The notes under the pieces: generated by a model | What the model was told of the DNA's origin: nothing | Database searches by the model: none | What the model saw: only the letters and a program-made list of their open reading frames with translations | In this document: positions 1 through 64,000 of the stretch, one piece after another | Layout of the letters: the number at the start of each line of letters is the position of its first letter | How positions within the stretch are numbered: the stretch's first letter is position 1 | Translations under genes and position numbers: made by a program | Source: Parahoeflea alexandrii | GTDB lineage: Bacteria > Pseudomonadota > Alphaproteobacteria > Rhizobiales > Rhizobiaceae | Assembly (NCBI RefSeq): GCF_024105735.1 | Contig: NZ_JAAAML010000003.1 | Span: forward strand, 496,001 to 560,000 | DNA: 64,000 nt | Direction of reading: 5' to 3'

Positions 1-547
1 TCAGTGCGGTTTCCTGCACGCCTGCGCGCTCGCCGAAAAGCCTCAGCGGCGAGGAGTCGGGCAGCAATGCCTCGACCTGCTTGCCCAGCAGGTGATACCC
101 GCCGGCTGTGACCGCAAACACGCGCTCGTTGCCATCGAGAACCAGCAGATAGCGGCCGGCCGTATCGGGCATTGCGCTGATGACCCGGTTGAGGCGCGCT
201 TCGGTTTCCCAGCGAAGGCTCTCCCGCACAGGTTCCAGATCGGCCGACAGCGTCGCGTGCGCGGCCACAAGCGACAGCGCCGTCACCTGCTCGGCGGCAT
301 TGCGCAGACGGTCGTGATTGTCGCTTATGTTGATGTAACGGGCCGCCGCGACGACCACGAGAAAAGCCACGATCAAGATCGGGATCAGGTGCTTGAGAAA
401 AGGCTCGGCACCGATCAGCCGCTCATAGGCAGGCTGCGCAAAAAGCTTGGCGTGCCCCGACATTCCCGCTCCCGCCGCGGGCTTTGCGCCGGCCTGGCGG
501 GCATAGTCCGCCCCTTCGGCCGCAGGTACGTGCTGCGCATCCGTCAT
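1..547 (-). CDS. Membrane sensor protein, N-terminal part only (probable sensor histidine kinase)
   Basis: The frame opens at ATG 547 and runs leftward off the window without a stop, so 182 residues are visible. About 50 Ala/Gly-rich cytoplasmic residues come first, then a hydrophobic segment (residues 53-70, LIPILIVAFLVVVAAA). After it comes a soluble, probably periplasmic, region with helical Glu/Arg-rich stretches and a strand-like LLVLDGNERVFAV that resembles a sensor-domain core. This layout fits membrane-bound PAS/histidine kinases of the PleC/CbrA type in Rhizobiales, but no kinase domain is visible, so the kinase call is inference. It lies downstream of pepN on the same strand, separated by 283 bp with a hairpin, so it probably has its own promoter. 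Confidence 0.6.
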   Translation of the reverse strand, partial: MTDAQHVPAAEGADYARQAGAKPAAGAGMSGHAKLFAQPAYERLIGAEPFLKHLIPILIVAFLVVVAAARYINISDNHDRLRNAAEQVTALSLVAAHATLSADLEPVRESLRWETEARLNRVISAMPDTAGRYLLVLDGNERVFAVTAGGYHLLGKQVEALLPDSSPLRLFGERAGVQETAL

Positions 548-768
548 AAGTATTGTAAATCCCCGTTAGGATCCGGACTTCCGCATCTCCGAATCTGGCC
601 TATATGAATCAAAGGTGATTCGGCTTGTCCAGTGCTAAAAGTAATCTTTTATTAACAAATTGAATTTGTTGAGTTTTTGTAAGATTCGAGTCGGCGCAGA
701 TTGGTGCCGGGCAGGGGGCTCTGCCGGCGTTCGGGCAAATCACTTGTGATCATGAGTTGATTTAGCAC

Positions 769-801
769 ACGCTCCATCGCGGCTTGGCGGCGATGGAGCG
801 T
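769..801 (-). terminator. Hairpin after pepN
   Basis: Perfect 12-bp inverted repeat (769-780 against 790-801, arm ACGCTCCATCGC) with a 9-nt loop, 30 bp past the pepN stop. No clear T-run follows on the minus strand, so it may be a weak or processing hairpin rather than a full intrinsic terminator. Confidence 0.5.
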
Positions 802-830
802 ATGGCTGTGATGACGGGCGCCTCGAGAGG

Positions 831-3473
831 TCAGGCCGCCAGCATGCGATCGACGATGTCACCGACATCCGGTGACAATTCGCCAGCCTCGCGGATCGAG
901 ACCAGGGCCTGGCGTGCCAGTTCCTGCCGGCCCGCTTCGAGCGAGCGCCAGGACCGCATGGCCGTCAACAGCCGTGCCGCAAGTTGCGGATTGCGTTTGT
1001 CGATGTCGACCACCTCGGCTGCAAGCAAGCGGTAGCCGGCGCCGTCGGCCGCATTGAATCCGGTCGGATTGCCGGCGGAGAACGCGCCGATCAGGGCCCG
1101 CATGCGGTTCGGGTTGCTGCGGTCGAAATCATCGCTCTCGAGCAGTTCCTCGACCCGTTCGCGGGTCGGTGCGCCGGGGGTCATGGCCTGGATCGAATAC
1201 CACTTGTCGAGAACCAGCGGGTCATCGGCAAAGCGTGTCTTGAAGCCCGCCAGCGCTTCCTCGGCTTCACTGGAACCGGGGAACTGGTGCACCAGAACCT
1301 GGAGCGCCTGCGACATCACCGTCATGTTGTCGCTGGAGTCATAGGCTGTCTTGGCGCGCGCCGGCTGCCCTTCGGCAAGCGATGCATAGGCCAGCGCGAC
1401 GCCCGCAAGGGCGCGCTGTCCGGCGTCCGCCGCATCGGGGCTGTAGGCACCTTTCGGTGCGCTGTCGGCAAGCCGCGCAAACACGTCCAGCCCGGCATTG
1501 GCAACTTCCGAAAGAACGGCTTCGCGCGCCGTGTGGATCGCCTCCGGATCGATGTTGGAGCCGATCTCCCGGGCAATATCGCTTTCCGCCGGCAAGGCGA
1601 GGGCCTGGGCGCGGAAGGCGGGCTCCAGACTGTCGTCTGCGCCGGTGGCAACGAGAATGTCGGCAAGTTCCCTGGCTGGGGGCAGGGTGCGCCCGTCCCG
1701 TGCAAGCTTGGAAACGGCCACGAGATGCCGCATGGCCTGCTCGTTGAGCGCCTGCCAGCGCGAAACCCCGTCACCGTCATGCCGGGCGATATGGGCCAGA
1801 TCGGCGCTGCTTTGTTCCATGGCAATGTTGACCGGCGCCGAGAAGCCGCGGTTGATCGACAGCACCGGACGTCCGGGAACATTGCTGAAGCTGAATGTCT
1901 GCTTGCGCTTGGTCAGGTGCATCACGCCGTTTTCGGCGTCGTCCGTGTCGAGCCGGCCGTCGAATTCGGTGCCGTCGGGCAGGATCAGGCCATAGGCCAG
2001 CGGAATGTGCATCAGAGCCTTCCGCGACTGCCCCGGCGTGGGTGCCAGCGTCTGCTCGAGCGTCACCTTGAAGGTCTTTGAGGCTTCGTTCCAATCGGTC
2101 GATACCGAGACCGAAGGCGTGCCGGCCTGGCTGTACCAGAGCGCGAACTGCTTGAGATCGCGGCCGCTTGCCTCGGCAAAGCAGGCCAGGAAGTCCTCGA
2201 TCGTCGCGGCATCGCCATCATGCCGTTCGAAATACAGGTCCATGCCCTTGCGGAAATCCTCGGCGCCCAGGATGGTGCGGATCATGCGCACCACCTCTGA
2301 GCCTTTTTCATACACGGTCGCCGTGTAGAAATTGTTGATTTCCTTGTAGGATTCAGGACGAACCGGATGCGCGAGCGGGCCGGCGTCCTCGGGGAACTGG
2401 TGCGCTTTCAGCAGCCGGATCTCGGCAATGCGCTTGACCGATGCCGAGCGCTGGTCGGCGGAAAACGCATGGTCGCGATAAACCGTCAGGCCTTCCTTCA
2501 GGCACAGCTGGAACCAGTCGCGGCAGGTGATGCGGTTGCCGGTCCAGTTGTGGAAGTATTCATGCGCGATGATGGCTTCGATATTGGCGTAATCGGCGTC
2601 GGTGGCTGTTTCCGGGTCGGCCAGGACATACTTGTCGTTGAAGACATTGAGCCCCTTGTTCTCCATGGCGCCCATGTTGAAATCGGAAACCGCGACGATC
2701 TGGAAGATGTCGAGATCATATTCGCGTCCGAACATCTCCTCGTCCCACTTCATCGAACGCTTGAGCGCATCCATCGCGTAGCCGGCGCGGCCTTCCTTGC
2801 CGTGCTCGACATAGATCTTCAATGCCACCTCTTTCCCGCTCATGGTGGTGAAGCTGTCTTCGACCAGGCCGAGATCGCCGCCTACCAATGCGAAAAGATA
2901 GGAAGGTTTGGGGTGTGGATCGAACCAGGCGGCGAAATGCCGGCCTTCGTCGTAATTGCCGCCGCCGAGGAAATTGCCGTTCGACAGGAGATGCTTGGCA
3001 TCTTCCTTGCCGGCGATGATGGTCACCGTGTAGACCGCAAGCACATCCGGGCGGTCATAGAAATAGGTGATGCGACGGAAGCCCTCCGCCTCGCACTGGG
3101 TGCAGTAGACGCCGTTGGTCCGGTAAAGTCCCATCAGCTTGGTGTTGGTGGCGGGTGACAAAGTGGTGTTGACGGTCACCTCGAACGGGCCGCTCTCGGG
3201 CAGGCCACGAATGGTCAGGCTGTCGGGTGTGGCATCATAGAGCGACGGGTCGTGATCGTTGCCGTCGATCTGAAGGCTGTCGAGCGTCAGTTCGTCTCCG
3301 TCAAACACCAGAGGCGCGTCCGCTGCGACGCCTTCGCGGCGATGCAGGATCACCCGGGAGACGACTGTCGTCTCCTTCGGATCAAGCTCGAAGGTCAGAT
3401 CGATTCGTTCAACCACGAAGTCGGTCGGCTTGTAGTCCTTGAGCTTGTAGACTTGTCCCGTTTCAGTCCGCAT
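831..3473 (-). CDS. pepN: Aminopeptidase N (M1 zinc metallopeptidase)
   Basis: Removes N-terminal amino acids from peptides in the cytoplasm. The protein is 880 residues, the usual length for bacterial PepN. The M1 signature is complete: GAMEN exopeptidase motif at residues 268-272, zinc site HEYFH at 304-308, and the third zinc ligand Glu327 in KEGLT. The N-terminal beta domain (about 1-210), catalytic domain (about 210-450) and long helical C-terminal domain follow in the standard order. The gene is divergent from the molybdenum hydroxylase across a 443-bp gap. Start ATG 3473 gives the normal N-terminus, beginning MRTETGQVYKLKDY. Confidence 0.97.
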   Translation of the reverse strand: MRTETGQVYKLKDYKPTDFVVERIDLTFELDPKETTVVSRVILHRREGVAADAPLVFDGDELTLDSLQIDGNDHDPSLYDATPDSLTIRGLPESGPFEVTVNTTLSPATNTKLMGLYRTNGVYCTQCEAEGFRRITYFYDRPDVLAVYTVTIIAGKEDAKHLLSNGNFLGGGNYDEGRHFAAWFDPHPKPSYLFALVGGDLGLVEDSFTTMSGKEVALKIYVEHGKEGRAGYAMDALKRSMKWDEEMFGREYDLDIFQIVAVSDFNMGAMENKGLNVFNDKYVLADPETATDADYANIEAIIAHEYFHNWTGNRITCRDWFQLCLKEGLTVYRDHAFSADQRSASVKRIAEIRLLKAHQFPEDAGPLAHPVRPESYKEINNFYTATVYEKGSEVVRMIRTILGAEDFRKGMDLYFERHDGDAATIEDFLACFAEASGRDLKQFALWYSQAGTPSVSVSTDWNEASKTFKVTLEQTLAPTPGQSRKALMHIPLAYGLILPDGTEFDGRLDTDDAENGVMHLTKRKQTFSFSNVPGRPVLSINRGFSAPVNIAMEQSSADLAHIARHDGDGVSRWQALNEQAMRHLVAVSKLARDGRTLPPARELADILVATGADDSLEPAFRAQALALPAESDIAREIGSNIDPEAIHTAREAVLSEVANAGLDVFARLADSAPKGAYSPDAADAGQRALAGVALAYASLAEGQPARAKTAYDSSDNMTVMSQALQVLVHQFPGSSEAEEALAGFKTRFADDPLVLDKWYSIQAMTPGAPTRERVEELLESDDFDRSNPNRMRALIGAFSAGNPTGFNAADGAGYRLLAAEVVDIDKRNPQLAARLLTAMRSWRSLEAGRQELARQALVSIREAGELSPDVGDIVDRMLAA

Positions 3474-3916
3474 ATGCTTTATGCCCCGCAGTTTCCCATT
3501 ATGGGACGGGACGCTATCACAGCGGATCCTGACATCGGGTTAAGATAATCCCGCATCAATCCACTGGAGATCTGGCAGTGAATCGTAATGAAAAAATAAA
3601 TAATTTGCGTTTGCCGGGTCCCGGTTCGACAGAAAATCCGAGCCTGGCCGTCAGCAATCGTTTCATCTGATCTTCAAGGTGAAAGCATGGTTTTGCCGAT
3701 ACATTGCCGCGGCCCTTTGACAGGCCGGCGGGAGGCTTGATTTGCTCATTTGCGGCCCCTGCGCCGGATATGGAGCTGTGCGGCCGGTCTGCCGAGCGCC
3801 GAGCGGCGATCTTATCGGGTTTGTGGTGGCGCTCTCGACATTCCGGCCCGTGGAGCTAATTATAGTCGAGACTCGCGACCGCGATCTTGAAAACCAATCC
3901 AGCACCGGGAACAGCC
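3474..3916. other. Divergent intergenic region pepN / molybdenum hydroxylase
   Basis: 443 bp between divergent start codons; both promoters should lie here. It contains an A/T-rich patch at about 3586-3608. A GTG-started frame of 30 codons (3578-3670, GGAG about 10 nt upstream) is the only small frame with a plausible ribosome site, and its product resembles nothing I know. I see no RNA gene and no convincing -35/-10 pair; a TATAGT at 3861-3866 has no -35 at good spacing. Confidence 0.4.
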
Positions 3917-6214
3917 ATGAACATCGCGACACCTAAATTCGGCGTGGGCGCATCGGCCTTGCGCAAGGAAGACCGAAAGCTGATCACCGGCGAGGGAGCC
4001 TTTACCGATGACGTCCGGGCCGAGGGCGAGTTGCGCGCCTATGTGCTGCGGTCGGCCTATGCGTCCGCCCGGTTCCGGATTAACGATCTTGACGCGGCGC
4101 GCGCGGCGGACGGGGTCCATCTGGTGCTCACGGCCGGCGATGTCGGCCATCTCGGGCCGGTTCCAAACCAGGCGACGGTGGCGCAGCCCGACGGGACGCG
4201 TCACGCCCAGAAACACATACCGCTGCTGTGCGACGGGGAAGTCCGCCATGTCGGTGACGCGGTGGCCTTCATCGTCGCCGACAGTCTCGCCCAAGCACAG
4301 GAAGCCTCCGAACTCATCGATATCAACTGGGAGCTGGGCGAGGCCCAGGCCGGCCTCGCCACGGCGCTTGACGATGGCGCGCCGCTGGTCTGGCCGGATC
4401 TTGGCACCAATCAGGCCTATCTCTACCGTATCGGTGATGCTGCCGGCACCGACCAGGCCTTTGTCGACGCCGATCATGTCACCACCATCGATTTTCTCAA
4501 CAACCGGCTTGTGTCGAACTACATGGAAACCCGGGCGTGCCTTGCCGAATGGGACGATGCCGCCAGGAAGTTCACCCTGACGCTCGGCTCGCAGGGGGTT
4601 CATGGCATCCGCAAGACCATTGCCAAGGATATCTTTGGCATGGAACTCGAGGATTTTCGCGTCATCACCCGTGATGTGGGCGGTGGCTTCGGCACCAAGG
4701 TGTTCACCTACCGCGAGTATCCGCTGGCGCTGGAAGCCGCGCGTCAGCTCAACCGTCCGGTCAAATGGGTCTCCGACCGCACCGAGCATTTCCTCACCGA
4801 CGCCCATGGCCGCGACAACAAGGTCACCGCCTCTCTGGCGCTCGACAAGCAGGGCCGGGTGCTTGGACTGAGGATTGACGTGCTTGCCAATATGGGCGCC
4901 TATCTGAGCCAGTTTGGACCGTTCATTCCGGTGTTCGGCGCCTCGATGGCAACCGGCGTCTATGACATCCAGAATCTCGATTTCAAGCTGCGCGGCGTCT
5001 ACACCCACACCACGCCGGTGGACGCCTATCGTGGCGCGGGCCGGCCGGAGGCAGCCTTCCTGATCGAGCGGCTGATGGATGCGGCGGCGCGCGAAATCGG
5101 CATGCCGGTCGCAGAGCTGCGCCGCCGGAACTTCATCCGTCCCGAGCAGTTTCCCTACCGGACCCCGGGTGGCCGGACCTATGATGTGGGCGAGTTTGAC
5201 GGTCACATGACCCGCGCTCTCGAAAAGGCCGGCGCGGCAGAATTCCCTCGACGCGTCGAGGAGGCCAAGTCCCGGGGCAGACTGCGCGGCCTGGGCACCG
5301 CTGTCTACATCGAGGCCTGCGCCTTTGCAGGCTCTGAACCGGCGAGGCTGACGCTCGACGCCGACGGCGGCATCACGCTCTATATCGGCACCCAGACCAA
5401 CGGCCAGGGGCATGCGACCGCCTACAGCCAGTTTGTCGCCGATCAGATCGGCATCGATTTCGACAGGATCACGGTTCGCCAGGGCGATACCGCCGAATTG
5501 GCCAAGGGTGGCGGCACCGGCGGCTCGCGCTCGATCCCGCTCGGCGGCGTCTCGGTTTCCGCCGCCTCGAAGGTTCTGGCCGAAAAGATGAAGAAGCTGG
5601 CCGCCGATGAACTCGAGGCCGCCGCAGCCGATATCGAACTGGTCGATGGTGCCGCTCGCATCGTCGGCACCGATCGGGTGATCAGCTACGCCGACATGGC
5701 AAAGGCCGCCAAGACCGATGATGACCGCACTGGGATCGCCGATGTCGTTCAGGATGAGGCCACCTATCCCAACGGCACCCATGTCTGTGAAATCGAGATC
5801 GATCCGGAAACCGGCAAGGTCGAAATCGTCCGCTACACCATCGTTGACGATTTCGGCATGACCGTGAACCCGGTGCTTCTGCTCGGCCAGATTCACGGCG
5901 GCGTGGTCCAGGGCGTCGCGCAGTGTCTGAGCGAGGGGGTTGTCTATTCCGAGGATGGCCAGCTGTTGACAGCCAGCCTGATGGATTACGCGGTGCCGCG
6001 CGCCGACAACATGCCCTTCTTCGACTTCGAGACACGCAACGTTCCCTCCACCACCAATGCCATGGGCATCAAGGGGGCCGGAGAGGCGGGTACGATCGGC
6101 GCCTGTCCGGCGGCCATGAATGCCCTTGTCGATGCGCTTGACCGGGCCCGCGGCGTCCGCCACATCGAGATGCCGGCCACGCCGCAAAGGGTCTGGGAAG
6201 CCTTGAACGGCTGA
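3917..6214 (+). CDS. Xanthine dehydrogenase/CoxL-family molybdopterin-binding subunit
   Basis: Large catalytic subunit of a molybdenum hydroxylase (aldehyde oxidase / CO dehydrogenase family), 765 residues. Seen in sequence: DVGGGFGTK and TNGQGHATAY cofactor loops, the active-site loop AYRGAGR, and GAGEAG with the catalytic Glu near the C-terminus. AYRGAGR is the form II (CoxL-like) loop, not the AYxCSFR of true aerobic CO dehydrogenase, so CO oxidation is unlikely; the substrate is probably an aldehyde or heterocycle. ATG 3917 has GGGA 7 nt upstream and is preferred over an in-frame TTG at 3887. Oddity: no FAD (CoxM) or 2Fe-2S (CoxS) subunit gene is adjacent, so partners must be encoded elsewhere. 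Confidence 0.9.
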   Translation: MNIATPKFGVGASALRKEDRKLITGEGAFTDDVRAEGELRAYVLRSAYASARFRINDLDAARAADGVHLVLTAGDVGHLGPVPNQATVAQPDGTRHAQKHIPLLCDGEVRHVGDAVAFIVADSLAQAQEASELIDINWELGEAQAGLATALDDGAPLVWPDLGTNQAYLYRIGDAAGTDQAFVDADHVTTIDFLNNRLVSNYMETRACLAEWDDAARKFTLTLGSQGVHGIRKTIAKDIFGMELEDFRVITRDVGGGFGTKVFTYREYPLALEAARQLNRPVKWVSDRTEHFLTDAHGRDNKVTASLALDKQGRVLGLRIDVLANMGAYLSQFGPFIPVFGASMATGVYDIQNLDFKLRGVYTHTTPVDAYRGAGRPEAAFLIERLMDAAAREIGMPVAELRRRNFIRPEQFPYRTPGGRTYDVGEFDGHMTRALEKAGAAEFPRRVEEAKSRGRLRGLGTAVYIEACAFAGSEPARLTLDADGGITLYIGTQTNGQGHATAYSQFVADQIGIDFDRITVRQGDTAELAKGGGTGGSRSIPLGGVSVSAASKVLAEKMKKLAADELEAAAADIELVDGAARIVGTDRVISYADMAKAAKTDDDRTGIADVVQDEATYPNGTHVCEIEIDPETGKVEIVRYTIVDDFGMTVNPVLLLGQIHGGVVQGVAQCLSEGVVYSEDGQLLTASLMDYAVPRADNMPFFDFETRNVPSTTNAMGIKGAGEAGTIGACPAAMNALVDALDRARGVRHIEMPATPQRVWEALNG

Positions 6215-6378
6215 GGCGGCGGTCCGCAAGGGCCACTGTCATGCATTCGCGCCACGCAGCGGCCCATCAGCTTTTTTGATCGGACGCTGACCGCCGCCCG
6301 GGTTATGTTCGTCTCCGCACGTCGTTCTGGCGGGCGGAATCAACCTTATCCACCTTAGCGCCAGGGAATATACACCAG

Positions 6379-7365
6379 GTGACCGAACAGCCGACACCCA
6401 CGACCCCGCAAGCGGCCCCGGCGCAGCCGCCCGCCGGACAGTCGGGATCGCCGATGATCGGAATTCTGCTCAAGGTTGCCTCGGTTTCGGTGTTTGTCAC
6501 CATGTCGACCCTGATCAAGGCCTCGGGGGAGGGCATGCCCGCCGGCCAGATCGTGTTCTTCCGCTCGGCTTTCGCCATTGTTCCGATTCTTGTGTTTCTG
6601 GCAGTGCGCGGTCAACTCGACACGGCCTGGCGAACGGCCAGTCCCTTGTCGCATTTCCGCCGTGGCCTGGTTGGCGTCACCGCCATGGGGCTGGGGTTTT
6701 ATGGCATCATGCGGCTGCCGCTGCCCGACGCGATTGCCATCGGCTATGCCATGCCGTTGCTGACCGTGGTCTTTGCTGCCGTCTTTCTGGGCGAGACCGT
6801 CCGCATTTTCCGCTGGTCGGCGGTGGCCGTGGGTCTGGGAGGGGTTCTGATCATCAGCTGGCCGAGGCTCAGCCTGTTCGGCGACGGTTTCGGCTCCAGC
6901 GAGGCGCTCGGTGTCATGGCGGTGCTTGCCTCGGCCACCCTCGGCGCCACCGCGATGATCCTGGTCCGGAAACTGATCCTGACCGAAAAGACCCCGACAA
7001 TCGTTCTCTATTTCTCGCTCACCGCCACGGTTCTCTCGCTCGCCACGCTGCCGTTCGGCTGGATTGTGCCGGATTGGCAGACGCTCGGCCTGATGGCGAT
7101 GGCTGGTTTTTGTGGTGGTCTCGGCCAGATCCTGCTGACCCAGAGCTATCGCCATGCCGATGTGTCGACGATCGCACCGTTCGAATACACCTCGATCGTG
7201 CTCGGCATCCTCATCGGCTATTTCATCTTCGGCGATGTTCCGACCTGGACCATGCTTACCGGAACCGCCATCGTCGTTGGTGCAGGGATCTTCGTCATCC
7301 TGCGCGAGCATGCGCTCGGCCTCGAGCGCAAGGCCCAGCGCAAGCTGGTCACCCCGCAGGGCTGA
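6379..7365 (+). CDS. DMT-family transporter with EamA domains
   Basis: Inner-membrane drug/metabolite transporter of 328 residues with ten hydrophobic segments arranged as two EamA repeats (about 27-165 and 175-305). The proline-rich N-terminal 25 residues are soluble. The second repeat carries FCGGLGQILLTQSYRHA and FEYTSIVLGILIGYFIFGD, typical of the RhaT/EamA group. The start is GTG 6379; ATG 6454, which would remove the Pro-rich leader, is a possible alternative. Substrate cannot be inferred. It is convergent with the MFS gene, 46 bp apart. Confidence 0.88.
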   Translation: MTEQPTPTTPQAAPAQPPAGQSGSPMIGILLKVASVSVFVTMSTLIKASGEGMPAGQIVFFRSAFAIVPILVFLAVRGQLDTAWRTASPLSHFRRGLVGVTAMGLGFYGIMRLPLPDAIAIGYAMPLLTVVFAAVFLGETVRIFRWSAVAVGLGGVLIISWPRLSLFGDGFGSSEALGVMAVLASATLGATAMILVRKLILTEKTPTIVLYFSLTATVLSLATLPFGWIVPDWQTLGLMAMAGFCGGLGQILLTQSYRHADVSTIAPFEYTSIVLGILIGYFIFGDVPTWTMLTGTAIVVGAGIFVILREHALGLERKAQRKLVTPQG

Positions 7366-7411
7366 TATCCCCGGCAGTTAAAGTCTGCCCCGGCTGTTTG
7401 TCTCATATCTT

Positions 7412-8695
7412 TCAGGAAACCGTGGTTTCGGCGTCTTCCTCGGCGCTCTGCTCGCCCCAGGTCGGGTCCGACCGCGGGTCAAGCTCGGCCGATTGCGGCG
7501 TAAGGTCGGGCATGGCCGCCATTGGCAGGAAGTCCGAGCGCATCTCCTCTGTCGGCTGCTCGCGGCGGCTGATGCGCCAGGCGGCATGTCCCGAATAGGC
7601 TGCAAAGCAGATAGCGATTACCGCGAAAAGGGCGTGCGGCCCGAACGCGTCCATCGCCACACCCGTGACCACCGGCCCCACCATGGTCGCCACGCCATAG
7701 GTGATCATCAGACCGCTCGACACCTCAACGAATTCGTCGGGCTGGGCATGGTCATTTGCATGGGCGACATTGAGCGAATAGATCGGAAACAGAACGGTGC
7801 CCAGGAACAGCATGCTCGCAAAGAAGATGATCCTGTTGTCGACGCCGAAGCCGATTGTCAGTGCGCAGGCGGCAATGCCGATGAGGCCGGCGACGATCAT
7901 CACCCGGCGGCGGTCCATGCGGTCCGAAGCGCGGCCCAGCGGATACTGGAAGATCGCTCCGCCGATCATGGCGATGGCGAGCATGGATGCGCCCTCGATG
8001 GTCGAAAGACCGAGCTGCGTCGCATAGACAGGCCCGAGGCCGCCCCAGGCACTGGCGATCAGGCCGGCAAGCAGGGTGCCGATCACCGCGGCCGGCGAGC
8101 GCCGGTAGAGCGCGGGAACGTCGAATTTGACCTGTGTGAGTGGCGCGGGCGATTGCGCGCTCGACAGCGCGGTCGGCATCACCGCCATCGAGCAGATCAG
8201 CGTGCAGACCATGAACAGGCCTGCGCCGAGCGGATCACCGAAGGGCACGATGTACTGCCCGATCATCACCGCAGACATGCTTACAACCATGTAGACCGAA
8301 AACAACGCACCGCGGTTTTCGTTGCTGACCTTTTCGTTGAGCCAGCTTTCGATGATCATGTAGGCGCCGGCGATGGAGAAACCGGCCATGGCCCGGGTCA
8401 GCACCCAGATGGCCGGATGCACCAGCAGCGAATGCAACAGATAGGACATCGCCATGATCGTCGTCAGGGCGCCGAACACCCGCACGTGACCGACCCTGAG
8501 AACCAGTCTGGGGGTGATGATGCAGCTCACCGTGAAGGCGATGGCATAGCCGGTTGCAATCAGCGAAATGGTGAAGGTCGACCAGCCTTCGGCAACCGCC
8601 CTGACCGGAATCAGGTAGCCCGACAGGCCCATGGCGGTGAGAAGGAAAAACGTCGAAAGCAGCAATGACGCCACTGACCGGACGGACTGGATCAT
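7412..8695 (-). CDS. MFS transporter (YcaD-like)
   Basis: Major facilitator protein of 427 residues with 12 predicted membrane segments. The loop PRLVLRVGHVRVFG between segments 2 and 3 and the mid-protein GRASDRMDRRRVMI correspond to the conserved MFS loop motifs. The C-terminal 40 residues are acidic and cytoplasmic. ATG 8695 has GGGAGAG just upstream and is preferred to an upstream in-frame TTG at 8713. Overall pattern resembles YcaD-like putative transporters; the substrate is unknown. Confidence 0.87.
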   Translation of the reverse strand: MIQSVRSVASLLLSTFFLLTAMGLSGYLIPVRAVAEGWSTFTISLIATGYAIAFTVSCIITPRLVLRVGHVRVFGALTTIMAMSYLLHSLLVHPAIWVLTRAMAGFSIAGAYMIIESWLNEKVSNENRGALFSVYMVVSMSAVMIGQYIVPFGDPLGAGLFMVCTLICSMAVMPTALSSAQSPAPLTQVKFDVPALYRRSPAAVIGTLLAGLIASAWGGLGPVYATQLGLSTIEGASMLAIAMIGGAIFQYPLGRASDRMDRRRVMIVAGLIGIAACALTIGFGVDNRIIFFASMLFLGTVLFPIYSLNVAHANDHAQPDEFVEVSSGLMITYGVATMVGPVVTGVAMDAFGPHALFAVIAICFAAYSGHAAWRISRREQPTEEMRSDFLPMAAMPDLTPQSAELDPRSDPTWGEQSAEEDAETTVS

Positions 8696-8871
8696 GGCGG
8701 CTCTCCCTGCCAACGGAGCGCGGCCTGCCCAGGGTCCGGTTCAACGGATCATGCAGACCTGATTGCAATTGCGATTCTGAAAACCAGAGTGACATGTGCG
8801 CTTGCGACGCCAAGGCCCGATTGCGACGTTATTGAAATATTTCCGCCACGCCATGCCGTTTGGGCAGGATC

Positions 8872-9783
8872 TCAACCCTTTCCGAGTTCTTCCAGCCGTG
8901 CCTGCAGCGACAGGAAATCCGCCCAGGCGAGCCGCTTTTGCGACGGGTTGCGCAGCAGGTAGGCCGGATGCAGGGTCGGCAGGGCAGGGGTCAGTCGGTC
9001 GCCGGTCTTGCAATCCATCCAGTTGCCGCGGACCGAGAGGATGCCCTTGTCGGTGTCGAGCAGGGACTTGTTGGCGATGTTGCCGAGCATCACCAGCACC
9101 TTCGGCTGCGCCAGAGCGATATGGCGTTCGATGAACGGCCGGCAGAGCTCGATCTCGTGGGCGGCGGGGGTGCGGTTGCCGGGCGGCCGCCAGGGGATCA
9201 TGTTGGTGATATAGGCGGTGTCGCGGCTCAATCCGATCGCCGCCAGCATGCGGTCGAGCAATTGCCCCGCGCGGCCGACAAACGGCGTTCCCTGAAGATC
9301 TTCCTCGCGGCCCGGCGCTTCGCCGATAAACATCACGTCCGCTTCCGGATTGCCATCTGCGAACACCAGCGTCTTGGCGCTGTGGCGCAGATTGCATCCG
9401 GTAAAGCCGTCCAGCGCCGCGCGCAGTTCGGCAATCGTGCCGGCACCGGCAGCCAGCGCCCGGGCGTCCTCGAACGCGGCTTCGCCGGGGATCGTCAGCT
9501 GCGACGCCTGCCGCGCCGGTGCGACCGCCGGCGGCCGAGTTCGGCGGCTGTCGCCAGGACCGGTCGCCGCCTGAGTGCCGGGGCCAGGTTTTTGGGCGTT
9601 TGAAATACCCGGGCCTGCGCCGGCTTGCGGCTGCGGGCGGTTGCGCGCCTTAAGGATCTGCTCCGACTGCTCGAACCTGTCGATGACCATGTCTTCGCTG
9701 AGTTCACTCACACCGCTTTCGGCGTAGAAATGCAAAAGCGCCGCAAGCGCATGCGGGTCCAGATCTGTGGCGGAAGCGTTCAT
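8872..9783 (-). CDS. Family-4-like uracil-DNA glycosylase lacking two Fe-S cysteines
   Basis: Base-excision repair enzyme of the UDG superfamily, 303 residues. Residues 1-100 are a low-complexity Pro/Gly/Ala-rich extension. The catalytic fold follows, with GEAPG at 154-158, FVGRAGQLLDRML at 168-180, and the second active-site motif HPAYLL at 272-277. Family 4 enzymes bind a 4Fe-4S cluster through CxxC plus two later cysteines. Here the first position is Phe127 (only Cys130 remains) and the third is Trp198 in IPWRPPGNR; Cys214 is kept. A cluster is therefore unlikely, which recalls the cluster-free UDG class described from Bradyrhizobium. A separate family-1 Ung lies at 54.2 kb. Confidence 0.88.
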   Translation of the reverse strand: MNASATDLDPHALAALLHFYAESGVSELSEDMVIDRFEQSEQILKARNRPQPQAGAGPGISNAQKPGPGTQAATGPGDSRRTRPPAVAPARQASQLTIPGEAAFEDARALAAGAGTIAELRAALDGFTGCNLRHSAKTLVFADGNPEADVMFIGEAPGREEDLQGTPFVGRAGQLLDRMLAAIGLSRDTAYITNMIPWRPPGNRTPAAHEIELCRPFIERHIALAQPKVLVMLGNIANKSLLDTDKGILSVRGNWMDCKTGDRLTPALPTLHPAYLLRNPSQKRLAWADFLSLQARLEELGKG

Positions 9784-9844
9784 GCCCGGGTTTTACCGCA
9801 AACCGGGGGGCGGTGAAAGCGGCATGAGCGCAGGCCCCCAAATG

Positions 9845-9877
9845 AAATCGCCCGGGACAGCGTGTCCCGGGCGATTT
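9845..9877 (-). terminator. Intrinsic terminator of the rpsF-rpsR-rplI operon
   Basis: Perfect 15-bp inverted repeat (9845-9859 against 9863-9877) with a 3-nt loop and a GC-rich core (CGCCCGGGACA), 27 bp past the rplI stop. The A-rich left flank gives a short T-run on the minus strand. Confidence 0.85.
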
Positions 9878-9903
9878 TGTAATGCGGTCGGATGACAGCG
9901 AAA

Positions 9904-10503
9904 TCAGGCGTTTTCTTCGCCTGCGCCGTCTTCATCGTCAAGGTAGTCCGGATCGTTGGCGGCAGCTTCTGCAGCTTCCGCGGCAGCTTCCTCGTCAACG
10001 CCGTAGATCGCGTCGGCCGACGACAGGTCTTCGCCCTTGAGCTGGCGCTCGGCTTCGTCAGCCGAACGGGCGACGTTGAAGGTGACTGTCACGTTGACTT
10101 CTGCATGCAGGGCAAGCGGCACGGTGTGCAGACCGATGGTCTTGACCGGGTTGTTCATGTCGACCTGGCTGCGGCCGATGGAGAAGCCGTTGTCGGCCAG
10201 AACCTGGATCACGTCGCGGGCAGCAACCGAACCGTAGAGCTGACCGGTTTCGCCGGCGGAACGAACCACCACGAAGGTCTTGCCGTCGAGCTTCTCGGCG
10301 ATCTGCTCGGCTTCCGACTTGCGCTCGAGGTTGCGGGCTTCAAGCACCGAACGCTCGGCTTCGAAACGGGCCTTGTTGGCGGCATTGGCGCGCAGCGCCT
10401 TGCCCTGGGGCAGCAGGAAGTTGCGGGCGTAGCCGTCGCGAACCTTTACGGTTTCGCCCATCTGGCCGAGCTTGGTGATGCGTTCAAGAAGGATGACGTC
10501 CAT
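9904..10503 (-). CDS. rplI: 50S ribosomal protein bL9
   Basis: Large-subunit ribosomal protein, 199 residues. The N-terminal bL9 domain ([16 protein letters not shown], then [13 protein letters not shown]) is followed by the connecting helix and the C-terminal domain with [13 protein letters not shown]. The last 35 residues form an acidic Ala/Glu/Asp tail seen in alphaproteobacterial bL9. ATG 10503 is preceded by GAAAGGAC. It is the last gene of the rpsF-rpsR-DUF2232-rplI unit and is followed by a strong terminator. Confidence 0.97.
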
Positions 10504-10526
10504 TGTAGTGTCCTTTCGGGGAGTTG

Positions 10527-11486
10527 TCAGGGTTTTGAGTTGGGACCGGGGCCGGTCGCCGTGAGAGTGCGGGCCGTGTCGAACAGCCCGAGGAACAGGA
10601 AAAATGCGAGCGGCACCGTAAAGATGATCGTCGCGAGATAGGCCGCCCACAGCAGCAGCCCGCGCGCCGGCTTGCCGCGGGTGCGGTGATGGGCGATGGC
10701 AAAGCCGGCGATGATGAAGCCAGCTCCGAAAGCGCCGCAGATGGTCCAGCCGATCAGGCCGATGCCGCCATCGACGAAGCTCATCGCGCCGCCCGCTGCA
10801 AGGGCAATCGCACTGGTGCGCGGCATTCTCAGCTGTGAAGGGATGTCATCCTTGGGGCGTTTCGACCGGCCCGACATGCGTACGATGGCCGAGGCGACAT
10901 ACCAGCCTGCAAGCAGGATCGTGACCCACATCGCAGCCTGGATCGCTGGCAGCGCATAGAGGAAGAACTGCTTCATTTCGGCAATGCCCTCGGGGCTTGG
11001 CGAATAGGCAGCGTTGCTTTCCTGGATGGTGGCAACAAAGATCTCGACCAACTGGCCGACGAATTCGGTGCCGTAGCCCATGGCAACGCCGACGGCGATG
11101 AGGCCGATGCACACGCAAAGGGCAATGCGCACGAAGATTTCGGGCAGCGGATACCAGATGACGGCGCCTTCAGGCCCGCCGATTTCCTCGGCTGGACGCG
11201 CCAGGTTCGAAAGATGCGCAATCCATGCAGCGGGCGCCAGCGTGGTAACGGCGGAGACGAGCGCGGCTTGCGGCGTGGTGGCAATGCCGATCACGGCCAT
11301 AGCGCTCAAAACCGCGACGATCGAGGCGAGATTGGACCAGCCGAGACCGGCGATCAGCACCGGCAGCGCTGCCGCGGCAAACAGAATGAAGGAGAGGCTG
11401 GAAGGCGAGCCGGCGCTGACAAGCAGAAACGCGGCGGAAACGCCGGCGAGCAGGCCCACGAGGAGCGATGTGCTTTGCTGTGTCAT
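10527..11486 (-). CDS. DUF2232 membrane protein
   Basis: Hydrophobic protein of 319 residues with about eight predicted membrane segments. It sits between rpsR and rplI, the usual position of the DUF2232 gene in Rhizobiales, and the polytopic pattern fits that family. Distantly related DUF2232 proteins in Firmicutes are ECF-transporter-like, but no function is established here. ATG 11486 has AGGACAG upstream. Assignment rests on position and general topology more than on a motif. Confidence 0.8.
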
Positions 11487-11578
11487 CTTTCGCTGTCCTG
11501 CTTCAAGCAGTTAGAGGCATGCTGCCCCAACCCGGGATTTGGCGGCCCAGACCCCGCGCCCGTCGCGGGATGGGAAAT

Positions 11579-11604
11579 GGATCCGGCGCGAAAACGCCGG
11601 ATCC
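11579..11604 (-). terminator. Hairpin between rpsR and the DUF2232 gene
   Basis: 10-bp inverted repeat (11579-11588 against 11595-11604, arm GGATCCGGCG) with loop CGAAAA, 10 bp past the rpsR stop. The minus strand has only ATTTCC after the stem, so it is probably an attenuating or processing hairpin that lowers expression of the downstream genes. Confidence 0.55.
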
Positions 11605-11613
11605 GCTGTCATA

Positions 11614-11862
11614 CTACTTCAGCACGTAAGGCAGAAGGCCGAGGAAACGCGCGCGCTTGATCGCCTTGGCGAGTTCGCGCTGCTTCTTCTGGCTCACAGC
11701 CGTGATGCGCGAAGGAACGATCTTGCCGCGCTCGGAAATGTAGCGCTGCAGCAGGCGAACGTCCTTGTAATCGATCTTCGGCGCATTCGCACCCGAGAAC
11801 GGGCAGGTCTTGCGGCGGCGATGGAACGGACGGCGCGTCGGGATCTGATTGATATCAACCAT
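11614..11862 (-). CDS. rpsR: 30S ribosomal protein bS18
   Basis: Small-subunit protein of 82 residues that binds 16S rRNA as a heterodimer with bS6. The conserved core [20 protein letters not shown] and the basic C-terminal [12 protein letters not shown] are intact. ATG 11862 has AGGAG about 9 nt upstream. The gene follows rpsF by 11 bp and is clearly co-transcribed with it. Confidence 0.98.
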
Positions 11863-11873
11863 GTTCTAAACTC

Positions 11874-12302
11874 CTATTCGCGGTCTTCGCGCGGACGGCG
11901 CGGGCCACGGTCGCCGCGGTCGCCACGATCACCGCGGTCGCCACGGTCACGATCGCCACCACGCGGACGGTCATCACGGTCGCGCTTCTGAAGCATGGCC
12001 GACGGGCCTTCTTCATGGGCTTCAACCGAGACGGTCATGAAGCGAAGAATGTCTTCGTTGAAGCGCATCTGGCGCTCCATTTCCTTCACGGCAGGTGCCG
12101 GAGCATCAATGTCCATCAGCGCGTAATGCGCCTTGCGGTTCTTGTTGATGCGGTAGGTGAGGGACTTCAGGCCCCAGTGCTCAATGCGCCCGACTTTGCC
12201 GCCATTAGCTTCGATCACGCCCTTGTACTGTTCTACGAGGGCTTCGACCTGCTGGCTGGAGACATCCTGCCGGGCAAGGAATACATGTTCATAAAGAGCC
12301 AT
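11874..12302 (-). CDS. rpsF: 30S ribosomal protein bS6 with RGD-repeat tail
   Basis: Small-subunit protein that pairs with bS18. Residues 1-95 are the bS6 fold ([29 protein letters not shown]). Residues about 105-142 are a highly charged tail built from repeated Asp-Arg-Gly triplets, encoded by a 9-nt-periodic repeat. Total length is 142, longer than the about 135 residues of the E. coli protein. AAAGGCAAG precedes ATG 12302. It is first in the operon and has a leader of about 200 nt. Confidence 0.97.
11906..11958. repeat. 9-nt-periodic repeat in the 3' end of rpsF
   Basis: Imperfect tandem units of the form CGGTCGCCA, in frame with rpsF, encode consecutive Asp-Arg-Gly triplets. The repeat is protein-coding and length variation would not shift the frame. 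Confidence 0.75.
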
Positions 12303-12515
12303 GATTGACTTGCCTTTCTTGCTTTAACATCACCCGGATCCGGCGCTAAGCCCCAGCGACTTGTCCTGGCGGCGTTAAGCCGGGCAAGAAAGACGTAGGT
12401 CGAGACGGTCGTGAGCGGAGACACGGGAGGCCGGAGCGCTGTTGCCCCTAGGATCCTTTCGGATCGCACCCTCCGTTCAGCCACCAGCCAGATGACCGGG
12501 TGTCGAACAGCCGCG

Positions 12516-12543
12516 CTTATACGCGGTTTTCAACGCATTGCAA
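12516..12543 (-). promoter_or_regulatory. Candidate promoter of the rpsF operon
   Basis: On the minus strand, TTGCAA (12538-12543) and TATAAG (12516-12521) are separated by 16 nt. Transcription would start near 12508, leaving a leader of about 200 nt before rpsF. The leader contains a small GATCC-GAAA-GGATC hairpin around 12451-12464. Confidence 0.5.
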
Positions 12544-12848
12544 GGTCAAAACCACATGCTGTTGAAGGGTTGCGGGCGGCGAGGAGTTTCGCCGGACACC
12601 CGCAGGCCAATCCGGTCCCGCGCAGCCCACCTTTCAGAGGGATTCCCCGCCCGCCTCGTGACAGCTCCTCATTGACCGTTTCGGGCCTGCTCGAGGGGCA
12701 GCGGGTCCGCCGGCGATCAATAAATCATGGAAAGTTATAAATTAGAAAAATTGTAACTATCTATTTAACCCGGGCTTAGATCGCGGCTGCTAGATCTTGC
12801 ACATCAAAACTTGCAGCCGCTATGGCCGGCCTAAGGAAAGGTTATGCA
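12544..12848. other. Intergenic region upstream of the pterin-fold protein gene
   Basis: 305 bp. The first 170 bp are GC-rich with nothing recognisable. From about 12718 to 12775 it is strongly A/T-rich, suitable for a plus-strand promoter, though no clean -35/-10 pair is visible. An 8-bp inverted repeat lies just before the gene. Confidence 0.5.
12783..12820. promoter_or_regulatory. Inverted repeat in the leader of the pterin-fold/GGDEF-EAL operon
   Basis: GCGGCTGC (12783-12790) and GCAGCCGC (12813-12820) are perfectly complementary across 22 nt, ending 12 nt before the AAGGAAAGG ribosome site. It could be an operator or an RNA stem that affects translation. Confidence 0.4.
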
Positions 12849-13337
12849 ATGATCAAGACAATCCGCTCAATCCTTTTTGCATGCGCCGCCCTGCTTGCCG
12901 CCGGCGCCCTGCCGGCCGCAGCTGGAAACGTTATCCTCACCATCGAGGGCGACATCGCCGGCGGCGCGCCCGTCGACATGACCCTCGAGGACATCGAGGC
13001 GCTGGGAGCGGCGACCATCGTCACGAAAACACCGTGGCATGAGAACGCGGTCACTTTCGAAGGGGTACCCCTATCGGCGCTGCTTGAGAAGGCCGGGGCA
13101 ACAGGAACCATTCTCTCGGTTCTCGCGCTCAACAATTACCGCTCGGAAATGCCGGTTTCCGACATCTCCGAGCACGGCGTCATTCTCGCCTACAAGCAGG
13201 ATGGGGCCTACATGCCGGTGAGCGACAAGGGACCGCTGTTCATCGTCTACCCGTTTGACGCTGATCCCGCTCTCAAAGACGAGGTCTACTACGCCCGTTC
13301 TGCCTGGCAGGTGCGGTCCATCACGGTCGAAGACTGA
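12849..13337 (+). CDS. Periplasmic protein with a sulfite-oxidase-type pterin-binding fold
   Basis: 162 residues. MIKTIRSILFACAALLAAG is a signal peptide with a cleavage site near AAAG. The mature domain (VILTIEGDI, VTFEGVPLSALLEKAG, VLALNNYRSEMPVSDI, PLFIVYPFDAD, SAWQVRSITV) matches the small oxidoreductase molybdopterin-binding (SUOX-like) domain. The mature part has no cysteine, so the usual Mo-ligating Cys is absent and it is probably a binding or sensory module rather than an enzyme. ATG 12849 has AAGGAAAGG 7 nt upstream. The GGDEF-EAL gene starts 24 bp downstream, so the two are co-transcribed and probably form a signal pair. Confidence 0.8.
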   Translation: MIKTIRSILFACAALLAAGALPAAAGNVILTIEGDIAGGAPVDMTLEDIEALGAATIVTKTPWHENAVTFEGVPLSALLEKAGATGTILSVLALNNYRSEMPVSDISEHGVILAYKQDGAYMPVSDKGPLFIVYPFDADPALKDEVYYARSAWQVRSITVED

Positions 13338-13361
13338 TAGATCCGTCGGGAGACAAGTAGC

Positions 13362-15362
13362 ATGGCGCGACTGTCCAAAAACATCTTCAACCTGCTGGCA
13401 GTCGCGCTCGCCATCGCCTTCCTTGCGATCTATGTCGTCCACTCCAATGTGGTCAGCGACACCGACAACGCTCTCGACCGGTCCTCGCGCTATGACGTGG
13501 CCTGGGTCGGGGCCGCCGGTCGCCTTGAATCGCTCCATCTGCAGAATGCGCTTTCCAACTTCATAATATCGTCAGACAGCGCGGACGCCTCGCAAGTCGT
13601 CCTGTTCGCCGACATATTGACCAGCCGCTTCAAGGTCTTCGAGGCCCCTGCTTTCCAGTCATTTCTTGACCGCAAGGAGCGGCGGCGGCCGCTTCTCGAA
13701 AAGGCACGGGGCCGCTTCGCCGCCATTGTGACCGACCTGAAATCGATCGAGACGCTGCCGACCGCAGCACGCGAAAACCTCAAGCTGGAACTTGAGAAGG
13801 TCAATGCGGCGGTCGACCGGATCGGAGCGGAGGCACAGATGGACTCGGTCAATGAAGTGGCCGAAATCCGCAAGGAACTGAAAAAGAAGCAGTATCTGCA
13901 AAAATGGATCGCAACCGGCCTGTTCGGCTCCATCGCCCTGCTGCTTGTCATCGCCGCCGTCCAGAACCGCTACCTGCGTGTGGCCAACCGCAAGGCGGTG
14001 CGGAACGCGGACGAGTTTTCCTATCTTGCCCATCACGACAACCTGACCGGTCTGCCCAACCGGATGGCCTTCAACAAGGCGTTTTCAGCATCCGTCGCCC
14101 GATTCAAGGATGGTGTCAGTGACGGCCTGGCAGTTCTGGCCTTCGATCTCGATGGCTTCAAGGCCGTCAACGACCGGCTTGGCCACGCTACCGGCGACGC
14201 GCTGCTCCGGCAGGTTGCCGACCGCATGTCCCACACCTGTTCCGGTTTTCCCAACGCGATCCTGTCAGCCCGCATCGGCGGTGACGAGTTTGTCGCGATG
14301 CTGGATACTGCCCTGGGCGAGGAAGCGGTTCTCCGGCAGGCCGAGCAACTGCGTGCGGTCTTGTCTGCCCACTACATGATTGATGGCGCTGCAGTGATTG
14401 TCGGTGCATCGGTCGGTGTGGCCATCAGCAAGCCGGATCGCGATCCCGCCAGCCTCCTCATCGATGCCGACATTGCCCTGTCCCAGGCAAAGAGCTCCGG
14501 CAAGGACCGGGCGCTGTTGTTCGATCCTGCCATGCATGACCTGTTCCTCAGGCGGGCGCTGATCCAGGCAGAGCTTGCCTGCGCCATCGACAACGACCAG
14601 ATCACGCCCCATTACCAGATCAAGGTCGACGTCCGCACAGGGCGCGTGACCGGTGCCGAAGTGCTGGCGCGCTGGACCCATCCGACCCTCGGCCCGATAT
14701 CGCCGGGCGAATTCACCAAGATCGCCGAACAGTCCGGCCTGATCGTGCCGCTCGGACGCAAGATTCTTGAGAAGGCTTGCCGCGATGCGCTTCATTTTCC
14801 CGCCGGCATGGGCATTGCTGTCAATCTCTCTGTGGTTCAGTTCGTTCGCGGCGACCTGGTTCAGACCGTTCGGGACGTGCTGGCGGACACAGGCTTCCCG
14901 GCCGATCGGCTGACCCTTGAAGTCACCGAATCGCTGATGATCACGGAGGAGGGCCGCGCAGTCGAGATCCTGTCGCAGTTCCGGAAGATGGGCATCGCCA
15001 TCGCGCTTGATGATTTCGGTACCGGTTATTCCGCGCTGAGCTATCTGCGGCAGTTCGAGTGGGACGAGTTGAAGATCGACCGCTCCTTCGTCATGGAAAT
15101 CGAGGAAGACAGCCGGGCCGGATCGATCGTTGGATCGATCGTTTCCATGGCGCATCAGCTGGGCATCAAGGTGACTGCGGAAGGCGCGGAAACCTGCGGC
15201 CAGGTCACGATGTTGCGGAAGGCCGGTTGCGACACCATCCAGGGCTACCATTTCGGCAGGCCTGTGCCGTTCTCGGATTTTCCAGCCGCCATGCTGCAGG
15301 CCGTCGCCGCGAGCGCGAAGCTCAAGGTAATGGAAGACGCCGCCGACTCCGCGGTGGCTTGA
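13362..15362 (+). CDS. Membrane-bound GGDEF-EAL cyclic-di-GMP enzyme
   Basis: 666 residues. A membrane segment (about 9-28) is followed by a helical periplasmic domain of roughly 150 residues and a second membrane segment (about 183-203). The GGDEF domain has an intact GGDEF at 306-310 but no RxxD inhibitory site five residues before it. The EAL domain has EVL at 433-435 and keeps the key motifs VNLS, DDFGTGYS, LKIDRSFV and QGYHFGRP, so both cyclase and phosphodiesterase activity are possible. It is the second gene of an operon with the periplasmic pterin-fold protein, whose product could touch its periplasmic domain. Confidence 0.93.
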   Translation: MARLSKNIFNLLAVALAIAFLAIYVVHSNVVSDTDNALDRSSRYDVAWVGAAGRLESLHLQNALSNFIISSDSADASQVVLFADILTSRFKVFEAPAFQSFLDRKERRRPLLEKARGRFAAIVTDLKSIETLPTAARENLKLELEKVNAAVDRIGAEAQMDSVNEVAEIRKELKKKQYLQKWIATGLFGSIALLLVIAAVQNRYLRVANRKAVRNADEFSYLAHHDNLTGLPNRMAFNKAFSASVARFKDGVSDGLAVLAFDLDGFKAVNDRLGHATGDALLRQVADRMSHTCSGFPNAILSARIGGDEFVAMLDTALGEEAVLRQAEQLRAVLSAHYMIDGAAVIVGASVGVAISKPDRDPASLLIDADIALSQAKSSGKDRALLFDPAMHDLFLRRALIQAELACAIDNDQITPHYQIKVDVRTGRVTGAEVLARWTHPTLGPISPGEFTKIAEQSGLIVPLGRKILEKACRDALHFPAGMGIAVNLSVVQFVRGDLVQTVRDVLADTGFPADRLTLEVTESLMITEEGRAVEILSQFRKMGIAIALDDFGTGYSALSYLRQFEWDELKIDRSFVMEIEEDSRAGSIVGSIVSMAHQLGIKVTAEGAETCGQVTMLRKAGCDTIQGYHFGRPVPFSDFPAAMLQAVAASAKLKVMEDAADSAVA

Positions 15363-15481
15363 ACCGGACGCAAGACAACGGCGCGCAGGAGCGGTCGGTC
15401 GGGCCATGATTCCGGCACGTGTCTGTTGACGTCAGGCAAGGCGTACCCCACTTGTTCGGCTCACAACGACCGGAGACGGAC

Positions 15482-16168
15482 ATGACCACCCCAACTGCCA
15501 TCAGAACCGATTTCACCCGCACCGAAATCGTCGACACCGCGGCCATGGACTGGATCGCCTCACCCTCGGGCGGGGTTGACCGCAAGCCGCTCGATCGCAT
15601 CGGCGGCGAAGTGGCGCGGGCGACAAGTCTGGTGCGCTATGCGCCGGGCTCGGATTTCCCCAGCCACACCCACAATGGCGGTGAGGAATTCCTCGTTGTT
15701 GAAGGCATTTTCTCGGACCAGCATGGCGATTACGGTCCCGGCACCTATGTCCGCAACCCGGTCGGCACCAGTCATGCGCCGGGCAGCCGCGATGGCTGCA
15801 CCATTCTGGTCAAGCTCTGGCAATTCGAGGAAGGCGATACCGCTCCGGTGGTGATCGACACCGCATCGGCGGAATGGCAGGCGGTCGGACAGGGCATCGA
15901 GCGGCTGCACCTGCACCGTTACAAGTCTGAAAAGGTGGCGATGCTGCGCTTTTCCGATGGCGGCAGCCTGCGCCTTCCGGAGGAAAGCGGCGGCGTCGAA
16001 CTCTACCTGCTTGACGGCCGGCTGCAGGTCGAAGGGCAAAGTCTGTCGAAAGGCGGCTGGGCCCGGCTTCCGGCAGGGATGGCGGTCACGCTGTCGGCGC
16101 CCGGCACAGCCACCCTCTACATCAAGACCGGGCACCTCGACAGACCGGTAACAGGTCCCGATGCCTGA
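15482..16168 (+). CDS. ChrR-like cupin protein
   Basis: 228 residues with two cupin-like halves. The first holds the metal-site pattern HTHNGGEEFLVVEG near residue 60, with a later His in GTSHAPG. The second (about 130-220) looks like a degenerate cupin. This matches the C-terminal cupin of ChrR anti-sigma factors, but the N-terminal zinc-binding anti-sigma domain is missing and no ECF sigma gene is adjacent. ATG 15482 has GGAGA 5 nt upstream. It may act in oxidative stress, as ChrR proteins do, but this is inference. Confidence 0.8.
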   Translation: MTTPTAIRTDFTRTEIVDTAAMDWIASPSGGVDRKPLDRIGGEVARATSLVRYAPGSDFPSHTHNGGEEFLVVEGIFSDQHGDYGPGTYVRNPVGTSHAPGSRDGCTILVKLWQFEEGDTAPVVIDTASAEWQAVGQGIERLHLHRYKSEKVAMLRFSDGGSLRLPEESGGVELYLLDGRLQVEGQSLSKGGWARLPAGMAVTLSAPGTATLYIKTGHLDRPVTGPDA

Positions 16169-16202
16169 CCCGGGCCGGTCTGGATGTCACCGTCTGGCAT
16201 CC

Positions 16203-17288
16203 TCAAACGGAGCCCGGCTGCCAGTGGCGATGGATGAAATCATTGACCTCGCCAAAGGACTGCGCCGCTGCCTCCGAAGACAGCCGCTCCAAATGATGGC
16301 GCGGTGAATCCCAGTAGTTGATCCGGACTTCGCATCCGTGCTTCTGGCCGTTTTCCGCCATCCGGATTGCGTCGTCGAAATGCAGGTCATTCTCGCTGGT
16401 GTGGATCAGGATCGGCGGCCATCCGGACTGATCGGCAAATACCGGCGAGGCAAGCGGCGATGTGACCGGCTCATCCTGCAGGTAAAGCCGTGCGCAGAAC
16501 GCCGCGGTCTCCATCCTGAATGGAGACTGCGAGGACATCGAGCGGGTGATATAGGACCAGCCGCTCAGGCTGAGATCGCACCAGGGCGAAAACAGCACAA
16601 TGCCGGCCGGCAGATCAATGCCGTCTTCGGCAAGCATTTGCAGGGCACCCAGGATGATCGAGGCGCCTGCCGTGTCAGCCGCGAGAAACACGTTCTCCGC
16701 CCGGTGACCGTTTTCGAGAAGGTCCAGATAGCGGGCGGCGAAATCCAGTGGCGCTGCCGGAAACGGATGCTCCGGCGCAAGCCTGTGCGACACCATCAGG
16801 ATCTCGCAATTGACGGCTTCGGAGAGCCGCTGGACCATAGTCTTCTGCTTTCGTGATGGCGGCATGATGAAGCCGCCCCCCGCGACGTAGAGAATGACGG
16901 GCCGATTGCTCGATGATTGCCTCAGATGAGCGGCATGATCCTTCGGCTGGTCAGCCTGATTGCCGCCGCGCGCTGTCATTCCGCGCGGCATGAAGCTTGG
17001 CAGGGTCTCGAGCGCGCCACTTTCATAGCCGCCACGCATCTCGGCGATATGCAGTTCCGCTGCCTCAAGGCTGCCAGCCTGCCTGAGCGCGAATTTCAGT
17101 CTCGATATCAGAACTCTTTCGATCACCCGGTTTTCGACACGGGCCATGACCTGTTCCAGGCCACGCCGCAGCGGGCCGGTCTCGATGCTGAAACGGCGGG
17201 CAAGGTCGGATGCTTCCAGCATTGCCAGTCTTGGACCGGTAAGGCTGTTCAGTATATCGGCATTGGCTGTCATCTGTGTTTGTGACAT
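16203..17288 (-). CDS. Alpha/beta hydrolase of the HSL family with altered active site
   Basis: 361 residues. Residues about 130-335 follow the hormone-sensitive-lipase (alpha/beta hydrolase 3) pattern: oxyanion region VAGGGF at 135-140, SHRLAPEHPFPAA, nucleophile elbow, Asp301 in SENDLHFDD, and His331/332. Two deviations are plain: the elbow, normally GDSAG, reads ADTAG with Thr206 in place of Ser, and the HGGG motif reads AGGG. It may be inactive or use Thr. The first 120 residues have no known domain. It is divergent from the LuxR-type regulator, which is a natural candidate for its control. Confidence 0.82.
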   Translation of the reverse strand: MSQTQMTANADILNSLTGPRLAMLEASDLARRFSIETGPLRRGLEQVMARVENRVIERVLISRLKFALRQAGSLEAAELHIAEMRGGYESGALETLPSFMPRGMTARGGNQADQPKDHAAHLRQSSSNRPVILYVAGGGFIMPPSRKQKTMVQRLSEAVNCEILMVSHRLAPEHPFPAAPLDFAARYLDLLENGHRAENVFLAADTAGASIILGALQMLAEDGIDLPAGIVLFSPWCDLSLSGWSYITRSMSSQSPFRMETAAFCARLYLQDEPVTSPLASPVFADQSGWPPILIHTSENDLHFDDAIRMAENGQKHGCEVRINYWDSPRHHLERLSSEAAAQSFGEVNDFIHRHWQPGSV

Positions 17289-17360
17289 TCTGTCGACCGT
17301 ATCATGTCCGGTGGATCAATGCGCCTGCGAACTGTTTCGAGTACCCTAGTTAGTGCGGGT

Positions 17361-17375
17361 GTATTTGTAAAATAC
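17361..17375. promoter_or_regulatory. Palindrome in the hydrolase/LuxR divergent promoter
   Basis: GTATTT-GTA-AAATAC is a perfect 6-bp inverted repeat with a 3-nt spacer, 22 bp before the regulator start and 73 bp before the hydrolase start. Size and symmetry suit a dimeric helix-turn-helix regulator. Confidence 0.45.
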
Positions 17376-17396
17376 GTAAGGGCGGAGCGGGCATAA

Positions 17397-17846
17397 ATGG
17401 CGGACAAGCGGTCAGACGCGAAAGACGGCGCAACCGGCGCTAGGAAGGCGGCCAGCGATCAGCTTGGTGATGCGCGGAAAGCCTTGCCCGGCCTCGTTCG
17501 CGACAGCGGCTTGTTCGACCTTGACTATGACCCGTCCGAGCTTGCGCGGATGAACCAGATATTCGAACATCTCCCGGACCAGACGGTTTTTGACCTTTCC
17601 GCGCGTTTGAGGTCGGTGATTGCCGAAAAAGAGCCGGATTTCGTTGCCTTTTCTGAGGTCTTTGGCATTTCGCCTGCTGAGCGCAAGCTTCTTGAAAGCC
17701 TGGTCGAAGGGCTCACCGTGGTCGCTCATGCCGAAAGGGCCGGGATATCGGTCAACACCGCACGCACTCATATGCGGCGCCTGTTGGAGAAAACCGGTAG
17801 CGGCGGTCAACTCGATCTTATCCGCAAGGTTCATGCTACCGCCTGA
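17397..17846 (+). CDS. LuxR-type helix-turn-helix regulator
   Basis: 149 residues. The C-terminal 60 residues form a LuxR/GerE-type DNA-binding domain: FGISPAERKLLESLVEG, AERAGISVNTARTHMRRLLEKTG. The N-terminal 85 residues show no receiver or autoinducer domain, only a charged helical region. The gene is divergent from the HSL-like hydrolase across 108 bp that contain a 15-nt palindrome, so autoregulation and control of the hydrolase are plausible. The signal, if any, is unknown. Confidence 0.85.
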   Translation: MADKRSDAKDGATGARKAASDQLGDARKALPGLVRDSGLFDLDYDPSELARMNQIFEHLPDQTVFDLSARLRSVIAEKEPDFVAFSEVFGISPAERKLLESLVEGLTVVAHAERAGISVNTARTHMRRLLEKTGSGGQLDLIRKVHATA

Positions 17847-17970
17847 TATCGCGATCCGGACCACACACGTTCGTCGGGACTGAACAGGTCGTACGGATCA
17901 TCACATATGATGATTACCCACCGGTGCCGGTGGACGAGTATCGGCTGTCCCAACGAGAAGAGGCAGTATT

Positions 17971-18333
17971 GTGATGATCAGAAAAGTCGGTTTGCTTTGC
18001 TTGATTGCAGCAATGGCACACGGGTGCGCGGGCACCGCTCAGTGGGACGAATTCCGGGGCGCAGAGAAAAGAAATCTTCCGCCGATCACCGTGAACGGAA
18101 AGACGTACAAAGTCTACGAACTCTCGCGCAGCTCGGACCCCGAGATTCGTGCACAGGATGACCCGAACGCCACATTCGCGGTGTATGTTGTCACTGGTCC
18201 GGGCAAGACCGTGTATTGCGGCCCCAATGCGTCGAGATGCAGAAATGTAATCCAGAAACTGGTCGGGTCGCCTGCCAAAGCCAATGCCAAACCCAAGCCT
18301 GACGTCCAGAAAGAAGTGCTTGATGGGATGTGA
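17971..18333 (+). CDS. Small exported protein, probable lipoprotein
   Basis: 120 residues. A short positive start (MMIRK) and hydrophobic core VGLLCLIAAMAHGC give a signal peptide whose Cys19 could be a lipidated residue, although AHGC is a weak lipobox. The mature part contains ITVNGKTYKVYELSR and VYVVTGPGKTVYCGPNASRC with two cysteines that could form a disulfide, then a Lys/Pro-rich tail. I do not recognise the family. GTG 17968 immediately upstream is an alternative start. It is followed by a strong terminator. Confidence 0.7.
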   Translation: MMIRKVGLLCLIAAMAHGCAGTAQWDEFRGAEKRNLPPITVNGKTYKVYELSRSSDPEIRAQDDPNATFAVYVVTGPGKTVYCGPNASRCRNVIQKLVGSPAKANAKPKPDVQKEVLDGM

Positions 18334-18379
18334 TGTCGCCAGGGCGCGCAACCGGGGCTGAGCTGCTGCGGGGCTGAGC

Positions 18380-18412
18380 ATGACGGGACTGCAGCCTCGG
18401 CAGTCCCGTCAT
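18380..18412. terminator. Bidirectional terminator
   Basis: Perfect 13-bp stem (18380-18392 against 18400-18412, arm ATGACGGGACTGC) with a 7-nt loop. It lies between the stop codons of the exported-protein gene and the convergent tas-like gene and can serve both, although T-runs are short. Confidence 0.75.
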
Positions 18413-18422
18413 TCATTTCCGA

Positions 18423-19466
18423 TCAGATCGGCAGCGGATGCGCCCGCCGGGCCTGTGCGATGTCCTCAAACACTGCGTCCGACAGGCTCACTTCGGCGGC
18501 CCCGATGGCGGTCTTCAGCTGGTCCATCCTCGTGGCGCCGATGATCGTCGACGTCATGAACGGGCGCGAGATGCAGAAGGCGATCGCCATCTGTGACGGA
18601 TCGAGCCCGTGCTTTCCGGCGACATCCAGATAGGCCTGCGCCGCCGCTTCCGCTTCGGGCCCCCAGCGTCCGCCGAGATTTTCGACCTTGGTGCGGCGGG
18701 AGCCTTCGGGAATGACCCCGCCCTGGTACTTGCCGGTGAGAATGCCGGTGGCCAGCGGCGAGAACGCCAGCAAGCCGACATCCTCGTGATGCGCCACTTC
18801 CGCCAGATCGGTGTCGAACATGCGGCAGATCAGGCTGTACTCGTTCTGGATCGAGGCGACCCGGGGCAGCCCGTGCTCTTCGGCCAGCCGTACGAACTGC
18901 ATCGTGCCCCAGGCGCTTTCGTTGGACAGCCCGACGGCGCGGATCTTGCCGGCCTTCACCGCGTCACCGAGGCCTTCAAGCGTTTCGCGGATGTCGTCGA
19001 CCGCGCCCGCCTTGTCCTGTTGGCTGGCGTCAAACGCCCAGTGCTTGCGGAAATGGTAGGAGCCGCGGTTGGGCCAGTGCAGCTGGTAGAGGTCGATATG
19101 GTCCACACCCAGCCGCTTCAGATTGCCGTCGACCGCCTGCATCACCGAAGCCCTTGTGAAGCCTTCGCTGTTGCGGATCCAGTTGACACCGGCGCCGCCC
19201 ATCTTGGTGGCAAGGATTACCTCGTTGCGTTTGCCCGAGGCCCGGAACCAGCTGCCGATATACTCCTCTGTGAGGCCTTGGGTTTCCGCCCGCGTCGGCT
19301 GGGTCGGGTACATCTCGGCTGTATCGAAGAAGTTGACCCCCTGGGCCAGGGCGTAGTCCATCTGCTCATGGGCGTCTGCCTCGGTGTTCTGTTCACCCCA
19401 GGTCATGGTGCCGAGACAGATCTCGCTCACCATCATCTCCGTGCGTCCGAGCCGGTTCATTTTCAT
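18423..19466 (-). CDS. tas: NADP(H)-dependent aldo-keto reductase (Tas-like)
   Basis: 347 residues, single TIM-barrel. The N-terminal stretch ICLGTMTWGEQNTEADAHEQ and the later AEMYP, ETQGLTEEYIG, LYQLHWP and GLSNESAWG closely follow E. coli Tas. Catalytic Asp and Tyr are in FFDTAEMY, the Lys in ILATKMGG and the His in YQLHWP. ATG 19466 has AAGGA about 9 nt upstream; a longer frame to 19535 has no such site. The physiological substrate of Tas is not settled. Confidence 0.9.
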   Translation of the reverse strand: MKMNRLGRTEMMVSEICLGTMTWGEQNTEADAHEQMDYALAQGVNFFDTAEMYPTQPTRAETQGLTEEYIGSWFRASGKRNEVILATKMGGAGVNWIRNSEGFTRASVMQAVDGNLKRLGVDHIDLYQLHWPNRGSYHFRKHWAFDASQQDKAGAVDDIRETLEGLGDAVKAGKIRAVGLSNESAWGTMQFVRLAEEHGLPRVASIQNEYSLICRMFDTDLAEVAHHEDVGLLAFSPLATGILTGKYQGGVIPEGSRRTKVENLGGRWGPEAEAAAQAYLDVAGKHGLDPSQMAIAFCISRPFMTSTIIGATRMDQLKTAIGAAEVSLSDAVFEDIAQARRAHPLPI

Positions 19467-19554
19467 GCGGTACATCCTTGGCTGCTGAGTTGCGCGCACA
19501 ATAGCGTGAGCAAACCGGTGCGCAAGCCGGTCCATTGTGAATCACTCAATTCAC

Positions 19555-19587
19555 CGGGGATTGCCGGTCATCGGGGATTGCCGGTCA
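19555..19587. repeat. Tandem duplication of a 17-nt unit
   Basis: Two head-to-tail copies of CGGGGATTGCCGGTCA(T), at 19555-19571 and 19572-19587, in the gap between the antiporter stop and the tas-like start. It looks like a recent local duplication. Confidence 0.8.
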
Positions 19588-19605
19588 CATCGAACTGCCT
19601 GCGTC

Positions 19606-20532
19606 TCAAAACAGCCAGGCCACATAGCCCGTGTAGATTGCCAGCATTGCCACGCCAGCTGGGCGGCCGATGCGGCCGGCCAGCAGGATCAGGGCAACCA
19701 GCGCCAGCGATACGCCAAGCATGAACGGGATGTCGAACGATGCCATCGAGGCGTCGACCGGCACCGGCACGACCATGGCTGTCAGGCCGAGAATGCCCAG
19801 GATGTTGAAGATGTTGGAGCCAACGACATTGCCAAGCGCGATTTCGGCCTGCCGCCGGAACGCGGCAACCACTGAAGTGGCAAGTTCCGGCAGGCTCGTG
19901 CCCACGGCGACGATTGTCAGGCCGATGACCGCTTCGGAGATGCCGAATTGGAGCGCAATCGAGGTTGCCGCATCGATCAGCAGATTGGCGCCGATGAACA
20001 GGCCGGCCAGTCCGCCCGCTATGAACAGGGCTTCTTTCCACCCGGCGAGCTTGACCACCAGCTCGGCCTCCTCGGCGCTCATGCGGCGCCGGTCGGTGTA
20101 GGTTACCCATGCAAGATAGGCCGAAAGCAGGGCGAACATGGCCAGGCCGGTTAAGAAACCGATGAGCCCCAGATAGCCCAGGCCGAGCATGACCACGGCA
20201 GCAAACAGCATCATCACCATGTCTCGCTTGAGGCTGGGGATCATGGCGGGAATTGGCGAAATCGCTGCGGCGAGGCCAAGAATGAGCAGGATGTTGGCGA
20301 TGTTAGAACCGACCACATTGCCGACCGCGATCGCCGGCGCGCCATCAAGCGCCGCCTGCATCGAGACCAGAAGTTCGGGCATCGACGTGCCAAAACCGAC
20401 GACGGTCAGGCCGATGAGAAGCGGCGGCATGCCGAGCCTGTTGGCAAACGAGATTGCGCCGCGCACCAGATAGTCTGCACCAAGTGTCAGCAGAACGAGT
20501 CCGGCGGCCAGCAGCAGCAGGTTGGATAACAT
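19606..20532 (-). CDS. Calcium/sodium antiporter, CaCA family (YrbG-like), copy 1
   Basis: Inner-membrane cation exchanger of 308 residues with ten predicted membrane segments. The two inverted alpha-repeats are clear: FGTSMPELLVS with GNVVGSNIANILL in the first half, and VGTSLPELATS with GNVVGSNIFNILG in the second. These hold the acidic and Asn residues that bind Ca2+ or Na+ in the family. A paralogue lies at 59.3-60.2 kb. The gene appears to be transcribed alone. Confidence 0.92.
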   Translation of the reverse strand: MLSNLLLLAAGLVLLTLGADYLVRGAISFANRLGMPPLLIGLTVVGFGTSMPELLVSMQAALDGAPAIAVGNVVGSNIANILLILGLAAAISPIPAMIPSLKRDMVMMLFAAVVMLGLGYLGLIGFLTGLAMFALLSAYLAWVTYTDRRRMSAEEAELVVKLAGWKEALFIAGGLAGLFIGANLLIDAATSIALQFGISEAVIGLTIVAVGTSLPELATSVVAAFRRQAEIALGNVVGSNIFNILGILGLTAMVVPVPVDASMASFDIPFMLGVSLALVALILLAGRIGRPAGVAMLAIYTGYVAWLF

Positions 20533-20684
20533 GATGTGTTTCCTGTGATCGTGATTTCAGGTGCGGTTCAGGCTGTCAGGCTCGCACAGACGTCCGCACG
20601 ATGTCCAGCGCACGCCGCATCTCGCGCCCCGCGGCGCCGAGCGGCAGATATGGGATTTTCTGGTGTCGGCCGAAAGCCCGGCAA

Positions 20685-20969
20685 TCAGTCCGCGTTCTCG
20701 GGATCCATTTCGGCGGCGATCGCGAGCTTGACCGTCATCCAGGTCGCCCAGATCGCCAGCGGAATGACGAGGGCAAACATTACCAGATCACCGCCCAGGC
20801 CCAAGCCGAAAAAGCCGTCGGCAGCCCAGATTGCAGCCAGCGCGGTAAGCCAGATTTCCGAGCCGATCAGCACAATCGCGCCGATGGCGGTCATGAAGGC
20901 AATGAACTTTGTTGTCGGGGCCTGGCGGGCGGAATCTTGGCTGGAGGTATTGGAAGCGGGATACGACAT
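20685..20969 (-). CDS. Small two-helix inner-membrane protein
   Basis: 94 residues from ATG 20969. A Ser/Thr/Gln-rich cytoplasmic leader of about 20 residues precedes two hydrophobic segments, KFIAFMTAIGAIVLIGSEIW and the later LVMFALVIPLAIWATW, and a short acidic end (EMDPENAD). An extension to 21029 is possible but has no better ribosome site. I do not recognise the family. It is 152 bp upstream of the antiporter on the same strand. Confidence 0.6.
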   Translation of the reverse strand: MSYPASNTSSQDSARQAPTTKFIAFMTAIGAIVLIGSEIWLTALAAIWAADGFFGLGLGGDLVMFALVIPLAIWATWMTVKLAIAAEMDPENAD

Positions 20970-21180
20970 CGTGGTCTGTCCGGAAAGGCGCTGCTGGTTC
21001 TGAGCGCAACAGCGAATATGTGAATGCACTTGGTGACGAATTCAAGATAGCAGCCGGTCCATATGCAAATAAATCTTTCGGCTCTCCTCGACTGGACTGA
21101 CCGGCGTGCTGAAACGCCGCCGCATGGGCGTTTAGGCTGACCCGACTCTCTGGCGCCGCGGCCTGAAACCGGTCTCAACC

Positions 21181-21209
21181 TTGACACCGGCGGTGCGAAT
21201 GTGAATTGA
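21181..21209 (+). promoter_or_regulatory. Candidate fabD promoter
   Basis: A consensus TTGACA (21181-21186, as CTTGACA) lies 17 nt before a weak AATTGA (21204-21209). Transcription would start about 30 nt before the fabD ATG. The -35 is strong but the -10 is poor. Confidence 0.4.
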
Positions 21210-21244
21210 AGCGGCAACGCGACATCAATCATCGGAGCCGAAAC

Positions 21245-22189
21245 ATGGCCATAGCATTCACTTTTCCGGGGCAGGGCAGCCAGACGGTCGGCATGGGCAA
21301 GGACCTGGCCGCCGCTTTTCCCGAAGCCCGGGCCGTCTTTGACGAAGTCGATGCGGCGCTCGGCGAAAAGCTTTCGTCGGTGATCTTCGAAGGCCCCGAG
21401 GACACATTGACCCTGACCGCCAATGCCCAGCCTGCCTTGATGGCGGTCTCCATGGCGCTGATCCGCGTGCTCGAAGCCCGCGGTCTCGACCTGGCCAAGA
21501 CCGCAAGCTATGTCGCCGGCCATTCACTCGGTGAATATTCCGCGCTGTGTGCGGCCGGCATGTTCTCGATTCCCGACACGGCGCGGCTGCTGCGCATTCG
21601 CGGCAACGCCATGCAGGCCGCGGTTCCGGCGGGCGAGGGCGCAATGGCTGCCATCATCGGGCTGGAGAACACTGATGTTGAAGCCGCCTGCACAGAGGGC
21701 CGCGCGCACGGCGCCGTCCAGATCGCCAATGACAATGGCGGTGGCCAGCTGGTCATTTCCGGCCTCAAGCCGGCGGTGGAAGCCGCAGCTGCCGCGGCCA
21801 CGGCAAAGGGCGCCAAGCGTGCCCTGATGCTGCCGGTCTCCGCACCCTTCCATTCGAGCCTGATGCAGCCAGCCGCCGATGCCATGCGAGAGGCGCTGGC
21901 GGGCGTGGCAAAATCCGCGCCGGTTGTCCCCGTCATTGCCAATGTCCGCGCCGCCCCGGTCTCCGATCCCGATGAAATCGCAGGGCTGCTGGTCGAGCAG
22001 GTCACCGGCCAGGTGCGCTGGCGCGAGACTGTGGCCTGGTTTGCCGCAAACGGTGTCGACACGCTGGCCGAAATTGGCGCCGGCAAGGTCCTCACCGGTC
22101 TAGCCCGCCGCATCGACCGCTCCGTGACCGGTTTGAATGTTGCCGGGCCCGACGACATCGACCCGTTTCTGGCCGCAATGAACGCATAG
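21245..22189 (+). CDS. fabD: Malonyl-CoA:ACP transacylase
   Basis: Moves malonyl groups from CoA to acyl carrier protein for fatty-acid elongation. 314 residues. The FPGQGSQ motif is at the start, the nucleophile Ser94 is in GHSLGEYSAL, and the catalytic His is in PVSAPFHSSLM near residue 202. ATG 21245 has GGAG 9 nt upstream; an in-frame start at 21206 lacks one. It heads the fabD-fabG-acpP-fabF block, with fabG 72 bp downstream. Confidence 0.97.
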   Translation: MAIAFTFPGQGSQTVGMGKDLAAAFPEARAVFDEVDAALGEKLSSVIFEGPEDTLTLTANAQPALMAVSMALIRVLEARGLDLAKTASYVAGHSLGEYSALCAAGMFSIPDTARLLRIRGNAMQAAVPAGEGAMAAIIGLENTDVEAACTEGRAHGAVQIANDNGGGQLVISGLKPAVEAAAAAATAKGAKRALMLPVSAPFHSSLMQPAADAMREALAGVAKSAPVVPVIANVRAAPVSDPDEIAGLLVEQVTGQVRWRETVAWFAANGVDTLAEIGAGKVLTGLARRIDRSVTGLNVAGPDDIDPFLAAMNA

Positions 22190-22261
22190 GCCGGACTGGC
22201 CTGCAAACAGGACTGCCCGCGCCCCGGCGCCGGCGCGAGACCAATCCCGAAAGGACTTTCC

Positions 22262-22999
22262 ATGTTCGATCTGACCGGCCGCAAGGCCCTCGTCACCGGT
22301 GCATCCGGTGGAATCGGCGAAGCCATCGCCCGTCAGCTGCACAGCCGTGGCGCGACCATCGGCCTGCATGGCACCCGCGTTGAGCGGCTCGAGGCGTTGG
22401 CCGCCGATCTCGGCGACCGGGTTCACATGTTTCCCGCAGACCTCTCCGATCGCGACGCGGTCTCTGCGCTCGGCAAGTCCGCCGAGGAGCGGCTCGAGGG
22501 CGTCGATATCCTGGTCAACAATGCCGGGATCACCAAGGACGGACTGTTCGTGCGCATGAGCGACGATGCCTGGGACCAGGTGCTGGAAGTCAACCTGACT
22601 GCGGTCTTCCGCCTGACACGCGAACTTGCCCACCCGATGATGAAGCGCCGCAATGGTCGCATCATCAACATCACCTCGGTGGTGGGTGTTTCCGGCAACC
22701 CCGGGCAGGCGAACTACTGCGCCGCCAAGGCCGGTATGATCGGCTTCTCCAAGAGCCTGGCCCAGGAAATCGCGCCGCGAAACGTCACCGTCAACTGCGT
22801 TGCGCCCGGCTTCATCGAGAGCGCCATGACCGAAAAGCTCAATGACAAGCAGAAGGATGCGATCATGGGCGCAATTCCGATGCGCCGCATGGGCACTGGT
22901 ACCGAGATCGCTTCCGCGGTGACCTGGCTGGCATCCGACGAGGCCTCCTACGTGACCGGCCAGACCATCCACGTCAATGGCGGGATGCTGATGGTCTGA
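22262..22999 (+). CDS. fabG: 3-oxoacyl-ACP reductase
   Basis: NADPH-dependent short-chain dehydrogenase of 245 residues that reduces 3-oxoacyl-ACP. It has the TGASGGIGEAIA cofactor loop, VNNAGITKD, a catalytic Ser in ITSVVGVSG, and Tyr152/Lys156 in YCAAKAG. The C-terminal YVTGQTIHVNGGMLMV is typical of FabG. ATG 22262 follows GAAAGGA. Its position between fabD and acpP separates it from the many other SDR paralogues. Confidence 0.97.
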   Translation: MFDLTGRKALVTGASGGIGEAIARQLHSRGATIGLHGTRVERLEALAADLGDRVHMFPADLSDRDAVSALGKSAEERLEGVDILVNNAGITKDGLFVRMSDDAWDQVLEVNLTAVFRLTRELAHPMMKRRNGRIINITSVVGVSGNPGQANYCAAKAGMIGFSKSLAQEIAPRNVTVNCVAPGFIESAMTEKLNDKQKDAIMGAIPMRRMGTGTEIASAVTWLASDEASYVTGQTIHVNGGMLMV

Positions 23000-23173
23000 T
23001 CTGCCGGAGGGAAGGTCCGGGCCATGCCGGCGCATCAGGAGCGCTGGCGGGAATCACGGTTGACCCGCATTTTCCGGCTTTGCCCGGTTGGCAAACCGTG
23101 ATACTTCGCCCCCGCTGCGCGCGGCGCATGCCTTTTCCAGGGGGCGAATAAGCTGAAATCCACAGCTTCGGCT

Positions 23174-23200
23174 TTGACGGGATGGGGCAGAGCGCATAAA
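23174..23200 (+). promoter_or_regulatory. Candidate acpP promoter
   Basis: TTGACG (23174-23179) and CATAAA (23195-23200) separated by 15 nt, about 80 nt before acpP, in the 282-bp fabG-acpP gap. Spacing is short. A separate promoter would fit the high level of ACP needed. Confidence 0.35.
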
Positions 23201-23281
23201 AACGTGCAACAAGCTTGATTACCCATGCTTGCGCAGGTAACGAGGCGCAACAACAATTTGAAACAGGTCGAGGAATCCGAC

Positions 23282-23518
23282 ATGAGCGACATCGCAGACC
23301 GCGTAAAGAAAATTGTCATCGAACATCTGGGCGTTGACGCTGAAAAAGTGACCGAAAGCGCAAGCTTCATCGACGATCTGGGTGCGGACTCGCTCGATAC
23401 CGTCGAACTGGTGATGGCGTTTGAAGAAGAATTCGGCGTTGAAATCCCCGATGATGCCGCCGACACCATTCTGACTGTTGGCGACGCGATCAAGTACATC
23501 TCGTCTGCTCAGTCCTGA
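23282..23518 (+). CDS. acpP: Acyl carrier protein
   Basis: 78-residue acidic four-helix protein that carries growing acyl chains on a phosphopantetheine attached to Ser37 in [10 protein letters not shown]. Sequence and length are standard. ATG 23282 has GAGGAA upstream. It has its own upstream gap and a downstream hairpin, so it can be expressed as a monocistronic message at a level different from fabG and fabF. Confidence 0.98.
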
Positions 23519-23560
23519 TTGGACTTCAATTGACCGGCGGACCTGATGTCCGTTGTCAGG

Positions 23561-23594
23561 ACCGGCGCAGACCCTGCGCCGGTTATTTGCATTT
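23561..23594 (+). terminator. Terminator between acpP and fabF
   Basis: 10-bp perfect stem (23561-23570 against 23574-23583, arm ACCGGCGCAG) with loop ACC, followed by TATTTGCATTTT. It begins 43 bp after acpP and ends before the fabF ribosome site, so partial termination would set the ACP to FabF ratio. Confidence 0.7.
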
Positions 23595-23617
23595 TGACAT
23601 GACTGGGACTTGAGACG

Positions 23618-24883
23618 ATGCGCAGAGTTGTCATTACCGGCACCGGTGTTGTTTCTCCGCTGGGATGCGGCACCGAAATAACATGGTCCCGCCTGATCGG
23701 CGGCCAAAACGGTGCGTCACGCGTCACGGCATTCGATGTCAGCGACATCCCCGCACAGATAGCCTGTTCGGTTCCCACCGACCCGTCGGTCGAGGGAGCC
23801 TTCAATCCTGACGACTGGATGGAGCCCAAGGAACAGCGCAAGGTCGACAAGTTCATCCTGTTCGGCGTGGCCGCCGCCGACATGGCGCTCAAGGATGCCG
23901 GCTGGAACCCGCAATCGCGTGAAGACCAGATCGCCACCGGCGTGATGATCGGCTCGGGCGTCGGTGGTCTCGAAGGTATCGTCGAGGCCGGCTACACCCT
24001 GCGCGACAAGGGCCCCCGCCGCGTCTCCCCGTTCTTCATTCCCGGACGTCTCATCAACCTGATCTCCGGTCAGGTGTCGATACGCCACGGCTTGCGTGGA
24101 CCCAACCACGCCGTGGTCACAGCCTGTTCGACCGGCGCCCACGCCATTGGTGACGCGGCCCGGCTGATCGCGCTCGGCGATGCCGAGGTGATGGTTGCCG
24201 GCGGTGCGGAAGCCGCCATCTGCCGGATCGGGCTTGCGGGATTTGCCGCCTGCAAGGCGCTGTCTACCGCCTACAACGACACGCCGGAAAGGGCGTCGCG
24301 CCCCTATGATCGCGACCGCGACGGTTTTGTCATGGGCGAGGGGGCTGCCATCGTGGTGCTTGAAGAGCTCGAGCATGCGCTGGCGCGCGGCGCCAATATC
24401 ATCGCTGAAGTCTCGGGCTACGGGCTGTCGGGTGACGCCTATCACATTACTGCGCCGTCCGAAGATGGCGATGGGGCCTACCGTTGCATGCAGATGGCGC
24501 TCAAGCGCGCCGGTATCACGCCGGCAGAGATCGACTACATCAACGCTCATGGCACATCGACCATGGCCGACACCATCGAGCTGGGCGCCGTCGAGCGGCT
24601 GGTCGGAGAGGCGGCTGATGGCATCTCGATGTCGTCGACCAAATCGTCGATCGGCCATCTTCTGGGTGCCGCGGGCGCGATGGAGGCGGTCTTCTCTGCG
24701 CTTGCCATCCGCGACAATGTCGCCCCGCCGACGCTCAACCTCGACAATCCGGAAGTCGAGACAACAATCGACCTTGTTCCCAAGGTTGCGCGAAAGCGCA
24801 AGATCGATGTTGCTTTGTCCAATTCCTTCGGGTTCGGCGGAACCAATGCATCGCTCGTGCTGAAGCGTTTTCAACACCAGTAA
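23618..24883 (+). CDS. fabF: 3-oxoacyl-ACP synthase II (KAS II)
   Basis: Condensing enzyme that elongates acyl-ACP with malonyl-ACP. 421 residues, thiolase fold. The Cys-His-His triad is present: Cys170 in VVTACSTGAHAIGDA, His in INAHGTSTMADT, and His in SSIGHLLGAAGAMEA. The C-terminal SNSFGFGGTNASLVLKRF is standard. Start ATG 23618 gives MRRVVITGTGVVSPLG, the normal N-terminus. It follows acpP by 99 bp. Confidence 0.97.
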   Translation: MRRVVITGTGVVSPLGCGTEITWSRLIGGQNGASRVTAFDVSDIPAQIACSVPTDPSVEGAFNPDDWMEPKEQRKVDKFILFGVAAADMALKDAGWNPQSREDQIATGVMIGSGVGGLEGIVEAGYTLRDKGPRRVSPFFIPGRLINLISGQVSIRHGLRGPNHAVVTACSTGAHAIGDAARLIALGDAEVMVAGGAEAAICRIGLAGFAACKALSTAYNDTPERASRPYDRDRDGFVMGEGAAIVVLEELEHALARGANIIAEVSGYGLSGDAYHITAPSEDGDGAYRCMQMALKRAGITPAEIDYINAHGTSTMADTIELGAVERLVGEAADGISMSSTKSSIGHLLGAAGAMEAVFSALAIRDNVAPPTLNLDNPEVETTIDLVPKVARKRKIDVALSNSFGFGGTNASLVLKRFQHQ

Positions 24884-24893
24884 GACCTGTGCC

Positions 24894-24921
24894 CGGTCCG
24901 GGAAGACACGTTGCCGGACCG
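24894..24921 (+). terminator. Hairpin between fabF and mltG
   Basis: 8-bp inverted repeat CGGTCCGG / CCGGACCG with a 12-nt loop, 11 bp after the fabF stop. No good T-run follows. The TTG at 24911, a possible longer start for mltG, lies in its loop, which argues against that start. Confidence 0.45.
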
Positions 24922-24997
24922 GCATTTCGCCACATTGAGCGGCCAGAACACTGCAACGGACGCCGTCCCTGTTTCAATTCCTGCGGAGATTGATCTC

Positions 24998-26227
24998 GTG
25001 AACGACCGCAACAATCAAGGCAATGGCATTTTTGGCCGCGCCGGTGACCAGAACAATGCGCCGTCCGGCCCGATCATTCCGGTCTCGCCGTCGCAGGCGC
25101 TGAAGCCTGAAAAGGCGCCGCCTCCACCGAAGCGGTCGCGCCGCGCCCGTAACCAGGTGGTCGTCTTCCTCAATTTCATTCTTTCGCTTGTCATCTTCGT
25201 GGCCGTCATCGCCGTGGGTGTGTTCTGGTACGGCAAGACTGAATTCGAAGGTCGCGGACCGCTTGACCGGACCACCAATTACATGGTGCGCGAAGGCGCG
25301 GGCCTGAACCAGATTGCCGCCGGGCTCGAGCGCCAGGGCATCGTGACAAACCAGCGGATCTTCTCGATCGGGGCAAAGGGCGTGCTGGGCGACGATACGC
25401 TGAAGGCCGGCGAATACGAGATCAAGGCCGGCGCCTCGATGCTTGAAATCGTCGAGCTGATGCAATCTGGCAAGTCCATCCTGCATTCCTTCACCGTGCC
25501 GGAAGGGCAGACCGTTCAGCAGGTGTTCGACCGGCTGAGAAGTGACGAGATGCTTGTCGGGGATCTCCCCGAGGACATGCCGGCGGAAGGTGCCTTGCTG
25601 CCCGAGACCTACAAATTCTCGCGCGGCACCACGCGTGCCGACATTCTTGACCAGATGATCAAGGCGCAGACACGCGCGCTCGAACAGGTATGGGCCCGCC
25701 GCGCGCCCGATCTTCCGCTCGAAACCCCCGAAGAGCTGGTGATTCTTGCCTCGATCGTCGAGAAGGAAACCGCCCGGGCAGATGAGCGCCCGCGGGTAGC
25801 CAGCGTCTTCATCAACCGGCTCAACAAGGGCATGCGCCTGCAGTCCGACCCGACCATCATCTACGGTCTGTTCGGTGGTGCCGGAAAACCCTCCGACCGT
25901 CCGATCTACAAGTCGGACATCGAGAAGCCGACAGCCTACAACACCTACGTGATCAACGGGCTGCCGCCCACGCCGATCGCCAATCCGGGCCGCGAGGCGA
26001 TGGAAGCGGTTGCCAACCCGTCACGGACAGACGATTTCTACTTCGTCGCCGACGGCACCGGCGGCCATGCCTTCGCCCAGACGCTGGACGAGCACAATTC
26101 CAATGTCGCGCGCTGGCGCCGGATTGAAGCCGAGCGCGAAAAGGCGCTGGCTGCGGAAAAGGCCGCCGCCGAGGCGGCTGCCGCAAATCAGCCGGCCGAT
26201 AGCGGGGCGGGCGGCGAAAACAACTGA
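24998..26227 (+). CDS. mltG: Endolytic peptidoglycan transglycosylase MltG
   Basis: Cleaves nascent glycan strands at the inner membrane and is thought to end their polymerisation. 409 residues from GTG 24998. A Pro/Lys-rich cytoplasmic leader precedes one membrane segment (FLNFILSLVIFVAVIAVGVF, residues about 57-76), a LysM-like region and the YceG domain. The catalytic Glu lies in ILASIVEKETARADER near residue 255, followed by SVFINRL, LQSDPTIIYG and YNTYVINGLPPTPI. The tail is Ala/Glu-rich. GTG 24998 has GGAG 9 nt upstream; the frame stays open back to TTG 24911. Confidence 0.93.
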   Translation: MNDRNNQGNGIFGRAGDQNNAPSGPIIPVSPSQALKPEKAPPPPKRSRRARNQVVVFLNFILSLVIFVAVIAVGVFWYGKTEFEGRGPLDRTTNYMVREGAGLNQIAAGLERQGIVTNQRIFSIGAKGVLGDDTLKAGEYEIKAGASMLEIVELMQSGKSILHSFTVPEGQTVQQVFDRLRSDEMLVGDLPEDMPAEGALLPETYKFSRGTTRADILDQMIKAQTRALEQVWARRAPDLPLETPEELVILASIVEKETARADERPRVASVFINRLNKGMRLQSDPTIIYGLFGGAGKPSDRPIYKSDIEKPTAYNTYVINGLPPTPIANPGREAMEAVANPSRTDDFYFVADGTGGHAFAQTLDEHNSNVARWRRIEAEREKALAAEKAAAEAAAANQPADSGAGGENN

Positions 26228-26281
26228 CCGGACGCCGTCCTGGCGGGCGGATCCGGTCCGGGGGAACAGGGGGCTGAAACA

Positions 26282-27169
26282 ATGGCGATCCAGTCGATGA
26301 CGGGATTTGCCCGTCATGAAGGCGAAGTCGATGGCTTCCGCTTCGTGTGGGAACTGCGCTCGGTCAATGGCAAGAATCTGGATGTCCGTCTGAGGTTGCC
26401 GCAGGGCTTCGAAGTGCTCGAACAACCGGTCCGCAAGGCCGTGGCGGCGGCCATGACCCGCGGCAATCTGCAGGTGTCGCTGTCCACTAGTGCTTCCGCG
26501 ACGGCCGTGGAGGCCGTTGTCAACGAAGCCGCGCTCGATGCGGTGATAGATCTCGTCAACCGCCTGGAGGACCGGATCGATGCGCGCAAGCCAGCACTTG
26601 ACGGCATTCTCAATATCAAGGGTGTTCTCGAACTTCGCGATCCCGAACTGACCGAGGAGGCCCGTCAGGCCCGCAACGAGGCGGTTCTTTCAGGCTTCAT
26701 GAAGGCGCTGGGGGATCTCAAGGCCATGCGCCTTTCCGAAGGCAAGGCCCTGACGCGGGTTCTGGGCGAACAGGTCGACCGTATCGGAGAACTGACCCGC
26801 GCGGTCGAGGCCGATCCGTCGCGGTCTGCCGAGGCCATTCGCGCCCGCCTGGCCGAGCAGGTGGCAAGCCTGATGGACACCGGCGCCGGGCTGGATCGCG
26901 ACCGGTTGCACATGGAAGCTGCTCTTCTGGCCACCAAGGCGGATCTGCGTGAGGAAATCGACCGCCTCAAGGCCCATGTCGAGGCGGCGCAGGCCTTGAT
27001 CGGTGGAGAGGCCGCCGTCGGCCGGCGGCTGGATTTCCTGGCCCAGGAGTTCAACCGGGAAACCAACACCATCTGTTCAAAATCCAATGCGGCGCCGGTC
27101 ACTGCGATCGGGCTTGATTTGAAGGTCCTGATAGACCAGTTTCGCGAACAAGTTCAAAATCTGGAGTAG
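26282..27169 (+). CDS. yicC: YicC-family endoribonuclease
   Basis: 295 residues. N-terminal YicC-like domain ([35 protein letters not shown]) and C-terminal DUF1732 domain ([36 protein letters not shown]). E. coli YicC is reported to be an RNA-degrading enzyme; the cellular role here is inferred from family. The gene lies between mltG and gmk and ends 2 bp before gmk, the usual proteobacterial pairing. Confidence 0.94.
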
Positions 27170-27171
27170 CG

Positions 27172-27828
27172 ATGAGCCAGCCGCCCGCCCATCTTCCCTC
27201 GGCCCGCATCAAGCGGCGCGGCCTCATGCTGGTGATTTCCTCGCCCTCCGGAGCCGGAAAATCCACCATTGCCCGCAATCTTCTTGAACATGACACCGGC
27301 CTCAGTCTGTCGGTCAGCGTGACCACGCGGCAGCGTCGCGGCAGCGAGATCGAGGGTGTGCACTACCAGTTCAAATCGCATCGTGAGTTTGAGCGGATGC
27401 GCGATTCCGAAGCGCTGCTGGAATGGGCGGAGGTACATGGCAATTACTACGGCACGCCGCGCGAGGCCGCCGAAGTGGCCATGGCCGAAGGTCGGGACAT
27501 GCTGTTCGACATTGACTGGCAGGGCGCACAGCAGCTTCAGGAAAAGATGAGCGCCGATGTGGTCTCGATCTTCATCCTGCCGCCTTCAATGGATGAACTC
27601 AGGGCCCGTCTGCACCGTCGTGCCGAAGATGCAGACGATGTGATCGAGCAACGGCTCGCCAATGCCCGTTCGGAGATCGAGCACTGGCGCGAATATGACT
27701 ACGTCGTCGTCAACGACGATCTCGACCGGGCCTATTCGGCGGTGCGCGCCATCGTCCAGGCCGAACGCCTGCGCCGCGACCGCCGTCCCGGCCTGTTCGA
27801 GTTCGTCCAGGGGCTGCTTGAAGGCTGA
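27172..27828 (+). CDS. gmk: Guanylate kinase
   Basis: Phosphorylates GMP to GDP. 218 residues. The P-loop is SPSGAGKST near residue 22. GMP-binding residues are in [18 protein letters not shown], and [13 protein letters not shown]. The late Arg in [14 protein letters not shown] and [10 protein letters not shown] are also standard. ATG 27172 is 2 bp after yicC, whose last codons contain the GGAG ribosome site. Confidence 0.97.
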
Positions 27829-27853
27829 GCCTCCGGCTTTTCCCTGGGCCGTC

Positions 27854-30241
27854 TCAACTGTCGGTTCGCATCAACGGCGGCAAGGTCTGGCGTCCTTCCG
27901 ACAGGCCGATGGCGGCCTGTACGATGGCCTCAGCGTCAATCCCGAAATGCCGGTAAAGATCGCCGATCGTGCCGGTCTGGCCGAAATGCTCTACGCCCAG
28001 AGGGATGGTCTGATGGCCCTGCACCGAGCCGATCCAGCCCAACGTGGCCGGGTGGCCGTCGATGACCGTGACGATCTTGCAGTGCCGGGGCAGGGCGGCG
28101 GTCAGCGTCTCGATGTGGCTTCGGGCTTTGGAATTGCCACGTGACCGCGCCCGTTGCGCCGCCGTCCAGCCGGCGTTGAGCCGGTCGGACGAGGTGACAG
28201 CAAGCACCCCGACATCGCGCCTTGTCTCGGCAATGCGGCCCGCCGCCCGGATCGCTTCCGGCGCCACGGCGCCCTGGTAGGCGATCACCACCTCGCAGTT
28301 TGGCCCAGGCTTGCGCAGCCAGTAGGCCCCGTCGATGGCTCCCTGGCGAAAATCCTCGTCGGCACGGGTGCCCGGCTGTTCGATCGGGTTGGTGGTGAGT
28401 CTCAGATAGACCGAGCCCCCGGTCTCATCGCGCAACCAGGTGCGTTCGTCCGGATCGCCCTCGCCATCTTTCTGCATGTAGTCAAACGCCCATTTCATGA
28501 TCACCGCCAGTTCGTCGGCAAAGGCCGGCTCGAACGCCGCCAGCCCGTCCTGGCTCAAGCCGATCAGCGGCGAGCCGATCGACTGGTGAGCGCCGCCCTC
28601 GGGCGCCAGCGTGACGCCCGAGGGCGTGCCGACGATCATGAAGCGCGCATCCTGGTAGCAGGCATAGTTGAGCGCATCCAATCCGCGGGCGACAAAGGGA
28701 TCGTAAACCGTGCCGATCGGGATCAGCCTTTTGCCGAATAGCGAATGCGACAGGCCGGCGGCACCCAAGAGCAGGAACAGGTTCATCTCGGCAATGCCGA
28801 GCTCGATATGCTGGCCGTCGGGCGTGAACTCCCATTTGGCGGTCGAGGGGATGTTGTGGGTCTTGAAGGTGTCGGCGCGCGCTCCCCGGGCAAACAGCTT
28901 GCGCCGGTTGACCCAGGGGCCGAGATTGGTGGTTCCGGTCACGTCCGGCGACGTGGTCACGATCCGGGCCGCCAGCTCGCTGTCCGTCTTCGACAGCTCA
29001 TCAAGGATCTTGCCGAATGCCATCTGGGTCGAGATCTCGCGTTCGGACGCGAGCTCGATCTGAGGCGTGGCGATGACATGGTCGGAAAAGCGCCGCCGGC
29101 CCTTGGCAAAGAACGGCGTCCGCTCGAGGAACGCCTGGAGTGTGTCGGGATCCTTCACGGTTGCGAATTTCTCCCACTCTTCTCCCTCGGGAACGCCCAT
29201 GTGGCGCTGCCACTCGGCCATCTGGGCCTTGTTCATCAACCCGCCATGATTGTCCTTGTGGCCTGCAATCGGCGTGCCCCAGCCCTTGATCGTGTAGGCC
29301 AGGAAACACACCGGCCGGTCATGGTCGATCGAGGCGAAGGCATCGGCCATGGTCGAGACACAGTTGCCGCCGAGGTTTTCCATCAGTACGGCCAGTTCAG
29401 CGTCGGAACGCCCCTCGATCAGCGCGGTCACGTCACCCTGGTCGCCAAGGTCGTCCATCAGGTGCTTGCGCCACACGGCACCTCCCATGAAGGTGAGCGC
29501 GGCATAGAGCTGGTTGGGGCAATTGTCGATCCAGCCCTTGAGCTTGTCTCCGCCCTTTTCGGAGAACGCCGCGCGCTGCAGGTGGCCGTACTTGACCCGC
29601 ACCACGTCCCAGCCGAAGGCCTCAAAGATCTTCTCGACCCGCCGGAACAGGCCCTCATGGACGATGCCGTCGAGCGACTGGCGATTGTAGTCGATGATCC
29701 ACCATGTGTTGCGCAGGTCGTTCTTCCAGCCCTCCTGCAGCGTCTCGTAGATGTTGCCCTCGTCAAGCTCTGCGTCGCCGACCAGAGCCACCATGCGCCC
29801 GAGCGGCAGATCCTGGCCCCACTCCTTGGCGGCAATGTAATCCTGCACGATTGAGGCGAACGAGGTGATCGCCACCCCGAGGCCCACCGAGCCCGTGGAG
29901 AAATCGACGTCGTCGATATCCTTGGTCCGCGAAGGGTAGGACTGCACCCCGCCGAACCCACGGAAATTCTCCATCTTCTCGCGGGTCTGGTTGCCCACCA
30001 GATACTGGATCGCGTGGAAAATCGGCGAGGCGTGCGGCTTGACCGCCACCCGGTCCTCGGGTCTGAGCGCGGAGAAATACAGCGCCGTCATGATCGACAC
30101 CATCGAGGCCGATGACGCCTGGTGCCCGCCGACCTTGATCCCGTCCGCCTTGGGGCGGATATGGTTGGCATTGTGGATCATCCAGTGCGACAGCCACAGC
30201 AGCCGCTGTTCGATTGTCTTGAGATGGTCGGTACGGCTCAT
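27854..30241 (-). CDS. mdeB: AceE-like 2-oxo-acid dehydrogenase E1, probably 2-oxobutyrate-specific (MdeB-like)
   Basis: Thiamine-diphosphate enzyme of 795 residues, in the homodimeric pyruvate dehydrogenase E1 family. N-terminal motifs (NHIRPKADGIKVGGHQASSA, SPIFHAIQYLVG) follow AceE, and the cofactor site is GDAELDEGN followed by IIDYNRQSLDG. The automatic name transketolase would be misleading. Neighbouring mdeA and Lrp-type regulators recall Pseudomonas putida, where mdeB, an E1 homologue, sits with mdeA and mdeR and handles the 2-oxobutyrate released from methionine. No E2 or E3 gene is nearby, so it must borrow them or work otherwise. It overlaps the racemase gene by 4 nt (ATGA), indicating translational coupling. 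Confidence 0.83.
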   Translation of the reverse strand: MSRTDHLKTIEQRLLWLSHWMIHNANHIRPKADGIKVGGHQASSASMVSIMTALYFSALRPEDRVAVKPHASPIFHAIQYLVGNQTREKMENFRGFGGVQSYPSRTKDIDDVDFSTGSVGLGVAITSFASIVQDYIAAKEWGQDLPLGRMVALVGDAELDEGNIYETLQEGWKNDLRNTWWIIDYNRQSLDGIVHEGLFRRVEKIFEAFGWDVVRVKYGHLQRAAFSEKGGDKLKGWIDNCPNQLYAALTFMGGAVWRKHLMDDLGDQGDVTALIEGRSDAELAVLMENLGGNCVSTMADAFASIDHDRPVCFLAYTIKGWGTPIAGHKDNHGGLMNKAQMAEWQRHMGVPEGEEWEKFATVKDPDTLQAFLERTPFFAKGRRRFSDHVIATPQIELASEREISTQMAFGKILDELSKTDSELAARIVTTSPDVTGTTNLGPWVNRRKLFARGARADTFKTHNIPSTAKWEFTPDGQHIELGIAEMNLFLLLGAAGLSHSLFGKRLIPIGTVYDPFVARGLDALNYACYQDARFMIVGTPSGVTLAPEGGAHQSIGSPLIGLSQDGLAAFEPAFADELAVIMKWAFDYMQKDGEGDPDERTWLRDETGGSVYLRLTTNPIEQPGTRADEDFRQGAIDGAYWLRKPGPNCEVVIAYQGAVAPEAIRAAGRIAETRRDVGVLAVTSSDRLNAGWTAAQRARSRGNSKARSHIETLTAALPRHCKIVTVIDGHPATLGWIGSVQGHQTIPLGVEHFGQTGTIGDLYRHFGIDAEAIVQAAIGLSEGRQTLPPLMRTDS

Positions 30242-30945
30242 CGTGCAGTGTCCCCTGAAAGTGCGAAATCAACCGCAGCCTGTGCGTGAAGCTGGGTGGT
30301 GTTGAAGGCGGGAATGTCGAAATCATCCTGCGAGATCAGCAGCCCGACCTCGGTGCATCCGAAGATGATCCCGTCGGCTCCACGCGCCCGGGCAGTTTCG
30401 ATGATTCTCAGGTAACGGTTCTTCGAGACTGGGCTGATCACACCCTGGCAAAGCTCTTCGTAAATGATGCGGTGCACGTCGTCGCGCTCCTGCTGTTCGG
30501 GTACGCAGACTTCGATCCCGTGCCGCTCCCTGAGCCTCGCCTTGTAGAAGTCCTGTTCCATGGTGAAACGGGTGGCAAGCAGCAGCGGCTTGCGGCAGCC
30601 GCTGGCCTTGATCGCTTCGGCAGTCACGTCAGCGATGTGAAACAACGGGATGGAAAGCGCCGCCTGAACTTCGTCGGCACAGATGTGCATCGTGTTTGTG
30701 CCGATCAGCAGGCAGTCGGCTCCTGCCGCCTCCAGCCGGATCGCCGCTTTGACCAGCAATTTCGCCGCTTCGCTCCATCTGGCCTCGGCCTGCAGCTCCG
30801 CGATCGGCGCGAAATCGAACGAGCGCATCAGGATTTCGGCGGAGTGCAGACCACCCAGCCGTTCCCGCACCATCCCGTTGAGCAACTGGTAATAAGTGAC
30901 GGTGCTTTCCCAGCTCATCCCGCCCAGCAGACCGATCGTCTTCAT
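30238..30945 (-). CDS. Aspartate/glutamate-type amino acid racemase (YgeA-like)
   Basis: Cofactor-independent racemase of 235 residues. The start MKTIGLLGGMSWEST is typical. The active site reads GTNTMH with Thr83, and FGCTEVGLL with Cys197. The same numbers, Thr83 and Cys197, are known for the E. coli YgeA enzyme, in which Thr replaces one of the two cysteines and conversion is biased from L to D. The E. coli protein is also reported to accept homoserine. ATG 30945 has GAGAGGA upstream; a longer frame to 31116 overlaps the divergent regulator and is rejected. It is first in an operon with mdeB. Confidence 0.9.
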   Translation of the reverse strand: MKTIGLLGGMSWESTVTYYQLLNGMVRERLGGLHSAEILMRSFDFAPIAELQAEARWSEAAKLLVKAAIRLEAAGADCLLIGTNTMHICADEVQAALSIPLFHIADVTAEAIKASGCRKPLLLATRFTMEQDFYKARLRERHGIEVCVPEQQERDDVHRIIYEELCQGVISPVSKNRYLRIIETARARGADGIIFGCTEVGLLISQDDFDIPAFNTTQLHAQAAVDFALSGDTAR

Positions 30946-30991
30946 GTATCCTCTCCCGTGTCCCTTCACAGTAACATCCTGCTTGAGCAAA

Positions 30992-31011
30992 TTGATGCCA
31001 TTTTCTGCTTC
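30992..31011. promoter_or_regulatory. Element shared by both Lrp-type divergent promoters, copy 1
   Basis: TTGAT-N9-TGCTTC, matched by an identical-length element at 32830-32849 in the same orientation relative to its Lrp gene. It lies 46 nt before the first Lrp gene and 47 nt before the racemase start. The 9-nt middle is partly similar (GC followed by an A/T run). Confidence 0.5.
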
Positions 31012-31056
31012 CTGTGCCGCATTTATTGGTGATATATCGCGTATATTGAGGCGATA

Positions 31057-31524
31057 ATGGGGGTAATCCGCGTGGATGATATCGATATGGCGATTGTCCG
31101 TCGCTTGGCGGTCCATGGCCGTATTTCACTCAATGAGCTCAGCGAGGAGGTCGGGTTGAGCCCGACCCCTGTCTCGCGACGCATCCGGCAACTCGAAGCC
31201 GAAGGTATCATTACCGGCTATCACGCCAAGCTCGAAGAGACCGCGCTGGGCTTTCCGGTTTCCGTTTTCGTGTCCGTGCGCCTCGACAAGCAGGTGGACG
31301 AGGCGCTGGCGGTTTTCGAGGCCGCGATCAACCGTTTTCCGGAAGTCGTTGACTGCTGGTTGATGACCGGAAATCGCGACTACCTGATGCGCGTCGCCAC
31401 CCGGGATCTGGCGGATTTCGAGCGTTTCCTGACCCAGCAGCTGACGCGGGTGAAAGGCGTGGCGGCGATCGAATCCTCCATCCCCCTGCGCCGGGTCAAG
31501 GCTATGCCGGCAAGAACCCCGTGA
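31057..31524 (+). CDS. Lrp/AsnC-family regulator, first copy
   Basis: 155 residues. N-terminal winged helix (IDMAIVRRLAVHGRISLNEL, VGLSPTPVSRRIRQLEAEG) and C-terminal RAM ligand-binding domain (VSVRLDKQVDEALAVFE, VVDCWLMTGNRDYLMRV). Such regulators usually sense an amino acid. It is divergent from the racemase-mdeB operon across 111 bp, so that operon is its likely target. ATG 31057 has GAGG 5 nt upstream; GTG 31072 is an alternative start. Confidence 0.9.
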   Translation: MGVIRVDDIDMAIVRRLAVHGRISLNELSEEVGLSPTPVSRRIRQLEAEGIITGYHAKLEETALGFPVSVFVSVRLDKQVDEALAVFEAAINRFPEVVDCWLMTGNRDYLMRVATRDLADFERFLTQQLTRVKGVAAIESSIPLRRVKAMPARTP

Positions 31525-31572
31525 CCCCGCAAGCCTGACCGTCCTTGTCCCGCGCATTCGAGTCGTGCATCC

Positions 31573-32778
31573 TCACGCCGCTGCGCGGACTGCATCATCG
31601 CTCAGCGCCTGGGCCAGATCGCCGATGATGTCGTCGACATCTTCAAGTCCGACGGACAGACGGATCAGCCCGTCGGAAATGCCGTGCTCGGCCCGCTCTT
31701 CGGCGGTGTAGGTCGAGTGTGTCATGCTCGCCGGGTGCTGGATCAGCGATTCCGCGTCGCCCAGCGAGACCGCACGCCCGATCATGGTAAGCCGGTTCAT
31801 CAGCCGCCGTCCGGCCTCGATGCCGCCGTCGAGTTCGAAAGCGATCATCGCGCCGAAGCCGGGCATCTGCCTCAGCGCAAGCTCGTGCTGCTCGAAGCTT
31901 GCAAGACCCGGGTAATGGACCTTCGCCACGCCTTCGCTCGCCTCCAACATGGCGGCGACCTTCTGCGCATTTTCGCAATGCCGCTCCATTCTGAGCGCGA
32001 GCGTCTTCAGCCCGCGCAGGATCAGCATGGCGTTGAACGGGGCCATCACCGCGCCGGTCATGTCCTTCATGCCGAACATCCTGATTTCGGAAACCTGTTC
32101 CGCGCTGCCGACAAGCAGACCGGCGACGACATCGCCGTGGCCGCCGAGATATTTGGTCGCCGAATGCACGACGATGTCGGCGCCGAGCTCGATCGGACGG
32201 GTGAGGTAGGGGGTGGCGTAGGTGTTGTCGACAACCACCGTCGCACCGCTCGCATGGGAGATCTTCGAGATGGCCTCGATATCGACGAGCCGCATGTTCG
32301 GATTGGCCGGTGTCTCGAAATAGACGACGCGTGTCTTCTCGGAGATCACCGGTGTCAGGTTGGCCGGATCGGTCATGTCGACATGGGTGATGGTGATGCC
32401 GAACTTGGATAGCCCGTGGCGCATGAAGGCGAAGGTGCAGCCATAGAGCGTCTTGTCGACGATGACTTCGTCACCCGGGGACAAGAGCGTCCACAGGGCC
32501 GCGGTGATGGCGCCCATGCCGGATGCCAGAGCCAGCCCGGCCTCTGCACCTTCAAGCACCGCGATGCGCTGCTCCAGCAGGTCGAGCGTCGGGTTCGAAA
32601 TGCGCGAATAGATGTAGCCCGGTCGCTCGCCCGCAAACATCTCGCCGCCGGCTTCGGCGCTGTCAAAGGCAAAGGTCGACGTCAGATGCAGCGGCGGCGT
32701 CAGCGCCCCCTGATGATCCATCGGATAGTAGCCGTGGTGGATGGCGCGGGTGGAGAAGTTCTTGCTGCTGGTTTTCAT
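31573..32778 (-). CDS. mdeA: Methionine gamma-lyase
   Basis: PLP enzyme that splits L-methionine into methanethiol, ammonia and 2-oxobutyrate. 401 residues. Compared with P. putida MdeA (Tyr59, Arg61, Tyr114, Cys116, Lys211), the matching residues here are Tyr57, Arg59, Tyr112, Cys114 and Lys209, all shifted by two. Cys114 in DKTLYGCTFAF is the mark that separates gamma-lyases from cystathionine enzymes of the same family. ATG 32778 has GGAAAGGA upstream. It is divergent from an Lrp-type gene across 113 bp containing palindromes. Confidence 0.92.
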   Translation of the reverse strand: MKTSSKNFSTRAIHHGYYPMDHQGALTPPLHLTSTFAFDSAEAGGEMFAGERPGYIYSRISNPTLDLLEQRIAVLEGAEAGLALASGMGAITAALWTLLSPGDEVIVDKTLYGCTFAFMRHGLSKFGITITHVDMTDPANLTPVISEKTRVVYFETPANPNMRLVDIEAISKISHASGATVVVDNTYATPYLTRPIELGADIVVHSATKYLGGHGDVVAGLLVGSAEQVSEIRMFGMKDMTGAVMAPFNAMLILRGLKTLALRMERHCENAQKVAAMLEASEGVAKVHYPGLASFEQHELALRQMPGFGAMIAFELDGGIEAGRRLMNRLTMIGRAVSLGDAESLIQHPASMTHSTYTAEERAEHGISDGLIRLSVGLEDVDDIIGDLAQALSDDAVRAAA

Positions 32779-32803
32779 GACGGGATCCTTTCCGGTGGTG
32801 CAG

Positions 32804-32828
32804 CAAGATTGCCCTATCTTGAAGGGCA
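32804..32828. promoter_or_regulatory. Interlocked palindromes in the mdeA/Lrp intergenic region
   Basis: CAAGAT-N6-ATCTTG (32804-32821) and TGCCCT-N7-AGGGCA (32810-32828) overlap so that each uses the spacer of the other. It lies 26 nt from the mdeA start, where a bound Lrp-type protein could control it. Confidence 0.55.
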
Positions 32829-32829
32829 T

Positions 32830-32849
32830 TTGATTGCTATTTGTGCTTC
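32830..32849. promoter_or_regulatory. Element shared by both Lrp-type divergent promoters, copy 2
   Basis: TTGAT-N9-TGCTTC, as at 30992-31011. It lies 43 nt before the second Lrp gene and 52 nt before mdeA, and directly abuts the interlocked palindromes. Confidence 0.5.
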
Positions 32850-32891
32850 AACAGACATCAGTTTTGGCATTATCTGCCAGGGAGCGGGAAG

Positions 32892-33353
32892 ATGGACAGC
32901 AAGGATCGCCAGATCATCCGGGCGCTGCAGGCCAATGCCCGCATGACCAACCAGGATCTCGCTGCAGCGGTGAACCTGTCACCCTCGCCATGCCTGCGCC
33001 GGCTTCGCAACCTCGAGGACAGCGGCGTGATCCGCGGCTACAGCGTCGATGTCGACGCCAGGGCCTACGGACTGCCGATGACGGTCTTCATCCGCATCCG
33101 GCTCGAGCGGCACACGGGCAGCCATATCCAGGAGTTCGAGGCCCGCATCAGGGCGATCGATGAAGTGCTCGAATGCCATCTGATGACCGGACCGGCGGAT
33201 TATCTGCTGAGAGTCGTGGTCGCCGGTCTTGACCATTACGAGGACTTTATCCGCAACCGCATCCACGCCATCGGCGGCATTGCGTCGATCGACACGAGCA
33301 TCGTCTACGGAACCGTCAAGAAAACCGGCGTGTTTCCGGCGCTGCCGTCATAG
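32892..33353 (+). CDS. mdeR: Lrp/AsnC-family regulator, MdeR-like
   Basis: 153 residues. DNA-binding helix-turn-helix (MDSKDRQIIRALQANARMTN, VNLSPSPCLRRLRNLEDSG) and RAM domain (VLECHLMTGPADYLLRVVV). In P. putida the Lrp-like MdeR is divergent from mdeA and activates it with methionine; the same arrangement here supports the name. ATG 32892 has GGGAG and GGGAAG upstream. It shares the family but not close sequence with the first Lrp gene 1.4 kb away. Confidence 0.87.
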   Translation: MDSKDRQIIRALQANARMTNQDLAAAVNLSPSPCLRRLRNLEDSGVIRGYSVDVDARAYGLPMTVFIRIRLERHTGSHIQEFEARIRAIDEVLECHLMTGPADYLLRVVVAGLDHYEDFIRNRIHAIGGIASIDTSIVYGTVKKTGVFPALPS

Positions 33354-33391
33354 GCAATGAAGGCAGCCGGGATTGAGGGTTTGTCGCCAGT

Positions 33392-34222
33392 CTACAGAGC
33401 CTGAGCCAGCGCGCAGAATTCGGCGACACTCAGCGTCTCGGCGCGGCGCGTGGGCTCGATCCCGAGCCGTTCCAGCAAGGCTTCTCCGCCCAAGGGTTTC
33501 AGGCTCTGCCTCAGCATCTTGCGGCGCTGGCCGAAGGCGGCGTGGGTGACGCGTTCGAGCCGTGCGAGGTCGCAGGGCAGGCGGTCGGCCAGCGGTTCGA
33601 GCTGCACCACGCTCGACGTGACCTTCGGCGGCGGCGTGAAGGCCTGTGGCGGCACGTCGAAAAGGATCTCGCTGCGCGCGATCCATCCTGCCAGCACGCC
33701 CAGGCGGCCGTAGTGGTTCGATCCCGGCACGGCCACGATCCGCTGGCCGACCTCCTTCTGGAACATCAGCGTCATTGACGTCCAGAACGGATGGTCGACA
33801 TCGGCAGTGAGCCAGTTGATCAGCAATTGCGTGCCGACATTGTAGGGCAGGTTGGCGACGATCTTGGCCGGAGCGCCATTGGCCAGGGCCGCAAGGTCGG
33901 TCTCGAGCGCATCTCCCTCCACCACCTCGAGCCGACCGGGATAATGTGCAGCGATCTCGGCCAGGATCGGCAGGCAGCGCGGGTCGCGCTCGACCGCGAC
34001 GACGCGGGAAGCGCCCTGGGCCAGCAGCGCCCGGGTGAGCCCACCCGGGCCGGGGCCGATTTCGAACACGGTGAAGCCCTCGAGAGGGCCGGCCGACCGG
34101 GCGATCTTGGCAGTCAGGTTCAGGTCGAACAGGAAATTCTGCCCAAGCGCTTTTTTCGGCGCCAGCCCGTGCGTGGCAACGACATCGCGCAGCGGTGGAA
34201 GGCCGTCGGGGGTGGTGGCCAT
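33392..34222 (-). CDS. rsmA: 16S rRNA dimethyladenosine transferase
   Basis: Dimethylates two adjacent adenosines near the 3' end of 16S rRNA during 30S assembly. 276 residues. [14 protein letters not shown]-binding [13 protein letters not shown], and the catalytic [10 protein letters not shown] are present, as is the C-terminal helical domain. Its ATG shares one base with the pdxA stop (TGATG), so translation is coupled. It is the last gene of the lptF-lptG-lptD-surA-pdxA-rsmA unit. Confidence 0.97.
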
Positions 34223-35268
34223 CAGACCCTGCTCAATGCTTGAAGGGTTGCGGTTTCAATCTCGGTATTGGCCATCCTGGCGGCAAGCTTCAGTGCCGCC
34301 ACAAGGCTGTCGGCGCGGGCCTCGCCCTTGCCGGCCAGCGAGAAGGCGGTGCCGTGATCGGGCGATGTGCGGATGAAGGGAAGGCCGAGCGTCACATTGA
34401 CCGAATCGTGAAAGCCCAGCGTCTTCGCCGGGATCAGCGCCTGATCGTGATACATGCAGATCGCCGCGTCATACCCCGCCCTGGCCTCCGCATGAAACAT
34501 CGTGTCAGCCGGCAGCGGACCTGTGACATCAAGCCCCTCGGCCTTCAACAGGGCAATCGCGGGCAGGATGACCTCGCCGTCCTCGCGTCCCAGAGCGCCA
34601 TCCTCGCCGGCGTGCGGATTGAGGCCCGAAACCGCGATGCGCGGCCGTGTCAGGCCGAAACGGCGGCCGAGATCATGAGCCACAATGCGTGTGGTCTCCA
34701 CGATCGCGCCGGTCGTCAGCGCATCGGGAACCTGCCTGAGCGGGATGTGGATGGTGACCGGAGCAACGCGCAGGGAAGGGCCTGAAAGCAGCATTACCGG
34801 AGTGACGGCATGGCCGGTGTTCTCGCTCGCCAGATGGGCAAGATACTCGGTGTGGCCGGGAAAGCCGAAACCGGATGCATAGAGCACCGATTTTGCGATT
34901 GGATTGGTCACAACCGCCCGGGTTCTGGCAGCCGTGGTCAGTTCCACCGCGACACGGATGGCCTCGATGATCGCCTCCGCATTGCCCGAATCCGGATGGC
35001 GCGGCACGGCGGGCCTGGCGAGTTCGACCGGCAGCACGGGCAGAGCGCTGTCGAACTTCGCCACGGCACTTTCCGCGGTGGCCTCCACCAGCGGAACATC
35101 CAGGCCGAGCAGCTGCGCCCGCTCGGCGAGCATCGCCGGATCGGCAATCATCAGGAAGGCCGGCAGCTCAAGCTGCCCACGATGTGTCCAGGCTGCAAGC
35201 GCCAGATCCGGGCCAATTCCGGCCGGGTCGCCCATGGTCAAGGCCAGCGCGCGGCGGTGCCCGTTCAT
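34222..35268 (-). CDS. pdxA: 4-hydroxythreonine-4-phosphate dehydrogenase
   Basis: NAD-dependent enzyme of pyridoxal 5'-phosphate biosynthesis. 348 residues. [16 protein letters not shown] at the start, GHTEYLAHL mid-protein, and the metal-site signature [15 protein letters not shown] plus [14 protein letters not shown] are characteristic. It lies 12 bp after the SurA-like gene and overlaps rsmA by one base, the usual order in alphaproteobacteria. Confidence 0.96.
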
Positions 35269-35280
35269 GTGGGGGAATTC

Positions 35281-36216
35281 CTACTTGTTGGCAATGACCG
35301 CACGCTTGCGCAGTTCGGCGAGGTACTTCTTTGCCTCCGCGGAATCGCCGGCATCGGCGTTCTCTGCGCGAAACACCATTTCCGCGGCCTTGTCGTCCGA
35401 CACGGTCTTGGCCGAGCACACGATGATGAATTCAACGCCGCGTTCCGTGATCCGCGCCGAGGTGGTTCCGCCGGCATCCGTGCGTTCAATGAGCGGCTTC
35501 CACTCCGGCGGCAATTCCGGCTTCATGACGCGCCCAAGCTGGCGCAACGACACGTCGCGCAGACCGGTAATGGTCGATGCGGTGTTGTCACAGCCCTGAA
35601 TGCGCGGGCGCAGCTGGTCTGCCTCGCGCTTGCGCGCGTTCAGCACCGCGTTCGAGCGCTTGTTCGCCGGCACCACCAGAACCACCTGCTGCAGAAAATA
35701 CTCCGTGGTCGACGGCTTGTCGTCGCCACGCTCGAGCATCTTCGTCACGAGATCCTGGGTGGAAATGCCGCCACCGCCGGTGACTGCGCCAACCACCCTT
35801 GGCCAGCTCATCTGCACCCGGATGAAGGACTTGAAATGCTTTGGCGTCACACCGGCCTGGTTGAGCACCTGGTTCATCTGCTTGGCCGACAGGTTGTTGG
35901 AGGCGGCGAACCGCTCATACGACGCATCTACCTGGGAATCGGAGGCCAGCACGCGGATCCGCGCGGCTTCCTGCAGCTTGAGCGCTTCCTCGATCAGTTG
36001 TTCCCGCGCTTTCTGGTTCAGGTTTCCGCCCGTGCGTTGCAGTCTGAGGAATGCCGCCCTGCGGGCGATATCGACGCTGGTGATCGCCTGGTTGTTGACG
36101 ATGATCTTGATCTCGCTGGCGGCATTTGCAGCGCGCATGGGCGCAAACGACATAGGCAGCGCCAGTGTCAGTGCCAGCAGCAGTCCGGTAAGGCGAAAGA
36201 TCGCGGAAGATGTCAT
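35281..36216 (-). CDS. SurA N-terminal-domain periplasmic chaperone
   Basis: 311 residues from ATG 36216 (GAGGA 10 nt upstream). The signal peptide has hydrophobic core LTGLLLALTLALPMSFAP and a probable cut near ANAASEI. The SurA N-domain follows: IIVNNQAITSVDIARRAAFL and EQLIEEALKLQEAARIRV. In E. coli SurA two parvulin domains follow; here the C-terminal half shows no intact parvulin signature, as is common in rhizobial versions. It lies just downstream of lptD, whose product is a SurA client in E. coli. Confidence 0.88.
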   Translation of the reverse strand: MTSSAIFRLTGLLLALTLALPMSFAPMRAANAASEIKIIVNNQAITSVDIARRAAFLRLQRTGGNLNQKAREQLIEEALKLQEAARIRVLASDSQVDASYERFAASNNLSAKQMNQVLNQAGVTPKHFKSFIRVQMSWPRVVGAVTGGGGISTQDLVTKMLERGDDKPSTTEYFLQQVVLVVPANKRSNAVLNARKREADQLRPRIQGCDNTASTITGLRDVSLRQLGRVMKPELPPEWKPLIERTDAGGTTSARITERGVEFIIVCSAKTVSDDKAAEMVFRAENADAGDSAEAKKYLAELRKRAVIANK

Positions 36217-36350
36217 GCTTTCGTGTCCTCTTGTCCGGTCAAACGGATCATTGCCAGTCTTGCAAATCCGGCGCCGCCCGTAAATGCCTGTTGCTTGCGG
36301 CAAAAACGAGGCGGGTAGGGCACGCTTTCCCTTGCATCGGACTGCTTGAA

Positions 36351-38714
36351 TCAGAAACTGGGCTTGAGCAGCGGGCTTTCAACATCACCTGTCCCGATGC
36401 CGCCAAGCGTCCTGAAGCTCAGCCGGGCGCCGATCTTCCAGTCGCGGGCGTTGGTGTTGCCGTCGTCGCGGATGCTCTCATAGGCGAAAGAAAACGCGTA
36501 GCATTCGTCCTCGTAGAGAATCCCGAACGCCTGCCGGTTGAATTTCTTGTCGACCAGATCATAGCTGGTCGATGCGGCGACGCGCCAGAAGTCATGCACC
36601 TTGAGCGAGGCATAGCCGGTGACTTCGCGGCGGTCCTCGTCGCCGACAACGAACGGACGCGGTGCCTTGATTTCCGTATAGGTCATCGAGGTGCTGAGCC
36701 GGCCACGGCTGAAGCCTGCGCGCACATCGGTGCGTTCCATGCGGAAATCGTCCTTGTCAAACCGCGCCGATGCGGCCAGCGAGAGGCCGTTGAAGGACAG
36801 GCCGCCCATGCCGACGAAATCAGAGACATCGTTCTCCAGCCCGGCGTTTCGGGTCGCCTGCGAGAGATCCGGGGATGCGAAGGAATTGAGGCCGGCAATG
36901 TGATAGGACTGGCCGAACGCCGCGTGGGTTTTCAGCCCGTTGTCGAAGCTGCCGGTGTAGCGCAGGCCGACATTGGCGCGGGTGCCGCCCTCGGTCCTGT
37001 CGAAACCGGAAAATTTGTCACGCTCGAACAGCGAAGTTGTGTCGAACACAAAGCTCTGCGCGTCTTCGTTGGGCAGGCCGCCGGCCAGCCGCTCGTTGGG
37101 ACGCACGAAAATCTGGCCGATCGGTTCGAACACATGGCTCGAGCCAGCAGTAGTCACAAGCACCGGATAGCTCGCTTCCAGGCCGGCGGTCACCATGCCG
37201 CGGGCATGCGAGCCATTGCCCGCGAACGTGCCGTTGTAATCTGTGGGCGCTGTGTCGATATTGACCGAATTCAGGTCGCCGCGCGCCGCCAGGATGGGGG
37301 TCAGGCGCAGGCCGTTGGCCGTGGTCAGGGTCCGCCTCCACTCGAGCTCGCTGCTCAGACGCGAATTGGCGCCGGCGAAGCCCTTGTAGCGGTCGGCAAA
37401 CAGGGGATCGGTCGCGGCAAGCCCGGTGCGCGTGGTGATGTCGTCAGCATTGCGGGAAACCGAATAACCATTGACGTTCAGCGAAAGCTCGCCCCCGGCG
37501 ACCGGATCGGAGAAGGTGCGGGTGTAGTCGAGCGAGGGGTGGATCGTCGCCTGTTGCCTCTCGGTCAGGTTTGTCGTGGTTGCGTCCTGAATGTCGAACC
37601 GGTAGCTGCGCAGATCGAAATGGCTGCGGTTTGACAGGCCGGTCAGGTACACTTCCGATTTGACCGTGTTCTCCGAATAGCCGGAAATCCCGTAGGTGCG
37701 CGAGAAATTGTTGTCGGACTGCAGCATCCCGTCCCAGCCGAAGGTCCAGCGTGGATTGATCCGGAACTGGCCTCGCGAGGCAATCATGCCGCGCTCGGTC
37801 ACCAGGCTGTCGGAGGTGCCGGCATCGAAGTCGCCGGGATTGGTCTGGGAGATGCCTGCCATGCGCAGTGTGTGTTCGCCATTGGCGAAGTTCTGCCGGA
37901 ATTCGACCTCACCAAGAAAGCCCTGGTTGGTGTAGCCGCTGCCGGTGAAGGTCGCATCCATATAGGGCGAGATCGCCCAGTAGTAGGGGATCGACACACC
38001 GGTGCCGAGGTTGTCGGCAGTCAGGTAACTGGGCGTCAGGAAACCGCTCTTGCGCTTCCTGTCGTGATCCGGGATCTCGAGAAAGGGCAGGTAGGCAATC
38101 GGCATGCCGAAAAGTTCGAAGGTCGCCTGCTCAAGCCGGATCGTCTTGGTTTCGCCGTTCTGGATGACGCGTTTGGCCTTGACTTGCCACAGCGGCGCGC
38201 GCTCCGGGTCGTCCTCGCATGCTTCGCACGCGGTGTAGACACCGTTGTTAAAGGTGGTCTGGCCGTCACCGCGTTCAGCACTTTCAGCCGCTATACGGGT
38301 GTTGTCCGGTGTCTCGATTCTGAGCGCGTTGACAAATCCATCGGCGAAGTCGTCGGTGATGTCGAGATTGTCGGCATAAATCCGGTTACCGGTCGGCTCT
38401 ATCATCTCGACCGAACCGAAGGCCTGCATCCGGCCGCTGTTCTGGTCATATTCGACGCGGTCGGCGACGAGCTTGTAGTTGTCATAATCGATCTGCACGC
38501 CGCCACTGGCGACGACCACGCCGGTGTCGTTGTTGTAGATCAGTTCGTCGGCTGCCAGCAGCATCTTTGCGTCTTCGGCAACACTGATGCCGTCCGGCGC
38601 CACGATCTGGGCGGCAGCCTGCGGCGCGGCAAAGTAAAAAATGGTGCAAAAGGCCACGCCGGCGCACAAGACGCCAGCAAACGCATGAACTCTCGACCGG
38701 CGCACACCCGCCAC
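36351..38714 (-). CDS. lptD: LPS-assembly outer membrane protein LptD
   Basis: Outer-membrane barrel that inserts lipopolysaccharide into the outer leaflet with LptE. 787 residues. A signal peptide (core FAGVLCAGVAFCTIFYFAAP) precedes the OstA-like beta-jellyroll (ADELIYNNDTGVVVASGGVQ, NRIYADNLDI) and the long barrel ending in Phe. The start is GTG 38714, which overlaps the lptG stop (TAGTG) and has AAGGAGGA 5 nt upstream; the longer frame to ATG 38780 would run inside lptG and lacks such a site. Cysteines CEACEDD near residue 170 could take part in the disulfides known in LptD. Confidence 0.94.
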   Translation of the reverse strand: MAGVRRSRVHAFAGVLCAGVAFCTIFYFAAPQAAAQIVAPDGISVAEDAKMLLAADELIYNNDTGVVVASGGVQIDYDNYKLVADRVEYDQNSGRMQAFGSVEMIEPTGNRIYADNLDITDDFADGFVNALRIETPDNTRIAAESAERGDGQTTFNNGVYTACEACEDDPERAPLWQVKAKRVIQNGETKTIRLEQATFELFGMPIAYLPFLEIPDHDRKRKSGFLTPSYLTADNLGTGVSIPYYWAISPYMDATFTGSGYTNQGFLGEVEFRQNFANGEHTLRMAGISQTNPGDFDAGTSDSLVTERGMIASRGQFRINPRWTFGWDGMLQSDNNFSRTYGISGYSENTVKSEVYLTGLSNRSHFDLRSYRFDIQDATTTNLTERQQATIHPSLDYTRTFSDPVAGGELSLNVNGYSVSRNADDITTRTGLAATDPLFADRYKGFAGANSRLSSELEWRRTLTTANGLRLTPILAARGDLNSVNIDTAPTDYNGTFAGNGSHARGMVTAGLEASYPVLVTTAGSSHVFEPIGQIFVRPNERLAGGLPNEDAQSFVFDTTSLFERDKFSGFDRTEGGTRANVGLRYTGSFDNGLKTHAAFGQSYHIAGLNSFASPDLSQATRNAGLENDVSDFVGMGGLSFNGLSLAASARFDKDDFRMERTDVRAGFSRGRLSTSMTYTEIKAPRPFVVGDEDRREVTGYASLKVHDFWRVAASTSYDLVDKKFNRQAFGILYEDECYAFSFAYESIRDDGNTNARDWKIGARLSFRTLGGIGTGDVESPLLKPSF

Positions 38715-39802
38715 TATCCGTCCTCCTTGTGGAGAAGCACTGTTGTCCCCAATGCCGAGGCGACCAAAACCGGAAGCCATGCCGCCACGACCGGCGGGAT
38801 GGTCCCGGCATTCGCGAACGCCTGGATCAACTCGGAGACGACATAAAGCACGAAGCCCGCCAGGATTCCACCCAGGATGACCGTTAAAGACTGACCAAAT
38901 CGAACAAATTTGAGCGACACCATCGCCGCGATAAGTGTCATGGCCGCCAAAAGCGCCGGAAGAGCCAGCAAACGGTGGAATTGAGTCTCGTAGCTGGTTG
39001 CCGGAAGGCCGAAGGATTTGGCCGCGGCAATTTTCTCCCGCAACTCGAAAAACGGCACGGTTTCCGGTGAAGTCAATGATTCGCCAACAAATTCCGCCTT
39101 GAGACTGGTCGGAACGGTTGTGCTCTCAAGCTCTTCAACCGGTTGCGAGCCGCGGATGCGCTTGACCTTGGTCAATTCCCACACGCCATCCCCCAACCGT
39201 GCGCTCTCGGCCTCCAGCCGTTCCCTGATCCGCTGGTCCTGATCGAACAGGAAAAAGGTTGCGCCGGAGAGTTTGGTACCACCGTCGGAGCTGGCCCGGG
39301 CGCCAAGAACGGTATCGCCTTCTGCAGTTCGCTGTCGCAGCCAGGGCGCGGCATTGGTCTGTTGCCGGCTGCCGAGATTGCTTTCAACGACAATGTCCTC
39401 GGCTTTTTGCATAGCGCTTGCCGCGAGAGTGTTGAGAACGGTGATCGACAGAACTCCGATCAGCAGGTTGGCAATGATCAGGGGGGCCAGGAACTGCCAG
39501 GCGGAGATTCCCGCAGCGCGCGTTACCACCAGCTCGTATTTCCGATTGAGCTGCATGAGCGTGGCAATCGAGGCGATCAACACGACAAACGGAATGATCA
39601 GCTGCAGCACGCTGGGGACGCGCAGCGCCGAGACCAACAGCCCGAGCGCGACCGTGTAGTCGGGCGCGCGCGACAGGCGCCGGCTGGTCTCGTTGAAATC
39701 CACCAAGAGGATCACCAGCAGCAGTCCAAAGCAGTAGACAAGGAACGTCGTCATGTAGCGACTGAAGAAATAGCGCGAAAGAGTGGAGGCCAGGATTGTC
39801 AT
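38714..39802 (-). CDS. lptG: LPS export ABC transporter permease LptG
   Basis: One of two inner-membrane permeases of the LptB2FG complex that extracts LPS for transport. 362 residues with six membrane segments, three on each side of a large periplasmic beta-jellyroll domain (about 100-270). The N-terminal FFSRYMTTFLVYCFGLLLVI is typical of YjgP/YjgQ proteins. ATG 39802 overlaps the lptF stop by 4 nt (ATGA), and its own stop overlaps the lptD start, so three genes are translationally coupled. Confidence 0.95.
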   Translation of the reverse strand: MTILASTLSRYFFSRYMTTFLVYCFGLLLVILLVDFNETSRRLSRAPDYTVALGLLVSALRVPSVLQLIIPFVVLIASIATLMQLNRKYELVVTRAAGISAWQFLAPLIIANLLIGVLSITVLNTLAASAMQKAEDIVVESNLGSRQQTNAAPWLRQRTAEGDTVLGARASSDGGTKLSGATFFLFDQDQRIRERLEAESARLGDGVWELTKVKRIRGSQPVEELESTTVPTSLKAEFVGESLTSPETVPFFELREKIAAAKSFGLPATSYETQFHRLLALPALLAAMTLIAAMVSLKFVRFGQSLTVILGGILAGFVLYVVSELIQAFANAGTIPPVVAAWLPVLVASALGTTVLLHKEDG

Positions 39803-41004
39803 GCCGAGCGTCCTTCACCCGGCTTCTCGCGGTTGCCCTGAAACCGTTCGAGCAAGCCGGAAAGGTTGTCGAAAAGCCGGTTGTTGAGCTGGGCCCAGGC
39901 CTTCGGGATCGTCAGTGCCCGGCCGCTGATGGTCAGAAAGCCGAAGACCACGATCAGGCTTACCGGCACGAGATAGGATATCGCCTCCATCACCGGGCTG
40001 ATGCCTGCCGCTTCGGTGCTGTAGAACCCGAGCCCGCGGGCACTCAGCGCGATGGCTGCGACCAGTGCCCCGTTCTGAAACTGTTCATGCCGGTTCGAGC
40101 GCGCCTTTCCGAGGAAGGAAAACGCCACAAGCCCGAAGGCAAGCGGATAGGTCCACGTCGAAAACCGCTTCACCAGCTCCTGCTGGATCATGTTTTTCGG
40201 ACCTGTGTAGTAGTAGTCGTCGGGGTCCGGATCCAGGAGATAGAGGGTGGATCGCTCGTTCGGGCGCTTTGCCGCGGAGCCGCCTGCGGGAACGAACGCG
40301 GCCATGTCCAGGGCGTAGGATGAAAAGGTGACGATCGAGATCCGGTTGTTGGAGAGATCCTGCTGCTGCAATTCGCCATCGACCAGGTAGAGGATGTTTG
40401 TATCGGTCTCTTCAGATTTCCGGATGACGCCGCTGCGCGCGTAGTAAATGGTTTCGTTGCCCTCGGTACGGGTGTCGGAGAGAAAGATCCCGCCGAGTTC
40501 GCCGCCGGGCAGCTTCTCGTTGACCTGGACGTACAGGCCATCCTCGAGCTTCATGAAGGCGCCGGAGCGTACGGCGACCGAAAACAGGTCTGACTGCGCC
40601 TCGGCGATCACGTCATAGAGCTTGCCGTTTGCCCATGGCTCGATGAAATTGCTCACCACGAGCACCATCAGCGAAATCGCCGCTGACAGCGCCAGAACCG
40701 GTTTGAGAACCGTGGTCGGTGGCACGCCGGCGGCTTCCACGACAACCAGTTCGCTGTCCGAATTCATGCTCGACAGCACCTGGCTGACCCCGATCAGCAG
40801 CGCAAAAGCGGCGACGATGGGCACCACCGAGGGAATAAGCGTGGCCGCAAGCATGGCGAAGGCTCCGAACGCCTGTCCGGTGGTCGTCAGCACATTGACA
40901 CGTATGAGCACCTGCGTGGTCAGCACAAGCAGGGTCACCGCGGAAAGCGACCAGAAGGTCAGCGAACTCATACGGCGAAATATGTAACGTTCAATCTGCT
41001 TCAT
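39799..41004 (-). CDS. lptF: LPS export ABC transporter permease LptF
   Basis: Partner permease of LptG. 401 residues from ATG 41004 (GGAAAGG upstream); the frame could extend to 41037 without a better site. N-terminal MKQIERYIFRRM, three membrane segments, periplasmic domain (about 100-280), then three more segments. It is first in the lptF-lptG-lptD-surA-pdxA-rsmA operon. The ATPase LptB is not in this window. Confidence 0.95.
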   Translation of the reverse strand: MKQIERYIFRRMSSLTFWSLSAVTLLVLTTQVLIRVNVLTTTGQAFGAFAMLAATLIPSVVPIVAAFALLIGVSQVLSSMNSDSELVVVEAAGVPPTTVLKPVLALSAAISLMVLVVSNFIEPWANGKLYDVIAEAQSDLFSVAVRSGAFMKLEDGLYVQVNEKLPGGELGGIFLSDTRTEGNETIYYARSGVIRKSEETDTNILYLVDGELQQQDLSNNRISIVTFSSYALDMAAFVPAGGSAAKRPNERSTLYLLDPDPDDYYYTGPKNMIQQELVKRFSTWTYPLAFGLVAFSFLGKARSNRHEQFQNGALVAAIALSARGLGFYSTEAAGISPVMEAISYLVPVSLIVVFGFLTISGRALTIPKAWAQLNNRLFDNLSGLLERFQGNREKPGEGRSA

Positions 41005-41368
41005 TTCGCCTTTCCGGAGCAGCCCGAGCGGAACCATGATTCGTTTGGCACCTCAGTGCCCCGGTTCGACCAGCCCAACCATGCACCGGCCTTATCAAAT
41101 CTCAAATTGGATAATGTGTGGCAAACAAATGCGGTTAACATATTGTTGCGGCGGTGTAACGCAAATGCAATATGGCTTGATACGAAGCTTCGGCAGCGCC
41201 GCTGTCAGCTCAAGGACAATCCGGATCAGGCCCAATTTTCGACGCAAAGCCGGTTCGTCATGAGAGCGCGGGAATTTGCGGCGTGTTGCGCCCATCCGCT
41301 CTTGCCTTCTGCCGCGAAAGCGCCAAGATCGCGACCCACGCAAATCAAGAGAATCCATTGGAGCCGTC
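41005..41368. other. Divergent intergenic region lptF / pepA
   Basis: 364 bp with both promoters expected. An A/T-rich tract spans about 41090-41180, the likely promoter zone, but no -35/-10 pair stands out. I see no RNA gene or small gene with good coding character. Confidence 0.45.
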
Positions 41369-42856
41369 ATGTCGATGAGCATTGAAATCAGTTTTTCCAA
41401 ATCAGCAAAGGTCACTGGAGGACTGGTCGTCGCTCTCGGCTCGTCGAGCCAACCCGTGCCATCGATTGTTCGCAGCGTGGACCCCGGCGGCCAGCTCGAC
41501 AAGGCGGTCAAGGTTGCGGGCTTCTCCGGCAAGCTCTGTTCGACCGCCGATGTGATTGCGCCCGTCGATGCGGCTGCGGACCGTATCGCGCTCGTCGGGG
41601 CAGGGGAGCAGGGCAAGCTCTCCGCGCACGAATGGATGCGGATCGGCGGCAAGGCCTTTACCCAAATCCGCAAGGCCGAGAAGGTCACCGTTCTGTTGGG
41701 GGACGCGGACGAAGTTTCAGCGGAGGCTGCCGCCGACATGGCGCTCGGGCTGTTGATGCGCGCCTACTCGTTCGACCTCTACAAGACCAAGAAGAAGGAC
41801 GATGACGACAATGGCGCCCGCAAGTGCACCGTGGTCTTCCAGCATGAGGACGCCGCGGCCTGCAAGAAGGCCTTCGCCAGCCGCCAGGCGGTCGCCGACG
41901 GGGTGAAGCTGGCCCGCGACCTGGTCAACGAGCCGGCCAACGTGCTCGGCCCGGTCGAGTTCGCAGCCCGCGCCAAGGAGCTTGAAGCGCTTGGCATGGA
42001 AGTCGAGATTCTCACCGAAAAGGAAATGAAGAAGCTCAAGATGGAGGCGCTGCTCGGTGTCTCGCTCGGTTCCGTGCGCCCGCCGCGCCTGGCGATCATG
42101 AAATGGCAGGGCGGCAAGGCCAAGGACAAGCCGCTGGCCTTCATTGGCAAGGGCGTCGTCTTCGACACCGGCGGCATCTCCATCAAGCCCGCGGCCGGCA
42201 TGGAAGACATGAAGGGCGACATGGGCGGCGCTGCGGCCGTCACCGGCCTGATGCATACGCTGGCCGCCCGCAAGGCCAGGGTCAACGCCATCGGCATCAT
42301 CGGACTTGTCGAGAACATGCCTGACGGCGCAGCCCAGCGTCCGGGCGACATCGTCCGCTCGATGTCGGGCCAGACCATCGAGATCATCAACACGGATGCT
42401 GAAGGGCGCCTGGTGCTCTGCGATGCGCTGACCTATTGCCAGGATCGCTTCAAGCCCGAGATCATGATCAACCTGGCAACGCTCACCGGTGCGGTGATGG
42501 TGGCGCTCGGCCAGCACCATGCCGGCCTGTTCTCCAACGACGACAAGCTGTCGGAGGCGCTCAGCAAGGCCGGCGCGGTCACCCAGGAGCGGGTCTGGCG
42601 CCTGCCGCTCGATCCGGCCTACGACAAGATGATCGATTCCAAGTTCGCCGACATGAAGAACACCGGCGGCCGTTATGCCGGATCGATCACCGCGGCGCAG
42701 TTCCTCAAGCGCTTCGTCGGTGAAACGCCGTGGGCGCATCTCGATATCGCCGGCACAGCCATGGGGTCGCCCTCGACCGACATCAACCAGTCCTGGGCCT
42801 CGGGCTTTGGCGTCCGGCTGCTCGATGAACTGGTGCGCGCCAACTACGAGGGCTAG
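41369..42856 (+). CDS. pepA: Leucyl aminopeptidase (M17)
   Basis: Cytosolic two-metal aminopeptidase, 495 residues. The signature [10 protein letters not shown] is intact, as are [17 protein letters not shown] (metal-binding Asp and active-site Lys) and [12 protein letters not shown] 41369 has GGAG 6 nt upstream and is preferred over a longer frame to 41276. Some PepA proteins also bind DNA, but nothing here tests that. holC follows 8 bp downstream, the common alphaproteobacterial arrangement. Confidence 0.96.
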
Positions 42857-42864
42857 GAAGGCTC

Positions 42865-43314
42865 ATGGCCGAGGTGCTGTTCTATCATCTGACCGAGTCC
42901 AGGCTCGAAGACGCCTTGCCGCCGCTGCTGGAGAAAAGCCTCGAGCGCGGCTGGCGGGTGTCCGTGCACGTCGGCAGCGAGGAACGCTGCGCCGCGCTTG
43001 ATGCGCATCTGTGGACCTGGCGCGAGGAAAGTTTCCTGCCGCACGGCAGCGCTCAGTCGCCGCATGCCGAGAGGCAGCCGGTGCTGCTCACGCTGGAACC
43101 CGAAGCAGCCAATGGCGCCACCGTGCGCTTTGTCGCCGATGGCGCCGATGTTCCTGCCCTTGAGGGAGTGGAGCGCCTGGTGATGATGTTTGACGGCCAT
43201 GATCAGAACCAGCTCGATGCGGCCCGCGCCCAGTGGAAGACCCTGAAGGCCGGCGGTCACACGCTAACCTATTGGCAGCAGACCCCGGACCGCCGCTGGG
43301 AAAAGAAGGCCTAG
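42865..43314 (+). CDS. holC: DNA polymerase III chi subunit
   Basis: 149 residues. Chi joins the clamp-loader complex to single-strand binding protein. The N-terminal EVLFYHLTESRLEDALPPLL and central LDAHLWTWREESFLPHG with the final YWQQTPDRRWEKKA are typical of HolC. The gene is 8 bp after pepA and surely co-transcribed. Confidence 0.95.
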   Translation: MAEVLFYHLTESRLEDALPPLLEKSLERGWRVSVHVGSEERCAALDAHLWTWREESFLPHGSAQSPHAERQPVLLTLEPEAANGATVRFVADGADVPALEGVERLVMMFDGHDQNQLDAARAQWKTLKAGGHTLTYWQQTPDRRWEKKA

Positions 43315-43342
43315 ATACCTGACACGGCAGGCCTCGGGACGC

Positions 43343-44560
43343 CTATTGGTGCCGGAGCGCCTCGATCGGGTCCATACGCGCGGCTCTCCGCGCCGGAAAA
43401 TAGCCGAACACGATGCCGACCAGAGCCGAGAACAGGAAGGCCGCGAGCACGATGGTCGCGTCCGGTGCGAAGGGAATCGACAGCAGCCGCGAGCCAAGAA
43501 GCCCGAGCGCCAGGCCGAGCAGGATGCCGATCAGCCCGCCGATCAATGACAGCACGATCGCCTCGACGAGGAACTGCATCAGCACCTGGCGTTCCGTGGC
43601 GCCCACGGCCAGCCGGATGCCGATCTCGCGGGTACGCTCTGTCACTGACACCAGCATGATGTTCATGATGCCGATGCCGCCGACCAGCAGGCTGACGGCG
43701 GCGACAGCCGAGAGCAGGCCGGTCAGCACGCTGGTGATCCCGGTCAGCATCGAGGTGATCTGCTTCATGTCGAAGACGTTGAAATCGTCCTCCTCGAAGG
43801 GACCGATCCGCCGCCGCTCCCGCATCAGGCTTTCAATGTCGGCCTTGGCCTTCTCCGTGGAAACGCTGTTGCGGATCGAGGCATAGATCATCGCCACATC
43901 CTGGTTGCCCGATATCCGCCGCTGGAAGGTCCGGATCGGGATCAGGATGATGTCATCCTGATCGGTGCCGAAGCTCGAGGCTCCCTTGACCTCGAGAATG
44001 CCGATCACCCGGCAGGCGATCTGCTTGAGCCGGATGCTGGCGCCGATCGGATCGCCATTGCCGAACAGTATCTGGCGCACGGTTTCGCCGAGAATGCAGG
44101 CGGCGGTGCCGGTTCTCAGCTCGCTTTCGTAGAACGCGCGGCCACCAACGATCGCCCAGCTTCGGGCGGTCAGGTAGCGGTTGTCGGTGCCGGTCACGGT
44201 GGTGGAATAGTTCGCGTTGCCGTAGATCGCGGTCATGCCGCGCGAATTGGAAGGGGTGGCGACCGCGACACTGGAGATCTGCTGTTCGATCGCATCGACA
44301 TCCTTGAGCGTCAGGCTTGCGGCCGTGCCGCCACCACCGCCCGAACCCGGCCCCTGCGAGGGCTGGCCCGGCCGGATCATCAGCAAGTTGGTGCCGAGCG
44401 TCGACACATCGGCTTCCACCTGGTCGGTCGAGCCCTGGCCCACCGTGACCATTGCGATGACAGCCGCGACGCCGATGACGATGCCCAGAACCGTCAGAAA
44501 TGACCGGAAGGCGTTGCGCAGGATCGCCTGCAGCGCCAGCCGCACCGCTTCATACAGCAT
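43343..44560 (-). CDS. MacB-type ABC transporter permease
   Basis: 405 residues. One N-terminal membrane segment (SFLTVLGIVIGVAAVIAMVT), a large periplasmic MacB_PCD domain (about 45-270), then three C-terminal FtsX-type segments (LLVGGIGIMNIMLVSVTERT). This four-segment mechanotransmission fold does not itself move substrate across the inner membrane. In E. coli MacB the ATPase is fused; here it is a separate gene overlapping by 11 nt. ATG 44560 is chosen since an upstream frame to 44653 lies inside the ATPase. No TolC gene is nearby. Confidence 0.92.
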   Translation of the reverse strand: MLYEAVRLALQAILRNAFRSFLTVLGIVIGVAAVIAMVTVGQGSTDQVEADVSTLGTNLLMIRPGQPSQGPGSGGGGGTAASLTLKDVDAIEQQISSVAVATPSNSRGMTAIYGNANYSTTVTGTDNRYLTARSWAIVGGRAFYESELRTGTAACILGETVRQILFGNGDPIGASIRLKQIACRVIGILEVKGASSFGTDQDDIILIPIRTFQRRISGNQDVAMIYASIRNSVSTEKAKADIESLMRERRRIGPFEEDDFNVFDMKQITSMLTGITSVLTGLLSAVAAVSLLVGGIGIMNIMLVSVTERTREIGIRLAVGATERQVLMQFLVEAIVLSLIGGLIGILLGLALGLLGSRLLSIPFAPDATIVLAAFLFSALVGIVFGYFPARRAARMDPIEALRHQ

Positions 44561-45284
44561 CTGCAGCCGCCTTCCTGTTCCGGTTGTCCGTTTCGATCCT
44601 GCCGTCCAGGAAATGTATGATCCGGTCGGCGTAGTCCGCCATGTCCGGCTCATGAGTGACCATCAGGATGGTGATGCCATCCACGCGGTTGAGCCCTGTG
44701 AGCAGATCCATGATCTCGTGGCTGCGCGCGGTGTCCAGGTTTCCAGTCGGTTCATCGGCCAGGATCACGTCCGGATTGGTCACGATCGCCCGCGCGATGG
44801 CCACCCGCTGCTGCTGACCGCCCGACAGTTGCGCGGGATGGTGGTCTTCCCGGCCTTCAAGCCCGACCTTGGCCAGCGCCTCGCGCGCCAGTATCCGTCG
44901 CTTTGAGCCAGCCATGCCCTGGTAAATCAGCGGCAATTCGACATTGTCGAGCGCCGATGTCCGGGCCAGCAGATTGTATCCCTGGAAGACGAAGCCGAGA
45001 AAGTTCCGCCGCAGCAGCGCCAGCTGGTCACGGTTGAGGTGACCGACCTCTGCTCCGCCGAAGAAGTATCGTCCGCCGGTCGGCTTGTCGAGAAACCCGA
45101 GAATGTTCATGGCGGTGGACTTGCCCGAGCCGCTGGGACCCATGACGGCGACGAACTCGCCGCCTGAGATTTCCATGTCGATGCCGCGCAGGGCCCTGAC
45201 TTCGGCATCACCAGTACCGTAGATCTTGGTGATGCCTTCAAGCCCGATCAGTGGCCTGGAGTCCGGATCTTGACCCTTGCTCAT
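44550..45284 (-). CDS. MacB/LolD-type ABC transporter ATPase
   Basis: 244 residues. Walker [11 protein letters not shown]-loop [10 protein letters not shown], signature LSGGQQQR, Walker [10 protein letters not shown] and switch His in VTHEPD are all intact. It belongs to the MacB/LolD/FtsE group. It overlaps the HlyD-type gene by 4 nt upstream and the permease by 11 nt downstream, so the three form one translationally coupled unit. Confidence 0.94.
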
Positions 45285-46537
45285 TCCTGCAACAGATCGG
45301 TAATCACCTGATCGCCCTCGGCCACGTCTCCATCCCTGATCTCGGTCATCGCGCCGTCTGTCTCGCCGGGCAGGATATCCACCGCCACGGCCTGTCCATC
45401 GCGCAGCACCCAGATATTGCGCCTGCCGTCTTCACTTACCTGGGCCGCTGTCGACGGCGGTCGGCTCGGTGCGTTCTTGAACAACATGCCGAGCAGGCCG
45501 GTACGGTTGCTGTCCTCGGTCTCCACAGGTGGTGCGAACCTCAGCGCCGCATTGGGAACCGCCAGCGTGTCCTTGATCTCCGCCACCCTGATGTCGGCGG
45601 TGGCCGTCATGCCGGGCCGCAACAGAAGCTCGGCATTGTCGATCGACAGGATCGCTTCGTAGGTCACCACGCCGTCGACGGTCTTGGGCGCAAATCTGAG
45701 TTCCGAGATCACCGCCGGGAAAGTGCGTCCCTGGTAGGCCTCGACCGTGAACACCGCCCGGTTGCCAACCTGCACCTTGCCGATGTCGGCCTCGTCGATA
45801 TCGACGCGCAGCTCCATGTTCTTGAGGTCAGCGGCAAGGGTGAACAGCACCGGAGCCTGCAGGGACGACGCGACGATCTGGCCCACTTCGACATTGCGCT
45901 CGAGCACCACCCCGTCGATCGACGAGCAGATGCAGGCCTTGGCCAGGTTTGCTTCATTGATCTTCAGGTTTGCTTCTGAAACCCGGATATCGGCTTCAGC
46001 GCTCTTGAGGGCAGCCTGGGCCCGGTCATAGGCGGCCTTTGCCCTGAGCAGTCCCTCAAGAGTGGTCACCTGCTTTTTCTCGAGCATCACCGCCCGCTCG
46101 TAATTGTCCCTGGTCTCGTTCAGTGTCGCCGTCGCCTCGGCCATTCTTGCCTGGGAGGCCGTCAGCGAAGCACGGGCAAGTTCGACATTGGCCTCCAGCT
46201 TGTCGGTGTCCAGCCGCGCGAGTATCTGGCCGGTCGTGACCAGGTCGTTGAAATTGGCTTCCACCGAGCGGACCGTTCCGGACAGTTCGCTTGAGATTTC
46301 AACCTTGTCCGTCGGCTCCACCGTGCCGGTGGCCGTCACCTGAACGATCACATCGCTCCGCACGATGGCCTGTGTCGTGTAGACAGGCAGGTTCTGCCCC
46401 GAACCGGAACTCCACCACAGCCAGAGCGCGGAAGCTCCCATGATCAGCGCCATCGCCCATAGCACCCGGCGCAGGGTGGACGGGCCTTTTTCGGCAGATT
46501 TGACGATTGTTTCGATGTCGGATTTGGAAGGCGTCAT
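45281..46537 (-). CDS. MacA-like periplasmic adaptor (HlyD family)
   Basis: 418 residues. A short cytoplasmic leader and one membrane segment (VLWAMALIMGASALWLWW, about 26-43) precede a barrel-sandwich lipoyl domain (VTATGTVEPTDKVEISSELS), a coiled-coil hairpin (about 110-190) and beta-barrel domains. It would link the MacB-like permease to an outer-membrane channel. ATG 46537 has GGGAT upstream. Known MacAB pumps export macrolides, peptides or siderophores; the substrate here is unknown. Confidence 0.91.
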   Translation of the reverse strand: MTPSKSDIETIVKSAEKGPSTLRRVLWAMALIMGASALWLWWSSGSGQNLPVYTTQAIVRSDVIVQVTATGTVEPTDKVEISSELSGTVRSVEANFNDLVTTGQILARLDTDKLEANVELARASLTASQARMAEATATLNETRDNYERAVMLEKKQVTTLEGLLRAKAAYDRAQAALKSAEADIRVSEANLKINEANLAKACICSSIDGVVLERNVEVGQIVASSLQAPVLFTLAADLKNMELRVDIDEADIGKVQVGNRAVFTVEAYQGRTFPAVISELRFAPKTVDGVVTYEAILSIDNAELLLRPGMTATADIRVAEIKDTLAVPNAALRFAPPVETEDSNRTGLLGMLFKNAPSRPPSTAAQVSEDGRRNIWVLRDGQAVAVDILPGETDGAMTEIRDGDVAEGDQVITDLLQE

Positions 46538-46700
46538 CTGGATATCCCGTGGTTGGGGATGTCCTATCACGCAGCGGCAGCGCGCCCGTTGACATGGGTC
46601 AAGAACTTGCCCGCGGGGAACCGCTGCAATCTGCTACTGGTGTTATCCTGCCTTGATACGGTTATCCATGGCTGCGGCGGTCCAGCCCGTTCTGAACGCG

Positions 46701-46728
46701 AAAACCCCCGGATCAGAGATCCGGGGGT
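46701..46728 (-). terminator. Intrinsic terminator of the chemoreceptor gene
   Basis: Perfect 11-bp stem (46704-46714 against 46718-46728, arm ACCCCCGGATC) with loop AGA, followed on the minus strand by TTTT. It is 38 bp after the chemoreceptor stop and upstream of the MacA-like gene. Confidence 0.88.
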
Positions 46729-46766
46729 CCCTCCTTTCGGCCTAGCGGGGGACATCCGAGCCGAAA

Positions 46767-48545
46767 TTAAAACTCTTCCCAGTCCGACATCTCCACCGCG
46801 GCATTGCCGTGGAAGGCAGGCCGCTGGCGGGCTGGCGCGGTGTAGGCCGGGGCGGGGGTGCCACCGTTGCTCCGGACCACCCGTGGCGAGTGGCTTGCAG
46901 CGGCATCCACCTTGAACCGCGACAGCAGCTGGAACAATGAGGCTGCCTCCTGCGCCAGGCTGTGGCTGGCGGCGGTCGATTGCTCGACCATTGCCGCATT
47001 CTGCTGGGTGCCCTGATCCATGGCGTTGACCGCCGTGTTGATCTCGTTGAGGCCGGTCGACTGTTCGCGCGAGCCGGTGACGATCGCCTCGACATTGGCG
47101 TTGATCTGCTTGACCTGCTCGACGATGCTGACCAGTGCCTTGCCGGTTTCGCCAACCAGCGACACCCCGGTGTTGACCTGCTCGCCCGAAGCCGTGATCA
47201 GCCCCTTGATCTCCTTGGCCGCCGTTGCCGTCCGTTGCGCGAGCTCGCGGACTTCCTGGGCGACAACCGCAAAGCCGCGACCGGCTTCACCGGCCCTGGC
47301 GGCTTCGACGCCGGCGTTCAGTGCAAGCAGGTTGGTCTGGAACGCGATATCGTCAATCACATCGATGATGTTGGTGATCGCCTTGGAGGAACTTTCGATC
47401 TCGGCCATTGCGATGACAGCCTTGTCGACTACCTGGCCGGATGTCTCCGCATCGCGCTTGGTCTTGGCCACCAGTTCGCCGGCTTCCTCGGCACGCTGGC
47501 TGGAAGCGGCGACGGTCTTGGTGATTTCCTCGAGCGCAGCTGCGGTTTCCTCGACGGAGGCTGCCTGGTTCTCGGTCCGCTTGGCGAGGTCGTCTGCTGC
47601 AGAGCGGATCTCATCCGAACCGCTGGCAATCATCCGGGCGTTCTCGTTGACCGAACTCATCGCATCGCAAAGCCCTTCGTTGGCCTTGTTGAAATTGATC
47701 CGGAGCGGCTCGAGAGCAGGCTGGAAGGGCTTTGTAATCTGGATGGTCAGATCGCCGTCGGCCATGCTCTGCAGGCCGGTCGACAGGGATTCGACATTGC
47801 TGACCCGTTCGGTCACGTCTGAGGCGAACTTGACAACCTTGAAGACCTTGCCGTCCGCATCGAAAATCGGATTGTAGGAAGCCTGGATGTGGATGACCTT
47901 GCCGCCCTTGCCGATCCGCTTGAACTCATCGGAGTTGAATTCGCCGGCGGCAAGTTTTGTCCAGAACTGCGCATATTCTTCCCCCCTGACATAGTCGGGG
48001 TCGCAGAACATCCGGTGATGCTTGCCTACGATTTCGGCAAGCGTGTAACCGACCGCGCCGAGAAAGTTTTCGTTTGCGAACACGATTGTTCCATCTGGCT
48101 TGAACTCGATCATTGCCTGTGAACGCGAGATGGCGTCGAGCTTTCCGGCGTCCTCCATCGACTTGACCTTGGTCGCCGTGATGTCGGAGGCGAACTTGAC
48201 CACCTTGTAGAGCTTGCCGCCGCGGAAAACGGGGTTGTAGCTGGCTTCGATCCAGATTTCATCGCCGCTCTTGGTGACGCGCTTGTACTGCGCCTTGTCG
48301 TATTCGCCGCGGCCGAGTTTCTTCCAGAATTCGGCATAGGCTGGCGCGGCAGCTTCCTTCGGTTCGACGAAAATGCGGTGGTGCTTGCCCTTGATCTCGG
48401 ACAGTTCGTAGCCGAGTGCCTGGCAGAAATTTTCATTTGCGTCGAGAATCTTGCCGCTCAGATCGAATTCGATCATGGCGAGGGATTTTTTCAGTGCCTG
48501 GACGATGTTCTTTTCGTCTGAGCCGACGATGCTGGTGAAGCTCAT
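46767..48545 (-). CDS. Soluble PAS-PAS methyl-accepting chemotaxis protein
   Basis: 592 residues, no membrane segment. Two tandem PAS domains with PAC motifs (about 20-135 and 142-258) each carry [20 protein letters not shown]-type endings and are clearly duplicates. A short HAMP-like linker and the signalling domain follow, with the hairpin-tip stretch [20 protein letters not shown]. The C-terminus ends DWEEF, which resembles the CheR/CheB-tethering pentapeptide NWETF. It probably senses an intracellular or redox cue. ATG 48545 has AGGA 9 nt upstream. Confidence 0.93.
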
Positions 48546-48928
48546 GAGACTGGTCCTAAATGGTGACAAGCGACCTTGTGATCTGCACGGGTGTCAGCCG
48601 TGTAGAAGCAGGTAAATTGTAGCGAGGGGATGCATGAACCAGATGCTTCATGCATCAAGTACATCGCAAATCTCTCATGTATCCATTTCTAAAAAGTTAA
48701 TGAAATATCATATTAGGAATGCTAAATATTGAGGTGCATTTTAACAGTTGAGGAGTGGGAGGCAGCACAACCGCGGACCGCTGCCGCATGGAAGGAGATC
48801 CACCGAAACAACTGTGGCCAACCGTGCCCTGCCAGCCCAGAGCCCGTTTCGTTGGCGCACTCAACAACTCGTCTGCCGGGAGAAAGAGCGCAACATTGCT
48901 GTCGCCGGTAGCTGCCGGACATGACCGC
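48546..48928. other. Intergenic region upstream of the chemoreceptor
   Basis: 383 bp between the chemoreceptor start and the ada stop, both genes on the minus strand. It is A/T-rich at 48660-48740, the likely promoter zone, and holds a 10-bp inverted repeat. The part from 48745 to 48928 is GC-rich and I see nothing convincing in it. Confidence 0.5.
48629..48656. promoter_or_regulatory. Inverted repeat in the chemoreceptor leader
   Basis: GATGCATGAA (48629-48638) and TTCATGCATC (48647-48656) are perfectly complementary across 8 nt, 84-111 nt before the start codon. Candidate operator or leader hairpin. Confidence 0.5.
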
Positions 48929-49978
48929 TCAAACGTATTGGCGCTCGATCTCGATCAGTTTCTGTTTTCGCCACAAGCCGCCGCCATAGCCGGTCAGCGA
49001 CCCGTCGGCGCCAACGACGCGGTGACATGGCACGAGAAGCGCAATCTGGTTGGCGCCATTGGCGCGCGCCACCGCGCGGACCGCGGAAGGGCGCCCGATT
49101 GTCCCGGCGATCTGGCTGTAGCTGCGGGTTTCACCCGCAGGGATCTCCACCAGCGCATGCCAGACGGTTTTGGTGAACTCGCTGCCATGAAACGCCAGCG
49201 GCACGCTGAAGCACGGGTTGCGGCCTGAGAAATAAGCATCAAGCTGGGTTTCGAGAAGATCGAGGGGAGCATGACGGCCGAAGCCGATCCGGCCCTTGAA
49301 CGCCTGGTGCATGCGGCGCAATTCGGCGGGCAGGGCCTTGCGGTCGGCGAATTCCAGAAGATGCAGATGGGTTCGGTCACACAATGCGATCATCGGACCG
49401 AGCGGGGTATCGATGTAGTCAGCCCGGATCATCGCGTCAGCGGTAAAACTCCCCGGCGGTGTGCCCATCAGCCTGGCAAAGGCCGCCCGGAAGGCGCCAG
49501 CCGATTCAAACCCGGCATCGAGCTGCGCCTCGATCACCTTGGAGCCGCCCGCCAGCGCCAGGTGCGCATGGCGCAGCCGCTCGAGCCGCGCCATTTCCAG
49601 GAAGGTCATTCCGAAATGCCGGTTGAAGGACCGCCGCACGGTCGAGGGATCGAAACCCATCCGGATGATGTCGGGTTCGCTCCAGCGGTGGCCCTTGCGT
49701 TCGGAGAGAGCTTCAAGAAGCACCTTCACGGCCGGATCGGCTTCCGCGGCGGGCGCCATCGGGTGGCATCGCTTGCAGGCCCGGAAACCGGCCTGGATGC
49801 AGTCGCCCACGCTGGCATAGAAGCTGCAGTTTTCCGGACGTGGTTTGCGAGCCGGGCAGGTCAGCCTGCAGAAGATGCCGGTCGAGGACACGCCCACATA
49901 GGCGCGCCCGTCATAATCCGGATCGCGTTTCAACAGCGCTTCGTAAAGAATGGCGGGCTCTGGCAGGTCAAACAACAT
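48929..49978 (-). CDS. ada: Ada: methylphosphotriester/O6-methylguanine repair protein and activator
   Basis: 349 residues. The N-terminal zinc domain has Cys37, Cys41, Cys68 and Cys71; Cys37 is the methylphosphotriester acceptor by analogy with E. coli Cys38. An AraC-type helix-turn-helix region follows (about 90-180). The C-terminal O6-methylguanine transferase domain has the acceptor Cys318 in PCHRVVG. All parts of a full Ada are present, so it should both repair alkylated DNA and activate adaptive-response genes. No alkB or alkA lies next to it. Confidence 0.95.
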   Translation of the reverse strand: MLFDLPEPAILYEALLKRDPDYDGRAYVGVSSTGIFCRLTCPARKPRPENCSFYASVGDCIQAGFRACKRCHPMAPAAEADPAVKVLLEALSERKGHRWSEPDIIRMGFDPSTVRRSFNRHFGMTFLEMARLERLRHAHLALAGGSKVIEAQLDAGFESAGAFRAAFARLMGTPPGSFTADAMIRADYIDTPLGPMIALCDRTHLHLLEFADRKALPAELRRMHQAFKGRIGFGRHAPLDLLETQLDAYFSGRNPCFSVPLAFHGSEFTKTVWHALVEIPAGETRSYSQIAGTIGRPSAVRAVARANGANQIALLVPCHRVVGADGSLTGYGGGLWRKQKLIEIERQYV

Positions 49979-50089
49979 GGTTCGCAGCCTAGCGCCGGCG
50001 TGGTCCGTCGTCAGCCTGAAATCGGGCGTCTATTCCTGATTACGTCTGGCGAGGTTGCCGGTCAGCCGGGGCCTCGGCAATGCGCGTAT

Positions 50090-51970
50090 CTACTCGGCCG
50101 CGTCAGCTTCCTCGACCTGGCTGGTCAGAGCCAGCCATTCCTCCTCGGCCTTGGCCAGTTCCGCCGCCCGGTCGGCCCGCTGCTTGGATTTCTGGGTGAT
50201 CTTGTAGGGCGCGTCGGCAAACTGGCCCGGATCCGAAAGTTCCGCATCAAGCGACTGAATCTGTTTGGTAAGTCTTGCCACCAAGGATTCGAGATCATTG
50301 ATCTTTTTCTTCAGCGGAGCCACGCTGGCGCGCTGTTGGGCGGCCTGCTTGCGCTTCTCCGCTTTGGAGCCCCCATCGCTGTCATTCCCCTTCTTGCCAC
50401 GGCTCGAGGCGCCGACGACTTCCTGCCGGTAATCCTCCAGATCGCCGTCAAAGGAACTCACCGTGCCGTCCTTGACGATCCAGAGCCGGTCGACCGTGGC
50501 CTCGATCAGGTGCCGGTCGTGGCTGATCAGAATGACCGCGCCGGGGAAGTCGTTGAGCGCCCGGATCAGCGCCGCGCGGCTGTCGATGTCAAGGTGGTTG
50601 GTCGGCTCGTCGAGAATCATCAGGTTCGGCGCGTGAAACGCCGAAAGGCCCATCAGCAGCCGCGCCTTTTCACCGCCGGAGAGATCCTTGGCCGGCGTGT
50701 TCATCTTCTCCGCTGTCAGTCCCATCTGCGCCACCCGGGCCCGCACGCGGGCTTCCTGCGCGTCCGGCATCAATGCTCTCACATGCGCCACGGCCGATTC
50801 ATTCGGTCTCAGATCGTCCAGCTGGTGCTGGGCAAAAAAGCCGGTCTTGAGTTGCGGCGCGGTGCGGATCAGCCCGTCCTCGGCCTCAAGCCGTCCGGCA
50901 ATGAACTTGGCGAAGGTCGACTTGCCATTGCCGTTCGAGCCGAGCAGCGCGATCCGGTCGTCGGCGTCGATCCTCAGATCAAGCCGTGCCAGGATCGGCG
51001 AGCCGGGGGTATAGCCGACGGAGCCGCCCTCGATGGCGATGATCGGCGAGGCAACGCCGCGATCGGGCCGCGGAAAGGTGAAGCCGCGGACATTGTTCTC
51101 GATCACCGCATCGACGGTGCCCATCTTTTCAAGCGCCTTGAGCCGCGATTGCGCCTGGCGCGCCTTCGAGGCCTTGGCCCGGAACCGCTCGACGAACGCT
51201 TCCATGTGCTTGCGTGCCGCCAGGCTCTTCTCGCGCGCCTTCATCTGGTGTTCGTCGCGCTCGGCCTTCTGCCGCTCGAACTGGTCGAAGCCGCCGCGGT
51301 AGAAGGTCAGCTTCTTCTGGTCGAGATGGACGATCGCGTTGGCCGCGGTGTTCAAGAGGTCGCGGTCATGGCTGATGATCAGCACGGTGTGCGGATAGCG
51401 GCGGATATACTCTTCCAGCCACAAGGTGCCTTCCAGGTCGAGATAGTTGGTCGGCTCGTCGAGGAGAAGTAGGTCGGGTTCCGAAAACAGCACCGAAGCC
51501 AGCGCCACGCGCATCCGCCAGCCACCCGAGAAACTCGAGGCGGGCCGCTGCTGGGCGTCCTGGTCAAAGCCGAGACCGGCCAGGATCGAGGAGGCGCGGG
51601 CCTCGGCCGAATGGGCGTCGATGTCGACCAGCCGGGTCTGGATCTCGGCGATGCGGTTGGGATCGGTCGCGGTCTCGGCTTCCTTCATCAGCCGGGTCCG
51701 CTCGAGGTCTGCGCGCAGCACGATCTCGACCAGGGCCGTCTCTTCGGAAGGCGCTTCCTGAGCGACCTGGCCGATGCGGGTGTTCTTCGGGATCGAGACG
51801 TGGCCGGTCTCGCTCGCCATCTCGCCGGTGATGATCCTGAACAGCGTCGACTTGCCGGCGCCGTTCGGCCCCACAAGCCCGGCCTTGATGCCCGCGGGCA
51901 GCGCCAGCGAGGCATTGTCGATCAATAGCCGCCCGGCGATGCGTGCGGAAAGGTCTGTAATCGTAAGCAT
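50090..51970 (-). CDS. ABC-F family ATPase
   Basis: 626 residues, two nucleotide-binding domains with no membrane segments. Walker A GPNGAGKST and GSNGNGKST, signatures SFSGGWRMR and LSGGEKARL, and Walker B LLLDEPTNYLD and MILDEPTNHLD are intact. The linker between them (about 240-310) is highly charged, like the P-site tRNA interaction motif, and the C-terminal 80 residues form a coiled coil. This suits the Uup/YheS-type ribosome-associated factors. ATG 51970 gives the normal MLTITDLSARI start; a frame to 52045 is less likely. Confidence 0.93.
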   Translation of the reverse strand: MLTITDLSARIAGRLLIDNASLALPAGIKAGLVGPNGAGKSTLFRIITGEMASETGHVSIPKNTRIGQVAQEAPSEETALVEIVLRADLERTRLMKEAETATDPNRIAEIQTRLVDIDAHSAEARASSILAGLGFDQDAQQRPASSFSGGWRMRVALASVLFSEPDLLLLDEPTNYLDLEGTLWLEEYIRRYPHTVLIISHDRDLLNTAANAIVHLDQKKLTFYRGGFDQFERQKAERDEHQMKAREKSLAARKHMEAFVERFRAKASKARQAQSRLKALEKMGTVDAVIENNVRGFTFPRPDRGVASPIIAIEGGSVGYTPGSPILARLDLRIDADDRIALLGSNGNGKSTFAKFIAGRLEAEDGLIRTAPQLKTGFFAQHQLDDLRPNESAVAHVRALMPDAQEARVRARVAQMGLTAEKMNTPAKDLSGGEKARLLMGLSAFHAPNLMILDEPTNHLDIDSRAALIRALNDFPGAVILISHDRHLIEATVDRLWIVKDGTVSSFDGDLEDYRQEVVGASSRGKKGNDSDGGSKAEKRKQAAQQRASVAPLKKKINDLESLVARLTKQIQSLDAELSDPGQFADAPYKITQKSKQRADRAAELAKAEEEWLALTSQVEEADAAE

Positions 51971-52095
51971 GACCGCGCTTCTGGCCGGGTTCACGTCAAA
52001 TGGCAAGGGCAAACGGTGTTTTCCATGGTCCCTGACCGGTGACAATTGGTCCGCGGTGCGTCACAAGTCGGATGACATGTGGCAGGAGAAAAAGA

Positions 52096-52788
52096 ATGAC
52101 GATTGTTTTGCACGAACTTGTCGGCGCCGATGAAGCCCGTCCGTTCAGCCCGCACTGCTGGAAGGTGGTGATGGCGCTGGCCCACAAGGGGCTGCCTTTC
52201 GAGCGCAAGCCGGTCTGTTTCACCCAGGTGCCCGGGGTCGAGGGCGGTGTATCGAAAACCGTGCCCGTCATTCGCGATGGCAGCCAGGTGGTGGCCGACA
52301 GTTTCATGATCGCCGCCTATCTGGAGGAGACCTATCCCGACCGGCCATCGCTGTTTGGCGGCGACGGCGGCCAGGCCATGGCCCGCTTCGTGGAAGCCTG
52401 GTCGCAATCGACCCTGCATGCGGCCCTCAACGTGATCGCACTGCATGAGATCGCCGACAGGCTGGCTCCGGAGGATCAGGCCTATTTCAGGCCGAGCCGC
52501 GAAGCCCGCCTGGGCAAGACGTTCGAGCAGATTGCCGAGCGTCGCCAGGCCGAGATCGAGGGTTTCGGAGCCAAGTTGACGCCTTTGCGGGTGATGCTGA
52601 AATCGCAGCCCTGGATCGGCGGATCGTCGCCGCTGTTTGCCGACTACATCGTCTTTGGCGCGCTGCAATGGGCGCGAGTGGTTTCCAGCGCCCCGTTGCT
52701 CGAGGCGGGCGACGCTGTGACCGACTGGTTCGAGCGCTGTATTGATCTCCATGACGGTCTGGGGCGTGCGGTAGCCGCGGCGGGCTGA
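52096..52788 (+). CDS. Glutathione S-transferase family protein
   Basis: 230 residues. N-terminal thioredoxin-like domain with FSPHCWKVVMALAHKG (Ser/Cys position of the active site), TVPVIRDG, and VVADSFMIAAYLEETYP (glutathione-binding Ser), then an all-helical C-terminal domain. ATG 52096 has GGAG 9 nt upstream. The substrate is not known. Its stop is 6 bp from that of the convergent LysE-like gene. Confidence 0.9.
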   Translation: MTIVLHELVGADEARPFSPHCWKVVMALAHKGLPFERKPVCFTQVPGVEGGVSKTVPVIRDGSQVVADSFMIAAYLEETYPDRPSLFGGDGGQAMARFVEAWSQSTLHAALNVIALHEIADRLAPEDQAYFRPSREARLGKTFEQIAERRQAEIEGFGAKLTPLRVMLKSQPWIGGSSPLFADYIVFGALQWARVVSSAPLLEAGDAVTDWFERCIDLHDGLGRAVAAAG

Positions 52789-52794
52789 ACCGGT

Positions 52795-53370
52795 TCAGCC
52801 GCCCGGCATCAGCGCGGCGATGGCTGCGACAAACATCAGGATGCCGAAGCCCCAGTCGAGATGACGCCGGTGCCAGCCCGAGCTCAGATACAGGCAGCCG
52901 GACCATCCGGCGACGGCCCAGAGGCCAAGGCCGGAAGCGGTCAGCAGCGTCAGCCCGGCAAAGGCTGAGGCCAGCGTCACCGAGCCGCTGAGCGCCGACC
53001 CCGCGAGGAAAAAGGCGACGGCCCAGCTCTCGGGGCTCTGCAGATTTTGCACGGGCAGTGTAGGGCGCACAGGGGCGGCCTCCTGCTCTAACGGAGTGCC
53101 CGGATCGGCCATGTAGCGGGTCAAGCCTGACAGCGCCAGCAGGAGCGACGCCAGCACCATCGCCGTGCCGCTCATCCATTGCGGCATGAGGTGCAGGACA
53201 CCAAGCGCCAGCGCGAACAGCGACAGCCAGCCGCAGATGCTGGAAATCATGCCGTCGATCACCGGTTTGAAGGTTCGCTCGGCGCCAGCCGTCAGCATCG
53301 CGTTGTTCTGGGGCGCAAACCCCAAAACCGCGACCGCGACAACTCCGCAGGCTATCACCGCGTCAGACAT
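52795..53370 (-). CDS. LysE-like membrane protein
   Basis: 191 residues with about five to six predicted membrane segments. The start VVAVAVLGFAPQNNAMLTAGAERTFK recalls the LysE/RhtB exporter N-terminus (PGP-NN-LL-x-GA), with the PGP motif altered to APQ. A Pro/Glu-rich loop sits near residues 90-110. It is likely an amino-acid-exporter relative, but function is uncertain. Confidence 0.72.
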   Translation of the reverse strand: MSDAVIACGVVAVAVLGFAPQNNAMLTAGAERTFKPVIDGMISSICGWLSLFALALGVLHLMPQWMSGTAMVLASLLLALSGLTRYMADPGTPLEQEAAPVRPTLPVQNLQSPESWAVAFFLAGSALSGSVTLASAFAGLTLLTASGLGLWAVAGWSGCLYLSSGWHRRHLDWGFGILMFVAAIAALMPGG

Positions 53371-53494
53371 GTCACAAATCTACAACGCAATCGTGATTGT
53401 TCCAAGTCACCACGGCTACGGGGAGCCGGGGAGGGCACGATGACCGGATCACAGGCAGCATGCGCGCGCAACGGACCGTGAGAACGCCGGTGCC

Positions 53495-53523
53495 CCTTGC
53501 GAAGAGCCGGGCATGCGGCTATC
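53495..53523 (+). promoter_or_regulatory. Candidate ndk promoter
   Basis: CTTGCGA (TTGCGA 53495-53500) and CTATCTA (TATCTA 53518-53523) are 17 nt apart and fit the alphaproteobacterial housekeeping pattern CTTGAC-N17-CTATAT. It predicts a leader of about 110 nt. Confidence 0.55.
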
Positions 53524-53639
53524 TAGGCGCCAACTCCGGGCGGGACCTCGTCCAGCCCGGACTTTTGCACCCGAAATTCTTGCGTGGGCCTCTATGGCCC
53601 AGCTCTCGCAACCACAACCAGATGACAGGACAGACACCA

Positions 53640-54062
53640 ATGGCGATTGAACGCACTTTCTCGATGATCAAGCCCGATGCCACCAAGCGCAACCTGACCG
53701 GCGCGATCACCAAGGTTTTCGAAGACAACGGCCTGCGCGTCGTCGCTTCCAAGCGCGTCTGGATGAGCAAGCGCGAAGCCGAAGGCTTCTACGCCGTGCA
53801 CAAGGAACGCCCCTTTTTCGGCGAACTGGTTGAAGGCATGACCTCCGGCCCGACCGTCGTCCAGGTTCTCGAAGGCGAGAACGCCATCCTCAAGAACCGC
53901 GAGATCATGGGCGCCACCAACCCGGCAAACGCCGACGAGGGCACCATCCGCAAGACCTTCGCGCTGTCGATCGGCGAAAACTCGGTGCACGGCTCGGATG
54001 CGCCGGAAACCGCAGCCGAGGAAATCGCCTACTGGTTCTCCGGCACCGAAATCGTCGGCTGA
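53640..54062 (+). CDS. ndk: Nucleoside diphosphate kinase
   Basis: Balances nucleoside triphosphate pools by phosphate transfer. 140 residues. Catalytic His117 in NSVHGSD is at the same number as in E. coli. [18 protein letters not shown] gives the standard start; the open frame continues upstream to 53397 but with no coding resemblance. AGGAC precedes ATG 53640. A strong terminator follows. Confidence 0.98.
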
Positions 54063-54105
54063 ATCAGTTTATCGGCCGGCAGGCCGAAACCATTGAACTG
54101 AATCG

Positions 54106-54136
54106 AAAAACCGGGTTCGCGAGAGCCCGGTTTTTT
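54106..54136. terminator. Bidirectional terminator ndk / ung
   Basis: AAAAACCGGG and CCCGGTTTTTT flank a small loop with three more pairs (54106-54118 against 54123-54135). A- and T-runs on both sides allow use by ndk (plus) and by the uvrC-to-ung operon (minus). Confidence 0.93.
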
Positions 54137-54168
54137 GTTGTGGCCAGCTCCCGGCCGCTGGCTGCGGA

Positions 54169-54858
54169 TCAGGGATCTGCCGGCAGTTGCCAGTCGATCG
54201 GCGTCATGCCGTTCTTCTCAAGGAAAGCGTTTGCCTTTGAAAAGTGCCGGCAGCCGAGAAACCCGTTATGCGCCGACAGCGGCGAGGGGTGGGCAGCCTT
54301 GAGCACCAGGTGCCGGCCCGTGTCGACAAACTCGGCCTTTCTCTGCGCATAGGCGCCCCAGAGCAGAAACACCACCGGATGCGGAAGCGCGTTGACCTTT
54401 GCGATCACTGCATCGGTAAATCGCTCCCAGCCGCGGCCGCGGTGTGAAGCGGCAAGACCGCGCTCGACCGTGAGCACGCTGTTGAGCAGAAGCACGCCCT
54501 GCCGAGCCCAGCTTTCGAGATGTCCGTGGCTCGCTTTCGGGATGCCGAGATCGCTCTCGAGTTCCTTGTAGATGTTCTTGAGCGAGGGCGGCACCCGCAC
54601 GTCCGGCTGCACCGAGAAACACAGCCCGTGCGCCTGGCCCTCGCCGTGATAGGGATCCTGTCCGAGAATGACCACCTCGACCCGGTCGAGCGGAGTGAGG
54701 TCGAGGGCCGCGAAATACTCCGACGTCTGCGGAAAAATCTGCTTGCCGGCATCGAGCTCAGTGTCGAGGAAAGCTGCAAGTTCGTCCATGTACGGATCAG
54801 AAAGCTCCGCCGCCAGAGCCGTGTCCCAACCGCCCGTAAGCGTGAAATTCGCAGGCAT
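54169..54858 (-). CDS. ung: Uracil-DNA glycosylase, family 1
   Basis: Removes uracil from DNA. 229 residues. The catalytic motif [10 protein letters not shown] has general base Asp68; the second motif [11 protein letters not shown] has the leucine-loop residues. ATG 54858 shares one base with the moaE stop (TGATG), so it is the last, translationally coupled gene of a uvrC-pgsA-moaD-moaE-ung unit. The window also has a family-4-like enzyme at 8.9-9.8 kb. Confidence 0.96.
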
Positions 54859-55355
54859 CAGCTCTTCTGCCAGCGCAACTTGGCCTTGTCGTCGGCGTCC
54901 TTGGCCGAGACCCATTCGCCTGAACCGCCGTCTTTGAGATGTTCCTTCTTCCAGAACGGCGCGTCGGTCTTGAGGAAGTCCATCAGAAACGAGGCGCCAT
55001 CAAAGGCCGCCTGCCGGTGCGGCGCACTTGCCACCACCAGCACGATGTTGCCGCCGGGCGGGATCGCCCCGTAGCGGTGAATGGCGGTGATTCCGCTGAG
55101 GTTGAAGCGGGCCACAGCCTCGTCGGCGATCGCCCGTATGGCGCGCTCGGCCATGCCCGGATAGTGCTCAAGCTCCAGCGCGGACAGCCGTCCGCCTTCG
55201 TCGCGGCACAGCCCGGTGAAGCTTACGACCGCGCCGATGTCGGCACGGTCGCCGGTGAGCGCCTCGATCTCCTCGGAAATGTCGAAATCCCCGGTCTGGA
55301 TACGCACGGATACCGGCGCCACCGGATCTCCGGAGATCTTGCCGCCCGCCGCCAT
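54858..55355 (-). CDS. moaE: Molybdopterin synthase catalytic subunit
   Basis: Converts precursor Z to molybdopterin using the thiocarboxylate on MoaD. 165 residues. [37 protein letters not shown] (read in parts) and the active-site lysines in APFWKKEHL are typical. It directly follows moaD by 1 bp. The molybdenum hydroxylase at 3.9 kb would use this cofactor. Confidence 0.95.
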
Positions 55356-55356
55356 T

Positions 55357-55614
55357 TCAGCCTCCGGTCATCGGCGGAAACAGCGCGATTTCCTTCGCGT
55401 CGCCGATCACCTCGTCATGCTCGGCATGTTCCTCGTTGATGGCGGCGCGGATGACCCGGGGCACCTCGAAGGCTGCCGCATATTCCTCGCCCAGCGTCGC
55501 CAGGTGCGCGATCAGGTCGCCCACGGTCTTGACGTCCGCCGGCAGGTCGATCTCTTCCGAACCCTTGCCGATGCGTTCGCGCACCCAGGCGAAATAGACA
55601 ATCCGCACGCTCAT
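55357..55614 (-). CDS. moaD: Molybdopterin synthase sulfur carrier subunit
   Basis: 85-residue ubiquitin-fold protein ending in the required Gly-Gly (PPMTGG), which becomes the thiocarboxylate. VRIVYFAWVRERIGKGSEEI matches the MoaD start. It overlaps pgsA by 4 nt and adjoins moaE. Confidence 0.95.
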   Translation of the reverse strand: MSVRIVYFAWVRERIGKGSEEIDLPADVKTVGDLIAHLATLGEEYAAAFEVPRVIRAAINEEHAEHDEVIGDAKEIALFPPMTGG

Positions 55615-56195
55615 TCGTCCACCACATGTCTCAGCCCGGCGCGGAAATAGTCATAGCCGGTGTAAATCGTGATGATCGCCGCAACCCACAGCAGCACGAT
55701 GCCGGTTTCGGTGGTGTAGGGCAGCACCTTGTCGCCGGCCGGACCTGCCAGCAGGAAGCCGAGCGCCACCATCTGCAGGGTGGTTTTCCATTTGGCAATC
55801 CAGGTGACCGGCACCGAGACCTTGAGTGCTGCGAGATATTCGCGCAGTCCCGAAACCAGGATCTCGCGGCACAGGATAATGATCGCCGCCCAGATCGACC
55901 AGCCGGCGATGGTGCCGTCGGCGGCGACCAGAAGCAGGATCGCGGAGACCAGCAGCTTGTCGGCGATCGGATCGAGCATGCGCCCGATGTTCGAGGTCTG
56001 GTCCCAGATCCGGGCGAGATAGCCGTCGAAGAAGTCGGTAATCGACGCGATGGTGAAAATCGCCAGCGCGCTCCAGCGGGCAAAATCGGATCCGTGCAGC
56101 CGGCCCTCGATGAAGAAGCACAGCACGATCAGCGGGACGGCGAGAATCCGTCCATAGGTGAGTATATTCGGTATGTTAAGCGCGCGCGACGCCAT
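55611..56195 (-). CDS. pgsA: CDP-diacylglycerol-glycerol-3-phosphate 3-phosphatidyltransferase
   Basis: Inner-membrane enzyme that makes phosphatidylglycerol phosphate. 194 residues with about five membrane segments. The CDP-alcohol phosphotransferase motif is complete in DGYLARIWDQ and GRMLDPIADK (DG-x2-AR-x8-G-x3-D-x3-D). The start IPNILTYGRILAVPLIV is typical. ATG 56195 is preferred over TTG 56228. It follows uvrC, its common neighbour in proteobacteria. Confidence 0.96.
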   Translation of the reverse strand: MASRALNIPNILTYGRILAVPLIVLCFFIEGRLHGSDFARWSALAIFTIASITDFFDGYLARIWDQTSNIGRMLDPIADKLLVSAILLLVAADGTIAGWSIWAAIIILCREILVSGLREYLAALKVSVPVTWIAKWKTTLQMVALGFLLAGPAGDKVLPYTTETGIVLLWVAAIITIYTGYDYFRAGLRHVVDE

Positions 56196-56315
56196 GGAGC
56201 ACCCCGTCCGTATCAGGATTTTGCGCAAGATGCGCGTGGCGGGGCGGAAAGGTCAACCGCCTTGGCCACGATTAGCGCCTGAATGCCGCAGTTTGATGTC
56301 TCATCGCACACCAAT

Positions 56316-58403
56316 TCAGCGGTTTTCCTCGTGGAAATGATTGTAGACCAGCTCGGCCACCGCGCGTGAAATCCCCTCGACAGCGACGAGGTCGTCGATT
56401 CCCGCGCGCGAGACCGCCTTGGCGGTGCCGAAATGGTGCAGCAGCGCCCGCTTGCGCGTCGGCCCGATACCGGCAATCTCGTCAAGCGGATTGGTCACCA
56501 TGTCCTTCTTCCGTCGCGCCCGGTGCGAACCGATGGCGAACCGGTGGGCCTCGTCCCTGAGGCGCTGGATGAAATAGAGCACCGGGTCGCGCGGCGGCAG
56601 CGTGAAGTCCGGCTTGCCTTCGACAAAGAACCGTTCGCGGCCGGCTTCCCGGTCCATGCCCTTGGCGACGCCGATGGCGGTGATCTTGTCTGCGATGCCA
56701 AGTTCCTCGAGGATCGTCCGCACCGCGCTCATCTGTCCCTTGCCGCCATCGATCAGCACCAGGTCGGGCCAGGCCGGCATGCCCGGTTGGCTCACCGCGT
56801 CCGGATCTTCCGCGCTGTCGGGCAGGCTTGGGCCTGCATCGCCATGCTCCTTGAGCAGCCGCGAGAACCGGCGCTGCATGACTTCGCGCATCATGCCGAA
56901 ATCGTCACCGGGGGTGATGTCGGTCGATTTGATGTTGAACTTTCGGTACTGGTTTTTGACGAAGCCTTCCGGCCCGGCAACGATCATGCCGCCCACCGCA
57001 TTGGTGCCCATGATGTGCGAGTTGTCGTAGACCTCGATGCGACGCGGCGGATGGGCCAGGTTGAAGGTCTCCGCAAGCCCCTGCAGAAGCCGCGCCTGCG
57101 AAGCCGTTTCGGCCAGGTTGCGGCCGTGCGCTTCGCGCGCATTGTTCAGCACCTGCTCGACCAGTTCGCGCTTTTCGCCGCGCTGCGGCACGCTGATCGA
57201 GGTTTTGCGGTCCATCCGCACGCTCAGTGCCTCCTCGAGCAGCCTCCGGTCCTCGAACTCGTCGGAGATCAGGATCATCCGCGGCGTCGGCTTGTCGTCG
57301 TAGAACTGGCCGATGAAGGCGCCGAGGATCTCGCCCGGCGCCAGCGACGGGTCGGCCTTGGGGAAATAGGCGCGGTTGCCCCAGTTCTGCCCGGTGCGGA
57401 AGAAGAACACCTGGATGCAGGCCATGCCGGCATCGTGATGGATGGCGAAGACGTCGGCTTCTTCCACAGTCTGCGGGTTGATGCCCTGGTGGCTCTGCAC
57501 GTGGCTGAGCGCCGACAGGCGGTCGCGATAGACGGCCGCCCGTTCGAAATCGAGATCTTCCGATGCCGACTGCATCGCCGTGGCCAGTTGCGCTTTCACC
57601 GCCTGGCTGCGGCCTGAAAGGAAATCCTTGGCCTCATCCACCAGCCGGGCATAGCCTTCGGCATCGATCTCGCCGGTGCAGGGCCCGGAGCAGCGCTTGA
57701 TCTGGTAGAGCAGACACGGCCGGGTGCGGCTTTCATAGACGCTGTCGGTGCAGGTTCTCAAAAGAAAGGCGCGCTGCAGCGCGTTGATCGTCCGCCCGAC
57801 CGCGCCGGCCGAGGCGAAGGGGCCGAAATAGGATCCCTTTCGCGACCGCGCACCGCGATGCTTGAAGATCGCCGGCGCCTCGTGGTCGCCGGTCACCAGG
57901 ATATAGGGAAACGACTTGTCGTCGCGCATCAGAACGTTGAAGCGTGGCTTCAGCCGCTTGATCAGGTTGGCCTCGAGCAGCAGCGCTTCCGTCTCGGTGC
58001 GGGTGGTGACGAACTCCATGTTGGCCGTCTGCGCGATCATCCTTGTGATGCGGTTCGAATGGCCGCGGCCCTGCGCGTAGTTGGTCACCCGCTTCTTCAG
58101 GCTGCGTGCCTTGCCGACATAGAGCACGTCGCCGGCCTCGTTCATCATCCGGTAGACGCCGGGCTGGTTGGGCAGGTGCCTGACGAAGGCCTGGATGACT
58201 TCCGCGCCTTTCAAGCCCGGCGTGGCGACCGGGCTTTCGTTCCACTCGATGCCGGCGACGGAAGCCGCATCCGCGGGCAGGGAAGCATCGACAGCATCCT
58301 GTTCGTCCTCGTCTGCATCGGTTTCCTCATAGATCATGCCGCCATCGGCTGGTGCCGTGGCTTTGGATGGCTTGGGAGAGGTCGGATTCGGCGTGCGAGT
58401 CAT
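56316..58403 (-). CDS. uvrC: UvrABC excinuclease subunit C
   Basis: Makes both incisions in nucleotide-excision repair. 695 residues. An acidic N-terminal extension of about 65 residues precedes the GIY-YIG nuclease ([18 protein letters not shown]), the Cys-rich and UvrB-binding regions ([20 protein letters not shown]), the RNase H-like C-terminal nuclease ([28 protein letters not shown]) and a helix-hairpin-helix pair ([18 protein letters not shown]). The extension is longer than in E. coli UvrC (610 residues). It heads the unit that ends with ung. Confidence 0.97.
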
Positions 58404-58498
58404 CAGGCGATCTTATCAACTTCCTGCGCTTGTGGGGCAAGGGAGTGCGGCTGTCAGATCATGACATCTGGCGTCAGCAGCGCAGGTTATCAAGCGCG

Positions 58499-59263
58499 CT
58501 ATTCCCCTACGCCTGTCACATCCGGGGTCTCCCACGCCAGATGCTGGCCGCCATCAAGCGCGATCATCTGGCCGGTGACTGACCGGGCTGCGTGCAGGTA
58601 GCGGATGGTCGCGCCAAATTCCGCCAGTTCCGGCCCGCGCTGAAGCGGCACGGCGGCCTCCTGTCTTGCGAAATCGCTGTCTTTCTGCCGCTCGTTGGCG
58701 AGCGTCGGTCCGGGACCGATGGCGTTGACCCGGATGCGTGGCGCCAGTGCCTGCGCCATGGTCTGAGTTGCCGTCCACAGCGCTGATTTCGACAGGGTGT
58801 AGGAAAAGAAGCGCGGCGTCAGCTTCCAGACACGCTGGTCTATGATGTTGACGATTAGCCCTTCGCCGTCCCTCGGCAGGTTCTCCGCCATGGTATGGGC
58901 AAGCACCGCCGGCGCCTTGACGTGGACGGCGAAATGCCTGTCGAACAGACCCTCATCAAAAGCGCGTACATCGTCTGCCTCGAACACCGAGGCATTGTTG
59001 ACGATGACGTCCGGTACACCCATGCGTTCGCTCACCTGGCCGTGCAGCGCGCGCACGGCCTTCATGTCGGTGAGATCAGCAAGGAACACCTCCGCCGAAC
59101 CGCCCGCATCGCGGATCGTGCTCGCGACAGCCTCGGCTTCCTCGCCGCTGCTGTTGGCGTGAACCGCGATGCCGTAGCCGTGTGTAGCGAGATCCAGCGC
59201 GATTGCCTTACCGATGCGGCGCGCTGCGCCGGTCACAAGAACTGTGCCGTTCGAAGATGTCAT
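58499..59263 (-). CDS. Short-chain dehydrogenase, pteridine-reductase-like
   Basis: 254 residues. Cofactor loop TGAARRIGKAIAL has the TGxxRRIG form seen in pteridine reductase and FolM rather than the usual TGxxxGIG. VNNASVFE, IIDQRVWKLTPRFFSYTLSK (Tyr and Lys of the active site) and VNAIGPGPTL also fit that group. It could reduce pterins or dihydrofolate; substrate is inference. It lies 95 bp upstream of uvrC on the same strand. Confidence 0.85.
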   Translation of the reverse strand: MTSSNGTVLVTGAARRIGKAIALDLATHGYGIAVHANSSGEEAEAVASTIRDAGGSAEVFLADLTDMKAVRALHGQVSERMGVPDVIVNNASVFEADDVRAFDEGLFDRHFAVHVKAPAVLAHTMAENLPRDGEGLIVNIIDQRVWKLTPRFFSYTLSKSALWTATQTMAQALAPRIRVNAIGPGPTLANERQKDSDFARQEAAVPLQRGPELAEFGATIRYLHAARSVTGQMIALDGGQHLAWETPDVTGVGE

Positions 59264-59290
59264 GATGTGTCCCGGTTCATGCTGGCGTGG

Positions 59291-59309
59291 CTGAAAGCCA
59301 GGCTTTCAG
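59291..59309 (-). terminator. Hairpin after the second antiporter gene
   Basis: CTGAAAGCC and GGCTTTCAG are perfectly complementary around one base, immediately after the antiporter stop (59312). No T-run follows on the minus strand, so terminator function is uncertain. Confidence 0.45.
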
Positions 59310-59311
59310 GT

Positions 59312-60247
59312 TCAGAATACCGAGATGATATAGGCCGCGAAAACGACAAGCATAGCCGCGCCGCCGAGCTTTTTGATCGGTATGTTCCAGTGCGCCAGCC
59401 CCACCACCAGGAGGCTGACTGCCAGCATCACCCACATGTCGATCGAGACAATGCGCGGATCGACATCAAGCGGCAGGATGACGGCGGTGCCGCCGAGGAT
59501 CAGGCCGATGTTGAAGATGTTCGAGCCAACCACGTTGCCGATGGCCACCGCGCCGGACCTGCGCCATGCCGCCATGACCGAGGTCACCAGTTCGGGCAGC
59601 GAGGTGCCGATGGCAACGATGGTAAGCCCGATGGCCGTCTCCGTTGCTCCGAACATGCGCGCGATATCGGACGCGCCGTGCACCGTGAGCCAGGCTCCGA
59701 TCGGCAACCCTATCAGGCCGCCAACGATGAAAACATTGGTGCGCCAGGTTTCCTGCGGAAGGCCTGCGACCTCGTCGTGATAATCGGGAACGCTGGCGCC
59801 GTTCTTCCGGGCCTCCCGGATCTGCCAGCCGAGATAGGCCGCGATCAGCGCCAGCAGGATCGCGCCATCGAGCCGGCTCAGCGGCCCGAACCACATCATC
59901 GCCATCAGCGCGACAGACATGACGATCATCACCGCCAGCGATGTCCCCAGCCCGTTTTCGCGGCAATTGATGGTCATCAGCAGGGCTGGCGCGCCAAGCA
60001 CGAGCAGCACGTTGGCAATGTTCGATCCGACCACGTTGCCGATGGCGATTCCCGAGACGCCGTCGAATGCCGCCTGCAGCGAGACAAACAGCTCTGGCGC
60101 GGAGGTTCCGAAGGCCACGATCGTCAATCCGATGATCAGGGGGTCGATTGAAAGCTTCTCGGCGAGGCCGACTGCGCCACGTACGAGATAGTCACCGGCA
60201 AACACGAGGACGATCAGTCCCGCGATCAGGGTCAAAATGCTTAACAT
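59312..60247 (-). CDS. Calcium/sodium antiporter, CaCA family, copy 2
   Basis: 311 residues, ten predicted membrane segments. Alpha-repeats are FGTSAPELFVS with GNVVGSNIANVLL, and IGTSLPELVTS with GNVVGSNIFNIGL. It is a clear paralogue of the gene at 19.6-20.5 kb, with the same length and motifs but substantial divergence between, so not a recent duplicate. It is divergent from the outer-membrane protein gene. Confidence 0.92.
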   Translation of the reverse strand: MLSILTLIAGLIVLVFAGDYLVRGAVGLAEKLSIDPLIIGLTIVAFGTSAPELFVSLQAAFDGVSGIAIGNVVGSNIANVLLVLGAPALLMTINCRENGLGTSLAVMIVMSVALMAMMWFGPLSRLDGAILLALIAAYLGWQIREARKNGASVPDYHDEVAGLPQETWRTNVFIVGGLIGLPIGAWLTVHGASDIARMFGATETAIGLTIVAIGTSLPELVTSVMAAWRRSGAVAIGNVVGSNIFNIGLILGGTAVILPLDVDPRIVSIDMWVMLAVSLLVVGLAHWNIPIKKLGGAAMLVVFAAYIISVF

Positions 60248-60525
60248 ATTAAGGAATCAACGCTCGCGGTTTGAATGGGCCCACACCCCATATAGGCGGC
60301 GCGCCCGCATGCGCAATGGCGCGGGTGTCCGCCGTCAACCGAAAATGTTGCCGCAATGCAACAGTGAGCGCTGCCCTTTTTCCGCCGCTGTGTTTCCACA
60401 TTCCTGCTTCTCGTCCGCCGCATTCGATCTCCATCTTCAACCTCGTCGACGGCATGCATCCCAGTGCCGCCGGTGCTCAAGGTCCGCTGTTTCGTGTCGG
60501 GCCGGAATTAAACAAGGAGAATGAC

Positions 60526-61164
60526 ATGCGTATTCGTAAACTGGCACTGCTGGCCGCAGCCCTTTCCGTGCCGCTCGCTGGCCCCGTGCTGGCCGCGGAC
60601 GCTATCGTCGAACAGCCACCTCAGCCGCCTGTAGCGGAAGTGGCACCTCAGGCCTACCTCTGGTCCGGCGGTTACCTCGGCGGCTACGGTGAGTACAAAT
60701 GGGGCGAGTTCAGCGCTGTCCCCGCCCAGAATGCCAATGGCTTCGGCGGTGGCGTCTATGGTGGTTACAACTGGCAGTCCGACAACATCGTCTATGGTGC
60801 GGAAGCTGATCTTGGCTATTCGGGCGCCGACTTCACCTCTGGTGGCCTGACCGGCAAGCAGGGCTTCAACGGCTCGCTGCGGGCACGGATGGGTCTCGAT
60901 ATCAACCCGTTCATGATCTACGCAACCGGCGGTGTCGCAGCCACCAATGCAAAGCTGACCAATGCTGCTGGCTCTGACAGCAACACCCATGTCGGCTGGA
61001 CCGTCGGTACGGGCGCCGAAGCGTTCCTGACTGAGAACATCACCACCCGCATCGAATACCGCTACACCGATTACCAGTCGAAGAACTACAATCTTGGCGG
61101 CACCAACGTGTCGTCCGGCTTCGACGACCATTCGGTCCGTCTCGGTATCGGCATGAAGTTCTGA
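60526..61164 (+). CDS. Outer-membrane beta-barrel protein (Omp25/RopB-like)
   Basis: 212 residues. Signal peptide RKLALLAAALSVPLAGPVLA, a short Pro-rich linker, then an eight-strand barrel with repeated Gly/aromatic strands (GFGGGVYGGYNWQ, GSLRARMGLDINPFMIYATG, TTRIEYRYTDYQ) ending in Phe. This is the small porin-like family common in Rhizobiales and Brucella. AAGGAG precedes ATG 60526. A strong terminator follows, fitting a highly expressed single gene. Divergent from the second antiporter; the 278-bp gap shows no certain promoter. Confidence 0.9.
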   Translation: MRIRKLALLAAALSVPLAGPVLAADAIVEQPPQPPVAEVAPQAYLWSGGYLGGYGEYKWGEFSAVPAQNANGFGGGVYGGYNWQSDNIVYGAEADLGYSGADFTSGGLTGKQGFNGSLRARMGLDINPFMIYATGGVAATNAKLTNAAGSDSNTHVGWTVGTGAEAFLTENITTRIEYRYTDYQSKNYNLGGTNVSSGFDDHSVRLGIGMKF

Positions 61165-61185
61165 TCTTCAGTACATCCCAACAGG

Positions 61186-61218
61186 AAAGCCCGGACGCGA
61201 AAACGTCCGGGCTTTTTT
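61186..61218 (+). terminator. Terminator of the outer-membrane protein gene
   Basis: Perfect 12-bp stem (61186-61197 against 61204-61215, arm AAAGCCCGGACG) with loop CGAAAA and a following T-run (six T at 61213-61218). Confidence 0.95.
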
Positions 61219-61261
61219 GATTTCCGAAGGTGATTTCGAGCTCGCAGCCGGTCCGCCTGCT

Positions 61262-61915
61262 TCAACCGCGCAATTGAGCCAGTTGAGCCAGAATGCCGGT
61301 GTAATTGTCGGTTCCCTGTGCGCCGGTTACCAGGTGCTTGCGATCAAACACCATGGCCGGCACGCCGCGGATTCCCTGCTGCACCCAGAAGCTCTCCGCC
61401 TGCCGCACGTCCTGGGCATAGCGCTGGTCGTCCAGCACGGCCCTGGCTTCCGCCGCATCAAGGCCCGTCTTGCTGGCGATTTCAACCAGCACCTCGGGAT
61501 CGGACAGATCGCAGCGTTCGGTGAAATAGGCCGCAAACAGCGCCTGCTTCAGTGCGTGCCCACGGTCCTGGGTATCCGCCCAGTGAATCAGCTGGTGGGC
61601 ATTGAAGGTATTGTACATCCGCATGTCGTCGTCGAAGTTGAACGCGAATCCCAGACTGGTTCCCAGATCGCTCAGCCGCGCGCGGTTTTCCTGTGACTGC
61701 TCGCGCGTGGCACCGTATTTCTCCGCGATATGTTCGCCAAGGTTCTGTCCTTCGGTGGGCATATCCGGATTGAGCTCGAAAGGGTGCCAGTGAATCTCGT
61801 GTTCCGTGCCCGTGGCCTCGAGCGCCTCGGCCAGTTGCCGGTAGCCGACGATGCACCAGGGACAGACAACATCCGACACGATGTCGATGCGAAGCGGCGC
61901 GGTTTGGTCAGTCAT
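61262..61915 (-). CDS. DsbA-family oxidoreductase, FrnE-like
   Basis: 217 residues without a signal peptide, so cytoplasmic. Thioredoxin-fold with inserted helical domain; active site CPWC at residues 18-21 in SDVVCPWCIVG. HWHPFELNPDMP and the late GIRGVPAMVFD (cis-Pro loop) are typical of FrnE/2-hydroxychromene-isomerase-like DsbA proteins. ATG 61915 is chosen; the longer frame to 61978 has no better site. The partner or substrate is unknown. Confidence 0.9.
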   Translation of the reverse strand: MTDQTAPLRIDIVSDVVCPWCIVGYRQLAEALEATGTEHEIHWHPFELNPDMPTEGQNLGEHIAEKYGATREQSQENRARLSDLGTSLGFAFNFDDDMRMYNTFNAHQLIHWADTQDRGHALKQALFAAYFTERCDLSDPEVLVEIASKTGLDAAEARAVLDDQRYAQDVRQAESFWVQQGIRGVPAMVFDRKHLVTGAQGTDNYTGILAQLAQLRG

Positions 61916-62076
61916 CAGAATTCCAGTGTTTGTTCGGTGAGTTTTCTCACAGATAAGACATGAAAGTGGAATTGCCACCGCGCAGGGAGAGGGCAGCGAG
62001 AGGATTGCGACCCGACTTTGAGGTCGCGGTATCCCGCCCGGTCACCCCGGAAGCGGGCAGGCCGCTGTTCTCAGCC

Positions 62077-62463
62077 TCAGGGGGCAAGAGGCAGCCAGAG
62101 CGTTGCCAGCACATAGGCCGCCCAGATTCCGTTGGCGAGCAGCAGGCAAAACACCGCGAAGGAACCAAGATCCTTGGCGTGCTTGGCCATCTCGGAATAA
62201 TTGGGAGACGCATGATCGGTGATTTCCTCGACCGCCGTGTTCAGCGCCTCGATCGAGACCGTCAGCAGAAACAGCAGGCTGGCGCCGACATAGCCCCAAA
62301 GCGGTGCTCCGGCGTACAGGAACACGCCGGTGATCAGCACGATGGCGAGCACCTCGTGCCGGAATGCGGTTTCGCCCCAGAGCCGCCTGACGCCACCCAG
62401 CGAGTAGCGCGCGGCAGCGAATACATGGGCAATCCCGGTTTCCTTGTCCGGCCGTGGTGTCAC
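62077..62463 (-). CDS. dgkA: Diacylglycerol kinase
   Basis: Small inner-membrane kinase that recycles diacylglycerol to phosphatidic acid. 128 residues, three membrane segments, with the hallmark IEALNTAVEEITDHAS. The start is GTG 62463, which overlaps the stop of the upstream GST gene by 4 nt (GTGA); the frame is open to 62550 but that would lie within the GST gene and exceed the family length of about 120. Confidence 0.93.
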   Translation of the reverse strand: MTPRPDKETGIAHVFAAARYSLGGVRRLWGETAFRHEVLAIVLITGVFLYAGAPLWGYVGASLLFLLTVSIEALNTAVEEITDHASPNYSEMAKHAKDLGSFAVFCLLLANGIWAAYVLATLWLPLAP

Positions 62464-63056
62464 GCTTTTGGCAACATGTCTGCGAGTTCGGGAAAGCTCG
62501 ATGCGAACTTGGCATGCCAGCGCTTGAGCTTCGGCCGGCCACGTTCCCATTGTCCGGAAAACCGCAGCGTCAGATAGCCGATCATCGCGGCGGCAGCGAA
62601 ATGCCCGCCATTGGGCGCCTTGGTGATCCGAGGCAGGTTGGCCTCGAGATGGTCAAGCGCCCGTGTGGCCTTGGTCCATTGCTTGTCGATCCATTCCTGG
62701 TGGACGATTTCCTCGGGCCGGAAGCGTCGCTCGTACATGATCGCCAGCAAGCAGTCGCAGATCCCGTCACACAGGGCTTCCATCACCTCGGCATCCGTCC
62801 GCTTGGCCGCGTTGCGCGGGTAGATCCGCTTGCCGCCTGCACGATCGATGAACTGCATGATGGCCCGGCTGTCAAAAACGGCCTGTCCCTCGTCGGTGAG
62901 CAGCGTCGGGATCTTGCCGAGCGGATTGTTGCCAACCAGTTCGGCCGGCGCGGCATTGGTGTCGGTCAGCACAGCTTCGGCGTTGATGCCGGCATGTTTC
63001 GCGGCCATCCGCACCTTGGCCGAATAAGGGGATGCAGGCGAGTAGAGGATTTTCAT
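62460..63056 (-). CDS. Glutathione S-transferase family protein
   Basis: 198 residues. N-terminal thioredoxin-like domain (MKILYSPASPYSAKVRMAAK, GKIPTLLTDEG, VFDSRAIMQFIDR with the glutathione-binding Ser) and helical C-terminal domain. ATG 63056 gives the usual start; GTG 63083 is possible. It overlaps dgkA by 4 nt and so is translated with it. Distinct from the GST at 52 kb. Confidence 0.9.
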   Translation of the reverse strand: MKILYSPASPYSAKVRMAAKHAGINAEAVLTDTNAAPAELVGNNPLGKIPTLLTDEGQAVFDSRAIMQFIDRAGGKRIYPRNAAKRTDAEVMEALCDGICDCLLAIMYERRFRPEEIVHQEWIDKQWTKATRALDHLEANLPRITKAPNGGHFAAAAMIGYLTLRFSGQWERGRPKLKRWHAKFASSFPELADMLPKA

Positions 63057-63095
63057 GGTTTTCTTCTCTTCTTCTTGTGACACGACCCGCTTCGG

Positions 63096-63797
63096 TCAGT
63101 CCGGTTCGGGGACGGTGAGATTTTTGATTTTGCAGCCGGCCCGGTCAACCTCGGGGCATGCACGATAGTCAAGTGACGGGGTCATGCAGATGCGGATCTC
63201 TCGCAGATAGCCGCGCTCGCAACGTACGGCAATGGTGTCGCGCTTCATGCCGGGGTTGGCGGCGATGAAGGCGTCTTCGGCTTCGAGTGCGTCGATCTCG
63301 GCGGGAAGCGTCTCGAGCGCGAACGCCGCCGGTATGCTCACCCGCTCACGCGCTGCACGCAGCGTTTTGAGATAGTCGGCCTGGGAAAGCCCCGAACAGG
63401 ACCCGTGCTTGCGCCACTGGTGGCCGATCAACCCCATCGTCGGCACGATGTCGAGATAGTCCCGGCCCAGGCTTGAAGGCACCCGGTCAGGTTCGCGGCT
63501 CGGGCAGAACTCCGGGTAGCCCGTTTCATATTGCGGCCAGAGACCGTGCACCACAAAGCCCAGGTCGCGGTCTTCGGCGCATTGCTGGCGGTTGGCGCGG
63601 TCACCTTCGACCAGGCAATAGGCTGGCGACCAGGACAGCGCGAGCACGTAGAAATCAAATCCCGATCCGGCAGGCGCGGTCCGGTTCGCGCCGGTTGTTT
63701 CCGCCCGCGCCGGCGGTGCGCCATCATCCGTGCAGGCCACGGCCAGCATCAGCACCGGCAAGGCAAGCAGGATCCGGATCAGGGTGGCTCCCGTCAT
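63096..63797 (-). CDS. Exported ribonuclease T2
   Basis: Secreted endoribonuclease, 233 residues. A signal peptide (IRILLALPVLMLAVAC) may end in a lipidated Cys, though AVAC is only a moderate lipobox. Both catalytic segments are present: FVVHGLWPQY (first His) and HQWRKHGSCSG (second His and Lys). Several cysteines could form disulfides. ATG 63797 follows the stop of the upstream gene by 7 bp, so the two are probably co-transcribed. Confidence 0.92.
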   Translation of the reverse strand: MTGATLIRILLALPVLMLAVACTDDGAPPARAETTGANRTAPAGSGFDFYVLALSWSPAYCLVEGDRANRQQCAEDRDLGFVVHGLWPQYETGYPEFCPSREPDRVPSSLGRDYLDIVPTMGLIGHQWRKHGSCSGLSQADYLKTLRAARERVSIPAAFALETLPAEIDALEAEDAFIAANPGMKRDTIAVRCERGYLREIRICMTPSLDYRACPEVDRAGCKIKNLTVPEPD

Positions 63798-63804
63798 GGC
63801 CCGG

Positions 63805-64000
63805 TCAGCGAACCGACCTGCACCAGGCTCCGTGAACCTTGAGCGGATCGAGCCCGGATATGCAGAACTCGAGATTGTCTCGCAAACCGGCAAAACCCTG
63901 GCCACCTTCGATCAGCCACCAGATCTGGCGTTTGTGGCCATCGTTCATATGGGCGGTGCCGTGGCAGTAGAGCCGGGGGATCGACCAGTATTCGTGCCCG
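63805..64000 (-). CDS. 3' end of an unidentified gene
   Basis: The frame enters from the right edge and stops at TGA 63805-63807, leaving 64 visible codons plus the stop. The segment includes YWSIPRLYCHGTAHMNDG, QIWWLIEGGQGFAGLRDN and LEFCISGLDPLKVHGAWC; it is rich in Trp, Gly and Cys and clearly coding by its proximity and residue pattern. I do not recognise the family. It lies 7 bp upstream of the RNase T2 gene, probably in one operon. Confidence 0.6.
   Translation of the reverse strand, partial: GHEYWSIPRLYCHGTAHMNDGHKRQIWWLIEGGQGFAGLRDNLEFCISGLDPLKVHGAWCRSVR

Follow-up and report, generated by a model that had tools for sequence, protein, structure and literature searches.

What does a block of five genes, lying between gmk and rsmA in Parahoeflea alexandrii and encoding a methionine gamma-lyase (MGL), an AceE-related thiamine-diphosphate E1, an amino acid racemase and two Lrp/AsnC-type regulators, do, and do its members work together at all? 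The window analyzed here is a stretch of 64,000 nucleotides from contig NZ_JAAAML010000003.1, and all coordinates below are positions within it. The five open reading frames of a preliminary description, made from the DNA alone, were all found where it had placed them, and its point of comparison was the Pseudomonas putida mdeR-mdeA-mdeB locus, which reportedly pairs an MGL with an Lrp-type regulator divergent from it and includes an AceE-like E1 acting on 2-oxobutyrate. The reading favored here, with a probability of roughly 0.7, is that of a catabolic island in which MGL would supply 2-oxobutyrate to an E1 serving as a hub with an exchangeable upstream cassette.

The methionine gamma-lyase and the Lrp-type regulators

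The mgl gene (31573..32778, minus strand) encodes a 401 aa protein that exceeds both equivalog cut-offs (NF005695, 736.2 against 666 bits; TIGR01328, 620.8 against 549.7 bits) and whose best matches among solved structures are L-methionine gamma-lyases (1gc0 among them), by which its identity may be regarded as secure and the methionine catabolism initially proposed for it is supported. Divergent from it, as in the mde locus, stands the gene for Lrp2 (32892..33353, plus strand, 153 aa), a protein that may have an MdeR-like role and is 75% identical to the regulator divergent from mgl in Ruegeria pomeroyi. Both Lrp2 and Lrp1 (31057..31524, plus strand, 155 aa; the type most often divergent from the E1 elsewhere) match the AsnC-type helix-turn-helix and ligand-binding models above their gathering scores (PF13404 and PF01037), in agreement with their first assignment to the Lrp type. 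The presence of two such regulators, which had been singled out as an addition to the mde plan, is not unique to this locus: an lrp2 gene divergent from mgl, next to an lrp1 gene divergent from the E1 gene, is also seen in Labrenzia alba (L085), a Roseibium (L090) and a member of the Rhodobacteraceae (L107).

The interval between lrp2 and mgl holds the palindrome TTGGCA-N5-TGCCAG (32864..32880, no strand), a putative Lrp2 operator that recurs in such intervals across genera, being matched at no fewer than 10 of 12 positions in 29 of the 34 intervals, a test that is partly circular (the pattern was first noticed when 13 of the same 34 were aligned), uses shuffles preserving single-base content only, and includes one interval (L099) that is almost all N and scored nothing. 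Within the window, the 16-base pattern has a single exact copy, and five copies at up to one mismatch against 1.5 expected; no palindrome was found in the Lrp1–racemase interval. In a de novo scan of 89 intervals beside the E1 or its upstream enzyme, TTGGCA-N5 ranked first, occurring in 9 of them; in 20 shuffled sets, no motif occurred in more than 3.

A separate family of short E1 proteins

The E1 gene (27854..30241, minus strand, 795 aa) matches the Pfam domains Transketolase_N, PDH_E1_M and Transketolase_C_1. Its description as AceE-like stands as far as relatedness and catalytic residues are concerned, but the AceE model cut-off is not reached (TIGR00759, 181.1 against 859.9 bits). The catalytic AceE residues H106, H142, Y177, E571, Y599 and H640 are conserved in the window protein and in all 13 aligned rows of the E1 family; AceE E401 is not conserved, and H407 falls within a shortened loop.

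Equivalence to MdeB by descent finds no support, and a place in the mdeB-named family was rejected: the protein scores 153.5 bits against a cut-off of 1408.3 for TIGR03186, and it is 26% identical to, and some 78 N-terminal residues shorter than, the two mdeB-annotated proteins it was compared with (897 and 898 aa). Residue 12 aligns to position 80 of the TIGR00759 model and residue 28 to AceE residue 94, and the stop-to-stop frame comprises 804 codons only. Short relatives are annotated in Ruegeria (796 aa), Sphingobium (780 aa) and Rhodococcus (783 aa). Judged by its sequence, the E1 is a member of a separate short E1 family; of the 199 genomes sampled from the order, 100 carry it, and in the part of the literature that was covered, no account of this family or of its link to ACC deaminase was found.

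Enzymes encoded directly upstream of the E1

Directly upstream of the E1 and on the same strand, 80 named loci carry 14 MGL genes (one of them, at L098, in two pieces 2.7 kb apart), five ACC deaminase genes and two threonine dehydratase genes. All five ACC deaminases exceed the TIGR01274 cut-off, as do the MGLs of all four MGL-carrying named loci that were scanned (L080, L085, L127, L136) their own; one named locus (L079) is on the same contig as the genus-set genome G211 and is counted in both sets. The corresponding place in 96 loci of the order set is taken by seven MGLs (7/7 above the TIGR01328 cut-off), one cystathionine-gamma-synthase-family protein (PRK07049; L250) whose match had been counted as MGL, two ACC deaminases and four threonine dehydratases of the PRK07334 kind (4/4 above its cut-off, coming from two family codes). 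No such enzyme lies directly upstream in 59 of the 80 named loci (five of which have MGL within 3 kb) and in 82 of the 96 order loci, the usual neighbor of the E1 being a divergent Lrp gene alone. Same-strand matches within 450 bp downstream were absent save for one racemase (L111), in a query that, for the named set, left out ACC deaminase; clustering placed all five of these genes upstream.

Counted by genome, 8 of the 15 order-set genomes that have both MGL and the E1 carry them within 5 kb of each other (7 of 14 if the window is left out). The corresponding figures are 4 of 43 for ACC deaminase and 0 of 43 for the NF004771 threonine dehydratase, whose link to the E1 was seen in Hoeflea and L146 only. 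The linked genomes cannot count as independent (a single family code, f41, supplies four of the eight MGL cases, and f44 another two), and the chance estimate for linkage assumes independent genomes and random placement in 4.5 Mb. E1–MGL linkage also extends well beyond Hoeflea and to other sites, e.g., on Ruegeria and Sulfitobacter plasmids, which answers a search for co-occurrence that had been proposed at the outset: MGL and E1 are linked elsewhere, but the racemase is no constant member. On the E1 tree (of a quick type, with one support measure), the E1 genes linked to ACC deaminase occupy four branches, each of which is forced by forks with good support.

MGL, ACC deaminase and threonine dehydratase (the last in two subfamilies), which take the upstream place in different lineages, all yield 2-oxobutyrate, so the protein most probably serves as the E1 of a 2-oxobutyrate dehydrogenase, and the substrate named in the preliminary description is retained as the likely one on the strength of linkage. 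The same three enzymes, however, can also give pyruvate from other substrates, and one might instead see in the protein an auxiliary E1 of general use, belonging to a dehydrogenase for pyruvate or for a broad range of 2-oxoacids, with the lyases merely sharing a regulator type or drawing on cysteine, serine or D-amino acids to supply it with pyruvate. Its relatedness to AceE (181 bits on TIGR00759) and the many E1 copies that adjoin an Lrp gene only would fit such a role, which we nevertheless consider unlikely, given that 2-oxobutyrate is what the main reactions of all three suppliers have in common, that the genome already has a PdhA/PdhB/PdhC-like cluster (named by eye), and that the supplier labels require several changes on the E1 tree.

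Partner subunits

No E2 or E3 gene lies within the island. Four E2 genes exceed the Pfam cut-off in the genome, three of which, by eye, adjoin E1 genes of their own, while the fourth is near an E1-type open reading frame; a dedicated orphan E2 was consequently rejected. The N-terminal stretch of Escherichia coli AceE that is missing here binds E2, and both its absence from the window, Ruegeria, Sphingobium and Rhodococcus proteins (it is present in AceE and the mdeB-annotated ones) and the island's want of an E2 would suit a thiamine enzyme working independently of E2, be it a 2-oxoacid decarboxylase, an acyloin synthase or something transketolase-like, that clears toxic 2-oxobutyrate; plasmid records do label relatives as transketolase, DXS N-terminal domain protein or similar. 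We hold this to be improbable, since the distant but equally short relatives from Rhodococcus (40% identity) and Sphingobium (54.5%) have an E2 gene directly downstream and the AceE catalytic residues are kept, and a transketolase proper was rejected, the NCBIfam transketolase models scoring far under their cut-offs. The dehydrogenase E1 favored here would be expected to draw its E2 and E3 from elsewhere in the genome.

The gmk–rsmA slot and its variable contents

The block is a genuine insertion in a variable slot, flanked by gmk on the left (27172..27828, plus strand; guanylate kinase, TIGR03263, 241 bits against a cut-off of 160) and rsmA on the right (33392..34222, minus strand; TIGR00755, 238 against 171), both converging on it. 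The slot was surveyed in the window's genome and 17 genomes of the same genus, 16 of these 18 being measurable (the exceptions, G205 and G206, are 77 and 75% complete). The gmk–rsmA gap is 12 bp in G201 and 28 bp in G209, i.e., empty sites, and 848–15085 bp in the remaining 14, the window (5569 bp) among them, so the slot is empty in 2 and variably filled in 13 of the 15 other measurable genomes. These empty sites bear out the insertion that had been proposed, and the junction comparison suggested along with it reveals a variable slot, not a gene order that is universal and devoid of a link to methionine. The accompanying statement that gmk and rsmA lie close together in other Rhizobiales describes a common but not a universal state. 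In the relatives set of 61 genomes, gmk was matched in 58 and rsmA in 56. The gap is at most 150 bp in 11 of 18 gmk-matched genomes of the family outside the genus and in 8 of 23 from the rest of the order, where rsmA was unmatched or on another contig in a further 8. There is no integrase or transposase among the island's five genes and no sharp step in base composition at it (GC 0.60–0.66 in 1-kb pieces); a promoter and terminator scan returned 1 and 6 sites against shuffle means of 1.0 and 3.1.

The racemase (30238..30945, minus strand, 235 aa) is YgeA/EcL-DER-like, with 3ojc and 5hqt as relatives; it exceeds the subfamily cut-off of TIGR00035 (234.8 against 93.1 bits) and falls below that of the YgeA/EcL-DER equivalog model NF007569 (271 against 417 bits). 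Like the E. coli protein of the same family, from which its NF007569 score sets it apart, it has T83 and C197, the catalytic pair of EcL-DER. Its stop codon overlaps the E1 start in the sequence ATGA (30238..30241, minus strand), confirming the four-base overlap behind the translational coupling suggested earlier, which remains a possible one. A fixed place in a methionine pathway, however, cannot be upheld for it: in four genomes of the genus (G203, G210, G211, G213), a threonine dehydratase replaces it directly upstream of the E1, and the pairs that were compared have their break points at gene borders. In G199, G200 and G208, none of which has any E1, a racemase occupies the slot with neither E1 nor MGL there. 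The window and G210 are joined with good support in the gmk plus rsmA tree and in the MGL tree, the E1 tree being undecided, and any direction given to the swap is presumptive. The racemase may possibly supply MGL with L-homoserine or L-methionine made from the D forms; it is otherwise an independent passenger, and that it is chance cargo of the slot is quite possible. To extend this to the whole block, making the slot a permissive site where racemase, E1 and MGL met by chance, would agree with the mixed contents of G199 (racemase and a transposase-like gene), G200 and G208 (racemase alone), G204 (threonine dehydratase alone), G207 (other genes, 15 kb) and G214 (E1 and an MGL remnant), but is very unlikely in view of the MGL–E1 linkage beyond Hoeflea, at other sites and in half of the other order-set genomes with both.

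Proposed route and relation to known systems

In the catabolic island favored here, MGL would split L-methionine into methanethiol, ammonia and 2-oxobutyrate under the control of the divergent Lrp2 and its putative palindromic operator, Lrp1 would control the E1 through the racemase–E1 operon, and the E1 would oxidatively decarboxylate 2-oxobutyrate toward propionyl-CoA, acting as the constant hub beside an upstream gene that may be exchanged (MGL, ACC deaminase, threonine dehydratase, or, here, the racemase). The locus resembles the mde locus in that an Lrp-type regulator stands divergent from its MGL and its E1 is AceE-related, and differs from it in the shorter E1 family, in the separate operon that E1 and racemase form next to a second Lrp gene, and in its position in a variable slot. 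MGL and E1 do not form one operon in the window, the Lrp1 gene separating them on the opposite strand; in the related G210 (L069), MGL, dehydratase and E1 are consecutive on one strand. Direct relatives of three island proteins are encoded in the megaplasmid mgl locus of R. pomeroyi DSS-3 (SPO_RS21425-21435; L025), with MGL 79% and E1 84% identical, the Lrp2-type regulator noted above and the palindrome present, which differs in its single regulator, adjacent mgl and E1 genes on one strand, plasmid location and lack of a racemase. The acdR-acdS pair is likewise a PLP enzyme yielding 2-oxobutyrate with a divergent Lrp gene, differing in substrate; in seven loci, five from the named set and two from the order set, ACC deaminase lies immediately upstream of an E1 of this family, and the genome studied here has one with a divergent Lrp-like open reading frame at C7:987028, unlinked to the island.

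A wider and decidedly tentative proposal, which we regard as more doubtful than the island itself, would be that of a widespread, unrecognized family of 2-oxobutyrate dehydrogenase E1 proteins lacking the AceE N-terminal segment, forming a hub for plug-in feeders (MGL, ACC deaminase, threonine dehydratase of two kinds and, in this genome, a homoserine-type racemase that would make MGL substrate from D-homoserine or D-methionine), each with its own Lrp-type regulator, those of MGL and E1 reading TTGGCA-N5-TGCCAA.

The island offers an example of a gene exchanged in place beside an E1, the break points lying at gene borders. Half of the genomes sampled from the order have the E1 family, yet the plasmid records examined carry transketolase- or DXS-type labels for it. 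If it is indeed a 2-oxobutyrate dehydrogenase E1, this would name a missing step after the breakdown of methionine, threonine and ACC, and would be relevant to many soil and marine bacteria, including MGL-bearing roseobacters and carriers of ACC deaminase.

The Island and Its Genes

All five genes that the preliminary description had placed in the window were found there, namely those for a short AceE-like thiamine-diphosphate E1 (27854–30241, minus strand), a racemase (30238–30945, minus strand, its ATGA overlapping the E1 gene), the Lrp-type regulator Lrp1 (31057–31524, plus strand), a methionine gamma-lyase (MGL; 31573–32778, minus strand) and a second Lrp-type regulator, Lrp2 (32892–33353, plus strand), with gmk and rsmA, each scoring above its curated cut-off, both pointing towards the block. 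The MGL identity holds as well, as the product scores 736 bits with NF005695 (cut-off 666) and 621 with TIGR01328 (cut-off 549.7), and its closest solved relatives are L-methionine gamma-lyases. In Ruegeria pomeroyi, SPOA0318 (megL), which we infer to be the mgl gene of the E1 locus from that species (L025), appears with the value 28.9 among transcripts tabulated as enriched on algal exometabolites (PMC9870897), and R. pomeroyi MegL is described as capable of forming methanethiol from methionine, the original data not being shown in that source (PMC7157515).

Variable Contents of the gmk–rsmA Slot

That the block is an insertion between gmk and rsmA is borne out by the slot contents compared across 17 same-genus genomes, the slot being empty in two of them (12 bp in G201, 28 bp in G209) and variously filled elsewhere. 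All five window genes lie in it in G202 and G212; MGL, threonine dehydratase and E1 genes are found in G203, G210 and G213 (G210 without lrp1), E1 and dehydratase genes in G211, and the dehydratase gene alone in G204. The slot of G215 holds MGL and E1 genes with mere traces of the dehydratase (residues 2–16, weak, and 284–322), that of G214 an E1 gene and a remnant matching MGL residues 349–401, and those of G200, G208 and G199 a racemase gene without E1 or MGL (in G199 together with a transposase-like gene, judged by eye). G207 carries 15 kb without any island gene or dehydratase, the slot of G206 runs into a contig end, with E1 adjoining gmk, and the match search for gmk and rsmA in G205 found neither. 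Further cargo was seen at L066, L072 and L074: the 15 kb of G207, and receptor-like and transposase-like genes (by eye) in G213 and G215.

Both the gmk plus rsmA tree and the MGL tree join the window and G210 with good support, and in the E1 tree G210 is nearest to the window, without support; the place upstream of E1, however, is occupied by the racemase and lrp1 genes in the window versus a threonine dehydratase gene in G210. DNA similarity between the two ends 15 bases into the E1 gene, at 30226, and is back at 31573, the MGL stop, while that between G202 and G203 is lost at the E1 start and regained near the Lrp1 start. The place upstream of E1 is exchangeable and is now held by the racemase; judging from the traces in G215 and from how widely the dehydratase is spread, the latter seems to have preceded it there, a direction that we infer, with a weak racemase tree.

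The racemase itself belongs to the YgeA/EcL-DER group and has both T83 and C197. YgeA is described as a homoserine racemase in vivo (PMC12838360), and homoserine kinetics are listed with a low efficiency (PMC8142540), so the window's racemase could possibly supply L-homoserine or L-methionine to MGL. The translational coupling of racemase to E1 that had been proposed is possible, given the overlap in the window, but the two are not constant partners: G210 has the dehydratase, and the racemase is present in three genomes without any E1 match genome-wide, which speaks for an independent role of the racemase. A second, single case of a racemase beside E1 is L111, where a racemase gene (47%) lies directly downstream of E1 and the adjoining convergent gene scores below the MGL cut-offs.

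Regulators and the Palindrome

The second Lrp gene had been regarded as an addition to the known mde locus; the two-regulator layout is not special, as [lrp2<- ->mgl][lrp1<- ->E1] is also present in L085, L090 and L107. Lrp genes divergent from MGL are closer to Lrp2 than to Lrp1 in 18 of 18 cases among the 80 best loci of the E1 scan (the named set, biased towards close relatives) and in 7 of 7 among 96 of the 100 E1 loci in genomes of the order (the order set), and those divergent from E1 are closer to Lrp1 in 31 of 34 and 37 of 50, respectively.

At least 10 of the 12 positions of TTGGCA-N5-TGCCAA are matched in 29 of 34 lrp–mgl intervals, a partly circular count, the pattern having first been noticed in 13 of the 34, and the palindrome often lies 11 bases away from where the lrp match ends. 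In the window, this putative Lrp2 operator is at 32864–32880; the 16-base pattern with at most one mismatch gave five matches in 64 kb versus 1.5 expected (reached in 4 of 100 shuffles), two of them being this site on both strands, the only exact one. A de novo scan of 89 intervals, from an Lrp gene to E1 or to the enzyme gene upstream of E1, returned the same half-site and spacing as its top motif (9 of 89 intervals, where no motif exceeded 3 in any of the 20 shuffled sets), the motif being absent from the window's own Lrp1–racemase interval.

A Different, Widely Spread E1 Family

The E1 consists of transketolase-like N-terminal, PDH_E1_M and transketolase C-terminal domains, and scores 181 bits with the aceE model against a cut-off of 860, and 153 with the mdeB-named model TIGR03186 against a cut-off of 1408. 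AceE residues H106, H142, Y177, E571, Y599 and H640, which we take to be catalytic, are conserved in 13 of 13 aligned E1-family rows; E401 is not conserved in the alignment, and the H407-bearing loop is shortened. Two mdeB-annotated plasmid proteins are longer (897 and 898 aa), start about 78 residues earlier and, at 26% identity, belong to another family. The likeness to the mde locus is therefore retained for a methionine island with MGL and given up for the E1, which comes from a different, widely spread family: in the order, 100 of 199 genomes carry it (E 1e-40), as do 27 of 61 in the relatives set, a count that includes the window's genome. In the plasmid records listed, it is usually annotated as a transketolase or DXS N-terminal domain protein. 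Matches on three Rhizobium plasmids (H87, H90 and H91) span only 38–39% of the query in two pieces and are possibly decayed copies, and an Aminobacter aminovorans plasmid (L159) carries an mdeB-annotated E1, E2 and lpdA consecutively with a divergent Lrp gene, in a stretch without MGL.

Relatives of the E1 are followed immediately by an E2 gene in Rhodococcus (40%) and Sphingobium (54.5%), so the protein seems to be a true E1 whose E2 is supplied in trans in the window's genome, which has four E2 genes, none of them in the island. A literature search of partial coverage found neither this E1 family nor its linkage to ACC deaminase.

E1 Neighbours and the Likely Substrate

Directly upstream of E1 on the same strand, the named set (n = 80) has MGL in 14 loci, ACC deaminase in 5 and threonine dehydratase in 2; the other 59 have none of these there, with MGL within 3 kb of E1 in five (L083, L085, L090, L092 and L107). 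One of the 14 adjoining MGL genes (L098, in a MAG; 3716–6956) is split into two parts with 2.7 kb between them. The order set (n = 96) gave 7, 2 and 4, respectively, plus one PRK07049 cystathionine-gamma-synthase family gene, and none of these in 82. Both ACC deaminase and MGL, each with its own Lrp regulator, lie consecutively upstream of one E1 in L188 (G044), which makes two 2-oxobutyrate suppliers. The assignments rest on curated models: all five named-set ACC deaminases score 552–581 bits with TIGR01274 (cut-off 392), the four order-set dehydratases 602–623 with PRK07334 (cut-off 496), the dehydratase of L146, the one scanned of the two named dehydratase loci, 474 with NF004771 (cut-off 317) and a Hoeflea copy (L069) 495, and all four scanned named-locus MGL genes (L080, L085, L127 and L136) exceed the NF005695 cut-off. 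Apart from the L111 racemase, none of these enzymes was found on the same strand within 450 bp downstream of E1 in either set, the named-set queries being without ACC deaminase, all five copies of which gene clustering placed upstream.

Among order-set genomes having both genes, MGL and E1 are no more than 5 kb apart in 8 of 15 (window included; four of the eight share one family code and two more another, so they are not independent), ACC deaminase and E1 in 4 of 43, and the NF004771 dehydratase and E1 in 0 of 43. On a quick E1 tree (95 rows), the ACC deaminase label (4 rows) requires four changes, each imposed by forks with good support; for the MGL label (20 rows) the number is 12, of which at least six are forced.

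Other neighbours were also seen: in Sulfitobacter mediterraneus (L083) and Tateyamaria (L092), MGL, another cystathionine-gamma-synthase-like gene (37% to MGL) and an OsmC-like ORF (by eye) precede E1 in that order, and in L196–L198 FAD-oxidoreductase-like and AhpD-like ORFs (by eye) lie directly upstream of it. The window's genome has, unlinked to the island, an ACC deaminase gene (C7:987028–988038, L174) that passes its curated cut-off and stands divergent from an Lrp-like ORF.

ACC deaminase is described as yielding 2-oxobutyrate (PMC8584133). Most E1 genes adjoin only a divergent Lrp gene or no searched gene; the family nevertheless recurs beside several 2-oxobutyrate-forming enzymes. As the one product that MGL, ACC deaminase and threonine dehydratase have in common in their main reactions, 2-oxobutyrate would, judging from gene linkage, be the substrate of the E1.
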